Part shown: in pieces, positions 1 through 52,800 of the stretch
Numbering within the stretch: the stretch's first letter is position 1
Layout of the letters: every line of letters starts with the position of its first letter
NCBI GenBank assembly: GCA_022843175.1
Contig: JALHOE010000035.1
Coordinates: forward strand, 1 to 52,800
Length of the DNA: 52,800 bases
Direction: 5' to 3'
From: Deltaproteobacteria bacterium
GTDB lineage: Bacteria; Myxococcota_A; Polyangia; Polyangiales; JADJMO01
Notes under the pieces: generated by a model
The model's database searches: none
Seen by the model: only the letters and a program-made list of their open reading frames with translations
Told to the model about the DNA's origin: nothing
Made by a program: the position numbers and the translations under genes

Positions 1-261
1 GCCGCGAGCGGGACGCTCCTCGGCCTCGTTGACGCGGAGGGGACGGCCGTCGAGCATGGCGCCGTTCATCTCAGCCATGGCCGCGCGCGCCTGGTCGGGC
101 GTGGCGAGCGTGACGAAGCCGAAGCCGCGCGACTGGCCGGTCTCGCGGTCGGTCACGACGTGGACGTCGGTGACCTCGCGGCCGTTGGCCGAGAAGGCCT
201 CCTGGAGGCTCAGCTTGGTGGTGTTGAACGAGAGGTTTCCAACGTAAAGGCGCGTGCTCAT
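1..261 (-). CDS. RNA-binding protein with RRM domain (C-terminus outside window)
   Basis: The first 87 codons encode an RNA recognition motif. RNP2 is seen as LYVGNL at residues 5-10 and RNP1 as RGFGFV near residue 45, the two aromatic-rich strands that contact single-stranded RNA. The layout matches the small bacterial RRM proteins (Rbp type, one RRM plus a short Gly/Arg-rich tail), which in myxobacteria and cyanobacteria are often cold- or stress-responsive; that role is inferred from the family. The ATG at 261 is preceded by an AAGGAAATGAG Shine-Dalgarno. The frame is open at base 1, so the tail is missing from the window. The 184 bp between this gene and the next show nothing else recognisable. 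Confidence 0.9.
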   Translation of the reverse strand, partial: MSTRLYVGNLSFNTTKLSLQEAFSANGREVTDVHVVTDRETGQSRGFGFVTLATPDQARAAMAEMNGAMLDGRPLRVNEAEERPARG

Positions 262-445
262 CTCATTTCCTTGTCGGCGCGATTGATGACCGCCGACCTG
301 GCCCATCAGTCGTAATCAGTAGCCCGAGGCCAGTCCGCACAACTCAGAAGCGAGAGAGCGCCGTGCCAGTGCCAGATAACGTCCGTGAACGTGTGAGAAC
401 GTAGCGCGGTCGGACGCAAAAGCAACACCCTCGATACGGCCTTTT

Positions 446-826
446 TTAGGCGTATTCGGCGACCCCCTCGAACAAGAGCTCGCCGGTGCACCGGGCGGCA
501 GCCGAGCCGAGCTCGCCGGTGCAGGCGCAGGCCCCGCTGAACGACCCCCGCCCCGACCGGAGCGCGGACAGCACGATGTCGGTGATTTCGTGCCCGCCGC
601 GACGGCACTCCGGGTCGATGCAGGGGACATGGAAGAGCGCGGGCGCGCGCGGCACGACGATGACCCGAACGTGCTGCGGCTGGACGGTGACCTCGCCGCG
701 CTTGAACGTCATCAGCAGCTTCAAGTTCTTCAGCTTGGGGAACTCGGCGGCGAGGCGGGGGGCGCGGTCTTCTCGCTCCATACGCTCGCGACGTCGCTCG
801 AGGGCCTCAGTGTTTCGCGGGAACAT
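446..826 (-). CDS. small conserved-looking Cys-containing protein, unknown function
   Basis: A 126-aa protein starting MFPRNTEALERRRER. The N-terminal 30 residues are a charged helix rich in Arg/Glu. The middle resembles a beta-rich segment (LLMTFKRGEVTVQ, VRVIVVPRAP), and the C-terminal half holds a CxxxxC pair (CIDPEC), a CAC motif and a further Cys, a set that could bind a metal. I chose the ATG at 826 because the frame upstream of it is proline/arginine-rich and looks non-coding. No clear Shine-Dalgarno is present. It lies between the RRM gene and the VWA lipoprotein and transcribes toward the RRM gene. I do not recognise the family. Confidence 0.6.
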   Translation of the reverse strand: MFPRNTEALERRRERMEREDRAPRLAAEFPKLKNLKLLMTFKRGEVTVQPQHVRVIVVPRAPALFHVPCIDPECRRGGHEITDIVLSALRSGRGSFSGACACTGELGSAAARCTGELLFEGVAEYA

Positions 827-923
827 TGGCCCCAACGTAACCCATGCGCTGACAGTCCGCCCGCACAGAGTGTAAGGCCGAGGTGGCGACGGCGTTCTCC
901 GTGCAACCGCGGAGGAACACCCC

Positions 924-2396
924 ATGCGCACTGCCCTGCTCTCGCTGGCTCTCGTCTCGATGCTGACCGCCTGTGGCGGCGGCCGCTACGGATACACCGG
1001 GGCGACGTCGCCGCGCGCCGAGGCCGTGTACGCCGCCGAGCCGGCGCCGAGCACCGAGCAGTACACCGAGCATGGCGTCAGCCCGTTCGTCGACACGAGC
1101 AAGGACAAGCTCTCGACGTTCGCGATCGACGTCGACACCGCGTCGTGGTCGATCTCGCGACGCAAGCTCCGCGAGGGCCAGCTGCCGCCGAGGGCCGCGG
1201 TGCGCACCGAGGAGTACGTCAACTCCTTCGACTACGGCTACGCGGGCCCGACCCACGGGAGCGACGCGCCGTTCGCGGTCCACCTCGCCGGCGCGCCCTC
1301 GCCCTTCGAGCAGGGCCATCAGCTGGTCCGCGTGGGCATCAAGGGCAAGCACGTGCAGGGCGCCGAGCGCGTCCCGGTGCACCTCGTCTACCTGGTCGAC
1401 ACGAGCGGCTCGATGCAGTCGGCCGACAAGATCGGTCTCGCGCAGAAGAGCCTCCACCTCCTCACCGACACGCTCAAGCCCGGTGACACGGTGGCGCTCT
1501 GCACCTACGCGGGCTCGGTGCGCGAGGTGCTGTCGCCGACCGGCGATCGCAAGGCGATCCACGCGGCGATCGATCAGCTCGCCGCCGGCGGCTCGACCGC
1601 GATGTCGAGCGGGATCGACCTCGCCTACGCGCTCGCGAGGAAGACGCTCGTGAAGGGCCACGTCAACCGCGTGATCGTCCTGAGCGACGGCGACGCCAAC
1701 GTCGGCCCGAGCTCGCACGCCGAGATCCTCAAGCAGATCGAGCAGTACAAGGGCGAGGGGATCACGCTCTCGACCGTCGGCTTCGGCAACGGCAACTACA
1801 AGGACACGATGATGGAGCAGCTCGCCGACAAGGGCGACGGCAACTACAGCTACATCGACGACGAGAAGCAGGCCCGCAAGGTCTTTGTCGAGCAGATCGA
1901 CGGGCTGTTGCAGGTGATCGCGCGCGACGTGAAGGTGCAGGTCGAGTTCGACCCCGAGGTCGTCGAGAAGTACCGGCTGATCGGCTACGACAACCGCGAG
2001 GTCGCCGACAAGGACTTCAAGAACGACAAGGTCGACGGCGGCGAGATCGGCGCGGGCCACTCGGTCACCGCGATCTACGACGTCGTGCTGAAGAAGACCG
2101 ACGCGTCGCCGCTGACGGTGCGAATCCGCCACAAGCAGCCGCTCGGCGACGCCCCCGCGAAGGAGACCGCGTACCCGATGACGCCGGCGCAGTTCACCAA
2201 GACCTTCGAGGCCGCCGACGCGAGCTACCGCCTCGCGGTGGGCGTGATGGCCTTCGCCGAGATCCTCCGCGAGTCGCCGCACGCCAAGGAGTGGTCGCTC
2301 GAGAAGGTCGAGGCGATCGTCAAGGCTGCGCCGGTGGTGGCCGCCGAGCAGACCGAGCTGCTCGAGCTCGTCGGAAGGGCGCGCAAGCTCAAGTGA
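924..2396 (+). CDS. VWA-domain lipoprotein (YfbK type, with DUF3520 C-terminus)
   Basis: A 490-aa lipoprotein. The signal peptide MRTALLSLALVSMLTAC ends in a lipobox (LTAC, Cys17). A VWA N-terminal segment with the family-typical phrase DVDTASWSISRRKLREGQLP follows, then a von Willebrand factor A domain with the MIDAS metal site DTSGSMQS at residues 159-166 and LSDGDANVG further on. The C-terminal third (VQVEFDPEVVEKYRLIGYDNR) matches the DUF3520 region of YfbK-like proteins. Such proteins bind a divalent cation and probably a protein ligand at the cell surface; the ligand is unknown. The ATG has a GGAGGAA Shine-Dalgarno at 911-917. A strong hairpin begins 26 nt after its stop codon. Confidence 0.93.
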   Translation: MRTALLSLALVSMLTACGGGRYGYTGATSPRAEAVYAAEPAPSTEQYTEHGVSPFVDTSKDKLSTFAIDVDTASWSISRRKLREGQLPPRAAVRTEEYVNSFDYGYAGPTHGSDAPFAVHLAGAPSPFEQGHQLVRVGIKGKHVQGAERVPVHLVYLVDTSGSMQSADKIGLAQKSLHLLTDTLKPGDTVALCTYAGSVREVLSPTGDRKAIHAAIDQLAAGGSTAMSSGIDLAYALARKTLVKGHVNRVIVLSDGDANVGPSSHAEILKQIEQYKGEGITLSTVGFGNGNYKDTMMEQLADKGDGNYSYIDDEKQARKVFVEQIDGLLQVIARDVKVQVEFDPEVVEKYRLIGYDNREVADKDFKNDKVDGGEIGAGHSVTAIYDVVLKKTDASPLTVRIRHKQPLGDAPAKETAYPMTPAQFTKTFEAADASYRLAVGVMAFAEILRESPHAKEWSLEKVEAIVKAAPVVAAEQTELLELVGRARKLK

Positions 2397-2421
2397 GGTA
2401 ACGGAGCCGTCGGCGCGCCGA

Positions 2422-2450
2422 CTCCTGTCTCCCCTTTGCGGAGACAGGAG
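2422..2450 (+). promoter_or_regulatory. 11-bp perfect hairpin that contains the Shine-Dalgarno of the next gene
   Basis: Bases 2422-2432 pair perfectly with 2440-2450 around a 7-nt loop. The 3' arm contains most of the AGGAGG Shine-Dalgarno (2446-2451) of the Hsp70-like gene starting at 2457. There is no U-tract after the stem, so it is not a classical intrinsic terminator for the VWA gene. It could be a translational switch that hides the ribosome site, or an mRNA 3'-end stabiliser. Confidence 0.6.
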
Positions 2451-2456
2451 GACGAC

Positions 2457-3722
2457 TTGTTTCTCGGCCTCGACTTCGGAACGACCGACAGCGCGATCGC
2501 CGCCGCCGATGGCGAGGTGCGCCTCGCCTCCTTCGGCAACGGCAACACGTTCCGCTCCATCCTCTACTTCGACCCGCACGAGCAGGTCTCCGGGCGCCCG
2601 GCGATCCTCGCCGGGCCCGCGGCGATCGATCGCTACGTGCAGAGCGACGGCGGCGGGCGCCTGATCCAGTCGCTCAAGACCCACCTCGCGAGCCGCTTGT
2701 TCGACAAGACGATGGTCTTCGGCCGCACCTTCTCGCTGCCGGAGCTGGTGGCGGTGTTCCTCGATCGCTTGTTCCGCGCCGCCGAGCACGATCTCGGTCC
2801 GCTCGATCGCCGCCGCGTCGTCGTCGGGCGGCCCGTGCGCTACGCGTCCGCCGAGAGCGCGGCCGACGACGAGCTCGCGGTCTCCCGCATGCGCGAGGCG
2901 CTCCGGCTCATCGGCATCGAGGAGCCGATCTTCGAGCCCGAGCCCCTCGCGGCGGCGTTCTCCTACGAGCGCACGCTCGACCACGACGAGCTGGTGCTGG
3001 TCGCGGACTTCGGCGGCGGCACGAGCGATTTCTGCCTGCTCCGCCTCGGCCCGACGCGGCGCGCGGGCAACGTCAACGACGTCCTCGCCACCGACGGCGT
3101 CGGCGTTGCGGGCGACGCGTTCGACGCCGAGGTCGTCACCCGCGCGGTCGCCCCCTCGCTCGGCCTCGGCTCGCGCTATCGCCGCCGGCTGCCCACCGGA
3201 GACGACACGCTCGAGGTGCCCACGTGGATCTTCAGCAAGCTCCGTCGCTGGCACCACCTCTCGTTCCTCAAGAGCCGCGAGACGCTCGACCTCCTCCACG
3301 ACCTCCGCAAGCAGGCCGTCGAGCCCGCGAAGCTCGAGGCGCTCATCCAAGTGGTGGAGAGCGATCTCGGGTTTCACCTGTACCGAGCGGTCGAGGGCAC
3401 CAAGGTGCGATTGTCGCGCGCCGAGAGCACCGAGCTCGTGTTCGACGATCCGCCCATCCGCGCGCACGTCGCGCGCGAGCGATTCAACGCCTGGATCGCG
3501 GACCCGCTGTCGGCGATCGGCCAAGCGCTCGACCGCACGCTCGCTCGGGCGTCGGTCTCCGCGAGCGACGTCGACGCGGTGTTCATGACCGGCGGCACGT
3601 CGCTGGTGCCCGCCGTTCGCGCGCTGTTCGCGGCGCGGTTCGGCGAGGGCAAGCTCCGCTCCGGCGACGAGCTGATCTCGGTCGCCACCGGGCTCGCGCT
3701 CCAGAGCTACGCCAAGCGGTGA
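2457..3722 (+). CDS. Hsp70-like ATPase (YegD type)
   Basis: A 421-aa protein of the actin/Hsp70 ATPase superfamily. The phosphate-1 loop GLDFGTTDSA is at residues 4-13, phosphate-2 DFGGGTSDF at about 184-192, and the adenosine motif MTGGTSLVP near residue 377. The C-terminal beta-sandwich that DnaK uses to hold clients is absent, so it resembles E. coli YegD rather than a full chaperone. I chose the TTG at 2457 because a perfect AGGAGG sits 5 nt upstream (2446-2451); a TTG at 2436 would add seven residues but has no ribosome site. The gene ends 1 bp before the convergent DUF4215 gene. Function beyond ATP-dependent conformational cycling is unknown. Confidence 0.9.
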   Translation: MFLGLDFGTTDSAIAAADGEVRLASFGNGNTFRSILYFDPHEQVSGRPAILAGPAAIDRYVQSDGGGRLIQSLKTHLASRLFDKTMVFGRTFSLPELVAVFLDRLFRAAEHDLGPLDRRRVVVGRPVRYASAESAADDELAVSRMREALRLIGIEEPIFEPEPLAAAFSYERTLDHDELVLVADFGGGTSDFCLLRLGPTRRAGNVNDVLATDGVGVAGDAFDAEVVTRAVAPSLGLGSRYRRRLPTGDDTLEVPTWIFSKLRRWHHLSFLKSRETLDLLHDLRKQAVEPAKLEALIQVVESDLGFHLYRAVEGTKVRLSRAESTELVFDDPPIRAHVARERFNAWIADPLSAIGQALDRTLARASVSASDVDAVFMTGGTSLVPAVRALFAARFGEGKLRSGDELISVATGLALQSYAKR

Positions 3723-3723
3723 G

Positions 3724-6522
3724 CTACTTCGGCGTCTCCTTCTTGCAGGTCGACGAGCATCCGTCGCCGCCGGCCGTGTTGCCGTCGTCGCACTGCTCGA
3801 AGTCTGCCTGCAGCACGCCGTCGCCGCAGCGCGGACCGGGCTTGCAGCCCGCGGCGCACTTGCCGTACGCGCCCGAGAGCACGCCGTCGTCGCACAGCTC
3901 GCCCGATGCGGCCTGCACCTCGCCGTCGCCGCAACGCGGGCCGAGCTTGCAGCCGGGCGCGCACTTGCCGTAGCCACCGTCGTTCTTGCCGTCGTCGCAC
4001 TGCTCGCCCTCGGTGGACTGCACCACGCCGTCGCCGCAGCGCGGACCGGTCTTGCAGCCGGGCGCGCACTTGCCGGAGCCGCCCTCGGTCTTGCCGTCGT
4101 CGCACTGCTCGCCGGCGGTCGTCTGCACCACGCCGTCTCCGCACCGCGGACCACGCACGCAGCCGGGCGCGCAGGTGCCGTAGCTGCCGTCGTTCTTGCC
4201 GTCGTCGCACTGCTCGAACGCGCTCTGGAGGACCGCGTCGCCGCAGCGGGGGCCCGGCTTGCACCCGGCGGCGCACTTGCCGTAGCTGCCGTCGAGGACG
4301 CCGTCGTCGCACAGCTCGCCGAACGCGCCGTCGACCTTGCCATCGCCGCAGGAGGGGGCCTTCTTGCAGCCGGGCGCGCACCCGCCGTACGTGCTGGTGT
4401 TCACGCCGTCGTCGCACTGCTCGTAGGTGCTCTGCAAGATCTTGTCGCCGCAGTACGGACCGCGACCGCAGGTGGGCGTGCACGAGCCGTAGGAGCCGTC
4501 GTTCTTGCCGTCGTCGCACACCTCGTCCGGGGTGACGATGCCGTCGCCGCACTTGCTCTTGCAGATCGAGCGCGGCGCGAAGAAGCCGTTGAGGGTGAGC
4601 TTGTAGTTCGAGCGATCGGTGTGTCGCTCGGCGTGGAACACCGCGATCTCGTAGAGCTTGCCCTTGACCATGCCGAGCGAGGCGCCCCGCGCGTCGTCGA
4701 GCGTGATCGAGCCGCACTGCTCGGGGTGGAGGCCGCCGAGATCGAGCGCGAGCCGCTTGTTGACGTAGATCCAGATGTCGTCGTCGCCGCAGAAGTCGAG
4801 CGTCTCGCCGCCTTTCCAGTCGAACCAGTAGCGAACCTCGGTGGTGAAGTGGAAGTTGCGGTTGGCGCCGAGGTAGTCGAGTCCCGAGTTGCCGAAGCCG
4901 AGGCCGTCGAGCGGAAAGAAGGCCGAGCTGTAGTACTGATACGCGCCGCTCGCGAGGCGCGTGAGGCCGAGCGTCTGCACGAACGTCATGTTCACGCCCG
5001 GCGTGCTCCGGTACCACTGGTTGAAGCTCGCGGCGGAGCTGACGCTCGTCGACACCGGCGAGCGCGCCACGTTGTAGACGGGCTTCTGATCGGCGCCGAG
5101 AGCGGGGAGCACGAGGTTCCGCTCCGACTCGGTGAACCCCGACTCCTCGAAGTCCGGGTGATCGGCCTTCATGTCGCGAATGACGAGCGGAAGGGAGATC
5201 GACGCCGGCGGCGACGAGGTCGGCGCGGTGCAGGTGTAGCCCGCTTCGACCTTGCACGACGACGAGCAGCCGTCGCCGCTCGTGGCGTTACCGTCGTCGC
5301 ACTCCTCGCTGCCGAGGAGCAGCCCGTCGCCGCACGTCGAGGTGCACCCGCTCGATGTGCACACCGGCTCCTTCGTGCAGTCGACGCTGCAGCCGTCGCC
5401 GAGGTCGAAGTTGCCGTCGTCGCACTGCTCGCTGCCCTCGGGCACGCCGTCGCCGCAGGTGGTCTTGCTGCACGGCGAGCCCGGCGCGGGGCACTTGTAG
5501 CCGGGTTCGAGCTGGCAGAGCGCGCTGCAGCCGTCGCTGTTGCTGCTGTTGCCGTCGTCGCACGCCTCGATGCCGACGCGGATGCCGTCGCCGCAGCGCG
5601 CGGCGATGCACTTGGCGCCGGGCACCGGGCACTGCCAGCCGCTCTCGAGCACGCAGCTCGCGCTGCAGCCGTCGCCGCCGGTGGTGTTGTTGTCGTCGCA
5701 GGTCTCGGTGCCGCCGATCTTCCCGTCGCCGCACTTCACGGTGTAGACGCACGGGCTCCCCGGCGTGGGACACACCCAGTCGGTCTCGACCGAGTTGCAG
5801 TCGGCGGTGCACCCGTCGCCGCTCTTGACGTTGCCGTCGTCGCAGGTCTCGCCCGCGCTGATCTTCCCGTCGCCGCACACGTCGACCTTGAGGCACTTCT
5901 CTCCCGGCGTCGGGCAGACGTAGTCGGTCTCGATCTTCGCGCAGTCGGCCGCGCAACCGTCCCCCGCGGTCTTGTTGCCGTCGTCGCACACCTCGGGCGG
6001 TGACACGCGGCCGTCCCCGCAGACGCGGGTGGACACGCACGGCTTGCCCGCCTCGGGGCAGGTGTACTCCGCATCGAGCCCGCTGCAGGTCGCGTTGCAG
6101 CCGTCGCCGGCGGTGGTGTTGCCGTCGTCGCAGACCTCGCTGCCGGAGACCTTTCCGTCGCCGCACTTCACGGTGGAGGTGCACGGCTTGCCCGGCTCGG
6201 GGCAGGCGAAGTTGGGCTCGAGCTCGCAGGTGCCCGAGCAGCCATCGCCGGGGAGCCCGTTGCCGTCGTCGCACTTCTCCGCGGCCTCGAGCTTGCCGTT
6301 GCCGCACGCGGGCCCGACGTCGAGCTCGGTGTCGGGCGTCGAGGTGTCGGCGACGGCGCTGTCGATGTTGAACGAGGTCTCGGGCTCGACGACGTCGGGC
6401 GCGCCCGAATCGACGCCGTCGTCGGCCGGCGTGCTCGAGTCCGCCACGAGATCCTGCGGCGCGCCGGGATCGCCGCTGCAGGCCGGGAGGACGAACGCGA
6501 CCAGCAAAGCGAAGCGACGCAT
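3724..6522 (-). CDS. Large DUF4215 Cys-rich lipoprotein with central fibro-slime domain
   Basis: A 932-aa secreted lipoprotein. The signal peptide ends in the lipobox LPAC (Cys15), followed by an acidic Asp/Ser/Thr/Pro tether to about residue 70. Then come eight long myxobacterial disulfide repeats of the form CGDGxxxxxExCDDGN...GDGCSxxC, each about 45 aa, to about residue 435. Residues 435-650 form a fibro-slime/PA14-like domain (FNQWYRSTPGV, FHFTTEVRYWFDWKGGE, CGDDDIWIYVNKRLALDLGG). Eight shorter repeats of about 34 aa end the protein. The family is extracellular; roles in adhesion or matrix are inferred. The ATG at 6522 is the only start giving a signal peptide. It is divergent from the esterase gene, with 44 bp between starts. 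Confidence 0.92.
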   Translation of the reverse strand: MRRFALLVAFVLPACSGDPGAPQDLVADSSTPADDGVDSGAPDVVEPETSFNIDSAVADTSTPDTELDVGPACGNGKLEAAEKCDDGNGLPGDGCSGTCELEPNFACPEPGKPCTSTVKCGDGKVSGSEVCDDGNTTAGDGCNATCSGLDAEYTCPEAGKPCVSTRVCGDGRVSPPEVCDDGNKTAGDGCAADCAKIETDYVCPTPGEKCLKVDVCGDGKISAGETCDDGNVKSGDGCTADCNSVETDWVCPTPGSPCVYTVKCGDGKIGGTETCDDNNTTGGDGCSASCVLESGWQCPVPGAKCIAARCGDGIRVGIEACDDGNSSNSDGCSALCQLEPGYKCPAPGSPCSKTTCGDGVPEGSEQCDDGNFDLGDGCSVDCTKEPVCTSSGCTSTCGDGLLLGSEECDDGNATSGDGCSSSCKVEAGYTCTAPTSSPPASISLPLVIRDMKADHPDFEESGFTESERNLVLPALGADQKPVYNVARSPVSTSVSSAASFNQWYRSTPGVNMTFVQTLGLTRLASGAYQYYSSAFFPLDGLGFGNSGLDYLGANRNFHFTTEVRYWFDWKGGETLDFCGDDDIWIYVNKRLALDLGGLHPEQCGSITLDDARGASLGMVKGKLYEIAVFHAERHTDRSNYKLTLNGFFAPRSICKSKCGDGIVTPDEVCDDGKNDGSYGSCTPTCGRGPYCGDKILQSTYEQCDDGVNTSTYGGCAPGCKKAPSCGDGKVDGAFGELCDDGVLDGSYGKCAAGCKPGPRCGDAVLQSAFEQCDDGKNDGSYGTCAPGCVRGPRCGDGVVQTTAGEQCDDGKTEGGSGKCAPGCKTGPRCGDGVVQSTEGEQCDDGKNDGGYGKCAPGCKLGPRCGDGEVQAASGELCDDGVLSGAYGKCAAGCKPGPRCGDGVLQADFEQCDDGNTAGGDGCSSTCKKETPK

Positions 6523-6566
6523 GGGCGAACATCTTGCCACGCCGGTTCGCGCGGTACACTGCGCGC

Positions 6567-7649
6567 ATGCGACCGATCTCGCTCCTCTGCCTCGCCCTCG
6601 CCGCCCCCCTCGCGTGCAGCGGCGCCGACGACGCGGTCTCGCCCGAGGACGGCGCGGTCGCGCTCGACACCGCGGAAGCGAGCGACACCAGCACCACGAC
6701 GCCGAACGACACGGCGTTTCCCGGCGACAGCGCCGACACCGACAGCGGCGCCACCGGCGACGCGCCGCAAGCCGACGCCGACGCCGCGTTGCCAACGATC
6801 AACGTCGACTACACGTCACCGAAGCGCCACGACTTCACGTTCAAGGCCAACGAGGCCGACCCCGCCGCCAACCAATCGCTCGGGACCCAGGGCGCCTACC
6901 TCGACACCCGGGTCAAGGCGAAGGGCAAGCTCATCGTCTACCTCCACGGCGCCGGCGACTCGGCGCCGAGCAGTTGCACCCAGGGTGAGCTCGCCAACGT
7001 CGTCACCGCGTGGGGCTTCCACCTGATCACCCCCTGTTACAACTCGTATTACGGCGTCAGCACCTGCGGCGCCGACATCGGCGGCTGCCGGCTCGAGGCG
7101 TTCGAGGGCGTCGACCACACCAAGGCCGTCGACATCAAACCCGCCAATGCGATCGAGCCGCGCGTGGTCGCGGCGCTCGAGTTCCTGCAGGCCAAGCACC
7201 CCGGCGGCGACTGGAAATACTTCCTCGACGGCGACAAGCCTCGGTGGAGCGAGATCATCATCTCGGGCATCTCGCACGGCGCCTCGAGCGCGGCGCTCAT
7301 CGGCGTGTACCGCAACGTGGGCCGGGTGGTCTCGCTCTCCGGTCCGCTCGACACCAAGCAGGCGTGGCTGAGCAAGACGCCGATCACCCCGCTCGATCGC
7401 TTCTACGGCTTCACGCACACGGCGGACGACCAACACGCCGGACACCTCGAAGCGTTCGCCGCGCTCAAGTTCCCGGGCGCCGTCGTGAGCATCGACGGCG
7501 CGATGCCGCCGTACACCGGCTCGCACCGGCTCAAGACCTCGGCGCCGACGTCGAACGGACATTCGTCGACGCAGCCGGGTGGCGCGTCGCCCAAGAGCGG
7601 CGGCAGCTACACGTTCCTGCCCGCGTGGAAGTACCTCTACGGAGGGTGA
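6567..7649 (+). CDS. Exported alpha/beta-hydrolase-like lipoprotein (putative esterase)
   Basis: A 360-aa lipoprotein. The signal peptide ends at LAAPLACSG, followed by an Asp/Thr/Ser-rich tether of about 55 residues. The catalytic part shows an alpha/beta-hydrolase layout: KLIVYLHGAGDSAPSS (oxyanion-hole HG), the nucleophile elbow GISHGAS near residue 235, and a late His in GSHRLK. Cys pairs (CTQ, CYN, CGADIGGC) suggest disulfides, fitting an extracytoplasmic location. The substrate cannot be predicted; ester hydrolysis is inferred from the fold. The ATG at 6567 was chosen because the 11 residues possible upstream precede the signal peptide. It faces the DUF4215 gene head to head, so the two promoters must share the 44-bp gap. 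Confidence 0.85.
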   Translation: MRPISLLCLALAAPLACSGADDAVSPEDGAVALDTAEASDTSTTTPNDTAFPGDSADTDSGATGDAPQADADAALPTINVDYTSPKRHDFTFKANEADPAANQSLGTQGAYLDTRVKAKGKLIVYLHGAGDSAPSSCTQGELANVVTAWGFHLITPCYNSYYGVSTCGADIGGCRLEAFEGVDHTKAVDIKPANAIEPRVVAALEFLQAKHPGGDWKYFLDGDKPRWSEIIISGISHGASSAALIGVYRNVGRVVSLSGPLDTKQAWLSKTPITPLDRFYGFTHTADDQHAGHLEAFAALKFPGAVVSIDGAMPPYTGSHRLKTSAPTSNGHSSTQPGGASPKSGGSYTFLPAWKYLYGG

Positions 7650-7805
7650 TGCGTCCCGCGACACGCACAGGGAGGTGGTCACTCCCCCCCCACCGCGCCC
7701 CGCTCGGCGAGGACGCGACGATGTCCCGCACGCGCATTGCCGGCCCGCGCGCCGTCACGTCGATGTGTCGGCGAGCAAGCACCGTTGTTGCACTACGCTG
7801 ACTTC

Positions 7806-9221
7806 ATGACGCGTGGCTCCCTCGCCCTCCTGCTCGCAACCCTCGCCGTCGGCTGCGGCAGCGGCGCCGAGGAACCGGTCACGCCGGCCGATCCGAGCGA
7901 GGACGCGGGAGCGGACGCCATCGTCGTCGAGGACAGCGCGGTCGCGGTCGAGGACAGCGCGGTCGTCGTCGACGACGCGTCGACCGAGCAGCCGGTGGAG
8001 GGCGAAGCCGGGATCACCTGCCCCACCCCGCCGATCCCCGATCCGGTCGCCGCTGATCGCACGGCCTGCAAGTTCGCCAAGGGCGCGAAGGTCGCCGCGT
8101 CCCTCGGCGTCTCCGCGGCGGTGCGGGCCACAATCCCGCTCACCCACCTCGTGATCGTGATGAACGAGAACCGCTCGTTCGATCACTACTTCGGCAAGCT
8201 CGCCGACGAGGGGCAACCCGAGGCGCTCGGCTTCCCCGACACCTTCAGCAACAAGGACGCGGCGGGCAAGGTGGTGAAGCCGTTCCACCAGACGAGCACC
8301 TGCGTCGAGCGCGATCCGCCGCACAGCTGGGCCGCGATGCACTCCAAGTGGAACGCCGGCAAGATGGACGGGTTCATCACCGCGTCCGACGTGAGCCCGT
8401 CCAACGGCCACTACGCGATGGGCTACCTCACCAAGGTCGATCTGCCCTTCTACAACTGGATGGCGAACACGTTCGCGATCGCCGACCACTACTTCTCGTC
8501 GGTGATCGGGCCGACGTGGCCCAACCGCGACTACCTCTACGCCGGCACCTCCGACGGCGTGATCAACACCGGCGAGCGCGTGATCGACGTGCCAACGATC
8601 TTCGACGCGCTCACCGCGGCGAAGGTGAAGTGGGCGATCTACGGCGACGGCGGTTCACGCGCCGGGTGCGTGGGCGTCACCAGCAGCAACCCCAACCACT
8701 TCACGTTCGGAAACTTCCTCGCCGCGGCCGCCGCGGGGACGCTGCCCCCGGTCTCGTTCCTCGATCCGACGGGCAAGCAGGACGAGCACCCCGGCAACCC
8801 GGTAAACGGCGACGTGCAGGGCGGCGAGGCGTGGTCGCGCGCGATCTACGACGCCGCCCGCAACAGCCCGCTCTGGCCGAAGATGGCCGTCCTCTTCACC
8901 TACGACGAGGCCGGCGGCTTCTTCGACCACCTGCCGCCGCCCAAGGCGTGCCTCGCGAGCGCCAGCGAGCCCGAGTTCGATCGGCTCGGGTTCCGCGTGC
9001 CGCTGATGATCGCGTCGCCGTACGTGCGCAAGCACTTCGTCTCGCACCAGACGCACTCGCACACCTCGATCACGCGTCTGATCGAGCTGCTCCACGATCT
9101 GCCGGCGCTCACCGGGCGCGACGCGAACTCCGACGCGCTCCTCGACCTCTTCGACTTCAACTGCCCGACGTTCCTCACGGCCCCCGCCCCGCCCGCCTCG
9201 GGCAAGGCCGGCTGCCCCTAG
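7806..9221 (+). CDS. Exported phosphoesterase (phospholipase C / AcpA family) lipoprotein
   Basis: A 471-aa lipoprotein with signal peptide and lipobox LAVGC, a Glu/Asp/Val-rich tether, and a full phosphoesterase (PF04185-type) domain. The diagnostic motifs are MNENRSFDHYFG near the start of the domain (Asn/Arg/Ser active-site strand), GPTWPNRDYLYAGTSDG, FTYDEAGGFFDHLPPP and SHTSITRLIE (late metal-binding His). The family cleaves phospholipids or phosphate monoesters outside the cytoplasm; which of these applies here is not visible. The ATG at 7806 gives the signal peptide directly; upstream in-frame codons do not. It lies 156 bp after the esterase on the same strand; that gap shows no clear terminator. 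Confidence 0.93.
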   Translation: MTRGSLALLLATLAVGCGSGAEEPVTPADPSEDAGADAIVVEDSAVAVEDSAVVVDDASTEQPVEGEAGITCPTPPIPDPVAADRTACKFAKGAKVAASLGVSAAVRATIPLTHLVIVMNENRSFDHYFGKLADEGQPEALGFPDTFSNKDAAGKVVKPFHQTSTCVERDPPHSWAAMHSKWNAGKMDGFITASDVSPSNGHYAMGYLTKVDLPFYNWMANTFAIADHYFSSVIGPTWPNRDYLYAGTSDGVINTGERVIDVPTIFDALTAAKVKWAIYGDGGSRAGCVGVTSSNPNHFTFGNFLAAAAAGTLPPVSFLDPTGKQDEHPGNPVNGDVQGGEAWSRAIYDAARNSPLWPKMAVLFTYDEAGGFFDHLPPPKACLASASEPEFDRLGFRVPLMIASPYVRKHFVSHQTHSHTSITRLIELLHDLPALTGRDANSDALLDLFDFNCPTFLTAPAPPASGKAGCP

Positions 9222-9269
9222 CGTCGTTTTGCGCCGTCGCGCGCCGCGCACCGCACTACCCTATCGCGC

Positions 9270-9920
9270 ATGAGCACCTGGGTCGTCGTCGGCGCGAATC
9301 GCGGAATCGGACTCGAGCTGGCGCGCCTCGCCAAGCAGCGCGGCGAGCGCGTCATCGCGGCGTGTCGCAGCGCCACCCCCGAGCTCGCGGGCTTCGAGGT
9401 GGTCGAGGGCGTGGAGGTCACCTCCGACAGCGGCGTGGCCAGGCTCGCGGCCGCGGTCGACTCGGTCGACGTGCTGGTGGTGATGGCCGGCGTGCTCAAG
9501 CGCGTCGGCCTCGACAACCTCGCCTTCGACGAGATCCGCAGGCAGCTCGAGGTCAACGCGCTCGGCCCGCTCCGCGTCGTGCACGCGCTGCTCCCGAAGC
9601 TCCACGCCGGCTCCAAGATCGGCCTCGTCACGAGCCGCATGGGCTCGGTGGCCGACAACACCTCGGGCAGCCACTACGCCTACCGCATGTCGAAGGCCGC
9701 GCTGAACATGGCCGGCAAGTCGCTCTCGATCGACCTCCGGGACCGCGGCGTCGCGGTGTGCCTGCTGCACCCCGGCTTCGTTCGCACGGCGATGACGGGA
9801 CAACACGGCGACGTCGATCCCGACGTCGCCGCGGCCCGCCTCATCGATCGCCTCGATGCCCTCACGCTCGAGACCAGCGGGAGCTTCCTTCACGCCAACG
9901 GCACGGAGCTGCCGTGGTGA
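9270..9920 (+). CDS. Short-chain dehydrogenase, CsgA/C-factor-like
   Basis: A 216-aa SDR. It has the Rossmann nucleotide loop GANRGIG at residues 8-14, catalytic Ser near TSRMGS (residues 121-126) and the YxxxK pair Tyr138/Lys142 in YRMSK. The size and the phrase GLVTSRMGSVADN resemble the CsgA (C-signal) subgroup common in myxobacteria, which act as NAD(P)-dependent oxidoreductases; a signalling role is only an analogy. The ATG at 9270 has no strong ribosome site. A 15-bp tandem repeat begins at the stop codon and overlaps the last codons. Confidence 0.9.
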   Translation: MSTWVVVGANRGIGLELARLAKQRGERVIAACRSATPELAGFEVVEGVEVTSDSGVARLAAAVDSVDVLVVMAGVLKRVGLDNLAFDEIRRQLEVNALGPLRVVHALLPKLHAGSKIGLVTSRMGSVADNTSGSHYAYRMSKAALNMAGKSLSIDLRDRGVAVCLLHPGFVRTAMTGQHGDVDPDVAAARLIDRLDALTLETSGSFLHANGTELPW

Positions 9921-9957
9921 CGGGTGCCCTGGTGACGGGTGCCCTGGTGACGGGTGA
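9916..9957. repeat. 15-bp tandem repeat (2.8 copies) over the SDR stop codon
   Basis: The unit GGTGACGGGTGCCCT occurs at 9916-9930 and 9931-9945, with a partial third copy at 9946-9957. The SDR stop codon TGA lies in the first copy. One of several short tandem repeats at gene ends in this window. Confidence 0.9.
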
Positions 9958-9964
9958 GTGCTGA

Positions 9965-10690
9965 CTACAGCGCGGTCTTCTGCCCGTTGACCTCGAGCGT
10001 CTTGATCTCGAGCGCCCTGCCCGCCGGGTAGCTGCCGCCGCGGCCCTCGACCTTGATCGCGTCGCCGTTCTTCACGGCGATCTCGGCGTCGCTGTGGTGC
10101 GGCAGGTAGGCGACGGTGCCGTCGCTGAGCACGAAGCCGTGCACCTTGCCGTGGCGACCGGGGAGGAGCGCGACGACCTTCGCGTCCGCGCTCATCGGCG
10201 CGAGGGCCTCGAGCTTCTTCTCGTGCTCGGCCTTCTTCTGGGCCCACTTCTCGGACTTCTCGCCGTGATGCTTCTTCCCGCCCTTGAAGCCATCCGGGCC
10301 CTTGCCCCACTTGCCGTGGTGGTCACCCTCGAGCTCGGGCGCGGCGATCAGCACCTTGCCGTCCTTCTTCACCTCGGCCATCCCGATCATCGTCTTGTTC
10401 TCGCCGAAGCTCTTGCCCTCGACGTGGATCGCGTCGCCCCGCTCGAGCACGTTGGTGTCGATGTCGCGCACGTGAACGATGGTGCCGTTGTCGAGCAGCA
10501 TCGCGTGCACCTCGCCGGTCGGCGTCGGCAGCCAGCGCTCGAACTTCGCGTCGATGGCGACCGCCGCCATCTTCGGGAACGCCTTGTCGTTGGCCGACAC
10601 CGGCGCGCCGCTCTCGTTGGTGCCCATCGGCTGCGTGCAACCGAGCGCCGCCATGCCCACCACACCCAGCGCAACAATCAGCTTCTTCAT
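9965..10690 (-). CDS. Lipoprotein with two repeated OB-like domains and a His/Lys-rich linker
   Basis: A 241-aa lipoprotein; the signal peptide ends in AALGC (Cys18). Two similar segments of about 40 residues are visible: one with VHAMLLDNGTIVHVRD...GDAIHVEGKS, another with VHGFVLSDGTVAYLPHHS...GDAIKVEGRG. Each looks like a small beta-barrel of the DUF5666 kind. Between them is a strongly basic, His-rich linker (about residues 115-160, several HH pairs and many Lys). A role in metal or polyanion binding is a guess from composition. The start has an AAGGAG ribosome site about 10 nt upstream. It converges with the SDR gene. Confidence 0.8.
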   Translation of the reverse strand: MKKLIVALGVVGMAALGCTQPMGTNESGAPVSANDKAFPKMAAVAIDAKFERWLPTPTGEVHAMLLDNGTIVHVRDIDTNVLERGDAIHVEGKSFGENKTMIGMAEVKKDGKVLIAAPELEGDHHGKWGKGPDGFKGGKKHHGEKSEKWAQKKAEHEKKLEALAPMSADAKVVALLPGRHGKVHGFVLSDGTVAYLPHHSDAEIAVKNGDAIKVEGRGGSYPAGRALEIKTLEVNGQKTAL

Positions 10691-11029
10691 CGGGTCATCG
10701 CTCCTTCGCGTTCGTTCGGGAGGGCGACATTGCAGCCGGCGGGCCAGCGTGAAACAGCGGGAATTTGCGCGCATTTTCGCTCGCCACCCCGTCACGAATC
10801 GTGACGAGCGTCGGGTCGGCGGACGCTCGCGCGAGTTTGCCGAGACGCGAGACCAACCACGGAGCCATTGAGGACACCGGCGTCATCGGACCTGTCGATC
10901 CGATCTTACACGGTCTTTCTCGGCGTTTTCGCGATCGGCGCGCGTGACGACGTCATGCGTGGATGACTGCGCATGCGTGTCTACGAAGTGAGTATTGCGC
11001 ACTGTTGCTGCGGTGTTCGACGAGGGCAC
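10691..11029. other. Intergenic stretch without an intact gene
   Basis: About 340 bp upstream of both the lipoprotein at 10690 (minus) and the FnIII gene (plus). It has lower GC and G/C-poor third codon positions in every frame, so I read it as non-coding and promoter-containing. An ATG at 10973 is in frame with the FnIII gene, but the 19 codons after it use codons rare elsewhere in the window. No terminator or convincing sigma-70 promoter was found. Confidence 0.45.
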
Positions 11030-11638
11030 GTGCGTTCCACCTTCGGCACCAGCCTCGCCACGCTCACGTTCCCCGAGTCCGCGCCGAGGGCCCCGACCGC
11101 GCTCACCGCCAAGGCGATCGCCGTCGGGGGTCCCATCGCGGTGTGCTGGAAGGACAACGCCGACAACGAGGACGGCTTCGCGATCGAACGCAAGAGCACC
11201 GGTGACTTCGCGCCCGTCGCGAAGGTCGGGCCCAACGTCAACTGTCACCACGACCATGCGGTCGAAGCGGGCGTGACCTACACCTATCGCGCGCGGTCGT
11301 ACGTCGGCGCGGCGCACTCCGAGTACTCGAACGCCGCGTCCGCCACGCCCGGTGCTGCGGTCACCGACGGCGGAGCTGAGCCCGAAGATGCGGGCGAGGA
11401 ACCCGTGGACGAGCCGATCGACAGCGGGCGTCGAGCCGATGCGGGGTCGAGGAGTGGCCGACTCCCACTCGAGGACGACCAGGGGGAGTTGCTCGAGGGC
11501 TCCTGCGCCTGCCGCGCGGTCCGGGCCCCGGCCACCCGCGGGATGTGGGCAACGGCGGGGCTGCTCTTGGTGGCGTGCGTGCGTCGCCGTCGCGTTCGCG
11601 ATGAGGACGCCGGTCGGCGATCCGTCACTCCGGTGTGA
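11030..11638 (+). CDS. Fibronectin type III protein with MYXO-CTERM-like tail, lacking a signal peptide
   Basis: About 202 aa from a GTG at 11030. Residues 12-105 form one fibronectin type III domain (PRAPTALTAKAI, VCWKDNADNEDGFAIER, YTYRARSYVG, YSNAASATPG). An acidic linker follows, then a tail like the MYXO-CTERM sorting signal: a CAC motif, a hydrophobic helix (MWATAGLLLVACV) and a cluster RRRR. In that signal the Cys is thought to be processed and lipidated for surface anchoring. No signal peptide precedes the FnIII domain from any start (10973 or 11030), which such a protein needs, and the tail runs 14 residues past the Arg cluster. It is probably a 5'-truncated gene. Confidence 0.55.
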   Translation: MRSTFGTSLATLTFPESAPRAPTALTAKAIAVGGPIAVCWKDNADNEDGFAIERKSTGDFAPVAKVGPNVNCHHDHAVEAGVTYTYRARSYVGAAHSEYSNAASATPGAAVTDGGAEPEDAGEEPVDEPIDSGRRADAGSRSGRLPLEDDQGELLEGSCACRAVRAPATRGMWATAGLLLVACVRRRRVRDEDAGRRSVTPV

Positions 11639-11673
11639 CGCGACGTTTGCGCGCCGACGCGTATACTTCGGCG

Positions 11674-12825
11674 ATGCGCGCGCGTTCCTACTTCGCACTC
11701 TCGGTGATGGTGGTCGGTTGCAGCGGTTCGACCGGCGAGGATCCGACGGTGACGCCCGGCGACGAGACCTCGGTCACGACCGAGACCGGCGACAACGACA
11801 CCGGCACGCCGAGCGAGGACTCGGGCGGGACTCCGAGCGACACCGCGATGGCCGACGAGGGCAGCGGCCTCCCCGACGGCGACGCGCCCACCGACGGCGC
11901 CATGCCGGTCAGCGGCGCGACGATCCCCAACCTGAAGGTTGCCTTCGTCGGCGATCAGGGTGCGAACACCAACACCGCCAACGTCCTCAAGCAGATCAAG
12001 GCGGAGGGCGCGCAGTTCCTCGTGATCCTCGGGGACTTCGACTACCGCGACGATCCCGATCTGTGGGACTCCACGCTGACCGCGAACCTCGGCGCGGACT
12101 TCCCGGTGTTCGCAGCGATCGGCAACCACGACGAGCCGGAGTGGCCCAACTACAAGAAGAAGCTCGAGGCGCGCCTCGCGAAGATCACCGGCGCCAAGTG
12201 CACCGGCGAGTACGGCGTGAAGATGTCCTGCTACTACCACGGGCTGTTCTTCATCCTGTCGGGCGTCGGCACGATGGGCACCGGCCACGACACGTACATC
12301 AAGGACCAGCTCGCGATGGACAAGTCCATCTGGCGGGTCTGCGCGTGGCACAAGAACCAGACCGACATGCAGGTCGGTGACAAGGGCAACGAGGTCGGCT
12401 GGCCCGCGTATCAGGCGTGCCAGAACGGCGGCGCGATGGTGATGACCGGTCACGAGCACTCGTACTCGCGCACCAAGACGCTCAACGGGCTCGGCAACGC
12501 GACGATGGGGCACGGCGCGTTCGGCGACTTCGCGAGCCTGGTGCTCAAGACCGGTGCGCCGGGGAACACGTTCGTCACCGTCTCCGGGCTCGGCGGCGTC
12601 GGCATCCGCGACTACGTCGCGAGCAAGCACGACGACGACACGTGGTGGGCGAGCTGGTACGCGATCAACGGCCACCTCAAGAACGGCAAGAAGCTCACCA
12701 CCGCCTCGGGCTACGGCGCCACGTTCGTCACCTACAACGTCGACGGCGATCCGAAGAAGGCCCGCGGCTACATGAAGAACATCGCAGGCGTCGAGATCGA
12801 CAGCTACGAGATTCGCCGCGAATAG
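11674..12825 (+). CDS. Exported metallophosphoesterase lipoprotein
   Basis: A 383-aa lipoprotein; the signal peptide ends in MVVGC, and the tether is long and rich in Asp, Thr and Gly. The calcineurin-like dinuclear metal site is visible in order: VAFVGDQG, VILGDFDYRDD, AIGNHDEPEW, then a late His in CAWHKNQ and GHEHSYSR. The classical first motif GDxH is GDQG here, as in purple-acid-phosphatase-like relatives. It probably hydrolyses phosphate mono- or diesters outside the cytoplasm; the substrate is unknown. The ATG at 11674 directly precedes the signal peptide. The stop codon runs into a GTCTCC triplicate and then a hairpin. Confidence 0.92.
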   Translation: MRARSYFALSVMVVGCSGSTGEDPTVTPGDETSVTTETGDNDTGTPSEDSGGTPSDTAMADEGSGLPDGDAPTDGAMPVSGATIPNLKVAFVGDQGANTNTANVLKQIKAEGAQFLVILGDFDYRDDPDLWDSTLTANLGADFPVFAAIGNHDEPEWPNYKKKLEARLAKITGAKCTGEYGVKMSCYYHGLFFILSGVGTMGTGHDTYIKDQLAMDKSIWRVCAWHKNQTDMQVGDKGNEVGWPAYQACQNGGAMVMTGHEHSYSRTKTLNGLGNATMGHGAFGDFASLVLKTGAPGNTFVTVSGLGGVGIRDYVASKHDDDTWWASWYAINGHLKNGKKLTTASGYGATFVTYNVDGDPKKARGYMKNIAGVEIDSYEIRRE

Positions 12826-12842
12826 TCTCCGTCTCCGTCTCC
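12825..12842. repeat. Three perfect GTCTCC hexamers at a stop codon
   Basis: GTCTCC is repeated three times from the last base of the metallophosphoesterase stop codon. It is followed directly by a GC-rich hairpin. Confidence 0.85.
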
Positions 12843-12845
12843 GGG

Positions 12846-12865
12846 CCGCGGGCGTGAGCCCGCGG
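12846..12865 (+). terminator. GC-rich hairpin after metallophosphoesterase gene
   Basis: CCGCGGGC (12846-12853) pairs perfectly with GCCCGCGG (12858-12865) around GTGA. There is no U-tract, so termination is not certain. Related stems with a GTGA or GA loop occur at 13546 and at the rpoD terminator. Confidence 0.4.
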
Positions 12866-12938
12866 TTGCTCCCGAGAACAGCGCTGCCCGACGGCATGCG
12901 CGACGGACCGGCGTCGCCAGCGCCGGCCCGCCACCGCC

Positions 12939-13134
12939 TCACCGCGCGTTCTTGAACAGCACCGCCCGCGCGCGCACCATGCGCTCGCGAGCTGCCCTCG
13001 GCGATGCGCAACGGCACCGCGCTCAACGCACGCTCGGCTTGATCGGCGAGGTTCGGGCTGCGCTTACGGAGCTCGCCCACAATCGGTGCTGCGGCGCGGA
13101 TGATTTGAAGGACTTCGTCGTAGATTCGCAACAT
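12939..13134 (-). pseudogene. Frameshifted four-helix-bundle (S23/TIGR02436-type) relic
   Basis: From the ATG at 13134 the first 48 codons match the four-helix-bundle family: MLRIYDEVLQIIRAAAPIVG, then SPNLADQAERALSAVPLRIA and EGS. That is the usual first half of proteins of about 120 aa. After the AEGS motif the frame loses similarity, while the neighbouring frame continues with RARAVLFKNAR and a TGA at 12939-12941, implying a 1-nt shift and truncation. The intact family is often carried as orphan genes or in 23S rRNA insertions. I read this as a dead copy. Confidence 0.6.
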
Positions 13135-13360
13135 CAGATAGCTCCCTTGCGAGCCACGCCGAGCCTCTCTCGGCGGGCTCCCGCCCCACGCCGGCGCGCG
13201 CAGGGATCGGTCAAGGGCGAGGAGCGAATGCGACGAGGCGCCCGTAGGGCGCGAACCCTTGACCGACCCGAGCACGGCACAATCGAAGAGCCCGCAGAGA
13301 GAGCCCATGGTTCGTTAGGCGCTCGCTCACGCGCGCGCCTATCCCGTCGCGCACGCCGCC
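13135..13360. other. Non-coding stretch, no feature recognised
   Basis: About 225 bp between the four-helix relic and the hexanucleotide satellite. I see no conserved protein segment, no tRNA-like fold and no clear promoter on either strand. Confidence 0.4.
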
Positions 13361-13513
<153 letters not shown>

Positions 13514-13545
13514 AGTTCGTCAGCGAGGCGCGTCCGTTGGCGCAG

Positions 13546-13564
13546 CCGCGGGCCAGGCCCGCGG
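13546..13564. repeat. Perfect CCGCGGGCC inverted repeat
   Basis: CCGCGGGCC (13546-13554) and GGCCCGCGG (13556-13564) are separated by one base. It lies 15 bp beyond the stop codon of the zinc-ribbon gene that ends at 13579 on the minus strand, so it could act as that gene's terminator. Confidence 0.45.
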
Positions 13565-13578
13565 TCGCTCCTCGCCGC

Positions 13579-13770
13579 TCAGCCCGTGGCAGCCCGCGCG
13601 CAGTCCGGACACCGAAGTTTCTTGCCCTCTTGCCACGCCCGTTCGTCGCCGCAGCGACGGGGTGCGCCGCACGCCGCGCAGTACGCGTGGCGGGCGATGG
13701 CCTCGCCGCACGATGAGCAACGCGCGCGCAGGGTCTCGAAGATCCCGCTCGTGATGTGCTTCTCGGTCAT
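13579..13770 (-). CDS. Small zinc-ribbon protein (63 aa)
   Basis: A 63-aa protein with three Cys pairs: CSSC at about 18-21, CAAC at about 30-33 and CPDC near residue 56, plus one more Cys. This fits a small double zinc ribbon. The first 15 residues (MTEKHITSGIFETLR) are polar. The ATG at 13770 has a GGAGGGG ribosome site, which supports this short frame over two overlapping longer ones. Function is unknown; such proteins often act as rubredoxin-like or nucleic-acid-binding modules. Confidence 0.7.
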   Translation of the reverse strand: MTEKHITSGIFETLRARCSSCGEAIARHAYCAACGAPRRCGDERAWQEGKKLRCPDCARAATG

Positions 13771-13846
13771 GAGCCCCTCCGTGGTGCACCAAGGGCGTAG
13801 CACAGGAGCCGGCCTCGTCCGAACGACGGGGCGCAACCGGGCGGGA

Positions 13847-14449
13847 CTATTCGTCGCCGTCCTCTTCCTCTTCGTCCTCGTCCGTGTCCGCGGCGATCTC
13901 ACGCCGCTCGGAGTCGAACGCCACGCGGCCGTCGCCGTTGGACTCGGCGAGCGCCTTGGCGAGCGCCGCGTAGTCCTCGGAGAGCGGAACCCCCGCGCGC
14001 TGCGCGATCCAGACGTCGAACGGAACGAACCCCGACACCTTCGCGCCGTCGCCGTGCTGCAGCGTGATGACCGGATATTCACCGGCGTCGTCGGGCGTGC
14101 CCACATAGAGGAAGCTCTTCGCGTCGCCCTCGCCCTCGAACAGGACGCAGTCGTCGGAGAGCATCTCGATCGCCTCGCCGAACTCGGGCACCGCATCGTC
14201 GCCGAACTCCTGGGCGACGAGCTCGTCGAGCGGCATCGGCTCGAACTCCGGCTCCTCGTCGTCGAACGAGAAGCCGAGCGCGTCGTGCGCGAAGTACGCC
14301 TTGAGACCCGCAGAGAGCTTCTCGTCGTTGGGCAGGCGGAGCTTCTTGAGGATTCCCGCCTCGACCGGCTCCGCGCCCGCGACGGGCTTCGCCTCGATCG
14401 CCTTCTTCACCAACGCCGCGCCACGAACGAGCTTTTTCGCTGCTGCCAT
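13847..14449 (-). CDS. Acidic protein, possibly SMI1/KNR4 (SUKH)-like
   Basis: A 200-aa protein with a basic, Ala/Lys-rich first 25 residues (AAAKKLVRGAALVKKAIEAK), a folded middle and a poly-Asp/Glu tail of about 15 residues. The middle, with LPNDEKLSAGLKAYFAHD, FGDDAVPEFGEAI and SFLYVGTPDDAGEYPVI, resembles the layout of SMI1/KNR4 folds, where a central tryptophan-poor alpha/beta unit binds partner proteins. That similarity is weak and based on pattern only. It sits 33 bp downstream of the ABC-F gene on the same strand and may be co-transcribed with it. Confidence 0.6.
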   Translation of the reverse strand: MAAAKKLVRGAALVKKAIEAKPVAGAEPVEAGILKKLRLPNDEKLSAGLKAYFAHDALGFSFDDEEPEFEPMPLDELVAQEFGDDAVPEFGEAIEMLSDDCVLFEGEGDAKSFLYVGTPDDAGEYPVITLQHGDGAKVSGFVPFDVWIAQRAGVPLSEDYAALAKALAESNGDGRVAFDSERREIAADTDEDEEEEDGDE

Positions 14450-14482
14450 CGCGCCGACGTAGCACGAAGGGGCGCGCGCGGA

Positions 14483-16087
14483 TCACGTCGCGTTGGTCGC
14501 CTTGAGGTAATCGTCGTAGGTGCCCTTGAAGTCGACCAGGCCCTGGTCGGTGAACGCGAAGAGCCGCGTCGCGAAGCGACTGATGAGATCTCGGTCGTGC
14601 GACACGACGAAGGCAGTGCCCTCGTACTTCACGAGCGCCTCGCCGAGCGCGACGATCGACTCCAGGTCGAGGTGATTGGTGGGCTCGTCGAGCACGAGCA
14701 CGTTGTCCTGCTTGAGCATCAGGCTCGCGAAGATCAGGCGCACGGCCTCGCCGCCGGAGAGCGCGTTCGTGGGCTTCATGCCCTCGTCCCCCTTGAACAG
14801 CATCTTGCCGAGGAGGCCGCGGATGTCCTGGGTGTGGGCCTGCGGATCGAGCGAGTGCAGGAAGTCGAACACGGTGGTGTTGGCGGGGATGCCGTCGCGG
14901 TGGTCCTGCGCGAGGTAGCCGATCGACACGTTGACGCCCCAGGAGAGCTTGCCCTCGTCCGGCTGCAGCTCGCCGACCAGCATCTTGCAGAGGGTGGTCT
15001 TGCCGACGCCGTTCGACCCGACGATCGCGATCTTCTCGCCCTTGGTGACGAGCGCGTTGAAGCCCTTGGCCACGATGAGGTCGCGCCCCTCGTCCGCGTT
15101 GGGCCACTTCTTCGAGAGCTCCTCGATCGTCAGCGTTTGCTTGCCGGACGGCCGCTTGACCGGCACGTGGATGAACGGCCGCTCGATGTTCGACTTCTTG
15201 AGGTCGCTGAGCTGCAGCTTCTCGATCTGCTTCTTGCGGCTCTGCACCTGAGAGGCGCGTGTGCCGGCGCCGAACTTGGCGACGAACTCCTGCAGCTGGC
15301 TGATCTTCTTCTGGCGGTCGGAGTTCTCTTGCTCGACGCGGGAGCGGAGCTGGCTCTTGGCCATCACCATCTCGTCGTAGCTGCCGCTGTAGATGATGAT
15401 CGTGTTGTAGTCGATGTCCGCGATGTGGGTGCAGATCTCGTTGAGGAAGTGCCGGTCGTGGGAGATGGTGACGAGCACGCCCTCGTAGCTGCACAGGAAC
15501 TTTTCGAGCCAGCGGATCGAGTCGAGGTCGAGGTTGTTGGTGGGCTCGTCGAGGAGCAGCGCCTCGGGCTTGCCGAACAGCGCCTGGGCGAGGAGCACGC
15601 GCAGCTTCAGGCCGCCGGCGATCTCCTTCATCTTGCGCTCGTGGAACGACTCCTTGATGCCGAGGCCGGCGAGCAGCGAGGCGGCGTCGGACTCGGCGGT
15701 GTAGCCGTCCTCCTCGGAGACGACGCACTCGAGCTCGCCGAGGCGCTCGCCCTGCTCGTCGGTGATCGAGGGGAGCGCGAGCAGCGCCTCTTTCTCCTCG
15801 ATGGTGGCCCACAGCCGCTTGTTTCCCATCAGCACCACGTCGAGCACGCGGCGCTCCTCGAACGCGAACTGGTCCTGCTTGAGCACCGAGGTCTTCTCGG
15901 GGCGCGAGACCTCGCCGGTGTCGGGCTCGAGCTCGCCCGACAGGATCTTCATGAACGTCGACTTCCCGGCGCCGTTCGGCCCGGTGAGACCGAAGCGCCG
16001 ACCGTGCCCGAAGGTGACCGTCACGTCCTCGAAGAGACGTTTGCTGCCGTACGCTTTGGTGACCGACTGAACCTGAATCGACGCCAT
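14483..16087 (-). CDS. ABC-F family ATPase, YbiT type
   Basis: A 534-aa protein with two ABC ATPase domains and no membrane segments. Domain 1 has Walker A GPNGAGKST, a family-typical modified signature AGGLKLRVLLAQALFGKP and Walker B LLLDEPTNNLD. Domain 2 has GSNGVGKTT, LSGGEAVRLIFASL and LVLDEPTNHLD. The linker between them is the charged P-site-tRNA-interacting helix region. ABC-F proteins act on stalled or starting ribosomes. The signature of domain 1 and the length fit YbiT rather than EttA or Uup. The ATG at 16087 begins MASIQVQSVTKAYG, the normal N-terminus; no Shine-Dalgarno is visible. Confidence 0.93.
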   Translation of the reverse strand: MASIQVQSVTKAYGSKRLFEDVTVTFGHGRRFGLTGPNGAGKSTFMKILSGELEPDTGEVSRPEKTSVLKQDQFAFEERRVLDVVLMGNKRLWATIEEKEALLALPSITDEQGERLGELECVVSEEDGYTAESDAASLLAGLGIKESFHERKMKEIAGGLKLRVLLAQALFGKPEALLLDEPTNNLDLDSIRWLEKFLCSYEGVLVTISHDRHFLNEICTHIADIDYNTIIIYSGSYDEMVMAKSQLRSRVEQENSDRQKKISQLQEFVAKFGAGTRASQVQSRKKQIEKLQLSDLKKSNIERPFIHVPVKRPSGKQTLTIEELSKKWPNADEGRDLIVAKGFNALVTKGEKIAIVGSNGVGKTTLCKMLVGELQPDEGKLSWGVNVSIGYLAQDHRDGIPANTTVFDFLHSLDPQAHTQDIRGLLGKMLFKGDEGMKPTNALSGGEAVRLIFASLMLKQDNVLVLDEPTNHLDLESIVALGEALVKYEGTAFVVSHDRDLISRFATRLFAFTDQGLVDFKGTYDDYLKATNAT

Positions 16088-16334
16088 GGGGGGCCGGGGT
16101 TGTGGTCGTGTCGGCCGCGCGAGACAAGCCCCCCTCCCGTCTCCCGCTCGGCGGTCGGGTCCGACCGGCGAAACCGGCTCGTAGTCATTCCGTCGGCTCA
16201 CCCTCGAATCGCTTCGCATCGCGCACGACCGTTCGCACGGCCGCGCTTCGCAGTGCCGGCGCTCGCAGGACGATTTTCCGCTCGTTCGGCGCGGCATCTC
16301 CGTTGCACTGCTTGCGGCAGAACGGGAGGGTCCG

Positions 16335-16631
16335 ATGGACAGGACAGAGATGCGTGCGTTCTCCCTCGACGACGAGGAGTACGTGATGGTGAGCGTGGCG
16401 CTGCGCGATCAGGCCGAGCCGCTGTCGGTCGCCGAGCGCGAGATCGCGGCGATGGTCGTCGACGGAATGAGCAACCGCGAGATCGCCGCGGCGCGAGGCA
16501 AGTCGGTCCGCACGATCGCCAACCAGCTCGCGTCAGCGTTCCGAAAGCTCTCCGTTGGGTCGCGTCGCGAGCTCGCTTCGGCGCTCTCGCTCCACCCGTT
16601 CGGAGCGACCCTCGGATGGCGGCGAGGATGA
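16335..16631 (+). CDS. Small LuxR-type HTH regulator (first of a pair)
   Basis: A 98-aa protein that is mostly a LuxR/NarL helix-turn-helix: LSVAEREIAAMVVDGMSN, REIAAARGKSVRTIANQL and ASAFRKLSVGSRREL, at about residues 30-85. There is no receiver or ligand-binding domain; the first 28 residues are acidic. It probably binds DNA as a dimer. Its stop codon overlaps the start of the next gene in an ATGA, so the two proteins are very likely made together. It is divergent from the ABC-F gene, with 247 bp between the starts. Confidence 0.8.
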   Translation: MDRTEMRAFSLDDEEYVMVSVALRDQAEPLSVAEREIAAMVVDGMSNREIAAARGKSVRTIANQLASAFRKLSVGSRRELASALSLHPFGATLGWRRG

Positions 16632-16978
16632 CCGCGTGGCGCACCGCCGCGGACGGCGCGCCGCCCTGCGAGCTCGACGCGTGGAGCGCGCTCCTCGAGG
16701 GACGGCTCACCCTCGTCGATTGGTTCGACGAGGACGGCCGCCGCTTCGTGGTCGCGCGCCGCAACGCGACGCCGATCCGGATCAGCGTCGTCGAACGGAC
16801 GGTCGTGCAGTGGGTCGCGACCGGCCGGCCGCAGAAGGTCGTCGCGTTCGAGCTCGGGATGTCTCCCGCCGCGGTGTCCGACGCGCTCGCGCGCGCGATT
16901 CACAAGCTCGGTCTCTCGTGCGCGGAGGAGCTGACCCGCGTCGCGGCCGCGCTCGGCGCGACGCGGTCGGGCGGCTAG
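16628..16978 (+). CDS. Small LuxR-like HTH protein (second of a pair)
   Basis: A 116-aa protein starting at the ATG of an ATGA overlap. The N-terminal half (ELDAWSALLEGRLTLVDWFD, RRFVVARRNATP) is not a known sensor domain. The C-terminal half again reads as a LuxR-type HTH: ISVVERTVVQWVATGRPQKV, VAFELGMSPAAVSDALARA and IHKLGLSCAEEL. So two HTH proteins of similar design are encoded back to back and may form a heterodimer. An upstream ATG at 16616 would add four residues. Targets are unknown. Confidence 0.75.
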   Translation: MTAWRTAADGAPPCELDAWSALLEGRLTLVDWFDEDGRRFVVARRNATPIRISVVERTVVQWVATGRPQKVVAFELGMSPAAVSDALARAIHKLGLSCAEELTRVAAALGATRSGG

Positions 16979-17006
16979 CACGAATCCGCAGTACCCTCCC
17001 CCCCGT

Positions 17007-17216
17007 ATGAAGCTGCAATGGAGCAAGGGCGCCGGCGACCTGTGGACGTGCGTCGTCGAGCCGTTCTCGCTGCGGGTCGCGCCGAAGGGCGACGGACGGT
17101 GGAACTGGCAGATCTTCAAGGGGGCGACGAATCCCACTGCGTCGGGCGTCGCCTCATCCCTGGGCGCGGCGAAGACTGTGACAGAACAGTTTGTTAAACG
17201 CTCGGGGCTTGTCTAG
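17007..17216 (+). CDS. Hypothetical small protein (69 aa)
   Basis: A 69-aa protein rich in Trp (four, at positions 5, 13, 32 and 34) with alternating beta-type residues (DLWTCVVEPFSLRVAPKGDG, WNWQIFKGATNP) and a C-terminal helix (GAAKTVTEQFVKRSG). It looks like a small single-sheet domain. Codon third positions are G/C-rich and the ATG lies 28 bp after the HTH gene. I do not recognise the family. Confidence 0.6.
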   Translation: MKLQWSKGAGDLWTCVVEPFSLRVAPKGDGRWNWQIFKGATNPTASGVASSLGAAKTVTEQFVKRSGLV

Positions 17217-17274
17217 GCGCGAGCGGGCGCGGGTCGCCGTGGCCGAACGGCGTGCGCTACCCTAGCGACCGTCC

Positions 17275-17529
17275 ATGGAAACCAAGGACTGTCCCCCGCT
17301 CGCCATCGACGCCGAGCTCTCGCAGTTGATCGACGCCTACCGCGCGGCGAAGTCCGACGCAGCCACGGCTCGCGGCCAGGGTGCCCGCGTCGAGAAGGCG
17401 GGCCATTACGACAAGGACACCCCGCTGCAGACACGGACCGCGCAGGAAGCCGAGGCGCAGCTCCGCGAACGGACGGCCGCCGTCCAGCTCGCCGACAAGC
17501 TGCTCGCGTGGGCCGACCGCCACCGGTGA
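17275..17529 (+). CDS. Hypothetical helical protein (84 aa) upstream of kinase
   Basis: An 84-aa, mostly alpha-helical, charged protein (LSQLIDAYRAAKSDAATARG, AEAQLRERTAAVQLADKLLA). Its TGA stop overlaps a GTG that starts the Ser/Thr kinase (GTGA, 17526-17529), suggesting translational coupling. It could be a partner or regulator of the kinase; that is inference from position only. No known domain is seen. Confidence 0.6.
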   Translation: METKDCPPLAIDAELSQLIDAYRAAKSDAATARGQGARVEKAGHYDKDTPLQTRTAQEAEAQLRERTAAVQLADKLLAWADRHR

Positions 17530-18887
17530 GCACGATGAACGCCGATCGAACGACGGTCCCGCTGCGACCTCAGCGGCGGGAGATCGCGCCCGCGGTCGTC
17601 GCCGACGCGCTCCTCTCGGCGCTCGTCTCCGGCGAGGCCGTCACCGCGTCGCTGCGCTACGACGACGGCGGTCACACCCTCGAGCTCCGCCACAGCGACG
17701 GCTCGGTCGATCTCCTCGAGCTCGACGACGACTCCGCGGCCGCGCTCACCGTGCGCCTCGCGGTCGCGGCCGCGCTCAACCCGGTCGCCGAGGTCGGGAC
17801 CGAGAAGGCCACCGCCAACGTGGCGCGGATCTTCGTGACCGACGGTCGCCACCGCGCCGAGGTGCTGGTGGCGATCGCCGCCACGTCGCGCGGATTCTGC
17901 GTCGATCTCCGCGCGCTCACCGTCGACGGTCGCGAGCCAGCGTTCGTTCGCTCGGTCGCGCTCAAGCGATGCGTGCAGTGCGGCGCCTACGCCGCCGCCC
18001 ACGAGGACGTCTGCCCCCGCGACGGCGCGGCCCTCGAGCCGGCGACCGAGGACGCCCGGGTCGGCGGCACGATCGGCACCTGGGTGCTCGGCCCGATCCT
18101 CGGCGAGGGCGGCATGGGCGTGGTGTTCTCTGCGCACCATGCGCTGCTCGGTCGCAAGGCGGCGATCAAGGTCGTCCGCCGCTCGCTCGGCCAGTCGCGC
18201 GCGATCACCGACCGCTTCCTGTTCGAGGCCCGCGCGGCGAGCCGCCTGCGCCATCCCGGCGTCGTCGAGGTGTACGACTACGGCGTCCTCGGCGACAGCC
18301 GACCGTACTTCGTCATGGAGCTGATCGAGGGCCGCTCGCTCGCGGCCGAGCTCGGCGCGGTCTCCGTCATCGAGCCGTTCCGCGCGCTCCGCATCGCGCG
18401 CGACGTCGCCACGGCGCTCGGCGCAGCGCACCGCGCCGGCGTCGTCCACCACGATCTCAAGCCCTCCAACATCATGCTCGTGCCCGACGGCGTGAAGCTC
18501 GTCGACTTCGGCGCGGCCGCGATCGGCGAGGCCGAGGAGAGCCCGAAGGTGCTGTACGGCACGCCTCGCTACACGAGCCCCGAGCGCGCCCGTGGCGAGC
18601 GCGGCGACGGCCGCAGCGACATCTACGCGCTCGGCATCGTGCTCTACGAGATCTTGTCGGGGGTGGCCCCGTTCGACGGGCCGACCGCCGAGGACATCTT
18701 CGTCGCGCAGATCGTCGACGAGCCGCCCCCGCTCGCGATCGATACGCCCGCGGTCGTCCGCATCGTGCAGCGCGCCCTCGCCAAGTCGCCGGCGGAGCGC
18801 TACCAGGACGCCGACGAGCTGATCGGAGACATCGATCGCGCTCTCGCCGTCCTCGAACGCTCGGAGTTCGCCAAATGGCTTCCGTGA
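17526..18887 (+). CDS. Ser/Thr protein kinase with zinc ribbon, non-RD
   Basis: 453 aa from the GTG at 17526 (GTGA overlap with the upstream gene); an ATG at 17535 would remove three residues. The N-terminal 145 residues are an unassigned domain. A zinc ribbon follows (CVQC at 149-152, then CPRDG), a module common in myxobacterial kinases. The kinase domain has the Gly loop GEGGMGVV at about 193, AAIKVV with the catalytic Lys near 215, VVHHDLKPSN at about 306, VDFGAA and TSPERA. The usual HRD is HHD, so this is a non-RD kinase, not expected to need activation-loop phosphorylation. No membrane helix is present. The gene overlaps the following response regulator. Confidence 0.92.
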   Translation: MSTMNADRTTVPLRPQRREIAPAVVADALLSALVSGEAVTASLRYDDGGHTLELRHSDGSVDLLELDDDSAAALTVRLAVAAALNPVAEVGTEKATANVARIFVTDGRHRAEVLVAIAATSRGFCVDLRALTVDGREPAFVRSVALKRCVQCGAYAAAHEDVCPRDGAALEPATEDARVGGTIGTWVLGPILGEGGMGVVFSAHHALLGRKAAIKVVRRSLGQSRAITDRFLFEARAASRLRHPGVVEVYDYGVLGDSRPYFVMELIEGRSLAAELGAVSVIEPFRALRIARDVATALGAAHRAGVVHHDLKPSNIMLVPDGVKLVDFGAAAIGEAEESPKVLYGTPRYTSPERARGERGDGRSDIYALGIVLYEILSGVAPFDGPTAEDIFVAQIVDEPPPLAIDTPAVVRIVQRALAKSPAERYQDADELIGDIDRALAVLERSEFAKWLP

Positions 18888-19417
18888 TCTCGGTGCTCCT
18901 CGTCGACGACGATCCGGCGCTGCTCCGCGCGCTGGTGCGCTGCCTGCGCGGCGACGAGATCGACGTGCTCACGGCCAACGGCACCGACGAGGCCATCGCG
19001 CTCCTGCGCCGCCGCCCAACCGACGTGCTCATCTCCGACATCGACATGCCCGGCCGGAGCGGCCTCGAGCTGCTCGACGTCGTGCGACAAGAGCACCCCA
19101 CGGTGATCCGCATGCTGATCACCGGTGCGGCGACGACCGACCGCGCGCTCGCGGCGATCAACGAGGGCGAGGTCGCGCGGTTCTTCGTCAAGCCGTTCGC
19201 GCCCCGCATGCTGCGCGAGACGATCCTCTCCTTCCGCGATCGCATCGACCGGGTCCGCCGCGAGACGCTCGAGCGCATGGAGCGCGCCCGGATCGACGCG
19301 CTGCGGTCGTGGGCGGAGCGCACGTTCCCCGGTACGACCGAGATCGCGCGCGACCGCGACGGCACCATGCGCGTCGACCGCGCCGCGTTCGACGTGGTGT
19401 TCAGGGGGCGACGATAG
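18875..19417 (+). CDS. Response regulator, receiver domain with helical tail
   Basis: A 180-aa protein. Residues 5-125 are a receiver domain with the acidic pocket DDD at 11-13, phospho-acceptor Asp55 in SDIDMPG, conserved Thr83 in ITG and Lys106 in VKPF. The C-terminal 55 residues are charged helices (RIDRVRRETLERMERARIDA) with no DNA-binding motif. The start lies 13 bp inside the kinase gene. No histidine kinase is nearby, so phosphorylation could come from an orphan kinase, or the receiver may be an output platform for the Ser/Thr kinase. Confidence 0.9.
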   Translation: MASVISVLLVDDDPALLRALVRCLRGDEIDVLTANGTDEAIALLRRRPTDVLISDIDMPGRSGLELLDVVRQEHPTVIRMLITGAATTDRALAAINEGEVARFFVKPFAPRMLRETILSFRDRIDRVRRETLERMERARIDALRSWAERTFPGTTEIARDRDGTMRVDRAAFDVVFRGRR

Positions 19418-19437
19418 GCTCGTCGGCGTCGCGCGCG

Positions 19438-19623
19438 TCAGTGCTGCGATTGGCACACCAGCGTGGGCGGCCCCGCTTCGCGCTCGAGCTCCACGCACAG
19501 CCCGAGCTTGCCCGGCGCGAAGGTGCAGCTGTCCCCCACCCTGGCGCACGCGCCCGCGTCGGCCGTGGTGGCGACGCCCCGACAGCTCGTCAACACGAGG
19601 AAGAAGATCGCCGCACGCGTCAC
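19438..19623 (-). CDS. Small Cys-rich lipoprotein (61 aa)
   Basis: A 61-aa product from a GTG that overlaps the stop of the acyltransferase gene (GTGA, 19620-19623). The sequence begins TRAAIFFLVLTSC, a short signal peptide with a lipobox (VLTSC), and then has Cys residues in GACARVGDSC, KLGLC and VCQSQ, enough for two disulfides. It is the last gene of a four-gene operon. Function is unknown; an accessory envelope protein is plausible. Confidence 0.6.
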   Translation of the reverse strand: MTRAAIFFLVLTSCRGVATTADAGACARVGDSCTFAPGKLGLCVELEREAGPPTLVCQSQH

Positions 19624-20194
19624 TTGTCCTCTTCGCGCAGCCGAATCGGGCCGACCTTGCTCGGGTCCTTGCCGATCGGGTTCTGCGCTTTGTAGAACGC
19701 GCGGATGGCGTCCATGTCCACGTGGACGTCGCCGGTCATCGCGATCGGCGGACCGAGGCCGGCCCGCTTGCGGGCGAAGTCGAGGTAGCCGGGGACCACC
19801 GGCACGTTCGCGCCGAGCGCGATCCGATAGAAGCCCGATTTCCAGTAGTCGACGCGCGAGCGCGTGCCCTCGGGCGGGATCGCGAGGACGAGCGAGTCGC
19901 GCTTGCGGAACTGTTCGACCATCTGGTCGACCATGTTCGTCGACCTGGAGCGATTGACCGGCACCGCGCCGATTCGCTTGACCACCGGGCCGAACGGACC
20001 ATTGACCCACGAGTCCTTGACCATCCACTCGAGCTCGAGCCCGATGCTGCGCCCGAGCGTGACGAGCAGGAGGCCGTCCCAGTTGCTGGTGTGCGGCCAG
20101 CACAACAGGACGTACTTGCGAACCTCCGGCTTGCCGGTCTCGAACTTCCAGCCCGCGAGGTCGAGCGAGCGCGTGACCAGGGTGGGTTTCACGA

Positions 20195-20198
<4 letters not shown>
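19620..20198 (-). CDS. 1-acyl-glycerol-3-phosphate acyltransferase-like (PlsC fold)
   Basis: A 192-aa protein with PlsC-family motifs: HTSNWD (His36, Asp41: the HxxxxD catalytic pair) and PPEGTRS at 108-114 (phosphate-binding). GAVPVNRS at 77-84 is the intermediate motif. It lacks the N-terminal membrane helices of E. coli PlsC, so it belongs to the short soluble or peripheral branch. It transfers an acyl chain to a lysophospholipid or another lipid. The start overlaps the ABC ATPase stop (ATGA) and the end overlaps the small lipoprotein gene, so it belongs to one operon with an ABC exporter. Confidence 0.88.
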
Positions 20199-21159
<961 letters not shown>

Positions 21160-21163
<4 letters not shown>

Positions 21164-21984
21164 ACGTCCCTCTGCTGGAAGAGCACGACGCCCGCGGCGA
21201 CGAAGAGCGCGGCGAAACCCAGCGCCGCGGCGACGCCGCCGAGCAGCTTGTCCGGCGAGGGCGACAGGAGCAGGCGGTCGAAGCCGTTGGGGTAGAACCA
21301 GGTGAGCCAGTCGCGCTCGCTGATCTTGCCGACGAAGTAGGTGAGCCCGAGCGCCATCCAGGCGAGGCAGGCGAGGAGCAGCGCGAGGATCGGCGTGCGA
21401 AAGAGCGCGCTGAGGAAGGTGACGAGGCCGCACCACGCCGCGCTGACCGGCAGCGTGACGAGCCACAGCCGCACGCCCCAGGCCATGATCACGCCGAAGG
21501 AGAGATCGCTCTTCGCCGCGAGCGCCGCCCAGCTGCAGGTGTGCATGATCAGCGTCATCGTCGAGGTGACGGCGAACAGGCCGAGGAACTTGCCGGCGAT
21601 GTACGAGCTCCGGCGCGCGCGCACCGTCCAGTAGCGGACACCGCGGTGCTGCAGCTCGGACGAGATCGAGTCGAAGCCGACCAGCGTGGCGAGCAGCGCG
21701 GCGAGCGCGATGGTGCCGGCCATCATGCCGTACATGACCTCGGGAGCATCGGCGAGGTACTTGCCGATCTCTTCGCCGTAGGCGGCGCTCAGCGCCTGCT
21801 CGCGGAGCTTGTGCACCTGCGCCGCGTCGACCTTGCCGTACAGCTTGGTGGTGGAGATGCCGGCCAGCGTGGTGCCGGTGCCGCCGAGCACGCAGAGGAG
21901 CGCGAGGATGATCCCCTTCGCGCTACGTACGTTGCGAACGAGCTCGCGTTCGACGAGGAGCGCGATCTCGCGCACGGGTGACAT
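21160..21984 (-). CDS. ABC-2 type transporter permease
   Basis: A 274-aa membrane protein with about six hydrophobic helices, the first near residues 25-45 (GIILALLCVLGGTGTTLAGI) and a long periplasmic-side loop after it (residues 46-80). This matches the ABC-2/CcmA-partner permease layout. It is the first gene of a four-gene operon (permease, ATPase, acyltransferase, small lipoprotein) joined by ATGA/GTGA overlaps. The promoter should lie in the 48 bp between it and the DUF1304 gene's stop side, or further upstream. Confidence 0.88.
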
Positions 21985-22031
21985 GGGGCGACACTATACA
22001 AGGCCGGTGGCCCCCGCGCGCCGCTCGTTGC

Positions 22032-22382
22032 TCAGCGTCTCGCGAGCAGCGTGAGCGCCAGCCCGGTCGCGGCGGGCAGCCCCTGAATCAAGAGGATCCG
22101 CATGCTCACGGTCAGGCCGCCGACGACGGCGGCGCCGATCACGAACAGGAGCGCGTAGAGCCGCAGCGTCGGCTCGAAGACGCCCCACGCGAGGCCCGCC
22201 GCGAGGAAGAGGTTGTAGAAGCCCTGATTGACCGCGAGCTGCGCGGTGCTCTCGGCCTTCGCCGCGTCCATCCGGAACGTCTTCATGCCGAGCGGCTTTC
22301 GCCAGAGGATGGCCTCGAGCACGAAGAAGTACACGTGCTCGACCGCGGAGAGGAGCGTGAAGACGATCGCTGCGAGGGCCAT
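22032..22382 (-). CDS. DUF1304 family membrane protein
   Basis: A 116-aa protein with four hydrophobic helices and the DUF1304 signature: an acidic residue in helix 1 (SAVEHVYFFVLEAILWRKP), then FRMD, NQGFYNLFLAAGLAWG and the last helix GLPAATGLALTLL. The family is widespread, of unknown function, and found in the inner membrane. The ATG at 22382 starts with MALAAIVF. It lies 11 bp after the SDR gene on the same strand, so the two are probably co-transcribed. Confidence 0.88.
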   Translation of the reverse strand: MALAAIVFTLLSAVEHVYFFVLEAILWRKPLGMKTFRMDAAKAESTAQLAVNQGFYNLFLAAGLAWGVFEPTLRLYALLFVIGAAVVGGLTVSMRILLIQGLPAATGLALTLLARR

Positions 22383-22393
22383 CGCCCCGCAGC

Positions 22394-23188
22394 TTACGGC
22401 ATCGAGCCGCTGACGCGCTTGATCGCGCGCCCCGCGATCCTGGCTGCGACCGCGCGCGGCACCAGGCGGCCGAGCAGCGTCGCGGCGCGATCGAGCGCGC
22501 GGGGGACCACGATCGCGCGCTTCCCGAGCGCGTCGAGGCCGGCCTCGGCGACCGTCCCCGCGGTCGCCATCCCGAACGGGATGCGCTTCGGATCGACCCC
22601 GGTGCGCCGCGGCCCCTCGGTGTCGGTCGGCCCGGGACACAACGCCACCACGTCGACGCCGCGCGGACGCAGCTCCTCGTGCAGGCCCTCGGCGAGGACG
22701 AGCCCGAACGCCTTGGTGGCTGCGTACGCGCTCGTATACGGCGTGCCCTGAAACGCTGCGGTCGACGATGTCACGAGCACGCCCCCCCGCCCCCGCGCGA
22801 CGAGCCGCGGGACGAACGCGTGCACGAGCTGCAGCGTCGACTCGCAGTTGAGGCGCACCATCCGTCGGTAGGTCGCCGCGTCGATCGACGAGAGCTCGCC
22901 CTTCTCGCCGAACCCGGCGTTGGCGCACACGAGCCCCACGTCGCGCTCGCCGACGTGGCGAAGCAAGACGTCGATCGCGTCGTCGCGGCCGAGATCGAGC
23001 TCGACGACGGCCACCTCGACCGGCAGCTCGCGCGCGAGCGCGGTCAGCCGTTCGACGCGACGAGCGACGAGGATGAGCGACACACCCCGCTGAGCGAGAG
23101 AACGCGCGAGCGCCTCGCCAATTCCCGAAGAAGCGCCGGTCACGACCGCGAACGGCCCGTATCGATCCACGAACGTCATGACCGCCAT
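22394..23188 (-). CDS. Short-chain dehydrogenase/reductase
   Basis: 264 aa from the ATG at 23188; another ATG at 23179 would remove three residues. The classical SDR set is complete: TGASSGIG at 17-24, NAG at 90-92, VTSSTAAF with the catalytic Ser, and Tyr155/Lys159 in YAATK. The PGPTDTEG segment is typical of the DltE/YqjQ-like branch. The C-terminal 40 residues (VPRALDRAATLLGRLVPRAV) form an amphipathic helix found in this branch. The substrate is unknown. It is divergent from the Rnk-like gene. Confidence 0.9.
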   Translation of the reverse strand: MAVMTFVDRYGPFAVVTGASSGIGEALARSLAQRGVSLILVARRVERLTALARELPVEVAVVELDLGRDDAIDVLLRHVGERDVGLVCANAGFGEKGELSSIDAATYRRMVRLNCESTLQLVHAFVPRLVARGRGGVLVTSSTAAFQGTPYTSAYAATKAFGLVLAEGLHEELRPRGVDVVALCPGPTDTEGPRRTGVDPKRIPFGMATAGTVAEAGLDALGKRAIVVPRALDRAATLLGRLVPRAVAARIAGRAIKRVSGSMP

Positions 23189-23243
23189 GCTGTCGCGAAC
23201 GGCCGACACTTGCTCGAACAAATTGCCGATCTACCGTCCTTGG

Positions 23244-23636
23244 ATGCGCGTCGTCACCCATCACGACTTCCGCCGCCTCACGTCGCTCCTCACCAGCGGC
23301 TTTGCGAGGAAGTTCGCGCGGCACGTCGACCCGCTCGCCCGCGAGCTCGCCCGCGCCAGGGTCGTGGGCCACGTCGCGCCCAACGTCGTCACGATGAACA
23401 CGCGCGTCGCCTACGCCGACGAGAGCGATCGCCCCGCCAAGGTCACCGTGGTCTACCCGTGGGACGCGAGCCCCGCCAACGGCCGCGTCAGCGTCCTCGC
23501 CCCCCTCGGCACCGCGCTCCTCGGCGCGCGCGAGGGCGCGACGATCGAGTGGACGAACCCGAGCGGCCGCACCCACATCTGGCGCGTGCTCAGCGTCCTC
23601 TTTCAGCCCGAGGCCGAGGGCATCGTTCACCTGTAG
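23244..23636 (+). CDS. Rnk-like protein (GreA/GreB C-terminal domain)
   Basis: A 130-aa protein that fits Rnk (regulator of nucleoside diphosphate kinase). The N-terminal helix (HHDFRRLTSLL) is short, and the C-terminal FKBP-like GreA/GreB domain is clear: VVTMNTRVAYAD, VTVVYPWDASPANGRVSVLA, PLGTALLGAREGATIEW and VLFQPEAEGIVHL. Rnk family proteins bind RNA polymerase near the secondary channel but lack the Gre coiled-coil tip, so no transcript cleavage is expected. The ATG at 23244 is chosen because the preceding in-frame codons are not conserved-looking. Confidence 0.88.
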   Translation: MRVVTHHDFRRLTSLLTSGFARKFARHVDPLARELARARVVGHVAPNVVTMNTRVAYADESDRPAKVTVVYPWDASPANGRVSVLAPLGTALLGAREGATIEWTNPSGRTHIWRVLSVLFQPEAEGIVHL

Positions 23637-23668
23637 CTGTGCCGATCAGGCCGCGCTACGACGCGGCG

Positions 23669-24706
23669 ATGAAGCGAGCCGCGCTCGGGTGGGTCCTGTT
23701 GGCCGCGTGCAGCGCGGAGCCGAAGCCGCCGATCGCAACGCCGATCCCCGTGGCGAGCGCGCCGCCGCCCGAGCCCGCCAAGCCCGAGCCGCCGAAGCCC
23801 GAGCCCACCAAGGAAGAGAAGGCGAAGGCCGAAGCGCTCGCGCAGCTCGAGAAGGAGCGCGCGAAGATGCTCGCCGACCACCAGGCCGATCTCGCGCGCT
23901 GGACGCCCGAGCTCAGGGCCGAGGCGCAGAAGCTGCTCGCCCGGGACTTCAAGAGCGGCCACGAGGCGTTGGTCGCGGTCGTCGCGAGCAAGCACCGCCG
24001 CCCCGCGAGCCCCGAGCGCGACAAGGACCGACACCCCGTCGAGACGTTCGACTTCTACGGCGTGAAGCCGAACCAAACCGTGATCGAGTTCGCGCCCGGC
24101 GAGGGTTGGTTCACCGAGATCCTCGCGCCGGTGCTCGCCAAGAAGGGCAAGCTCTACGCGACGAACCTCGACCCGAAGGGTCCAGCCGACGACCGCATGA
24201 CGTTCTACGGCCAGCGCTTCCAGCTGCTCCTCGATCGCGCGCCCGAGGTCTACGGCAAGGTCGAGACCATCGTCATCAAGCCCGCGGCGCCGAGCCTCGG
24301 CCTCGAGGGCAAGGCCGACATGGTCGTGATGATGCGCGCGATGCACGGCGTGGTGAACGCAGGCAGCCTCGACCAGTGGCTCGCCGAGATGCACAAGGCG
24401 CTCAAGCCGGGCGGCACCCTCGCCATCGAGCAGCACCGCGCCAAGCCCGACGCGGTGCCCGAGGAGAGCGCGAAGAAGGGCTACCTCCCCGAGAAGTGGG
24501 TGATCGAGAAGGTCGAGGGCGCCGGGTTCAAGCTCGCCGCCAAGTCCGAGATCAACGCCAACCCGAAGGACACCAAGGACTACCCCGACGGCGTGTGGAC
24601 GCTGCCGCCCACCTTCCGTCTCGGCGACAAGGACCGCGAGAAGTACGCGGCGATCGGCGAGAGCGACCGCATGACGCTGCGCTTCGTGAAGGCCAAGGCG
24701 AAGTAG
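23669..24706 (+). CDS. Exported SAM-dependent methyltransferase-like lipoprotein
   Basis: A 345-aa protein with a signal peptide and lipobox LLAACSAE (Cys15), a Pro/Glu/Lys-rich tether and a Rossmann methyltransferase-like domain. The nucleotide loop is VIEFAPGEGWFTEILAPVL, near residues 135-153, followed by YATNLDPK; the acidic residue after the second strand is the Asp. The late strand GGTLAIEQHRAKP is typical. This class occurs in several proteobacteria with signal peptides although SAM is a cytoplasmic cofactor, so either the domain is non-enzymatic or it uses another ligand. The stop codon is followed by a GGCACG tandem repeat. Confidence 0.85.
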   Translation: MKRAALGWVLLAACSAEPKPPIATPIPVASAPPPEPAKPEPPKPEPTKEEKAKAEALAQLEKERAKMLADHQADLARWTPELRAEAQKLLARDFKSGHEALVAVVASKHRRPASPERDKDRHPVETFDFYGVKPNQTVIEFAPGEGWFTEILAPVLAKKGKLYATNLDPKGPADDRMTFYGQRFQLLLDRAPEVYGKVETIVIKPAAPSLGLEGKADMVVMMRAMHGVVNAGSLDQWLAEMHKALKPGGTLAIEQHRAKPDAVPEESAKKGYLPEKWVIEKVEGAGFKLAAKSEINANPKDTKDYPDGVWTLPPTFRLGDKDREKYAAIGESDRMTLRFVKAKAK

Positions 24707-24711
24707 CCAAC

Positions 24712-24735
24712 GGCACGGGCACGGGCACGGGCACG
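24712..24735. repeat. Four GGCACG hexamers after a stop codon
   Basis: GGCACG is repeated four times without a mismatch, starting 5 bp after the methyltransferase stop codon. Confidence 0.9.
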
Positions 24736-24793
24736 TCATACAGTCCGCTCGCGCCTCCGCGCGCGCCACGACGAATGAGGTAGGGTCGCGTAC

Positions 24794-25132
24794 ATGCGTT
24801 GGCTCCTCTTGATCGCGCTCTTCGCGGGCTGCCGCCGCGAGGAGCATCCCCGGCCCGACCGCGCCGCGGCGGCCGCCGCCGACGTCAACCTCATCGTCCT
24901 CGTCGATCCGCGCTACCTCGCCAAGCACGACGTCACCCGCGCGCAGGTCCTCGCCGCGCTGCAGAAGGCGAACGTCGCGGTGCGCAAGGTCTCCGAGCGC
25001 GAGGCCGAGATCGAGATCCTCACCCACGCGCCGGAGACGACCGACATGAGCGAGCTCCTCAAGACACCGCTCAAAGAGGGCGTGGAGCTCGGTCACGTCG
25101 CGAGCCTGCAGGGCCGTCCGCTCGCGAAGTGA
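24794..25132 (+). CDS. Small lipoprotein resembling an RND-pump docking subdomain
   Basis: A 112-aa lipoprotein; signal peptide MRWLLLIALFAGC, then about 95 residues. The core (LIVLVDPRYLAKHDVTRAQV, LAALQKANVAVRKVSE, ELGHVASLQGRP) follows the pattern of the porter/docking segments of CusA/CzcA-type RND transporters, in which a residue run like VDRERLARYGLTPAQV precedes a strand pair and ends with a VPLGDVA-like segment. No membrane helices or pump domains are present, so it is not a transporter fragment with activity. It may be an independent domain attached to the membrane. Assignment is from pattern only. Confidence 0.55.
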   Translation: MRWLLLIALFAGCRREEHPRPDRAAAAAADVNLIVLVDPRYLAKHDVTRAQVLAALQKANVAVRKVSEREAEIEILTHAPETTDMSELLKTPLKEGVELGHVASLQGRPLAK

Positions 25133-25291
25133 CGCGGCGCGCGATCGCGCCCGAGATGACACCCATCATGTCTGCGCACCAATCGCGGACGCGACGCCGG
25201 CGACCGCGAACGATTTTCGCGAAACAAAAGTGCGCGTTCTGCAACGCCTGCACTTCTCGGTTGGCGCTCCGTTTGCTCAGGGCGCGCACCG
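25133..25291. promoter_or_regulatory. Intergenic region upstream of the molybdoenzyme operon
   Basis: About 160 bp, less GC-rich than the flanks near 25200-25235. It contains the dyad CGCGAA-N5-TTCGCG at 25205-25221. No FNR-type TTGAT-N4-ATCAA box or sigma-54 promoter is recognisable. The operon promoter most likely lies here. Confidence 0.35.
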
Positions 25292-26047
25292 ATGGACGAA
25301 GCCCTCGTGGACCTCGCCGATCGTTGGCGCCGTGCGCGCGACGCGGCGCTCCGTCCGTTCGCGCCGGCTGACACCGAGCCCGCGGCGCTGCTCGCGACGG
25401 CGCTCGAGTCCCTCCGAGCGGGGCAGCCGCTCGAGAGCGCGGCCGACGAGGCGCAGCGCCGCGCCTTCGACAACAGCCTTCGCCTCGGGCGCGGGTTCGC
25501 GCGCACCTACGGCGTGGAGCTCACCCTCGAGCAACTCCGCGAGGTGCTCCCCCGCCTCGGAGTGCCGTGCCTGCACGGCGCGGTGCGCGAGATCGAGGGC
25601 GGGTTCTACCTCGAGCGCAGCGGTTGCGCGCTCGGGCCGCTCGGCCCGGCCGCGTGCGACTTCATGCGCGAGGCGATTCACGGGCTGGTCCTCGGCATCA
25701 CCGGAGACCTCCGCCACGCCCGCCACGAGAGCCGCGGACACGGCGGCGAGACCTGCGTCGACCTCCTCCACGCCGACTCCGCGAGCGCGCTGCGGTTCGG
25801 CCCGATTCCCGAGGCGACGCGCGAGGTGCTCGACGGGGTGACGCGCGTCGCACGCATGTTCGACTCCGCCTCGGAGATCACGTTCCTCGGCGTCTCGGAG
25901 AACGTGCTGACGTATCGCATCGACCGACGAGCGGGCCCGGGCGACGTCAGCGTGCGAGCGCTCGTGGAGCGCACGGTTCGACGGAAGCTCCCAGCGCTCT
26001 CACTGCAGGAAATCTCACCGCGTCCCGTCCTCGACGGCGACGCCTAG
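25292..26047 (+). CDS. Unknown Cys/His-containing protein, first gene of the molybdoenzyme operon
   Basis: A 251-aa cytoplasmic-looking protein with no signal peptide or membrane helix. The first 80 residues are helical and acidic. The middle carries most conserved-looking features: VPCLHGAVREIEGGFYLERS, GCALGPLGPAACDF and HARHESRGHGGETCVDLLHA, i.e. four Cys and three or four His within about 70 residues, which could bind a metal or cofactor. The end is a mixed beta/alpha segment. It resembles the V4R-like/ATC-hydrolase type of small ligand-binding fold in outline only. It starts 40 bp before the alpha-subunit gene, on the same strand. Confidence 0.6.
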   Translation: MDEALVDLADRWRRARDAALRPFAPADTEPAALLATALESLRAGQPLESAADEAQRRAFDNSLRLGRGFARTYGVELTLEQLREVLPRLGVPCLHGAVREIEGGFYLERSGCALGPLGPAACDFMREAIHGLVLGITGDLRHARHESRGHGGETCVDLLHADSASALRFGPIPEATREVLDGVTRVARMFDSASEITFLGVSENVLTYRIDRRAGPGDVSVRALVERTVRRKLPALSLQEISPRPVLDGDA

Positions 26048-26087
26048 CCCAGCTCACGCCCATCTCGCGCTCCGACCGGGGAGGACC

Positions 26088-29000
26088 ATGTCAAAAGAGA
26101 CCAAGCACTCGCGCCGCAACTTCCTTCAGGGCTTCCTCACCGTCTCTCTCGTGGCGGCGAAGTCCGGAGCGGCGCCGCTTCGGTACCTCAAGCCCCTCGA
26201 GGTCGAGAACCCACTCGCCTCGTACCCGAACCGCGACTGGGAGCGCGCCTACCGCAACATCTTCAAGCCGGACTCCTCGTTCGTGTTCCTCTGCGCGCCG
26301 AACGACACGCACAACTGCCTGCTGCGCGCCTACGTAAAGAACAACGTTCTCGTGCGCATCGGCCCGACGTTCGGGTACGGCAAGGCGCAGGATCTCTACG
26401 GCAACACCGCCTCCCATCGCTGGGATCCGCGGCTGTGCCAGAAGGGCCTCGCGCTCGTGCGCCGCGTCTACGGTGACCGTCGCGTGAAGTCGCCGATGAT
26501 TCGCGTCGGCTTCAAGGCGTGGGCCGACGCCGGGTTCCCGCGCGATCCCGCCACCGGCAAGCCCGACGCCAAGTACTTCCAGCGCGGCAAGGACAAGTGG
26601 CTGCGGGCGACGTGGGACGAGGCGTACACGTACTCGGCCAAGGCGCTCGACAACATCATGCGCACGTACTCGGGCGAGGCGGGCGGGAAGTTCCTGACGG
26701 CGCAGGGCTACGACCACGACACGATCGAGGCGCTCGAGCACGCCGGGACCCAGACGTTCAAGCTCCGCGGCGGAATGGCGCTGCTCGGCATGACGCGCAT
26801 CTTCGGCCTCTACCGCTTCGCCAACATGATGGCCCTGGCGGACTCCAAGATCCGCGGCGTCCCACCCGAGAAGGCCATCGGCGCGCGCGGCTGGGACAGC
26901 TACTCGTGGCACACCGATCTGCCTCCGGGACATCCGATGGTCACCGGCGCGCAGACCAACGACTTCGACCTGTTCACCGTCGAGCACTCGAAGCTGTGCC
27001 TCGTGTGGGGCATGAACTGGATCACCACCAAGATGCCCGACAGCCACTGGCTGACCGAGGCGCGCCTGAAGGGCACCAAGGTCGTGGTGATCACCGTCGA
27101 GTACAGCGCGACGGCGAGCAAGGGCGACGAGGTCGTCGTCATCCGACCCGGCACCGACCCGGCGTTCGCCCTCGGGCTCGCGCAGGTGATCATCGGCAAG
27201 AAGCTCTACGACGAGACCTGGGTCCGCACGAACACCGACCTGCCGTTCCTGATCCGCATGGACACGCTGCAGCCGCTGCGTCCCGACGAGGTGGATCCGA
27301 GCGCCCTCCCCGGGTACGCCGCGAGGCCCCCCGGCAACCTCGACATCGTCAAGAAGGGCCAGAAGCCGCCGCCGCTCGTCCAACACAAGAAGCAGATGAC
27401 CGCCGAGGCGATGGCCGGAGACTTCGCGCCGCACCTCGCGTGGGACGGCGAGAAATCGAAGCTGCTCGTCGTCACCCGCGACGACTTCGGCAAGGCGTTC
27501 ACCGCCAAGCCGACGCTCGAGGTCACGCAGAAGGTGAAGCTGAAGGACGGCAAGGAGGTCGAGGTCCGCTCGCACTTCTCGCTCCTGTCGCAGTACCTCA
27601 ACGACAACCTGACGCCCGCGCAGGTCGCCAAGATCACCGGCGCGCCCGCGGCCGCGATCGAGGCGCTCGCCGAGCAGATCGCGAAGAACCCCGAGAAGAC
27701 AACGTTCGCGACCGGCATGGGCCCGAACCAGTTCTTCAACTCCGACCTCAAGGACCGCGCGATCCTGCTCGTCGCCGGCCTCACCCGGAACCTCGGGTTC
27801 CCCGGCGGCAACGTCGGCAGCTACGCCGGCAACTACCGCACGGCGATCATCGGCGGCGTCCCCGTCTACACGATGGAGGATCCCTTCAACATCCAGAAGG
27901 ACGCGAAGGGTCCGATCACCACCAAGAAGTACCTGCACTACGAGTCGCTGCACTACTACAACTACGGCGACCGCCCGCTCCGCCGGGGCAACAAGAACTT
28001 CACCGGCAAGAGCCACATGCCCGCGCCGACGAAGGCAATGTGGCTCAACAACAGCAACTCGGTCATCGGCAACGTGAAGTGGCACTACGACGTCGTCCAC
28101 AACACGCTCCCCGGCATCGAGTTCATCGCGTTCTCCGACTGGTGGTGGACGGGCTCCTGCGAATACGCCGACATCGTGTTCGCCTGCGACTCGTGGGCGG
28201 AGTTCAAGGTCCCCGACATGACCGCGAGCTGCACGAACCCCTTCGTGCAGATCTTCCCGAGGACGCCCCTGCCCCGCGTCTTCGACACCAAGAGCGACAT
28301 GGAGATCATCGCCGGCGTCTCGAAGGCGCTCGGTAAGGTCTACGACGACGACCGCTTCGCCGCGATGTGGAAGTTCGTCGACGAGGACAAGGTCGACGTC
28401 TACCTCCAGCGCATCATCGACGCCTCGTTCGCGCTCAAGGGGTACACGATCGAGGACCTCCACAAGAAGGCGACCGAGGGCATCCCCGCGCTCGTGAACA
28501 CGCGCACCTACCCGCGTCTATCGTCCTACGAACAGGCGAAGGGGGAGCAGCCCTGGCACACCAAGTCGGGTCGGCTCGAGTACTACCGTCCCGAGCCCGA
28601 GTTCATCGAGTCCGGCGAGAACCTCATCGTCCACCGCGAGCCGATCGACTCCACCTTCTACGAGCCCAACGTCATCGTCGCCAAGGCCCACCCGGCGCTG
28701 CGCCCGAAGCAGCCGGCGGACTACGCGCTCAAGAACGACGACCTCTCGACCGAGACGCGGCAGGTGCGCCACGTGCAGAAGACGGTCGAGGAGCTCATGG
28801 CCAGCAAGCACCCGCTGATGGCGAAGGGCTACCAGCACATCTACCACACGCCCAAGTACCGCCACGGCGCGCACACCACGCCGGTCGACACCGACTTCAC
28901 CGGCGTGCTGTTCGGTCCCTTCGGCGACGTCTACCGCCACGACAAGCGCATGGCGTCGGTCACCGAGGCGTACATGGACATCAATCCATCGGACGCGAAG

Positions 29001-29555
29001 GAGCTCAAGCTCGACGACGGTGACTACGTCTACATCGACGCCGATCCCGAGGACCGGCCCTATCGCAACGCGAAGCCGGGAAGCGAAGAGGCGAAGGTCT
29101 CGCGACTCCTCCTCCGCGTTCGCTACTACCCCGGCACGCCGCGCAAGGTCGCCCGAACCTGGCACAACATGTACGGGAGCACCTTCGGGAGCGTGAAGGG
29201 GCACGAGTCGCGCATCGACGGGCTCGCGAAGAACCCCGAGACGAACTACCAGTCGATGTACCGGTACGGCTCGCACCAGAGCGCGACGCGCGCGTGGCTC
29301 AAGCCGACGCTGATGACCGAGACGCTCGTCCACAAGGACGCCTTCGGCCAGGCCATCAACAAGGGCTTCCTCGCCGACATCCACTGTCCGGTCGGCGCGC
29401 CGCGCGAGGCGTTCGTGAAGCTCACCAAGGCAGAAGCCGGAGGCCTCAACGGTCAGGGCTTGTGGCGCCCCGCGGCGCTCGGGTTCCGGCCCACCTACGA
29501 GAGCGAGGGCATGAAGACATATCTCAAGGGCGGCTTCGTCCTGATCAAGAGCTGA
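26088..29555 (+). CDS. Molybdenum oxidoreductase alpha subunit, NxrA/NarG-type (type II DMSO reductase family)
   Basis: A 1155-aa catalytic subunit, the length expected for periplasmic nitrite oxidoreductase NxrA. A Tat signal (SRRNFLQGF, residues 8-16) directs folded export. The proximal [4Fe-4S] site reads CAPNDTHNC (Cys69, Asp73, Cys77) plus Cys117 in DPRLCQKG; the PNDTHNC string matches my memory of Nitrospira NxrA. The Mo ligand is probably Asp277 in [10 protein letters not shown], aligned with the Asp of NarG's WYSDLPPASP. Later blocks ([31 protein letters not shown]) fit molybdopterin-guanine dinucleotide binding. The family interconverts nitrite/nitrate or reduces oxyanions; direction is not visible. 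A GGGGAGG ribosome site precedes the ATG. Confidence 0.88.
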
Positions 29556-29567
29556 CGGAGGCGCATC

Positions 29568-30704
29568 ATGGGTAAGGTCAAGAATTGGCACGTCGGGCGG
29601 GAGATTGAGTACCCGTACGCGGAGAGTCGCCCCAAGAAGCAGTGGGCGATCGTCTTCGATCTCAACAAGTGCATCGCGTGCCAGACGTGCACGCTCGCGT
29701 GCAAGACAACCTGGACCAGCGGCAAGGGCCAGGAGTACATGTTTTGGAACAACGTCGAGACGAAGCCGTGGGGCGGCTTTCCTCTCGCGTGGGACCTGCG
29801 CATCCTCGAGAAGCTCGGGCGGCAGGAGTGGAGCGCGAAGGGCGAGTACGGCGGCAAGACGCTGATCGAGGCCGCGCCCCAGAACGAACGCGTGCTCCAC
29901 TTCGCGCCGCAGGACGAGGACTGGATGTACCCGAACGTCGGCGAAGACGACTGCGCCGGCGCGCCCGTCGACGGCGGCGGGCACATCGGCGCGCTCCCGC
30001 ACGACAAGTGGTTCTTCTATCTGCCGCGCACGTGCGCGCACTGCACCTACCCGGCGTGCCTCGCGGCGTGTCCGCGCAAAGCGATCTACAAGCGCCCCGA
30101 GGACGGGATCGTCCTCATCGATCAGTCGCGCTGCAAGGGCTACGGCGAGTGCGTGCGCGCGTGCCCGTACAAGAAGTCGATGTACAACCCCTACACGCGC
30201 ACCAGCGAGAAGTGCGTCGGCTGCTACCCCGCCGTCGAGCAGGGGATTCAGCCCCAGTGCGTCGTGAACTGCATCGGCAAGATCCGCGTGATGGGGTTCA
30301 TCAACCCCCCGTGGAGCGCGCGCGAGGACAACCCGATCGACTACCTGGTGCACAAGAAGCAGATCGCGCTCCCGTACTACCCGCAGCTCGGGCTCGAACC
30401 GAACATCTATTACATCCCGCCGATCCACGCCGACCGCGAGTACCTGCACCAGATGTTCGGGCCGCTCGTCGACGGAGCGATCCAGCGCTACCGCGAGCTC
30501 CCGAACGATCCCGTCGCCCAGGGGCTGCTCTGCTTGATGGGCAGCACCGATCGGATCATGCACCGGTTCACCGTCGACAAGGGCGTGGCCGCGGGCTTCG
30601 ACGACGCCGGCGCCGAGCTGGTCAGGGTCCCGGTCACCGAGAACATCTTCGAACGCCCGGCCTTCGACGCGAAGTACGGCGCCATCCGGAACAACACGCC
30701 ATGA
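29568..30704 (+). CDS. Iron-sulfur beta subunit, NxrB/NarH-type
   Basis: A 378-aa electron-transfer subunit. The four-cluster ferredoxin pattern is complete: CIACQTCTLAC (Cys35, 38, 41, 45), CAHCTYPACLAACPRKAIYK, CKGYGECVRACP and CVGCYPAVEQ with later Cys in QCVVNC. The segment GKGQEYMFWNNVETKPWGGF is nearly a signature of the NarH/NxrB branch, and PACLAACPRKAIYKRPEDGI and LPYYPQLGLEPNIYYIPP match the NxrB side. No signal peptide, so it would be exported together with alpha (hitchhiking). The ATG has GGAGG at 29557-29561 and lies 12 bp after alpha. Confidence 0.92.
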   Translation: MGKVKNWHVGREIEYPYAESRPKKQWAIVFDLNKCIACQTCTLACKTTWTSGKGQEYMFWNNVETKPWGGFPLAWDLRILEKLGRQEWSAKGEYGGKTLIEAAPQNERVLHFAPQDEDWMYPNVGEDDCAGAPVDGGGHIGALPHDKWFFYLPRTCAHCTYPACLAACPRKAIYKRPEDGIVLIDQSRCKGYGECVRACPYKKSMYNPYTRTSEKCVGCYPAVEQGIQPQCVVNCIGKIRVMGFINPPWSAREDNPIDYLVHKKQIALPYYPQLGLEPNIYYIPPIHADREYLHQMFGPLVDGAIQRYRELPNDPVAQGLLCLMGSTDRIMHRFTVDKGVAAGFDDAGAELVRVPVTENIFERPAFDAKYGAIRNNTP

Positions 30705-30718
30705 GCGGGGGAGCCATG

Positions 30719-31576
30719 ATGAGAACACTTTTCGTCGGAGCGGCGCTCTCGCTCGCCGCGCTCTCGTGCGGCAAGAGCAAGCCGCCGCCGCCGGCTCCGC
30801 TCAAGGAGCTGGTGGTCAAGAAGGTCGCGGCAGATCTGACGGTCCCCGATCCCTCGGCCGCGTTCTGGAACGACATCCCGGCGGGCGTGGTGACGCTGCT
30901 CGCGCAGCCGATGATCGCGCCGCGCCCCGAGAAGACGACCACCGAGAGCGTCCTCGTCCAGGCGGTGCACGACGGCACTCGCGTCGCCTTCCGGCTGCGA
31001 TGGAAGGATCCGGAGATCAGCGAAGCCGGCAGGCTCGGCATGTTCTCCGACGCGTTCGCGCTCGAGTTCCCCGCCGCCGACGGCCCGCCGCCGCCGGTGA
31101 TGATGGGCGCCAAGGGGATGCCGGTGCACCTCTTCCACTGGCGCGCGCAGTACCAGCGCGACGCGGAGAAGGGGAAGCCGACGATGGAGCAGCTCTATCC
31201 GCACATGTCCGTCGACATGTATCCCCACGAGTACAAGACGGCCGACGCCGGCGCGAAGGAGCACGCCGAGCAGTACTCCCCCGGTCTCGCCGAGGGCAAC
31301 CCGCAGTCGTACGTCAAGGCGGGCGTCGACGAGATCATCGCCGAGGGCTTCTCCACCTCCTCGGTGCGCGAGGGGAACGGCAGCGCCGGTCGCGGCGCGT
31401 GGGCCAACGGCGAGTGGACGCTGGTGATCGTGCGGCCCCTGGCGATCGCCGGCGGCTCCACGCTCAAGGCGGGCACGCCGGGCAACATCGCCTTCGCCGC
31501 CTGGCAGGGTGGCCAGGGCGAGGTCGGCTCGCGCAAGTGCGTGACGATGGCCTGGACACCGGTGACCATCCAATGA
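30719..31576 (+). CDS. Heme-b gamma subunit (ethylbenzene-dehydrogenase type), predicted lipoprotein
   Basis: A 285-aa subunit of the type II DMSO reductase gamma family (EbdC/SerC/DdhC/ClrC and NxrC-like). The signal peptide FVGAALSLAALSCGKS has a lipobox (Cys17), so the protein would be lipidated. The fold is the beta-sandwich that binds one heme b by Met and Lys; the best candidates are Met134 in KGMPVHLFHW and Lys273 in GSRKCVTMAW, in the two conserved positions. Ribosome site GGGGGAG (30707-30713) favours the ATG at 30719 over those at 30701 and 30716. The stop overlaps the TorD start. Confidence 0.85.
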   Translation: MRTLFVGAALSLAALSCGKSKPPPPAPLKELVVKKVAADLTVPDPSAAFWNDIPAGVVTLLAQPMIAPRPEKTTTESVLVQAVHDGTRVAFRLRWKDPEISEAGRLGMFSDAFALEFPAADGPPPPVMMGAKGMPVHLFHWRAQYQRDAEKGKPTMEQLYPHMSVDMYPHEYKTADAGAKEHAEQYSPGLAEGNPQSYVKAGVDEIIAEGFSTSSVREGNGSAGRGAWANGEWTLVIVRPLAIAGGSTLKAGTPGNIAFAAWQGGQGEVGSRKCVTMAWTPVTIQ

Positions 31577-32256
31577 GCGTGCTCCGCGACCGCGCACGCG
31601 AGTTCGCCCTCGCCTCGGCCCTCGCCGCCTACCCCGACGACGAGCTCGTCGAGACGCTGCGGGCGCTCTCGCCCTCGCTCGACGCCCACCCTCACGCGGG
31701 GCGCTTCGTGCGCGCCCTCGCCGAGGAGGGTGGCCTCGACGAGCTGCGTTCGAGCTACGTCGACCTCTTCGACCGCGGCTCCGCCCGCATCGCGCTCTAC
31801 GAGACCGAATACGGCCGCATGCGCGGGCTCTCCAAGGGCAACGACCTCGCCGACATCAGCGGGTTCTACCGGGCGTTCGGGCTCACGCCGAACGAGGACG
31901 ACACGCACGAGATGCTCGATCACATCGCCGTCGAGCTCGAGTTCTACGCGACCCTCCTCGCCAAACAGGACTACCTCTCCGGCGAGGGCGACGCCGAGGG
32001 CACCGAGATCGTCGAGGACGCGCGGCGGAAGTTCCTCGAAGCCCACCTCGGCCCGCTCGCCAGGGCGGTGGCCGCGCGCTTCACGTCGGCCGAGCGCCCC
32101 CCACACGGAGATGTGATGGTGTGGTGCGGCGAGCTCGTCGGACGCGAGTGCGAGGCGCTCGAGGTGAAGCCAGTGCCTCTCGACTTCTTCGCCGAGGACG
32201 AGGACGGTCGCTCGCCGATGAGCTGCGGCAGCGTGCGACTGCCCGTGCTCTCGTGA
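31573..32256 (+). CDS. TorD/NarJ-type molybdoenzyme assembly chaperone
   Basis: A 227-aa all-helical protein with the TorD/DmsD/NarJ pattern: YVDLFDRGSARIALYETEYG with the typical aromatic and Glu positions, then DISGFYRAFGL and HEMLDHIAVELEFYATLLAK, where the His and Glu of the family lie. Such chaperones bind the Tat signal of the alpha subunit, hold it for molybdopterin insertion and stop premature export. It overlaps gamma by ATGA and MoaA by GTGA. It is probably dedicated to the alpha subunit encoded upstream. Confidence 0.9.
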   Translation: MSVLRDRAREFALASALAAYPDDELVETLRALSPSLDAHPHAGRFVRALAEEGGLDELRSSYVDLFDRGSARIALYETEYGRMRGLSKGNDLADISGFYRAFGLTPNEDDTHEMLDHIAVELEFYATLLAKQDYLSGEGDAEGTEIVEDARRKFLEAHLGPLARAVAARFTSAERPPHGDVMVWCGELVGRECEALEVKPVPLDFFAEDEDGRSPMSCGSVRLPVLS

Positions 32257-33206
32257 AGCGTCGCCTCGCGGTCGTCGAGCCGCCCGCGGGGCTCACGTTG
32301 CGCGTGAGCGTGCTCGATCGCTGCCAGTACCGCTGCGGCTATTGCCTGCCCGGCAGCGCGGCGCCGTTTCTCGCCGCCTCGCGCTGGCTCTCGGTCGACG
32401 ACTACGGCAGGCTCGCGCGCGCGTTCGGGGGGCACGGAGTCGACAAGGTGCGGTTCACCGGCGGCGAGCCGCTCCTCCGGCGCGAGCTCCCGGAGATCGT
32501 CGCTGCCTTCCGCGACGCGAGCCCGAGCTGCGATCTCGCGCTGACCACCAACGGGCTCCTGCTCACCGAGCGTCTCGACGCGCTGGTCGAGGCAGGCCTG
32601 CGGCGCGCCACGGTCCACGTCGACAGTCTGCGGCCCGAGCGATATCGCGCGCTGATGGGCCCGGGCGACGTCGGGCACGTGCTCGAGGGCGCGCTCGCCG
32701 CGCGCCGCCGCCTCGCCGAGGTCAAGCTCAACGTGGTCGTGCAGCGCGGTCGCAACGACGACGAGATCGAGGAGTTCCTGGCCTTCTCCGCGGCGACGGG
32801 CGTCGAGGTCCGGTTCATCGAGCTGATGAGCACGGGCAGCGCGAACGACTACATCGCGCAGGTGTTCATCTCGGGGCGCGAGATCGTCGCGCGCGCGCGC
32901 GCGACGCCGCTGCCACGCACCCGGCCGAGCGATCCGGCCGCGCGCTTCCTCAGTCATGACGGCGTGGCGTTCGGCGTCATCGCCTCCGACACCGAGCCCT
33001 TCTGCGACGCCTGCGTGCGACTGCGGCTGACGGCCGACGGACGCCTTCGCGGCTGTCTCTACGAGGCGCCCGGCGTCTCGCTCCGTGAGCTGTCGAGCGA
33101 CGCGCTCGCGGAGCGGATCTCCGCGGCGCTCCGCGCGAAGCGCAGTCACCACCCGAGCGTGACGCGGACGCAAGAACCCTTCAGCATGGCGCAGACGGGC
33201 GGTTGA
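32253..33206 (+). CDS. moaA: GTP 3',8-cyclase MoaA
   Basis: A 317-aa radical SAM enzyme from a GTG in a GTGA overlap with torD. The radical SAM cluster is CQYRCGYC (Cys24, 28, 31), the SAM motif FTGGEP follows, and the second MoaA-specific [4Fe-4S] site is CDACVRLRLTADGRLRGC near the C-terminus. The chain ends in MAQTGG; the final Gly-Gly is important in MoaA. It makes the first intermediate of molybdenum cofactor synthesis from GTP. The location in the operon suggests a supply of cofactor linked to production of the Mo enzyme. There is no obvious moaC or other moa gene here. Confidence 0.93.
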   Translation: MKRRLAVVEPPAGLTLRVSVLDRCQYRCGYCLPGSAAPFLAASRWLSVDDYGRLARAFGGHGVDKVRFTGGEPLLRRELPEIVAAFRDASPSCDLALTTNGLLLTERLDALVEAGLRRATVHVDSLRPERYRALMGPGDVGHVLEGALAARRRLAEVKLNVVVQRGRNDDEIEEFLAFSAATGVEVRFIELMSTGSANDYIAQVFISGREIVARARATPLPRTRPSDPAARFLSHDGVAFGVIASDTEPFCDACVRLRLTADGRLRGCLYEAPGVSLRELSSDALAERISAALRAKRSHHPSVTRTQEPFSMAQTGG

Positions 33207-33281
33207 GCCGCGCGCGTGACCGATGTCATGCGCGGGCGCCCAGTGACCGAACGATGACGCCCGGGTCGCGAACGACTGACG

Positions 33282-33300
33282 AGCGAGCCTGATGCTCGCC
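33282..33300 (+). terminator. Short hairpin after moaA, weak
   Basis: GCGAGC (33283-33288) pairs with GCTCGC (33294-33299) around CTGAT, 77 nt after the moaA stop and just before the next start. It lacks a U-tract. It may instead lie in the leader of the radical SAM gene. Confidence 0.25.
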
Positions 33301-33304
33301 GGCC

Positions 33305-35056
33305 ATGAGCACACAGATCCTGCTGACGAGCGTGGTTCGTCCCTTCGGCGGCCCCGGCGAGGGAGACTCGGTCGGCGCAGAGCTGTTCCACGCGCAGGTC
33401 ACGAGAGCGCAGGGCGCGTTCAGCCTCCGCCAGGTGATCCGCGTGTGGGGGCTCGACCTCATCGCCGAGAACATCGAGGCGCCGGCGGTGGTGCTCCACT
33501 ACCCCTCGCTGGACGAGCTCGAGGCCGAGCTGCGAAGGCGCCACTACACGCACGTCGGCATCAACTTCGTCGTCGCGACGTTCCACAAGATCCCGGCGAT
33601 GGTCCGCGCGATCCGCGAGATCTCGCCGGGCACCAAGGTGATCCTCGGCGGCTACGGAACGGTGCTGCCGGACGCCGTCCTCGCGCCCTTCGCCGACAGC
33701 ATCTGCCGCGAGGAGGGCGTGCGATTCATGCGTCGACTCCTCGGCGAGGAGCTCGAGCGCCCGATCGTCTCCGCCCACTCGCCGGTGCCGTCGGCGCGCG
33801 TGCTCGGCTTCCAGCAGTCGACGGTCGTCGGGCACGTCACCGCGGGACTCGGCTGCGCGAACGGCTGCGACTTCTGCTGCACCTCGCACTTCTTCAAGCG
33901 GCGCTACGTCAAGCTCCGCGGCGGCGGCGAGGACATCTACCAGGCGATGATGGAGACCAAGCGGCGCGCAGAGCTGGACGGCCACGAGATGGGCTCGTTC
34001 GCGCTCATCGACGAGGACTTCTTTCTCCAGCGCAAGCGCGCCGAGGAGTTCCTCGAGGCGGTACGGCGCGGCGGCGAGCCGCTGTCGATCTTCGGCTTCG
34101 GCAGCGTGAAGGGGCTTTCGCAGTTCACCGGCGCGGAGATCGCCGAGATGGGCTTCGACCTCGTGTGGACCGCGTTCGAGGGCAAGAGCTCCGGCTACGA
34201 GAAGCTGCGCGGCCGACCGATCCCCGAGCTCCACGACGACCTCGACGCGCACGGCGTCGGTCGTTTGTGCTCGATGATCGTCGGGTTTCCCTATCAGGAC
34301 GAGGCCACCGTGCGCGCCGAGTTCGAGGAGTTGATGAAGCTCGAACCGAGCCTGGTGCAGGTCCTCATCTACTTCGCGTTCCCGGGCACGCCGTTCTTCG
34401 AGCAAGTGGTGCGCGAGGGACGTTTCCTCGATCGCTACGCCAAAGACCCCGATCTACGGAGGTGGGACGGCTTCGCGCTCCACCTGCAACACCCTCACTT
34501 CACGCCCGAAGCGCTCGAGTCGCTGCAGCGCGCGCTCTACCGCGAGGACTACCGACGGCTCGGTCCCTCGGTGCACCGACTCGCGCGAAGCTGGCTGCGA
34601 GGGGCGAACAGACTCGAGGGCTCGTCGAACGCATTGCTCCGCAAGCGCGCGGCGCGGCTGCAGAAGGACGCGCGCGGCGTCCTCCCGACCCTTGGCGCGA
34701 GCGCGCTCTTGCCGAGCAGCGAAGCCAAGCGGCGCGCGCGGCTGCTCGAGCAAGAGCTGCTCGCGGCGACCGGCAAGCGGACGCTCGCCGATCGCGCGAT
34801 CGCCCCCTTCGCGCTCGCCCTCGGCGCGGTGGCCGAGGCGACCGCGCGGCTCGGGCTCCTGCAGCAGCCCGGGCTCCTCCGCGTCGCCCACCGCCTGGAG
34901 GAAGACACGAGCGCGTCGACGCTGTTCGCGCTGCACGGCTCGCGCATGTCGGTCGCGCGACGGCTCTCCGAGGACGTTCGTCACCTGCTGCGCGCGCGGC
35001 TCGGGCTGCTCGAGGGCCCCCCGAGGATCGGCGCGTGGGCGCCGCAGCCTACTTGA
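33305..35056 (+). CDS. B12-binding domain radical SAM protein
   Basis: A 583-aa protein. Residues 1-150 resemble a cobalamin-binding Rossmann domain (HVGINFVVATFHKIPAMVRA, KVILGGYGTVLPD). The radical SAM core starts at CANGCDFC (Cys184, 188, 191), with GFGSVKG and MIVGFPYQD later. After the core there is an extra region of about 170 residues with helices but no recognised domain. Class-B-like enzymes of this design methylate unreactive carbons or phosphorus, or make other radical changes; the substrate is not known. It is 98 bp after moaA and in the same direction, but a separate transcript is possible. The 3' end overlaps the next gene by 8 bp. Confidence 0.85.
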   Translation: MSTQILLTSVVRPFGGPGEGDSVGAELFHAQVTRAQGAFSLRQVIRVWGLDLIAENIEAPAVVLHYPSLDELEAELRRRHYTHVGINFVVATFHKIPAMVRAIREISPGTKVILGGYGTVLPDAVLAPFADSICREEGVRFMRRLLGEELERPIVSAHSPVPSARVLGFQQSTVVGHVTAGLGCANGCDFCCTSHFFKRRYVKLRGGGEDIYQAMMETKRRAELDGHEMGSFALIDEDFFLQRKRAEEFLEAVRRGGEPLSIFGFGSVKGLSQFTGAEIAEMGFDLVWTAFEGKSSGYEKLRGRPIPELHDDLDAHGVGRLCSMIVGFPYQDEATVRAEFEELMKLEPSLVQVLIYFAFPGTPFFEQVVREGRFLDRYAKDPDLRRWDGFALHLQHPHFTPEALESLQRALYREDYRRLGPSVHRLARSWLRGANRLEGSSNALLRKRAARLQKDARGVLPTLGASALLPSSEAKRRARLLEQELLAATGKRTLADRAIAPFALALGAVAEATARLGLLQQPGLLRVAHRLEEDTSASTLFALHGSRMSVARRLSEDVRHLLRARLGLLEGPPRIGAWAPQPT

Positions 35057-35417
35057 GGGTGACGGTCGCCGATCGCGGATCGCTCGCATTGCCCTCGCGA
35101 TCGAGGACCAGGACGTTGATCGTCAACGCCCCCTTCGGCGCGGTGCCGACGATGCGGAGCGCGAGGGGCTCGGCGCTGGCGCTGCTCTTCCCGGCCGCCG
35201 GATAGTGGGCGATCGCGCGGATCGACGGGACCTCGACGCGCACGCGGCTCACCGTGTCGTCGTCGTCGTGATAACCGATGGTGCCGTCGACGTGATACGT
35301 GCCGTCCGCGTCGAGCGTCGCCGACTCGGGCAGCACGAGCTCGTCGATCACCGGGATCTTCCCGTGGGAGACCTCGCACGCCGCGAGAAACAAACAGAGC
35401 GCAGCCAATCGCTTCAC
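35049..35417 (-). CDS. Small lipoprotein with beta-sandwich-like domain
   Basis: A 122-aa lipoprotein starting from a GTG at 35417: signal peptide KRLAALCLFLAAC, then a beta-rich chain (LVLPESATLDADGTYHVDGT, YHDDDDTVSRVRVEVPS, ALTINVLVLDREGN) like an Ig/FnIII-type sandwich, with an acidic DDDDT turn that could bind calcium. It is convergent with the radical SAM gene and overlaps it by 8 bp. Function is unknown. Confidence 0.7.
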   Translation of the reverse strand: MKRLAALCLFLAACEVSHGKIPVIDELVLPESATLDADGTYHVDGTIGYHDDDDTVSRVRVEVPSIRAIAHYPAAGKSSASAEPLALRIVGTAPKGALTINVLVLDREGNASDPRSATVTLK

Positions 35418-35488
35418 GGCGAGTCGTATACACCGACGGAGAACGGACGGCCCCCGCGCGGTCACTCCGTCTCACGTGATCGCGGCCG

Positions 35489-35663
35489 CGGGGGTGGGCG
35501 ACCTCTCCGGACCGGCGCCGCTCCGGAACTACAGGCCTCGGGCTCCACCGCCGCTAGGTGCCCCTCGGCCCCCTCGATCCTACGCGTCTCAACACCTCCG
35601 CAACGCCTCGCCTCCCGCTCGCAAAGCCTCGCTACGGCGTCCGGCGAGGTGCCCACCCCCACG
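35489..35663. repeat. Palindromic intergenic element with imperfect terminal inverted repeats
   Basis: The arm at 35489-35510 (CGGGGGTGGGCGACCTCTCC) has an imperfect inverted partner at 35641-35663, about 130 bp away. The interior is G/C-rich with several Arg/Glu/Ala codons in one minus frame but no convincing start signal. It has the look of a repeated non-autonomous element or a structured RNA. No other copy was found in this window. Confidence 0.4.
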
Positions 35664-35708
35664 ACCGCTCGTTCAGCGTGTCTTCTCCGTTCTCAGTGCG
35701 CTGGCCGG

Positions 35709-36734
35709 TCAGCGGTCGCCCGAGCTCAGCGCCTGCCGCGCCTTCTCGACCGTGTCTCGCAGCGCGGGCTCGGCACGATCGCCCGTCGACAGCGTGGCGA
35801 GGGCGGGCTCGGCGAGCGCGAGCGCTCGACGCGCATCACCGAGCTGGAGGTGCGTCCACGCGAGGTTGTTGACGTAGACCGCACGCGCGATCGGACGTAC
35901 GCGGTCGGGATCGATGGACGTGAGCAGGTCGTGCGCCTGCTGCCAATCCGCGCTCTCGGCGTGCGCGGTGAACTCCATCAACGCGGAGTCCTCGGGCGAG
36001 TGACCAGCGGCGCGAGCGAGCGAGGCCGCGGCCAAAACACCCCCCACGTCGGCCCTCGCCGCGGCGCGCGCGTAGGCGCGGACGAGCCAAAGCATCGCTG
36101 CCACGTGCGACGCGAACCATGTGGTCATCAGCGCGAGAACGGCTACGGCTCCACCGCCGGCCGCCGACAGCGAGCGAGTGGTGATGTTGAACGCGACGAC
36201 GCCGACAGCGAGCGCCGCGATCCACTGCAGCAAACGCAGACAGACGAGACGCGCGGACGGGTCCGGCGGAGGTCTCGGGGCTCGCTCGCCAGTCGCGCCA
36301 CTGCGATAGGCGTGAAGCCGGGCGCGCGCCGCGCGCACGTGTGGGTCGCAGGCTGTGGCGGAATCGAGGCGTTCGATGAGCGTATGCAGCGCATCCCACG
36401 CACCTTCCATCACCGACACCCGGACGCTACGGACGTCGGCCGCCCTTCGCTCGGCATCGCCGCCCCAACGGGTCCGCCGATGCCACATCGCCAGCAACCG
36501 ACGCGCGGCCGCGACGTCACCGCGGCGGAGGACGCGTTCGAACAACTGCTGCGACACTGCCTCGACCACGGGCGCACTGCAGATCCGGACGGCGATGAAG
36601 GTCACGAGCCCGAGCAGGAGAGCCGGCACGCCATTCTCGAAGTCGGCAGTCAGCCCAACGATGACAGCACCGCACGCTCCGGCGAGGAGCGCTTCGACGA
36701 CGCGGGCCGTCCGCAGCCATCCGGCCTCTCCCAT
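35709..36734 (-). CDS. Membrane protein with TPR-like helices, unknown function
   Basis: 341 aa from the ATG at 36734; a GTG at 36758 would add eight residues. Four hydrophobic helices: two near the N-terminus (VVEALLAGACGAVIVGLTAD, VPALLLGLVTFIAVR) and two in the middle (LQWIAALAVGVVAFNI, AVAVLALMTTWFASHV). The C-terminal 130 residues are helical hairpins with TPR character (AVYVNNLAWTHLQLGDARRA, LALAEPALATL). It resembles myxobacterial membrane-bound TPR proteins of unknown role. It is followed by the palindromic element. Confidence 0.65.
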   Translation of the reverse strand: MGEAGWLRTARVVEALLAGACGAVIVGLTADFENGVPALLLGLVTFIAVRICSAPVVEAVSQQLFERVLRRGDVAAARRLLAMWHRRTRWGGDAERRAADVRSVRVSVMEGAWDALHTLIERLDSATACDPHVRAARARLHAYRSGATGERAPRPPPDPSARLVCLRLLQWIAALAVGVVAFNITTRSLSAAGGGAVAVLALMTTWFASHVAAMLWLVRAYARAAARADVGGVLAAASLARAAGHSPEDSALMEFTAHAESADWQQAHDLLTSIDPDRVRPIARAVYVNNLAWTHLQLGDARRALALAEPALATLSTGDRAEPALRDTVEKARQALSSGDR

Positions 36735-36795
36735 CGAACCGACGCTATCAGCGGCCACCGAACGGCGCGAACCCGGACGCGGGAAGCCCGGACGT

Positions 36796-37095
36796 TCAGG
36801 CCCCTTCTGCGAGCGGGCAGCTCGAGAGCCCCGCGTCCTTCGCAGCCCGCTGCAGCTCGAGCGTGCGCTTCGCGGGCGACATGCCCGCGGACTTCTTCAG
36901 CCACGTCTTCCACTTCTCGGTCTTCACGTTCTCGCGGAGGAAGTTCGCCGCCCTGGTCGCCTTCTCGGACGGGTCCTTGATGTCGGCGGCGCCGGCCTTG
37001 TCGGCGGCGAAGCAGATGTTGGTGACGTCGTCCTTCTCGGCCTGGCTCATACAGCCGACGACGGAGACGACCAGCACGACGAGCAGAGCGCGCAT
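36796..37095 (-). CDS. Small lipoprotein (99 aa)
   Basis: A 99-aa lipoprotein with signal peptide MRALLVVLVVSVVGC. The mature part is helical, charged (EKDDVTNICFAADKAGAADI, REVENVK-like segments) and has two more Cys (NICFAAD and SSCPLAEG) that could form a disulfide. It is followed 61 bp later by the TPR membrane protein gene on the same strand. I know of similar short myxobacterial lipoproteins, without function. Confidence 0.7.
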   Translation of the reverse strand: MRALLVVLVVSVVGCMSQAEKDDVTNICFAADKAGAADIKDPSEKATRAANFLRENVKTEKWKTWLKKSAGMSPAKRTLELQRAAKDAGLSSCPLAEGA

Positions 37096-37109
37096 CGCGC
37101 AACTCTACG

Positions 37110-37655
37110 CTACATCCCGTACGGCGCGCCCGTCTGGATGGCCTCGCACTCGGTCAGCGCGCGACGCGCGCCATCGCAGGTCCGCCACGCGCGATACGTC
37201 GACGCGTCGCACGCCGCCGTTTCGGGCAGCGACCAGCACGTCGACTCGGGCACATTGCAGCCAATGGTGACGCAACGCGCGCCCGCGACGGCGCAGTCGC
37301 CCGCGTCCCGACAGAGCACCGGATCGGGCCGAAGCCCGGTGTTCGACGCCTTGTCGCAGGCCCCGCCCACCGCCGAAATCCCCTGCTGCGCGGCCCACGA
37401 TGCGCTCCAGTACGTCACGCCGTCGACGCACCCGCAGACCGGCTCGTACTCCGCCGTCACCGCAGGCCTTCGCCGGCAGGTCCCCGGTCGATCGCACCGC
37501 GCGACGTCGCAGTAGCCGAGGGGGCCGCAGGTGTCGTCGCCAGCCCAGCAGGCGGTGACCGGATCGTGCATGCCGGATCGCGACGCGTCGAGCGCCGGAT
37601 CGGGGGCGGAGCTGCACCCGACCACCACCCCGAACGACAGCCACAGCGACCGCAC
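37110..37655 (-). CDS. Kazal-like Cys-rich lipoprotein
   Basis: A 181-aa lipoprotein from a GTG at 37655: signal peptide VRSLWLSFGVVVGCSS with a lipobox. It contains a Kazal-type motif (EYEPVCGCVDGVTYWSASWA followed by GGAC), the pattern of small serine-protease inhibitors and of agrin-like domains, flanked by more Cys-rich segments (CWAGDDTCGPLGYC, CRDAGDCAVAGARC, CDASTYRAWRTC). About 16 Cys suggest many disulfides. It is next to another lipoprotein on the same strand. Whether it inhibits proteases is unknown. Confidence 0.75.
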   Translation of the reverse strand: MRSLWLSFGVVVGCSSAPDPALDASRSGMHDPVTACWAGDDTCGPLGYCDVARCDRPGTCRRRPAVTAEYEPVCGCVDGVTYWSASWAAQQGISAVGGACDKASNTGLRPDPVLCRDAGDCAVAGARCVTIGCNVPESTCWSLPETAACDASTYRAWRTCDGARRALTECEAIQTGAPYGM

Positions 37656-37695
37656 GAGGGTGCGATGAGCAGGATGCGTGGGGTATCGCTCGACG

Positions 37696-38427
37696 CTACT
37701 TCCAGGCGTCGAGCGCGATCGGCGCAGCGGCCGGCGTGACGCCCACGACCGCGTTCTTCTCGGTGTGGAGACCGACGCCCTCTTCACGCCACGTCACGCG
37801 CAGGCCGTTGCCGGGGCCGAGGACGAGCCAGCGGTCGGGGAGGATTCGGGACAGGGTGTGTCCCCACTCCTCATCGAACTGCGACTCCGCGCGGTTGGTC
37901 TTCTGACACACGAGCCCGCCGCTCGAGAGCGGCCCCGCGCGCGCGACCGAGAGACAGCGGAGGCGCCACGGCTTCGGCTCGAGATCGACGAAGCGTCGGA
38001 GCTGCGGACACGTTTTGTTGTCGGGCTCGAGCTCGACGTCGACCCACGGCTCTCCCCGCTTCCATCGGCCGGAGTAGCCCTGCTGCTCCTGGTAACGGGT
38101 CTCGTGACTGACCTTCCCTCCGTCGAGGTAGGACGCGACCCGCTGCCCGCGACACCCGGTCACGAGGCCATCCGCGCCGAACGTCAGCACGAACGACGAC
38201 TTCGCCGTGGTGCTCTCGTGGGTCGTCCCCTCGCGCGTGGCATGCACGCTGATCTCGGTGACGTTGGCGTAGCGCGCGGCGACGAACGCGGTGAGCTCGA
38301 CCTGCACCCCGTCGACGTCGACCGTGCGCGCCTCCTTCGGCGGCGCCACGGGGATCGCCGGTCGCGGCGCCGGCGGCGGCGCGGGAGCAGCGCACGCCAT
38401 CAACAACAGCAGTGGCGCTGCCCGCAT
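37696..38427 (-). CDS. Lipoprotein of unknown function
   Basis: A 243-aa lipoprotein with signal peptide MRAAPLLLLMACAAP and a Pro/Ala tether. The mature chain is beta-rich, with charged turns (VDVDGVQVELTAFVAARYAN, SFVLTFGADGLVTGCRGQR, LEPDNKTCPQLRRFVDLEP). Five Cys are present. I do not recognise a family. It lies 14 bp downstream of the atypical SDR gene on the same strand and may be co-transcribed with it. Confidence 0.65.
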   Translation of the reverse strand: MRAAPLLLLMACAAPAPPPAPRPAIPVAPPKEARTVDVDGVQVELTAFVAARYANVTEISVHATREGTTHESTTAKSSFVLTFGADGLVTGCRGQRVASYLDGGKVSHETRYQEQQGYSGRWKRGEPWVDVELEPDNKTCPQLRRFVDLEPKPWRLRCLSVARAGPLSSGGLVCQKTNRAESQFDEEWGHTLSRILPDRWLVLGPGNGLRVTWREEGVGLHTEKNAVVGVTPAAAPIALDAWK

Positions 38428-38441
38428 CCGCCGAACGTAAC

Positions 38442-39134
38442 TCAGCCGAGCGTGATCGAGTTGACCTTGCGCTCCTGGTAGAGCTCCCAGAACTTCTCGC
38501 CGACCGCAGAGCCCTCGAGGTTCGCGTTGCCGAAGTCGAACGCGGTCTTCTTCACCAGGCCGGTGATGACGATCTCGCCCACGTACACGCCGTCTGCCTT
38601 CAGCTTCTGCGTGAGGAGGCCGACCGTCTTGTGCTGCGCCGCCTTGCCGATCGCGAGGCCCATCGCGTTGTACTGCACCGCCGCCGCGTCGGCCTGCTCG
38701 GCGTAGAGCGCGAAGCCGCCACCCGTGACGAGCAGCGCCGACTCCTTCGCGTTGGCCTTGAGGTCTCCGTGGACCTTCTGCACTGCGGCCACGAGCCCGG
38801 TGACGCTCACATCCAAACCCTTGCGCAGCTCGTTGAGATCGGCGGTGAGGAGATCGCCGGCGCCAGCGGCGTAGGCGTTCCAGTGGAGCACCGTGATCGG
38901 GCCGAGGTCCTTGCGTACGTCGTCGATCAACTTGGCGACGGCCACGGGATCGCCGAGGTCTGCGGCGTAACCCTTCGCCTTGATCTTCGCGTCGCCGAGC
39001 TCTTGCGCGGCCCTGCGCACCTTCTCGGCGCTGCGCGCGACGAGCGCGACCTGGAACCCCTCTCTCCCGAACTTGCGAGCGACGCCCTCGGAAATACCGG
39101 AACCATAGCCAGCGACGAGGATCGTTTTTGCCAT
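38442..39134 (-). CDS. Atypical SDR-like protein lacking the YxxxK pair
   Basis: A 230-aa Rossmann protein: MAKTILVAGYGSGISEGVAR at the start gives the SDR nucleotide loop (GYGSGIS), and NAYAAG and TGGGFAL correspond to later SDR strands. At the catalytic place the sequence is YNAMGLAIGK; the Lys is not four residues after the Tyr. It therefore either uses other residues or is a non-enzymatic NAD(P) protein. The ATG at 39134 gives the loop at the normal position. It lies 100 bp downstream of rpoD, on the same strand, behind a terminator. Confidence 0.8.
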   Translation of the reverse strand: MAKTILVAGYGSGISEGVARKFGREGFQVALVARSAEKVRRAAQELGDAKIKAKGYAADLGDPVAVAKLIDDVRKDLGPITVLHWNAYAAGAGDLLTADLNELRKGLDVSVTGLVAAVQKVHGDLKANAKESALLVTGGGFALYAEQADAAAVQYNAMGLAIGKAAQHKTVGLLTQKLKADGVYVGEIVITGLVKKTAFDFGNANLEGSAVGEKFWELYQERKVNSITLG

Positions 39135-39175
39135 GCCGCCGAGATGCGACGCGGCCGCACGACGTTTCGCGGGAC

Positions 39176-39215
39176 ACAAAAACACCACGGCCGCGAGGGG
39201 TGAGCCCCGCGGCCG
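39176..39215 (-). terminator. Intrinsic terminator of rpoD
   Basis: Reading the minus strand, CGGCCGC/GCGGCCG plus CCCC/GGGG form a bulged stem (39188-39215) with a short loop, followed by GTGTTTTTG (T-run at 39178-39182). It lies 20 nt after the rpoD stop. This is the clearest intrinsic terminator in the window. Confidence 0.75.
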
Positions 39216-39234
39216 CGATGCTCGTGGCGAGCGG

Positions 39235-40926
<1,692 letters not shown>

Positions 40927-41225
40927 GGACCCCGCGAACAAAACACGTTCGCCGCAGGCGAAAACCTACGGCGAGATGGTGCGGAAACCTACGCGATCTC
41001 CGGGGGTCGAGCAAATTCGATCTGCAAGGAAAGTTTCTGGCAATTTAGGGGCCAGCGTCCTGATCTTGGACAAACCCCATGCTCCCGCCGCGTTCGCGAT
41101 TGAGCACGGTGCGTGCTAGGGTCCCCTCCTCCACGAGCGTGCTTCCGGGTTGCATGCGGTGGCTCGTCGCCGCGCCCTACTGGCGAGTCGACGGCTCGAG
41201 CACCCAGCAACCAAAGGCATTTCGT
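40927..41225. other. Divergent intergenic region between rpoD and small-protein genes
   Basis: About 300 bp, relatively AT-rich around 41000-41060, with the candidate rpoD promoter below. No other feature was seen. The 41226 gene has an AAAGG ribosome site near its start. Confidence 0.4.
41015..41043 (-). promoter_or_regulatory. Candidate sigma-70-type promoter for rpoD
   Basis: On the minus strand TTGCCA (41038-41043) and TCGAAT (41015-41020) are 17 nt apart, upstream of rpoD by about 90 nt. The -35 is good and the -10 is weak, and the surroundings are AT-rich for this genome. Unproven. Confidence 0.3.
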
Positions 41226-41480
41226 ATGAATAACACCGAGCTGCGCGCGCTCATGGCGCGCATGCAAGAGCAGGTCACGCGCAGCGCCGAGGGCGCCTCG
41301 GCCGAGAACGGGAAGGCGCTCGAGGGCGCTTGGGCCAACCTGTCGCAACATCTCGCAGTGGGACCGGCCCCGGACACCCGGGACTGCCCCGCTTGCGGAA
41401 AGACCGTCATGACCGCGGCCACCGTGTGCGGCTACTGCTGGACCAAGCTGTCCGGCAGTCACCCGGGAACGCCGTCATGA
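41226..41480 (+). CDS. Small protein with zinc-ribbon-like end (84 aa)
   Basis: An 84-aa protein. The first 45 residues are helical (LRALMARMQEQVTRSAEGAS, KALEGAWANLSQHL); the last 30 have a CPACGK...CGYC pair, a one-ribbon zinc site. It begins an ATGA overlap with the next gene. Function is unknown. Confidence 0.65.
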   Translation: MNNTELRALMARMQEQVTRSAEGASAENGKALEGAWANLSQHLAVGPAPDTRDCPACGKTVMTAATVCGYCWTKLSGSHPGTPS

Positions 41481-41812
41481 GTCGCGCCAACAAGACCGAC
41501 AACGGGACCGACAAGCTGCGGATCACCGATCAGTTTCGCACGCGCACCGGCATGGCCTACGAGCTCCGCCAGCACGGCGCACGCCTCACCGTGCTCATCG
41601 CCGAGCGCACCAACGACAACGGCAGCGAGTGGCTCGTCGAGGCCTCATCGGTGCAGTTTCCCGGCTCCGAGGTCTCGCACACCGCGTCGACCCGCGCCGA
41701 AGCGCTTCGCCACATCGGCGTCCAGTGGGTGGAGGGCGCGACCACCCGCGGCCTCCCGAGCTTCGATTGGACCGCGGTCGCGACCGCACTGACGGCGGTG
41801 CGCGCGATCTAA
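41477..41812 (+). CDS. Hypothetical protein (111 aa)
   Basis: A 111-aa soluble protein from the ATG of the ATGA overlap. Beta strands alternate with charged turns (ITDQFRTRTGMAYELRQHGA, RLTVLIAERTNDNGSEWLVE), and it ends with a helix (TRAEALRHIGVQWVEGATTR). It is convergent with the next gene; their stops overlap by 4 bp. No family recognised. Confidence 0.6.
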   Translation: MSRANKTDNGTDKLRITDQFRTRTGMAYELRQHGARLTVLIAERTNDNGSEWLVEASSVQFPGSEVSHTASTRAEALRHIGVQWVEGATTRGLPSFDWTAVATALTAVRAI

Positions 41813-42024
41813 TCCGCTTCGATGAGCGCCTGCAGCTCCGCCAGCGCAGTGTGCGCGGCCCGGAGGCGCAGGAAGGCAGCCTCGAGGTTGGTATCGAGGA
41901 TCTCCTTCTCCGCTCGGAGGCCGCTCTTCAGCCCCTTGATCGCTGCATCCAACGCGGTCTCGGCGGTCGCGATGTCGCCCTTCGCCTGTTCGAGCTTCGC
42001 GGTCAGCGCGGCCTTGTCACTCAC
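41809..42024 (-). CDS. Coiled-coil protein (71 aa)
   Basis: A 71-aa, almost wholly helical protein ([40 protein letters not shown]) with heptad-like Ala/Leu spacing, from a GTG at 42024 with a GAGGGTG ribosome site. It probably forms a coiled coil. Its 3' end overlaps the stop of the convergent gene by 4 bp. Function unknown. Confidence 0.55.
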
Positions 42025-42073
42025 TTCGCACCCTCTTTCATCCCAGCACCGTATCACCCAAAAGGAGCAGCCA

Positions 42074-42262
42074 TTGGCAGGACAAACTACGTTCCGCAAA
42101 CGCGAGCGAGAAAAACAGCGCCAGGAGCGCGCGCTCGACAAGGTCGAGAAGCGCAAGGCTCGTAAGGAAGAGAAGGACAAGGTCGACGTCACCGGCACGC
42201 CCGGAGAAGATCCCGATATCGCAGGGATCATCCCGGGGCCGCAGCCGATCATCGAGGAATGA
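42074..42262 (+). CDS. Small charged protein (62 aa), TTG start
   Basis: A 62-aa protein: a very basic helix of Lys/Arg/Glu ([30 protein letters not shown]) followed by an acidic, Pro/Ile-rich tail ([20 protein letters not shown]). The start TTG at 42074 is decided by an AAGGAG ribosome site 6 nt upstream. The combination of basic helix and acidic tail suggests a nucleic-acid- or ribosome-associated protein. It faces the thiolase gene, ending 3 bp before its stop. Confidence 0.65.
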
Positions 42263-42265
42263 GCG

Positions 42266-43429
42266 CTACACGCGCTCGAGGACAGTGGCGATGCCCTGGC
42301 CTCCGCCCACGCACATCGTGACGAGGGCAGTTTTTTGGTCGCGCGCTTCCAGCGCGTCGATCGCGGTGCTCACCAGGATCGCGCCCGTCGCCCCGAGCGG
42401 GTGACCGAGCGCGATCGCACCGCCGTCGACGTTCACGCGGTCGGGATCCAGCTCCAGCGCCTCCACCGTCTGGAGCACGACCGCGGCGAAGGCCTCGTTG
42501 ATCTCCCAGAGGTCGATGTCGCGAGGCTGCATCCGCGCACGCGCGAGCGCCTTGCGCGACGCGGGGGTCGGGCCGGTCAGCATGATCACCGGCTCGGAGC
42601 CGACGGTGGCCATCGCGCGGATCCGCGCGCGCGGTCGCAGGCCGTGCGCCCGAACGAACGACTCCGAGGCGACGAGCACCGCCGCGGCGCCGTCGGCGAG
42701 CCCGCTCGAGTTGCCAGCCGTGTGCACGTGCTCGATCCGCGAGACGTCGGGGTAGGCCCGGAGCGCCATCGCGTCGAAGTCGGTGCCGGCGAACGACGGC
42801 GGTAGCCGCGCGAGCCCGTCGGCCGTCGTCGGGCGCGGCAGCTCGTCCCGCTCGAGCCCGAACGCCGGGAACAGGCCGCGTCCCGGCTTCGCCGCGGCCG
42901 CGCGCCGCTGGGAGACCAGCGCCCACCCGTCGACGTTGGCCCGCGCGTATCGGCGACGCGTCGCGATGAGATCGGCAGAGATCCCCTGCGGCACCTGCGC
43001 GATGCGCGCGCGCAGCTGCTCGTTGCCGCCGTCCTGCCCCGCCCCGTCGGAGCCCATCGGCACGCGCGACATGCTCTCGACCCCGCCGGCCACCACCAGC
43101 TCGTGGGTGCCCGACATGACCCCCATCGCCGCCACGTGGATCGCCTGGAGACCCGAGGCACAAAAGCGATTGAGCGTGAACGCGCTGATCTCGTGCGGCC
43201 AGCCGGCGGCGAGCACCGCGTTGCGCGCGATGTTCGCCCCCTGCTCTCCGACCTGCGAGACGTTTCCGATCACGACGTCGTCGACCGAGCGCGGCTCGAT
43301 CGCCGTCCGTCGCGCGAGCTCCCGCAGCGTCGCCGCGAGGAGCTCCTGCGGATGGACGCCGGAGAGCGCGCCCTCGCGCTTGCCGCGGCCGCGCGGAGTG
43401 CGAACCGCGTCGATGATGTACGCGTCCAT
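42266..43429 (-). CDS. Acetyl-CoA acetyltransferase (thiolase)
   Basis: A 387-aa thiolase. The nucleophile Cys90 sits in [10 protein letters not shown], the CoA-site motif is GHPLGATGA and the late acidic/Cys site is [16 protein letters not shown] is the third motif. It catalyses acetyl-group transfer between CoA thioesters: either thiolytic cleavage in beta-oxidation or condensation. It is the last gene of an operon with an alpha/beta hydrolase (2-bp gap) and a TetR repressor, suggesting regulated fatty-acid or related acyl-CoA metabolism. Confidence 0.93.
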
Positions 43430-43431
43430 GA

Positions 43432-44199
43432 TCAGCCCTCCCCCGTGGCGAACGAGACGATCCGCGCGACGAGCTGCGGATCGCGCAGCATGCCGCGGTG
43501 TCCCGCGCCGAACGGAGCGTCGAGCCGACCGCTCCGTTCGGCGATCGCGCGACCGTGCTCGAACGGCACCTCGCGATCCTCGGGGTCGTGCATGACGAGG
43601 ACCTCGGCGGGGAGCGAGACACGCCGCAGATCGAGCGCGTCGAGATCGCCGAGCTCGTGCGCGACGAGCTCCAACATCTCGTCGGCGACCTGCCGCGAGA
43701 CGCCCATCCGCCGCGCCGCTGCGCGTACGAAGAAGGGCACCTCCGCCGGCGGCGCGAGCAGCGCGAGACGCTTCACCCGCGTCCCGCGCGCGACGGCGAG
43801 CGCGGCGCCCGTCGCTCCGAGCGAGTGCGCGACGATCGCGACCGGCCTCTCGCGCGCGGCGATCGCCTCGACCGCCCGCGCGAAGTCGACGACGTGCGCG
43901 CGGGTGCCGGTCGAACGGCCGTGCGCCGGCTGGTCGAACGCGACGACCCGAAACCCTGCCTCGACGAGCGGCTGCATGAACGCGCGCAGCTGTGCCGCGT
44001 GACCGTTCCAGCCGTGGACGAGGAGGATCGTCGGGCCGCTGCCGAACGACCAGGCCGCGAGCCGCTCGCCGTGGACGTCGACGAGGGTCGCGCTGGGGAG
44101 ATCGTGATCACTTCGCCGAGGCGTCTTGAACAACGCGACGGCGGCGCGGCCCATGAAACGAACGTTCGTGCTAATTTGTGGTTGTGCGAATGCGGCCAT
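43432..44199 (-). CDS. Alpha/beta-hydrolase
   Basis: 255 aa. The fold is visible: oxyanion strand [10 protein letters not shown], nucleophile elbow AHSLGATG with Ser126, acid strand [11 protein letters not shown] and a late His in GAGHRGML. The ATG at 44199 has a GAGGAG ribosome site, and a perfect TetR-like palindrome lies inside its first codons (44158-44169). It is likely to hydrolyse an ester or thioester, or a lipid. It lies between tetR and the thiolase in one operon. Confidence 0.9.
44158..44169. promoter_or_regulatory. Perfect palindrome ACGAACGTTCGT, candidate TetR operator
   Basis: A 12-bp perfect palindrome inside codons 11-14 of the hydrolase gene. About 19 of 23 positions match the box upstream of tetR (44832-44843 and flanks). 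It is a plausible second operator that could loop or block transcription. Confidence 0.6.
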
Positions 44200-44232
44200 G
44201 TGGAGCTCCTCTGCGGGGTTTCCCTTTGGTTG

Positions 44233-44820
44233 TTAACGAGCGGCCCAGATCACCAAACGTTCGAGCGACGCGCGCGCCCGCGCCTCGGCGTTCTCGTCGC
44301 GGAAGAGTCTCCGGTCGACGTTGCACGCCAGCATGATCGCGTGCAGGTCGAACGCGAACTGCGCGCCGTCGACCTGGCGGAAGTGGCCGACCTCGATCGC
44401 GCCGTCGACGATGCGCGCGATCGTCGTCCGCAGATCGCGCTGCAGCTCGACGAGGACGTCACGCGGCTTGCCCTCGCGATCGTCGAGCTCGGCGCTCGCG
44501 GCCATGAACAAGCAGCCGCCGGGCAGCGCAGGATCCTTGAGCCAGCCGAGCCAGAGCTCGAACAGCTTGAGCAGGCGGGGCAGCCCGCGCGGGGCGCGGA
44601 GCGCCGGACGGATGACCGAGACCTCGAACCGCGCCGCGGCCACCCGCAGCACCTCGACCTGCATCTCTTCCTTGGAACCGAAGTGCGCGAACAGCCCGCT
44701 CTTCGAGAGGCCGAGCTCGGTGGCGAGGCCGCCGATGCTGAGCCCCTCGAGCCCATCGCGGGTGGCGATGCGGAACGCGCGGTCGAGGATCCGCTCGCGG
44801 GTCTCGGTTCCCTTGGTCAC
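44233..44820 (-). CDS. TetR-family transcriptional repressor
   Basis: A 195-aa regulator. The HTH is LSIGGLATELGLSKSGLFAH at about residues 23-42, followed by FGSKEEM; the helical ligand domain contains the PGGCLFMAASAELDD block of the YxaF/LmrA subgroup. The GTG start at 44820 overlaps the stop of DUF1206 (GTGA). A sigma-70-like promoter with a TetR-like box between its -35 and -10 lies upstream, and a second box lies inside the hydrolase gene, so auto- and operon repression is likely. The ligand is probably a fatty-acyl or hydrophobic molecule, by subgroup analogy. Confidence 0.9.
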   Translation of the reverse strand: MTKGTETRERILDRAFRIATRDGLEGLSIGGLATELGLSKSGLFAHFGSKEEMQVEVLRVAAARFEVSVIRPALRAPRGLPRLLKLFELWLGWLKDPALPGGCLFMAASAELDDREGKPRDVLVELQRDLRTTIARIVDGAIEVGHFRQVDGAQFAFDLHAIMLACNVDRRLFRDENAEARARASLERLVIWAAR

Positions 44821-45686
44821 GCCAGAATAGTACGACCGTTCGTTTTATCGTCAACCCCCCGCACCGGCGCGACCCGGCGCTCGCGGGCGTAGACGAAGCA
44901 GAACGCCGCGAACGCCAGGATCCCGACGGACACAGCGCCGAACAGGTACGGGCCAAAGGGCTGCTCGCGCAGGTAGAGGAAGGACTCGCCGAGGCTCTTC
45001 GCCCGCGAGGGCGCCCTGTCGAGCGCCGCGCGGATGAGCCACGCGCCCATGATGGCAAACACGATCGCGCGTGCGCCGATCCCGATTCGGCCGACGGCGA
45101 TCCATGCGGCGAGGCCCAAGCGGGACATCCGGCTTCCCGCGAAGTCCTCGGCGAAGCCCGCGCGCGCAGCCTCGAGGATTTGCGCGATGCACGAGTAGAT
45201 GAGGAGCGCGCCCAGGAGCCCGACCGCGAGGGCGCCGCCGGGGAGCGTCATCAGCGCACGAGTCGTGTCGCGCGTCGGATCGCGCGGATCGGTGTGCGCG
45301 CCGATCGCGAGCTGCACGGCGAGCGGGACGAGTCCGAAGTAGAAGCACCCATTGAGGAGGAAGCCGAACCGGACCAGGAGTCCGCTCGGCGAGCGCCCCT
45401 TGCCCTCGGTGTCGGCGACGGTCTGGACGACGCGCCACAGCCCGTACCCGAAGAGCCCGACCGCGACCATCACCAGTGGCAGCGTTCCGATGCGATAGAG
45501 CGCGAAGATCGCGTCCCGCGTGCCGAGGGCGCGGCCGCCGTGCCCGAGCGCCAGCCGCAGACCGAGCGCGCCCATCACCAGATGGATCACGCCCCGGCTG
45601 GCGAGGCCGAACCGCGCGGAGAGATCGACGAATCGACTGCGCGCGGCCCGGTCGACGGCGCGGTTGGCCGCGGAGAGGCGAAGCAC
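44817..45686 (-). CDS. DUF1206 membrane protein
   Basis: 289 aa from a GTG at 45686 (the start is uncertain). About six hydrophobic helices form three pairs of similar design, as in DUF1206 proteins: FGLASRGVIHLVMGALGLRL, FGFLLNGCFYFGLVPLAVQL and RIGIGARAIVFAIMGAWLIR. Each pair begins with the family's Gly-rich R-G-V/Y pattern. It is in the inner membrane with unknown function. The stop overlaps tetR. It is divergent from the P450 gene, with 84 bp between. Confidence 0.85.
   Translation of the reverse strand: MLRLSAANRAVDRAARSRFVDLSARFGLASRGVIHLVMGALGLRLALGHGGRALGTRDAIFALYRIGTLPLVMVAVGLFGYGLWRVVQTVADTEGKGRSPSGLLVRFGFLLNGCFYFGLVPLAVQLAIGAHTDPRDPTRDTTRALMTLPGGALAVGLLGALLIYSCIAQILEAARAGFAEDFAGSRMSRLGLAAWIAVGRIGIGARAIVFAIMGAWLIRAALDRAPSRAKSLGESFLYLREQPFGPYLFGAVSVGILAFAAFCFVYARERRVAPVRGVDDKTNGRTILA
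44827..44854 (-). promoter_or_regulatory. Candidate tetR promoter with operator between -35 and -10
   Basis: On the minus strand TTGACG (44849-44854) and TACTAT (44827-44832) are 16 nt apart. The near-palindrome ACGAACGGTCGT (44832-44843) fills the spacer. The expected start site falls at or within a base or two of the tetR GTG at 44820, so the transcript would be leaderless. The same bases also encode the last residues of DUF1206. Confidence 0.55.
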
Positions 45687-45770
45687 TGTGCAGGTTCGAT
45701 TCTGGTCCTGCGGGGACGTTGTGAACCGCGGGCGTGCCTCTGCGCTGCCACCACGGCATCGTTGGGCTCC

Positions 45771-47132
45771 ATGGATGTCGTGAGACCCAACGGGCCCGAT
45801 GGCGGGATGGCGAGCCGCGTTCGAACGCTGATCGGGTTCGGGACCGATCCGCTCGGGTTCGTGCAGCGTCGCTTCGAGACCTACGGCGACATCTACTACG
45901 TGAAGAACGCGCGGGGCGGGTTCTACGTGATGAAGCACCCGGAGCACATCCACGCGGTGCTCGTCACGCAGGCGGCGAAGATGCGCAAGGAGCACTCTGC
46001 GTTCGAGCTGCTTTCGCGCGTTGTCGGGGACGGGCTCCTCACGACGGACGGCGACGTATGGAGGCGTCAACGTCGCCTGCTGCAACCCGCGTTCTCGCAG
46101 GCTCGGCTCGCGACCTATTCGACCGCGATCGTCGACGAGGCGGTCCGCATGCGCGACCAGCTGACGAGCGGACAAGAGCTCGACGTCAGCCGCGCGATGA
46201 TGGAGCTCACCCTGCGGGTCGTGTGCCGCACTCTGTTCAGCCACGACCCGCGCGGCGAGACCGACGACGTCGCCAACGCGATGAGCGCGCTGCAGGACGG
46301 CGTGTCGACGCCGGACTTCCTCCCGAGCTGGCTCCCGACCCCGCATCGTCGCAGGTTCCGCGACTCGGTCGCCGCGATCGATCGCATCGTCTACCGGATG
46401 ATCGGCGAACGTCGCTCCGGACCGGCCGCCGACGATCTGCTTCAGTCGCTCATCACTGCGTCCGACGAGCAGGGTGGCTTGAGCGAGAAGGAAATGCGGG
46501 ACCAGCTCGTCACGTTGTTCCTCGCGGGCCACGAGACGACGTCGCACGCGCTGACCTGGACCTGGTACCTGCTCTCGCAGAACCCCGAGGCCGCGCGCAA
46601 GCTGCGGGAGGAGCTCGATACGCTCGGCGGCCGCGCGCCCACCCTCGACGATCCGCTCCCCTACACCGACATGGTGATCAAGGAGTCCATGCGGATGTTC
46701 CCGCCGGTGTACCTGCTCGCACGCAGCCCGGCCGAGGACGTCGAGATCGGCGGCTACACCATCCCGCGCGGGACCGAGATCGTCCTCTGGATCTACATGA
46801 CCCACCACGATCCGCGCTGGTTCCCGGAGCCCGAACGCTTTCGGCCGGAGCGGTTCGCCGCCGACAACGAGAGCAAGCTACCGAAGAACGCCTACGTTCC
46901 GTTTGGCGCCGGTCCTCGCGCGTGCATCGGCAAACAGTTTGCGACGATCGAGGCGCGGCTGCTCCTCGCGACGCTTGCTCAGCGCTTCGCCTTCGATCTC
47001 GTCCCCGGGCATCGGGTCGCGATGCGACCGCGGGTCACGCTCAACCCGAAGTTCGGCATGAGAATGACCGCCCGCGCCCACGCGAACGCCGCCGCGGCAC
47101 CTGCTCGCCCACTCGGAGCGAGCGCTCCCTGA
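45771..47132 (+). CDS. Cytochrome P450
   Basis: A 453-aa soluble P450. The I-helix motif is LFLAGHETTSHALTW, ExxR is in IKESMRMFPPVY, the PERF region is PERFRPERF and the heme-binding loop is FGAGPRACIGKQFA with axial Cys385. The C-terminal 20 residues are Ala/Pro-rich and extra. It is like CYP102/CYP4-type bacterial enzymes in outline (long-chain or terpenoid hydroxylases), with the partner reductase not encoded nearby. The ATG at 45771 gives the normal N-terminus. A short TCAACGG repeat follows the gene. Confidence 0.93.
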   Translation: MDVVRPNGPDGGMASRVRTLIGFGTDPLGFVQRRFETYGDIYYVKNARGGFYVMKHPEHIHAVLVTQAAKMRKEHSAFELLSRVVGDGLLTTDGDVWRRQRRLLQPAFSQARLATYSTAIVDEAVRMRDQLTSGQELDVSRAMMELTLRVVCRTLFSHDPRGETDDVANAMSALQDGVSTPDFLPSWLPTPHRRRFRDSVAAIDRIVYRMIGERRSGPAADDLLQSLITASDEQGGLSEKEMRDQLVTLFLAGHETTSHALTWTWYLLSQNPEAARKLREELDTLGGRAPTLDDPLPYTDMVIKESMRMFPPVYLLARSPAEDVEIGGYTIPRGTEIVLWIYMTHHDPRWFPEPERFRPERFAADNESKLPKNAYVPFGAGPRACIGKQFATIEARLLLATLAQRFAFDLVPGHRVAMRPRVTLNPKFGMRMTARAHANAAAAPARPLGASAP

Positions 47133-47154
47133 GCTCGCGGCCGACGGAAGACGT

Positions 47155-47180
47155 TCAACGGTCAACGGTCAACGTCAACG
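47155..47180. repeat. TCAACG(G) tandem repeat after the P450 gene
   Basis: Two TCAACGG units and two TCAACG units in a row, 22 bp after the P450 stop codon. Confidence 0.8.
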
Positions 47181-47234
47181 CGACCCGCGCGCGCAACGCC
47201 GACGAGTCGACCACCGCGAGCGGAGGCGAGCGCT

Positions 47235-48260
47235 CTAGAACGAGCCCGAGAGGCCGACGCCGTTCCAGGTGGCCCAGGGGCGGACGGTAAGGCCGGTTGC
47301 CGTCTTCGCGGGCTCGGACTTGCCGCCGCTCATCACGAGCAGCGCGACGCCGGCGCCGATGCCGACGACGCCCACGCCGAAGCCGACGAAGGAGAGGGTG
47401 CGCGCGGTGCTGGCGTCGCTGTCGAGCTTCTCGACCTCCGAGCGCTTCGACTCCGGGCACTGGTCGTTTGGACAGAGCGCGTTCGCGTCGCTCCGCTTCG
47501 ACGACGACGAGAGCAGGAAGATCGTGCCCGCGGCGACGCCGACCACGCCGATGCCGAGCGCGGTGTAGCCGAGGATCTTGGTGGTGCCCCCGCTGCTCTC
47601 CGGCGGTGGCGCCGGCGGGGGGGGCGGCGGCGGCACGTCGGGTTTCACCGGCTCGGCGCCCGCGACCGCCTTGACCTCGACCTCGATCGACTCCTTGCCG
47701 CCCTCGGCCACCGTCACCGACGCCTCGCCCGCGAGCTTGTCGCCCTTGACCTCGACCTTGTGGGTGCCGGGATCGATCGGACGATGGACGCCGACGAGCG
47801 CAGCCGAGACGGGCGTGCCGTCGACCGAGACGTCGACCTTGGCGCCGGCGGGGACGCCCTTGAGGACGATCTCGAGCGAGCCGATCTTGGGCTCAATCGC
47901 CTTCAGCTCTTCGTTCGCGCTCTTCTGCGCGTCGACAAAGGCCTTGGGCGCGTTCGCCGCCAGCGTCTCCTTCGAGAGCTTCAGATAATGCTCGCGCGCA
48001 ACGACCAGCTTGCCGAGCTTCGCGTTGGCCCGCGCCAGATAGAGGACGTGCGGGGGCGCGTGATAGAGCGACTCGGCGCGGGTGAAGCGGTCGATCGCCC
48101 CCGCGTAGTCGCCGCTGTTGAACAACTTGGCGCCGTCGGCGGCGAGTGTACGCGCAGCGGCGACATCCTCCGCAGACTGCGCAGCAGCGGGCACGGCTCC
48201 CAACGCGAGCGAGCAGGAGAGCGCGCAGCAAAGGACGGTACGAGCAAGCAGCTGAGCCAT
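47235..48260 (-). CDS. Exported TPR/PEGA-type protein
   Basis: A 341-aa secreted protein: signal peptide ending ALGAVPAAAQ, TPR-like helices (TLAADGAKLFNSGDYAGAID, RFTRAESLYHAPPHVLYLAR), a PEGA-like beta domain (LEIVLKGVPAGAKVDVSVDG, HRPIDPGTHKVEVKGD), a Pro-rich stretch of about ten prolines and two hydrophobic helices separated by a Cys-containing loop (LCPNDQCPESKR). This layout is frequent in myxobacteria next to Ser/Thr kinases, as here: the kinase gene is divergent with 50 bp between. The role is unknown; peptidoglycan- or envelope-linked sensing is a guess. Confidence 0.85.
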   Translation of the reverse strand: MAQLLARTVLCCALSCSLALGAVPAAAQSAEDVAAARTLAADGAKLFNSGDYAGAIDRFTRAESLYHAPPHVLYLARANAKLGKLVVAREHYLKLSKETLAANAPKAFVDAQKSANEELKAIEPKIGSLEIVLKGVPAGAKVDVSVDGTPVSAALVGVHRPIDPGTHKVEVKGDKLAGEASVTVAEGGKESIEVEVKAVAGAEPVKPDVPPPPPPPAPPPESSGGTTKILGYTALGIGVVGVAAGTIFLLSSSSKRSDANALCPNDQCPESKRSEVEKLDSDASTARTLSFVGFGVGVVGIGAGVALLVMSGGKSEPAKTATGLTVRPWATWNGVGLSGSF

Positions 48261-48310
48261 CGTCGCAAGGTAGGCCGGATATTTCCCGCATGCTAGCCTT
48301 GCAAACGCGC

Positions 48311-49804
48311 ATGGAAGTCGGCGACGTGATCGACCAGAAGTACCGCGTCACGCGCATGATCGGGCGCGGGGGCATGGGCGAGGTCTGGGAGGGCGAGAAC
48401 GTCCGCATCCGCCGCCGCGTCGCCATCAAGATCCTCCACGCAGCCGCCGCCAACAACCCCGACCTGGTCGCGCGGTTCGAGCGCGAGGCGCAGGCCGCCG
48501 GTTGCATCGGCAGCGATCACATCCTCGAAATCCTCGACCTCGGCGCGTTCCCCAACGGCGACCGCTACATGGTCATGGAGTACCTCGACGGCGAGCCGCT
48601 GTCGCAGCGCCTCGCCAAGACCAAGCCGATGGACGCGGTGACGGCGCTGTCGATCACCCGCCAGGTCCTCGAGGGGCTCCACGCCGCGCACGTCGCGGGC
48701 ATCGTCCACCGCGACCTCAAGCCGGACAACATCTTCATCCTCCGGCAGAAGGCCGGCCGCCGCGACTTCGTGAAGATCATCGACTTCGGCATCTCGAAGT
48801 TCACGAGGGCCGGCGACGCGCTCGACGTCACCCGCGCCGGCTCGATGATGGGCACCCCCCTCTACATGTCCCCGGAGCAGGCGCGCTCGAGCGCCGAGGC
48901 CGACGCCCGGAGCGACATCTACGCGATGGGCGTGATCCTCCACGAGATGCTCTCGGGGTCGACGCCCTTCCGCGCGCAGACGTTCAACGAGCTCCTGTTC
49001 GAGATCGCGCTCGCCGAGCTCCCGCGGATCGAGCAGTTCGTCCCCGGGATCGATCCGGAGGTCGCGTCGATCGTGCGCAACGCGATGGAGCGCGACCGCA
49101 ACCATCGCTACGCGTCCGCCGCAGACATGGCGGCGGCGATCGATCCGGTGCTCGCCCGCCTGAGCGGCGTGGCCCACGCGGACATGTCCGCCGAGTTCAA
49201 GGCGGCGAAGCAAATCCTCTCGCGAGACGTGCCCACGGCGACGATCGCCGAGTCCTCCGGCGCCTTCGCCGCGCACTCCAACACGCCGTTCCCGGCCGCG
49301 CAGAACACGCCCTACCCCGCGCAGAACACGCCCTACCCCGGCCAGCAGAACACGCCGCACCCGACGCAGCAGTCGTGGTCGCAGTCGCAGTCGGGCACCG
49401 CGCCGATCGCCACCGCGCCGCGCAAGTCGGCGAGCGCCGCGCCGCTCATCGCCATCCTCGCGATCGTCTTCGTCCTCATCGGCGGCGGCGCGTTCGCCGC
49501 GGTGAAGGTCTTCGGTAGCGAGAGCGAGAAGGCCGAGAAGACCGAGAAGACCGAGAAGGTCGAGAAGAAGGTCGCCGCCAAGCCGTCTGCCGACGAGCCG
49601 AAGCCCGAGCCGAAGGACGAGCCAAAGCCGGAACCGAGCGCGGAGCCGCTCGAGCCCGACCCGGTCGCCTCGGCGAGCGCGCCGTCCGCGACGGTCGCCA
49701 AGCCCGCCCCCACGGTGGCCGGCAAGCCGCCGGTGGGAACCGCCACGGCCAAGCCCAAGAGCAGCAAGCCCGGCTCGCCGACCACCCCGGACTTCGGCTA
49801 CTGA
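48311..49804 (+). CDS. Membrane Ser/Thr protein kinase
   Basis: 497 aa from the ATG at 48311 (an ATG at 48290 would add seven residues). The kinase domain has GRGGMGEV at 18-25, the ATP Lys40 in VAIKIL, the HRDLKPDN loop, IDFGISK and MSPEQA; it is an RD kinase. A Gln/Thr/Pro linker with repeats like QNTPYPAQNTPYPGQ follows. One transmembrane helix lies near residues 375-400 (PLIAILAIVFVLIGGGAFAA), and the rest is a Lys/Glu- then Pro-rich outer tail. A Hank's-type kinase with an extracytoplasmic sensor-like tail, next to a PEGA protein. Confidence 0.93.
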   Translation: MEVGDVIDQKYRVTRMIGRGGMGEVWEGENVRIRRRVAIKILHAAAANNPDLVARFEREAQAAGCIGSDHILEILDLGAFPNGDRYMVMEYLDGEPLSQRLAKTKPMDAVTALSITRQVLEGLHAAHVAGIVHRDLKPDNIFILRQKAGRRDFVKIIDFGISKFTRAGDALDVTRAGSMMGTPLYMSPEQARSSAEADARSDIYAMGVILHEMLSGSTPFRAQTFNELLFEIALAELPRIEQFVPGIDPEVASIVRNAMERDRNHRYASAADMAAAIDPVLARLSGVAHADMSAEFKAAKQILSRDVPTATIAESSGAFAAHSNTPFPAAQNTPYPAQNTPYPGQQNTPHPTQQSWSQSQSGTAPIATAPRKSASAAPLIAILAIVFVLIGGGAFAAVKVFGSESEKAEKTEKTEKVEKKVAAKPSADEPKPEPKDEPKPEPSAEPLEPDPVASASAPSATVAKPAPTVAGKPPVGTATAKPKSSKPGSPTTPDFGY

Positions 49805-49816
49805 TCTGCTCATCCG

Positions 49817-50662
49817 GTGAACGAGCAACCTCCCACGAGCGGTGCCGGTAGCGTCGTCGAGCGGTTCGACCGCGCCGCCGATGCCTACGTCGAGCAGCAG
49901 CAGTCGCTCCTCGGTCGGCTGCGCACCGAGTCGATCTTTCAGCACCTCTCGAGTCGGCTGCCCGAGACGGCCTTCGACGTCATCGACGTCGGGTGCGGCA
50001 CCGGCGAGATCTCGATGCGGCTCGCCGCGCGCGGCGCGGTCGCGGCGCTGGTCGATCCCTCGCCCGCGATGATCGCGCGCGCCCGCACCCACGCGGAGCA
50101 CCATCTGTCGCCCGAGGCGCGCGCCAACGTGCACTTCGCCACCGGCACCCTCGAGGATCTGATCAACGAGTGGCGGGACCGCCGCTTCGCGGTCGTCCTC
50201 TGCCACAACACCATCGAGTACATGCAGGACGAGAAGACGGCGTGGCAGGCGCTCGCCTCGCTCGTCGCCCCCGGCGGGCTCCTGTCACTCGTGGTTCCCA
50301 ACCGCTTCTCGACGGCCGTGGGGCTCGCGATCCGCGGGCTCATCCCGCGCGCCCGCGAGGCCGTGGCCGGCGCGCTCGGCGAGCCGGACATGTCGATCGG
50401 GATCCGCCGCCGCCTCTACGACATCCCGAGCATCGTCGCGAACATGGCGCACAACAACCTCGAGCCGGTGGCGATGCGTGGGGTGCGGGTGTTCGCCGAC
50501 CTGATGCCGCAGCAGGTGCTCGAGCAGGACTTCGACGCCGCGGTCGCGCTCGACGTCGAGGCCGGCCAGCAGGAGGCCTACGTCGGAATGGCTCGGTTCC
50601 TCCACGTGCTCGCGCGCCCCGCCGTCGCGTCGCGGGGCGTGCGCCGAACGTTCCAGCCGTAG
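49817..50662 (+). CDS. Class I SAM-dependent methyltransferase (CmoM-like)
   Basis: 281 aa from a GTG at 49817, 12 bp after the kinase. The SAM loop is VIDVGCGTGEIS (residues 55-66), followed by ALVDPSPAMIARA and a catalytic-region motif LCHNTIEYMQDE. The helix after the loop, together with VVPNRFSTAVGLAI, resembles CmoM/UbiG-like enzymes acting on tRNA or small molecules. The substrate cannot be told. It ends 1 bp before the convergent lipoprotein gene. Confidence 0.85.
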   Translation: MNEQPPTSGAGSVVERFDRAADAYVEQQQSLLGRLRTESIFQHLSSRLPETAFDVIDVGCGTGEISMRLAARGAVAALVDPSPAMIARARTHAEHHLSPEARANVHFATGTLEDLINEWRDRRFAVVLCHNTIEYMQDEKTAWQALASLVAPGGLLSLVVPNRFSTAVGLAIRGLIPRAREAVAGALGEPDMSIGIRRRLYDIPSIVANMAHNNLEPVAMRGVRVFADLMPQQVLEQDFDAAVALDVEAGQQEAYVGMARFLHVLARPAVASRGVRRTFQP

Positions 50663-50663
50663 G

Positions 50664-51992
50664 CTACTTGCAGGCCTGCTGGCGCGTCGCGATCGACGAG
50701 ATGCAGATCGTCCCCGAGAGGCTGCAGCTGCGGAAGCTCCCCGAGACGCCGCACTCCGGCACGGCCCCCGTCCAGCCGCCGCCGATGCAGAAGCACAGGC
50801 CGCCACCGAGGCAGGCGCGCGAGCAGCCCGTCGAGCTCCCGACGGTGTACTGCTTGCTCGCGGTGCCGTCGCAGTCGTAGTCCCACGAGCTCGCGGTGCA
50901 CGTGCTCTTCCCGGTGAAGGGATCGAGCTTGTAGAAGCCCGAGCAGTAGGTCGCGGTGAAGTACGCGCTCTGACCGGGGAACACCGACGAGGTGCCCTCG
51001 CGGCAGTCGATCGACTTCGGGTCGCCGGCGACCGGCGCGCGGCGCGTGTGGCCGTCGGGGCAGCTCGCCGCGGTCGAGACGATCGAAGAGGCGGAGGCCG
51101 TGGCATAGCCGTCCTTGTCGCTGTCGACGTAGCAGAGGCAGCTCGGCGCGGTGCCGTCGACGGTGGCGGCGTTGCAGTCGTTGTCCTTGCCGTCCTTGCA
51201 CTCGAACGCGCCGGGGAACATCGCCGGGTCGGCGTCGTTGCAGTCCTTGTCGCAGCCGACGCCGTCCTTGTCGACGTCGGGGTAGACGCAGGCGCCGCTC
51301 ATCTTGTCGCACGTGCCCGAGCAAGAGGCCGCCTTGCACTCGACCGCGGTGCCGGCGACGCACTTGTGCGTCGCGGCGTCGCACGACTCCTTGCCGGTGC
51401 ACGCGTCGGAGTCGTCGCAGTCCGCGTCGACCTTGCAGGTGAACGTGCAGTCCGATTTGCAGCCGTCGGAGTCGTCGGCGTTGCCGTCGTCGCAGTCCTC
51501 GCCGGTTCCGACCATCTCGTCGCCGCAGCCGATCTTCCGGCACACGCCCGCCTTGCAGGTGCCGTCGATGTCCTTGCCCATCGTGGCGCAGGAGGTGCCG
51601 TCGCCCGCGGGGGTGCCCTTGCACACGTGCTTGGTGGGGTCGGACGTGTCGCACGAGCTGTTGAGGCAGATGTTCTCGCTCTTGCAGTCGGCGTCGACCT
51701 TGCAGTCGAACTTGCAGGCGCTGCATCCGTCGCCGCTCTCGGTGTTGCCGTCCTCGCAGTCCTCGGTGGACTTGTTCACGTAGCCGTCGCCGCAGCTCGA
51801 GGACTTGCACTCGTTCTTGAGGCAGATCTGGGCGGGGCCGCACTCGGTGCCGTCGGTCTTGCCCTTGCAGTCGACCGGCGTGGTGCTGCCGTCGCCCGCG
51901 CCCGCGTCGTCCGCCACGAAGGTGCGCTCGGGGGCGGTGCAGGCGAGTGACGTTCCGACGACCAGCAAGCCGAGCAAGCGAAGCGAGGACAT
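50664..51992 (-). CDS. Cys-rich lipoprotein with DUF4215 and MopE-type repeats
   Basis: A 442-aa lipoprotein: signal peptide MSSLRLLGLLVVGTSLAC (Cys18). The mature part contains a DUF4215 block (SCGDGYVNKSTEDCEDGNTE, CGDEMVGTGEDCDDGNADDS), Cys-rich segments and one MopE-type metal-binding motif (DKDGVGCDKDCNDADPAMFP, then GKDNDCNAATVDG). The C-terminal third is Ser/Thr/Gly-rich with several Cys. MopE proteins bind copper or calcium outside the cell. It resembles in style the larger lipoprotein at 3724-6522. The ATG at 51992 gives the signal peptide. Confidence 0.88.
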   Translation of the reverse strand: MSSLRLLGLLVVGTSLACTAPERTFVADDAGAGDGSTTPVDCKGKTDGTECGPAQICLKNECKSSSCGDGYVNKSTEDCEDGNTESGDGCSACKFDCKVDADCKSENICLNSSCDTSDPTKHVCKGTPAGDGTSCATMGKDIDGTCKAGVCRKIGCGDEMVGTGEDCDDGNADDSDGCKSDCTFTCKVDADCDDSDACTGKESCDAATHKCVAGTAVECKAASCSGTCDKMSGACVYPDVDKDGVGCDKDCNDADPAMFPGAFECKDGKDNDCNAATVDGTAPSCLCYVDSDKDGYATASASSIVSTAASCPDGHTRRAPVAGDPKSIDCREGTSSVFPGQSAYFTATYCSGFYKLDPFTGKSTCTASSWDYDCDGTASKQYTVGSSTGCSRACLGGGLCFCIGGGWTGAVPECGVSGSFRSCSLSGTICISSIATRQQACK

Positions 51993-52055
51993 GGTGCCGG
52001 GATAGCATACGGCCGCGCCTGCCGCAGGCCCCCCGCGCTGGCCCACTGTGCGCTT

Positions 52056-52800
52056 TTGTGGACCGTCCGGCTGGCCAGTGCGACCCTGCTCGGGTTGGCA
52101 GCTCTCGTCTCGCTCGAACAGGTCATCGCCGCCGCGGCCCGCGGCGTCGTGAGCTTCGATCATCGCTTCGCCGGCTGGGTCGTGCTGCAGGCTACGCAAC
52201 GCCTGCGCGAGGCCGGCGGTGGCATCGCCACGCTGACGTCGATCGAGATCGACGGCACCGGCGGCGTGCGCATCGCCCCCGGCACCCCGCGCAGCGACGA
52301 CCGCAAGTCGGCGCGCTCGGTGCGCGAGCTGCTCGACTTCCTCCTCGCGCACGCCACGGCGTCCACGCCCGCGCTGCGACTGTGCGCGGCGCGCCCCGAG
52401 AACACCGATCTCGACGGCGTCGCCAAGGAGCTCTCGTTCGCGATCGGCGACGTCGAGCGGGACGAGCGCAGGCGCGAGGTCGCAGACCTCGCGACCAGGA
52501 CCGCGGCCGCGCCCCTCACCGGAGCGGCGCCGATCCCCACGGCCGCAGCCGTCATCGCGTCGCCGCTCCCTGCCGCCGAGCCGGAGCAGGCCGCGCTCTC
52601 TGCGCGGTTGCAGGTCCTCGAGGAGCGCGCACGCGCCGCCAACGACGCAAACGCCGCGGTCGCCCGAGCGATCGCCGAGCGCGACGCCGCGGTCGCCGCC
52701 GCTGCCGCTGCGCGCAATGCCCGCGAGAGCGACGCGACCCGGGTCGCCGAGCTGGTGGCCGAGCGAGAGCGCGCTCGGTTCGCCGTCGAGGAGATCGCCG
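52056..52800 (+). CDS. Unknown protein with coiled-coil segment, cut by window edge
   Basis: An open frame of 248 codons continuing past the right edge, with high third-position GC. It begins in a hydrophobic helix (RLASATLLGLAALVSLEQVI), then a folded segment (FDHRFAGWVVLQATQRLREA, TSIEIDGTGGVRIAPGTP), an Ala/Arg/Pro linker, and a long helix of Ala/Arg/Glu heptads at the end (LEERARAANDANAAVARAIA). There is no ATG; TTG at 52056 or GTG at 52149 are possible starts. It is divergent from the lipoprotein at 51992. Domains of this kind occur at the C-terminus of myxobacterial kinase-like proteins, but no kinase motif is visible. Confidence 0.55.
   Translation, partial: MWTVRLASATLLGLAALVSLEQVIAAAARGVVSFDHRFAGWVVLQATQRLREAGGGIATLTSIEIDGTGGVRIAPGTPRSDDRKSARSVRELLDFLLAHATASTPALRLCAARPENTDLDGVAKELSFAIGDVERDERRREVADLATRTAAAPLTGAAPIPTAAAVIASPLPAAEPEQAALSARLQVLEERARAANDANAAVARAIAERDAAVAAAAAARNARESDATRVAELVAERERARFAVEEIA

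Follow-up and report, generated by a model that had tools for sequence, protein, structure and literature searches.

A TetR-type regulator gene with a predicted leaderless promoter and a candidate second operator in the first codons of the following hydrolase gene

The locus lies in a window of 52,800 nucleotides, the whole stretch of DNA that was analysed (contig JALHOE010000035.1, from a Deltaproteobacteria bacterium of the GTDB phylum Myxococcota_A). Its minus strand carries, in order, a DUF1206 gene, tetR, an alpha/beta hydrolase gene and a thiolase gene, with the following features.

44817-45722, minus strand: DUF1206 gene, upstream of tetR; its 3' end holds the tetR promoter
44827-44854, minus strand: tetR promoter, TTGACG-16-TACTAT (TTGACG 44854-44849, TACTAT 44832-44827)
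44826-44843, plus strand: O1, predicted operator in the spacer of the tetR promoter, core 44832-44843, motif AATAGTACGACCGTTCGT
44233-44820, minus strand: tetR, GTG start, 195 amino acids, TetR_N and TetR_C_13 domains
43432-44199, minus strand: alpha/beta hydrolase gene, presumed target, carrying O2; 255 amino acids, PF12697 with E 5e-17
44158-44175, minus strand: O2, predicted intragenic operator ATTAGCACGAACGTTCGT, core 44158-44169, in hydrolase codons 9-14
42266-43429, minus strand: thiolase gene, called from profile matches; third same-strand gene, outside the conserved unit

A profile search places the tetR product in the TetR family. PF00440 (TetR_N) scores 36.2 bits against a cut-off of 24 (E 5e-9), and the C-terminal ligand domain matches PF16925 (TetR_C_13) at 102.7 bits (cut-off 27, E 1.9e-29). 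The closest solved relative of this subfamily is PDB 2HYJ, a putative TetR-family regulator (E 8e-50 against the profile), for which we know of no DNA site or ligand. The DUF1206 stop and the tetR start overlap in GTGA, with the GTG of tetR at 44820, and the hydrolase gene has a good Shine-Dalgarno sequence, AGAGGAG at 44212-44206, upstream of O2. DUF1206 stands upstream of tetR at none of the other loci in a set of 206, and no thiolase gene was found at other loci of that set within the downstream bases covered. The thiolase of the window barely passed the NCBIfam model PRK08242 (514.2 against a cut-off of 514). Divergent from DUF1206 is a plus-strand open reading frame at about 45772-47132, whose motif suggests a cytochrome P450.

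O1 and O2 are copies of one asymmetric motif of about 18 bp, AAWAGNACGANCGNTCGT, with cores ACGACCGTTCGT at 44832-44843 and ACGAACGTTCGT at 44158-44169. The first-pass annotation had described boxes at 44158 and 44832-44843 as alike over about 23 bp and about 670 bp apart, one of them inside the hydrolase gene. Alignment in register (plus strand at O1, minus strand at O2) bears this out: 19 of 23 bp are identical, the runner-up match to the 23-mer within the whole window reaches 14 of 23, and the centres of O1 and O2 are 674 bp apart. The evidence for the pair sits in the flanks, because the 12-mer alone is not rare (7 found with at most two mismatches versus 3.26 expected). The full O2 motif encodes I-S-T-N-V-R, codons 9-14 of the hydrolase, its core being codons 11-14, and lies downstream of the Shine-Dalgarno sequence. 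The O1 core occupies the spacer of the tetR promoter; as is usual for the TetR family, an operator that appears palindromic overlaps the promoter of the regulator's own gene.

Relatives were gathered in two samples. The first drew on 56 near genomes, GTDB species genomes (best 80 of 543) and 282 genomes of the phylum, and gave 119 loci in 108 clusters at 90% DNA identity. The second drew on 345 genomes from the class of a Nocardioides, 349 from a betaproteobacterial order and 347 from an acidobacterial phylum, and added 98 new clusters, for 206 non-redundant tetR relatives in all; the samples are kept apart at 90% DNA identity only. A box was called at a score of at least 12 of 15 fixed positions, a level reached by 1 of 297 control stretches of 200 bp.

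TTGACG-16-TACTAT is the only sigma-70-like site in 43000-46500 (0.2 expected). Six bases separate TACTAT from the tetR GTG, so that transcription begun at the customary distance from the -10 would start on the G. Most relatives have TATTNT as their -10 element, three bases further on and 16 bp from TTGAC; TACTAT is the consistent -10 here because the -35 element of the window sits 3 bp further upstream. A lenient, optimised search found a -35/-10 pair (at least 3 of 6 matches in each element) in 79 of 95 O1-bearing clusters, spaced by 16-18 bp in 72. The distance from -10 to the tetR start codon is 6 nt in 34 of these 79 clusters and 5-8 nt in 57. A Shine-Dalgarno sequence of at least 4 nt precedes 2 of 73 tetR starts, versus 59 of 72 hydrolase starts. 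With the start codon at the predicted transcription start and this lack of a Shine-Dalgarno sequence, a leaderless tetR mRNA is supported as a prediction. It had been proposed from the letters of the window alone that the first transcribed base is at or next to the GTG, that the message is leaderless and that the promoter encodes the end of DUF1206. These points stand up: the promoter lies within the DUF1206 reading frame and stops six bases short of the GTG, and the leaderless arrangement recurs over many phyla.

O2 goes with the hydrolase. It is present in 113 of the 126 clusters in which the hydrolase gene adjoins tetR and in 9 of the 79 testable clusters in which it does not (first sample, 74/80 and 7/27 testable; second sample, 39/46 and 2/52). 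O1 is found in 76/80 and 35/46 hydrolase-adjacent clusters of the first and second samples, respectively. Both boxes occur in 71 of the 80 in the first sample, O1 only in 5, O2 only in 3 and neither in 1. O1 and O2 tend to be gained or lost together, because six of the seven second-sample hydrolase-adjacent clusters without O2 are also without O1. O2 is missing from 13 of the 126 hydrolase-adjacent clusters; in G058 and G123 (L219, L223), tetR and hydrolase gene abut or overlap, and O2 was not found. In the GTDB scan (best 80 of 543), the pair spans Myxococcota, Actinobacteria, Acidobacteriota, Gemmatimonadota, Planctomycetota and Proteobacteria; organism names may be wrong for some metagenome bins, such as L056, listed as Klebsiella pneumoniae. 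This distribution suggests that the candidate two-site switch is old or often shared, and conservation over many phyla also supports autorepression, as the first-pass annotation had suggested. The orientation of O1 varies (68 versus 26 aligned loci), and that of O2 is near-uniform (81/81 in the first sample and 40/41 in the second, the exception being L314). A coding position is usual for O2, not obligatory: in L088, L145, L308, L320 and L340 it lies ahead of the coding region.

Codon usage indicates at which level O2 is conserved. Seventy-three of 80 hydrolases carry the O2 peptide pattern. At loci picked by homology and peptide (the same test on loci picked by DNA score is partly circular), O2 uses AGC for 63 of 64 Ser, ACG for 72 of 73 Thr and GTT for 53 of 55 Val, versus 24%, 42% and 5%, respectively, in the rest of the same hydrolase genes. 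Judging by these codons, O2 is kept by DNA-level selection on synonymous codons. It is highly improbable that the N-terminal peptide, K/N-S-T-x-V-R, has a function in the protein to which the DNA likeness to O1 is secondary. The reading frame of O2 is the same in 72/74 and 34/39 hydrolase loci, as a peptide function would have it, but synonymous codons are fixed, residues 4-5 vary (N/T/I/S and V/G/D/A), and relatives differ in the length of the linker between O2 and the hydrolase domain. The same DNA is also read in another frame, as K-K-H-D/E-R-S, in the DUF1127 proteins of L067, L078 and L073, where a DUF1127 gene replaces the hydrolase gene next to tetR. In L084 and L114, the gene after tetR encodes a GNAT protein and carries O2; the start of the L114 protein resembles the start of the L092 hydrolase, as though the part with the operator had been retained and the remainder exchanged. 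Hydrolase here means a homology-supported open reading frame in the relatives, and L031 has none.

Other accounts of the shared box were rejected. A hydrolase start at codon 16, which would place O2 in the leader, is contradicted by an in-frame start kept 1-15 codons before O2 in 72 loci, with a Shine-Dalgarno sequence at these upstream starts in 59. An antisense promoter at O2, where the antisense-strand flank GCTATTT resembles the O1 -10, has no conserved -35; the flank belongs to the operator, because O1 itself is opposite in orientation in 26 aligned loci. An mRNA hairpin was set aside as the reason for the shared motif: O1 lies upstream of the predicted start and is untranscribed from the tetR promoter, so the motif points to DNA.

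Operators near gene starts usually mark promoters, and on this general ground the hydrolase gene might have an internal promoter of its own under the control of O2. Hydrolases unlinked to tetR lend this some support. Each of the two alphaproteobacterial genomes that contain L067 and L078 has a family hydrolase with no tetR within 1.5 kb. Its first codons still hold O2, and it has a promoter-like stretch of its own with an O1-like box (13 of 15 in one genome, 12 of 15 in the other). At these two hydrolases the O1-like box lies 84 or 113 bp upstream, over a plausible promoter; the O1-O2 distance is 113 bp at the unlinked hydrolase of L248. Two other unlinked hydrolases, L224 and L226, have no box. 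At the operon loci the evidence runs the other way: 81 aligned loci have no conserved -35/-10 from 90 bp upstream to 50 bp downstream of O2, whereas O1 loci do show promoter elements, and the sole promoter-like site in 43000-46500 of the window is the one at O1. An internal promoter is quite improbable.

Sites elsewhere are few. In the 9.75-Mb genome of the window, the motif with flanks has an exact match only at O1 and one-mismatch matches at O2 and at a site on contig C15. This search for further boxes, which the first-pass annotation had anticipated, found no strong site besides O1 and O2 other than the one on C15, in an assembly of 470 contigs (G000) where a site in a gap could escape. At up to two mismatches, the genome has 23 sites versus 18 for a reversed control. 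An exact search of 282 genomes of the phylum gave 27 copies versus 4 for the reversed control; 23 are at tetR loci, and the 4 elsewhere equal the control count. On these counts, the regulator seems to serve a single target, now and then joined by a second unit.

The distance between O1 and O2 ranges from 634 to 811 bp in the first sample, with a median of 683.5. At a period of 10.5 bp, its vector strength is 0.283 (n=78, Rayleigh p 0.0019), and a scan of periods from 8 to 14 bp peaks at 10.4 bp. Random re-pairing of the two part-distances reaches 0.283 with P 0.0018, the maximum over all periods has P 0.0185 against a smoothed null, and the distance from O1 to the hydrolase start has a vector strength of just 0.057 at 10.5 bp. 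The second sample initially gave p 0.13 with a peak at 13.4 (n=26); after addition of 39 stretches, it gave 0.299 (n=34, p 0.048) with a peak at 10.4, and p 0.0195 for the preset phase. Both samples combined give p 0.0002 (n=112), relatedness among loci being incompletely removed from these tests. With one locus per 65%-protein-identity cluster (54 clusters), p is about 0.008 (shuffle 0.007), and with one per 60% cluster (29), it is 0.16 (shuffle 0.17), where the phase signal fades. This modest helical phasing is suggestive and points to bridging of the two sites, short of proof.

The reading that we favour, and hold to be somewhat probable, combines autorepression at O1 with a loop-assisted block of elongation at O2, in the manner of gal OE/OI. 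It builds on what the comparison of loci supplies, namely the two sites, their co-occurrence, DNA-level selection on O2, modest phasing and leaderless geometry. TetR would bind both copies of the asymmetric operator. By occupying O1, which lies between the -35 and the -10 of the predicted leaderless tetR promoter, it would block initiation. A second dimer on O2, among the opening codons of the effector gene, would obstruct RNA polymerase, O2 being in the presumed transcribed region downstream of the start. The two bound proteins would probably be bridged by a loop of about 680 bp, making the block stronger. The leak that sustains repressor synthesis would thereby be kept out of the effector gene until a presumed ligand frees the repressor. 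TetR-family proteins are usually dimers, a point against the proposed bridging of two distant sites. In the window, read-through from DUF1206 could be a further source of polymerases for O2 to stop; it is not a general reason for O2, because DUF1206 is upstream in no other of the 206 loci.

The two halves of this combination can each be taken alone. O2 might be a plain roadblock of the purB type, with no loop and with a phase owed to shared ancestry or chance, a view that we find doubtful. In favour of this view, O2 follows the promoter and sits at the 5' end of its target, its orientation is near-uniform (81/81, 40/41), and O1-O2 distances range widely. For LacI, roadblocking has been analysed at weak and strong promoters, with measurements of its dependence on promoter strength and on operator affinity (PMC4132739). 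The 10.4-10.5 bp coherence in two samples, absent for the distance from O1 to the hydrolase start, argues otherwise. That same phasing would suit the converse view, on which O2 serves chiefly to anchor a loop and thereby increase TetR occupancy at O1, as in the gal repressosome, and any elongation block is incidental; so would the 113 bp between O1 and O2 at the unlinked L248 hydrolase, equal to the gal OE-OI distance (PMC4693257). A pure anchor could be anywhere, however, and O2 lies between tetR and the effector gene or in the first codons of the latter, where elongating polymerase has to cross it; we rate a mere anchor as unlikely. The first-pass suggestion of a downstream roadblock or DNA loop is upheld as a candidate pair, by selection on O2, its presence at unlinked hydrolases in two genomes and the phasing.

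By analogy, the nearest known design is gal OE/OI. GalR belongs to the LacI/GalR family, works with HU and is encoded elsewhere, whereas the regulator here is of TetR type and in most cases encoded by the first gene of the unit, with a typical distance of about 680 bp. In the E. coli gal operon, OI is at +53.5 and the galE ATG at +27, with 113 bp between OE and OI (PMC4693257), and repression there is reported to depend on helical phasing, according to the title of a study cited in that paper. As in gal, one operator is at the promoter and another, with the same motif, falls within the opening codons of the first structural gene. He and Zalkin reportedly described in 1992 a roadblock by PurR at E. 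coli purB; there, too, the repressor acts on elongation from a site located beyond the transcription start, as is proposed here. purB has one site and a repressor of another family, and we know of no conservation of its roadblock over phyla. Baumeister is said to have described in 1991 a leaderless tetR mRNA in Tn1721, likewise a TetR-type repressor made from a message without a 5' leader, as predicted here. Tn1721 tetR and tetA are divergent and share operators, and to our knowledge there is no intragenic second operator. LacI is a tetramer. It regulates its own gene by a roadblock at O3 (PMC3711431), and looping turns a weak LacI site into a strong block in vitro (PMC5477534). The proposal here resembles these accounts in that elongation would be blocked by an operator-bound repressor with the help of looping; unlike lac O3, which controls lacI itself, O2 would act on the next gene.

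Each component has precedents; for a self-encoded TetR whose intragenic operator is conserved across phyla, no description turned up in the literature searched by core sequences and words, subscription papers being mostly outside its coverage. Intragenic operators tend to be presented as isolated examples from E. coli (lac O2, gal OI, purB); O2 is one kept from Myxococcota to other phyla, with measurable selection on synonymous codons. Its dozens of natural spacing variants could help to find out whether repressors of the TetR type form DNA loops, and the arrangement opens the question of how an operon-encoded repressor stays made while its target stays off. More generally, this TetR subfamily might use a gal-like loop of about 680 bp over its own gene, with O2 in whichever gene follows, as a polar, TetR-bridged operator by which repressor and target on one mRNA are repressed to different degrees. 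We offer this as a tentative generalization, leaning against it more than for it. In such hydrolases, the initial residues may owe their identity to the operator rather than to protein function.

Some branches depart from the common arrangement. In the acidobacterial loci L325 and L327-L330, tetR adjoins the hydrolase gene and neither box is present, perhaps marking a branch with another operator. L082, L106, L117 and L119 form a tetR branch in which the next gene, which may encode an acyl-CoA dehydrogenase, starts M-x-x-Y-x-x-P-L-R-D-x-Q-F-V; O2 is absent from all four and O1 from three. Tandem boxes occur at L196/L204 (G058), with two in the promoter and O2 not found. Two boxes are also present in the promoter of L047, and in L066 the promoter and the hydrolase start contain two each.
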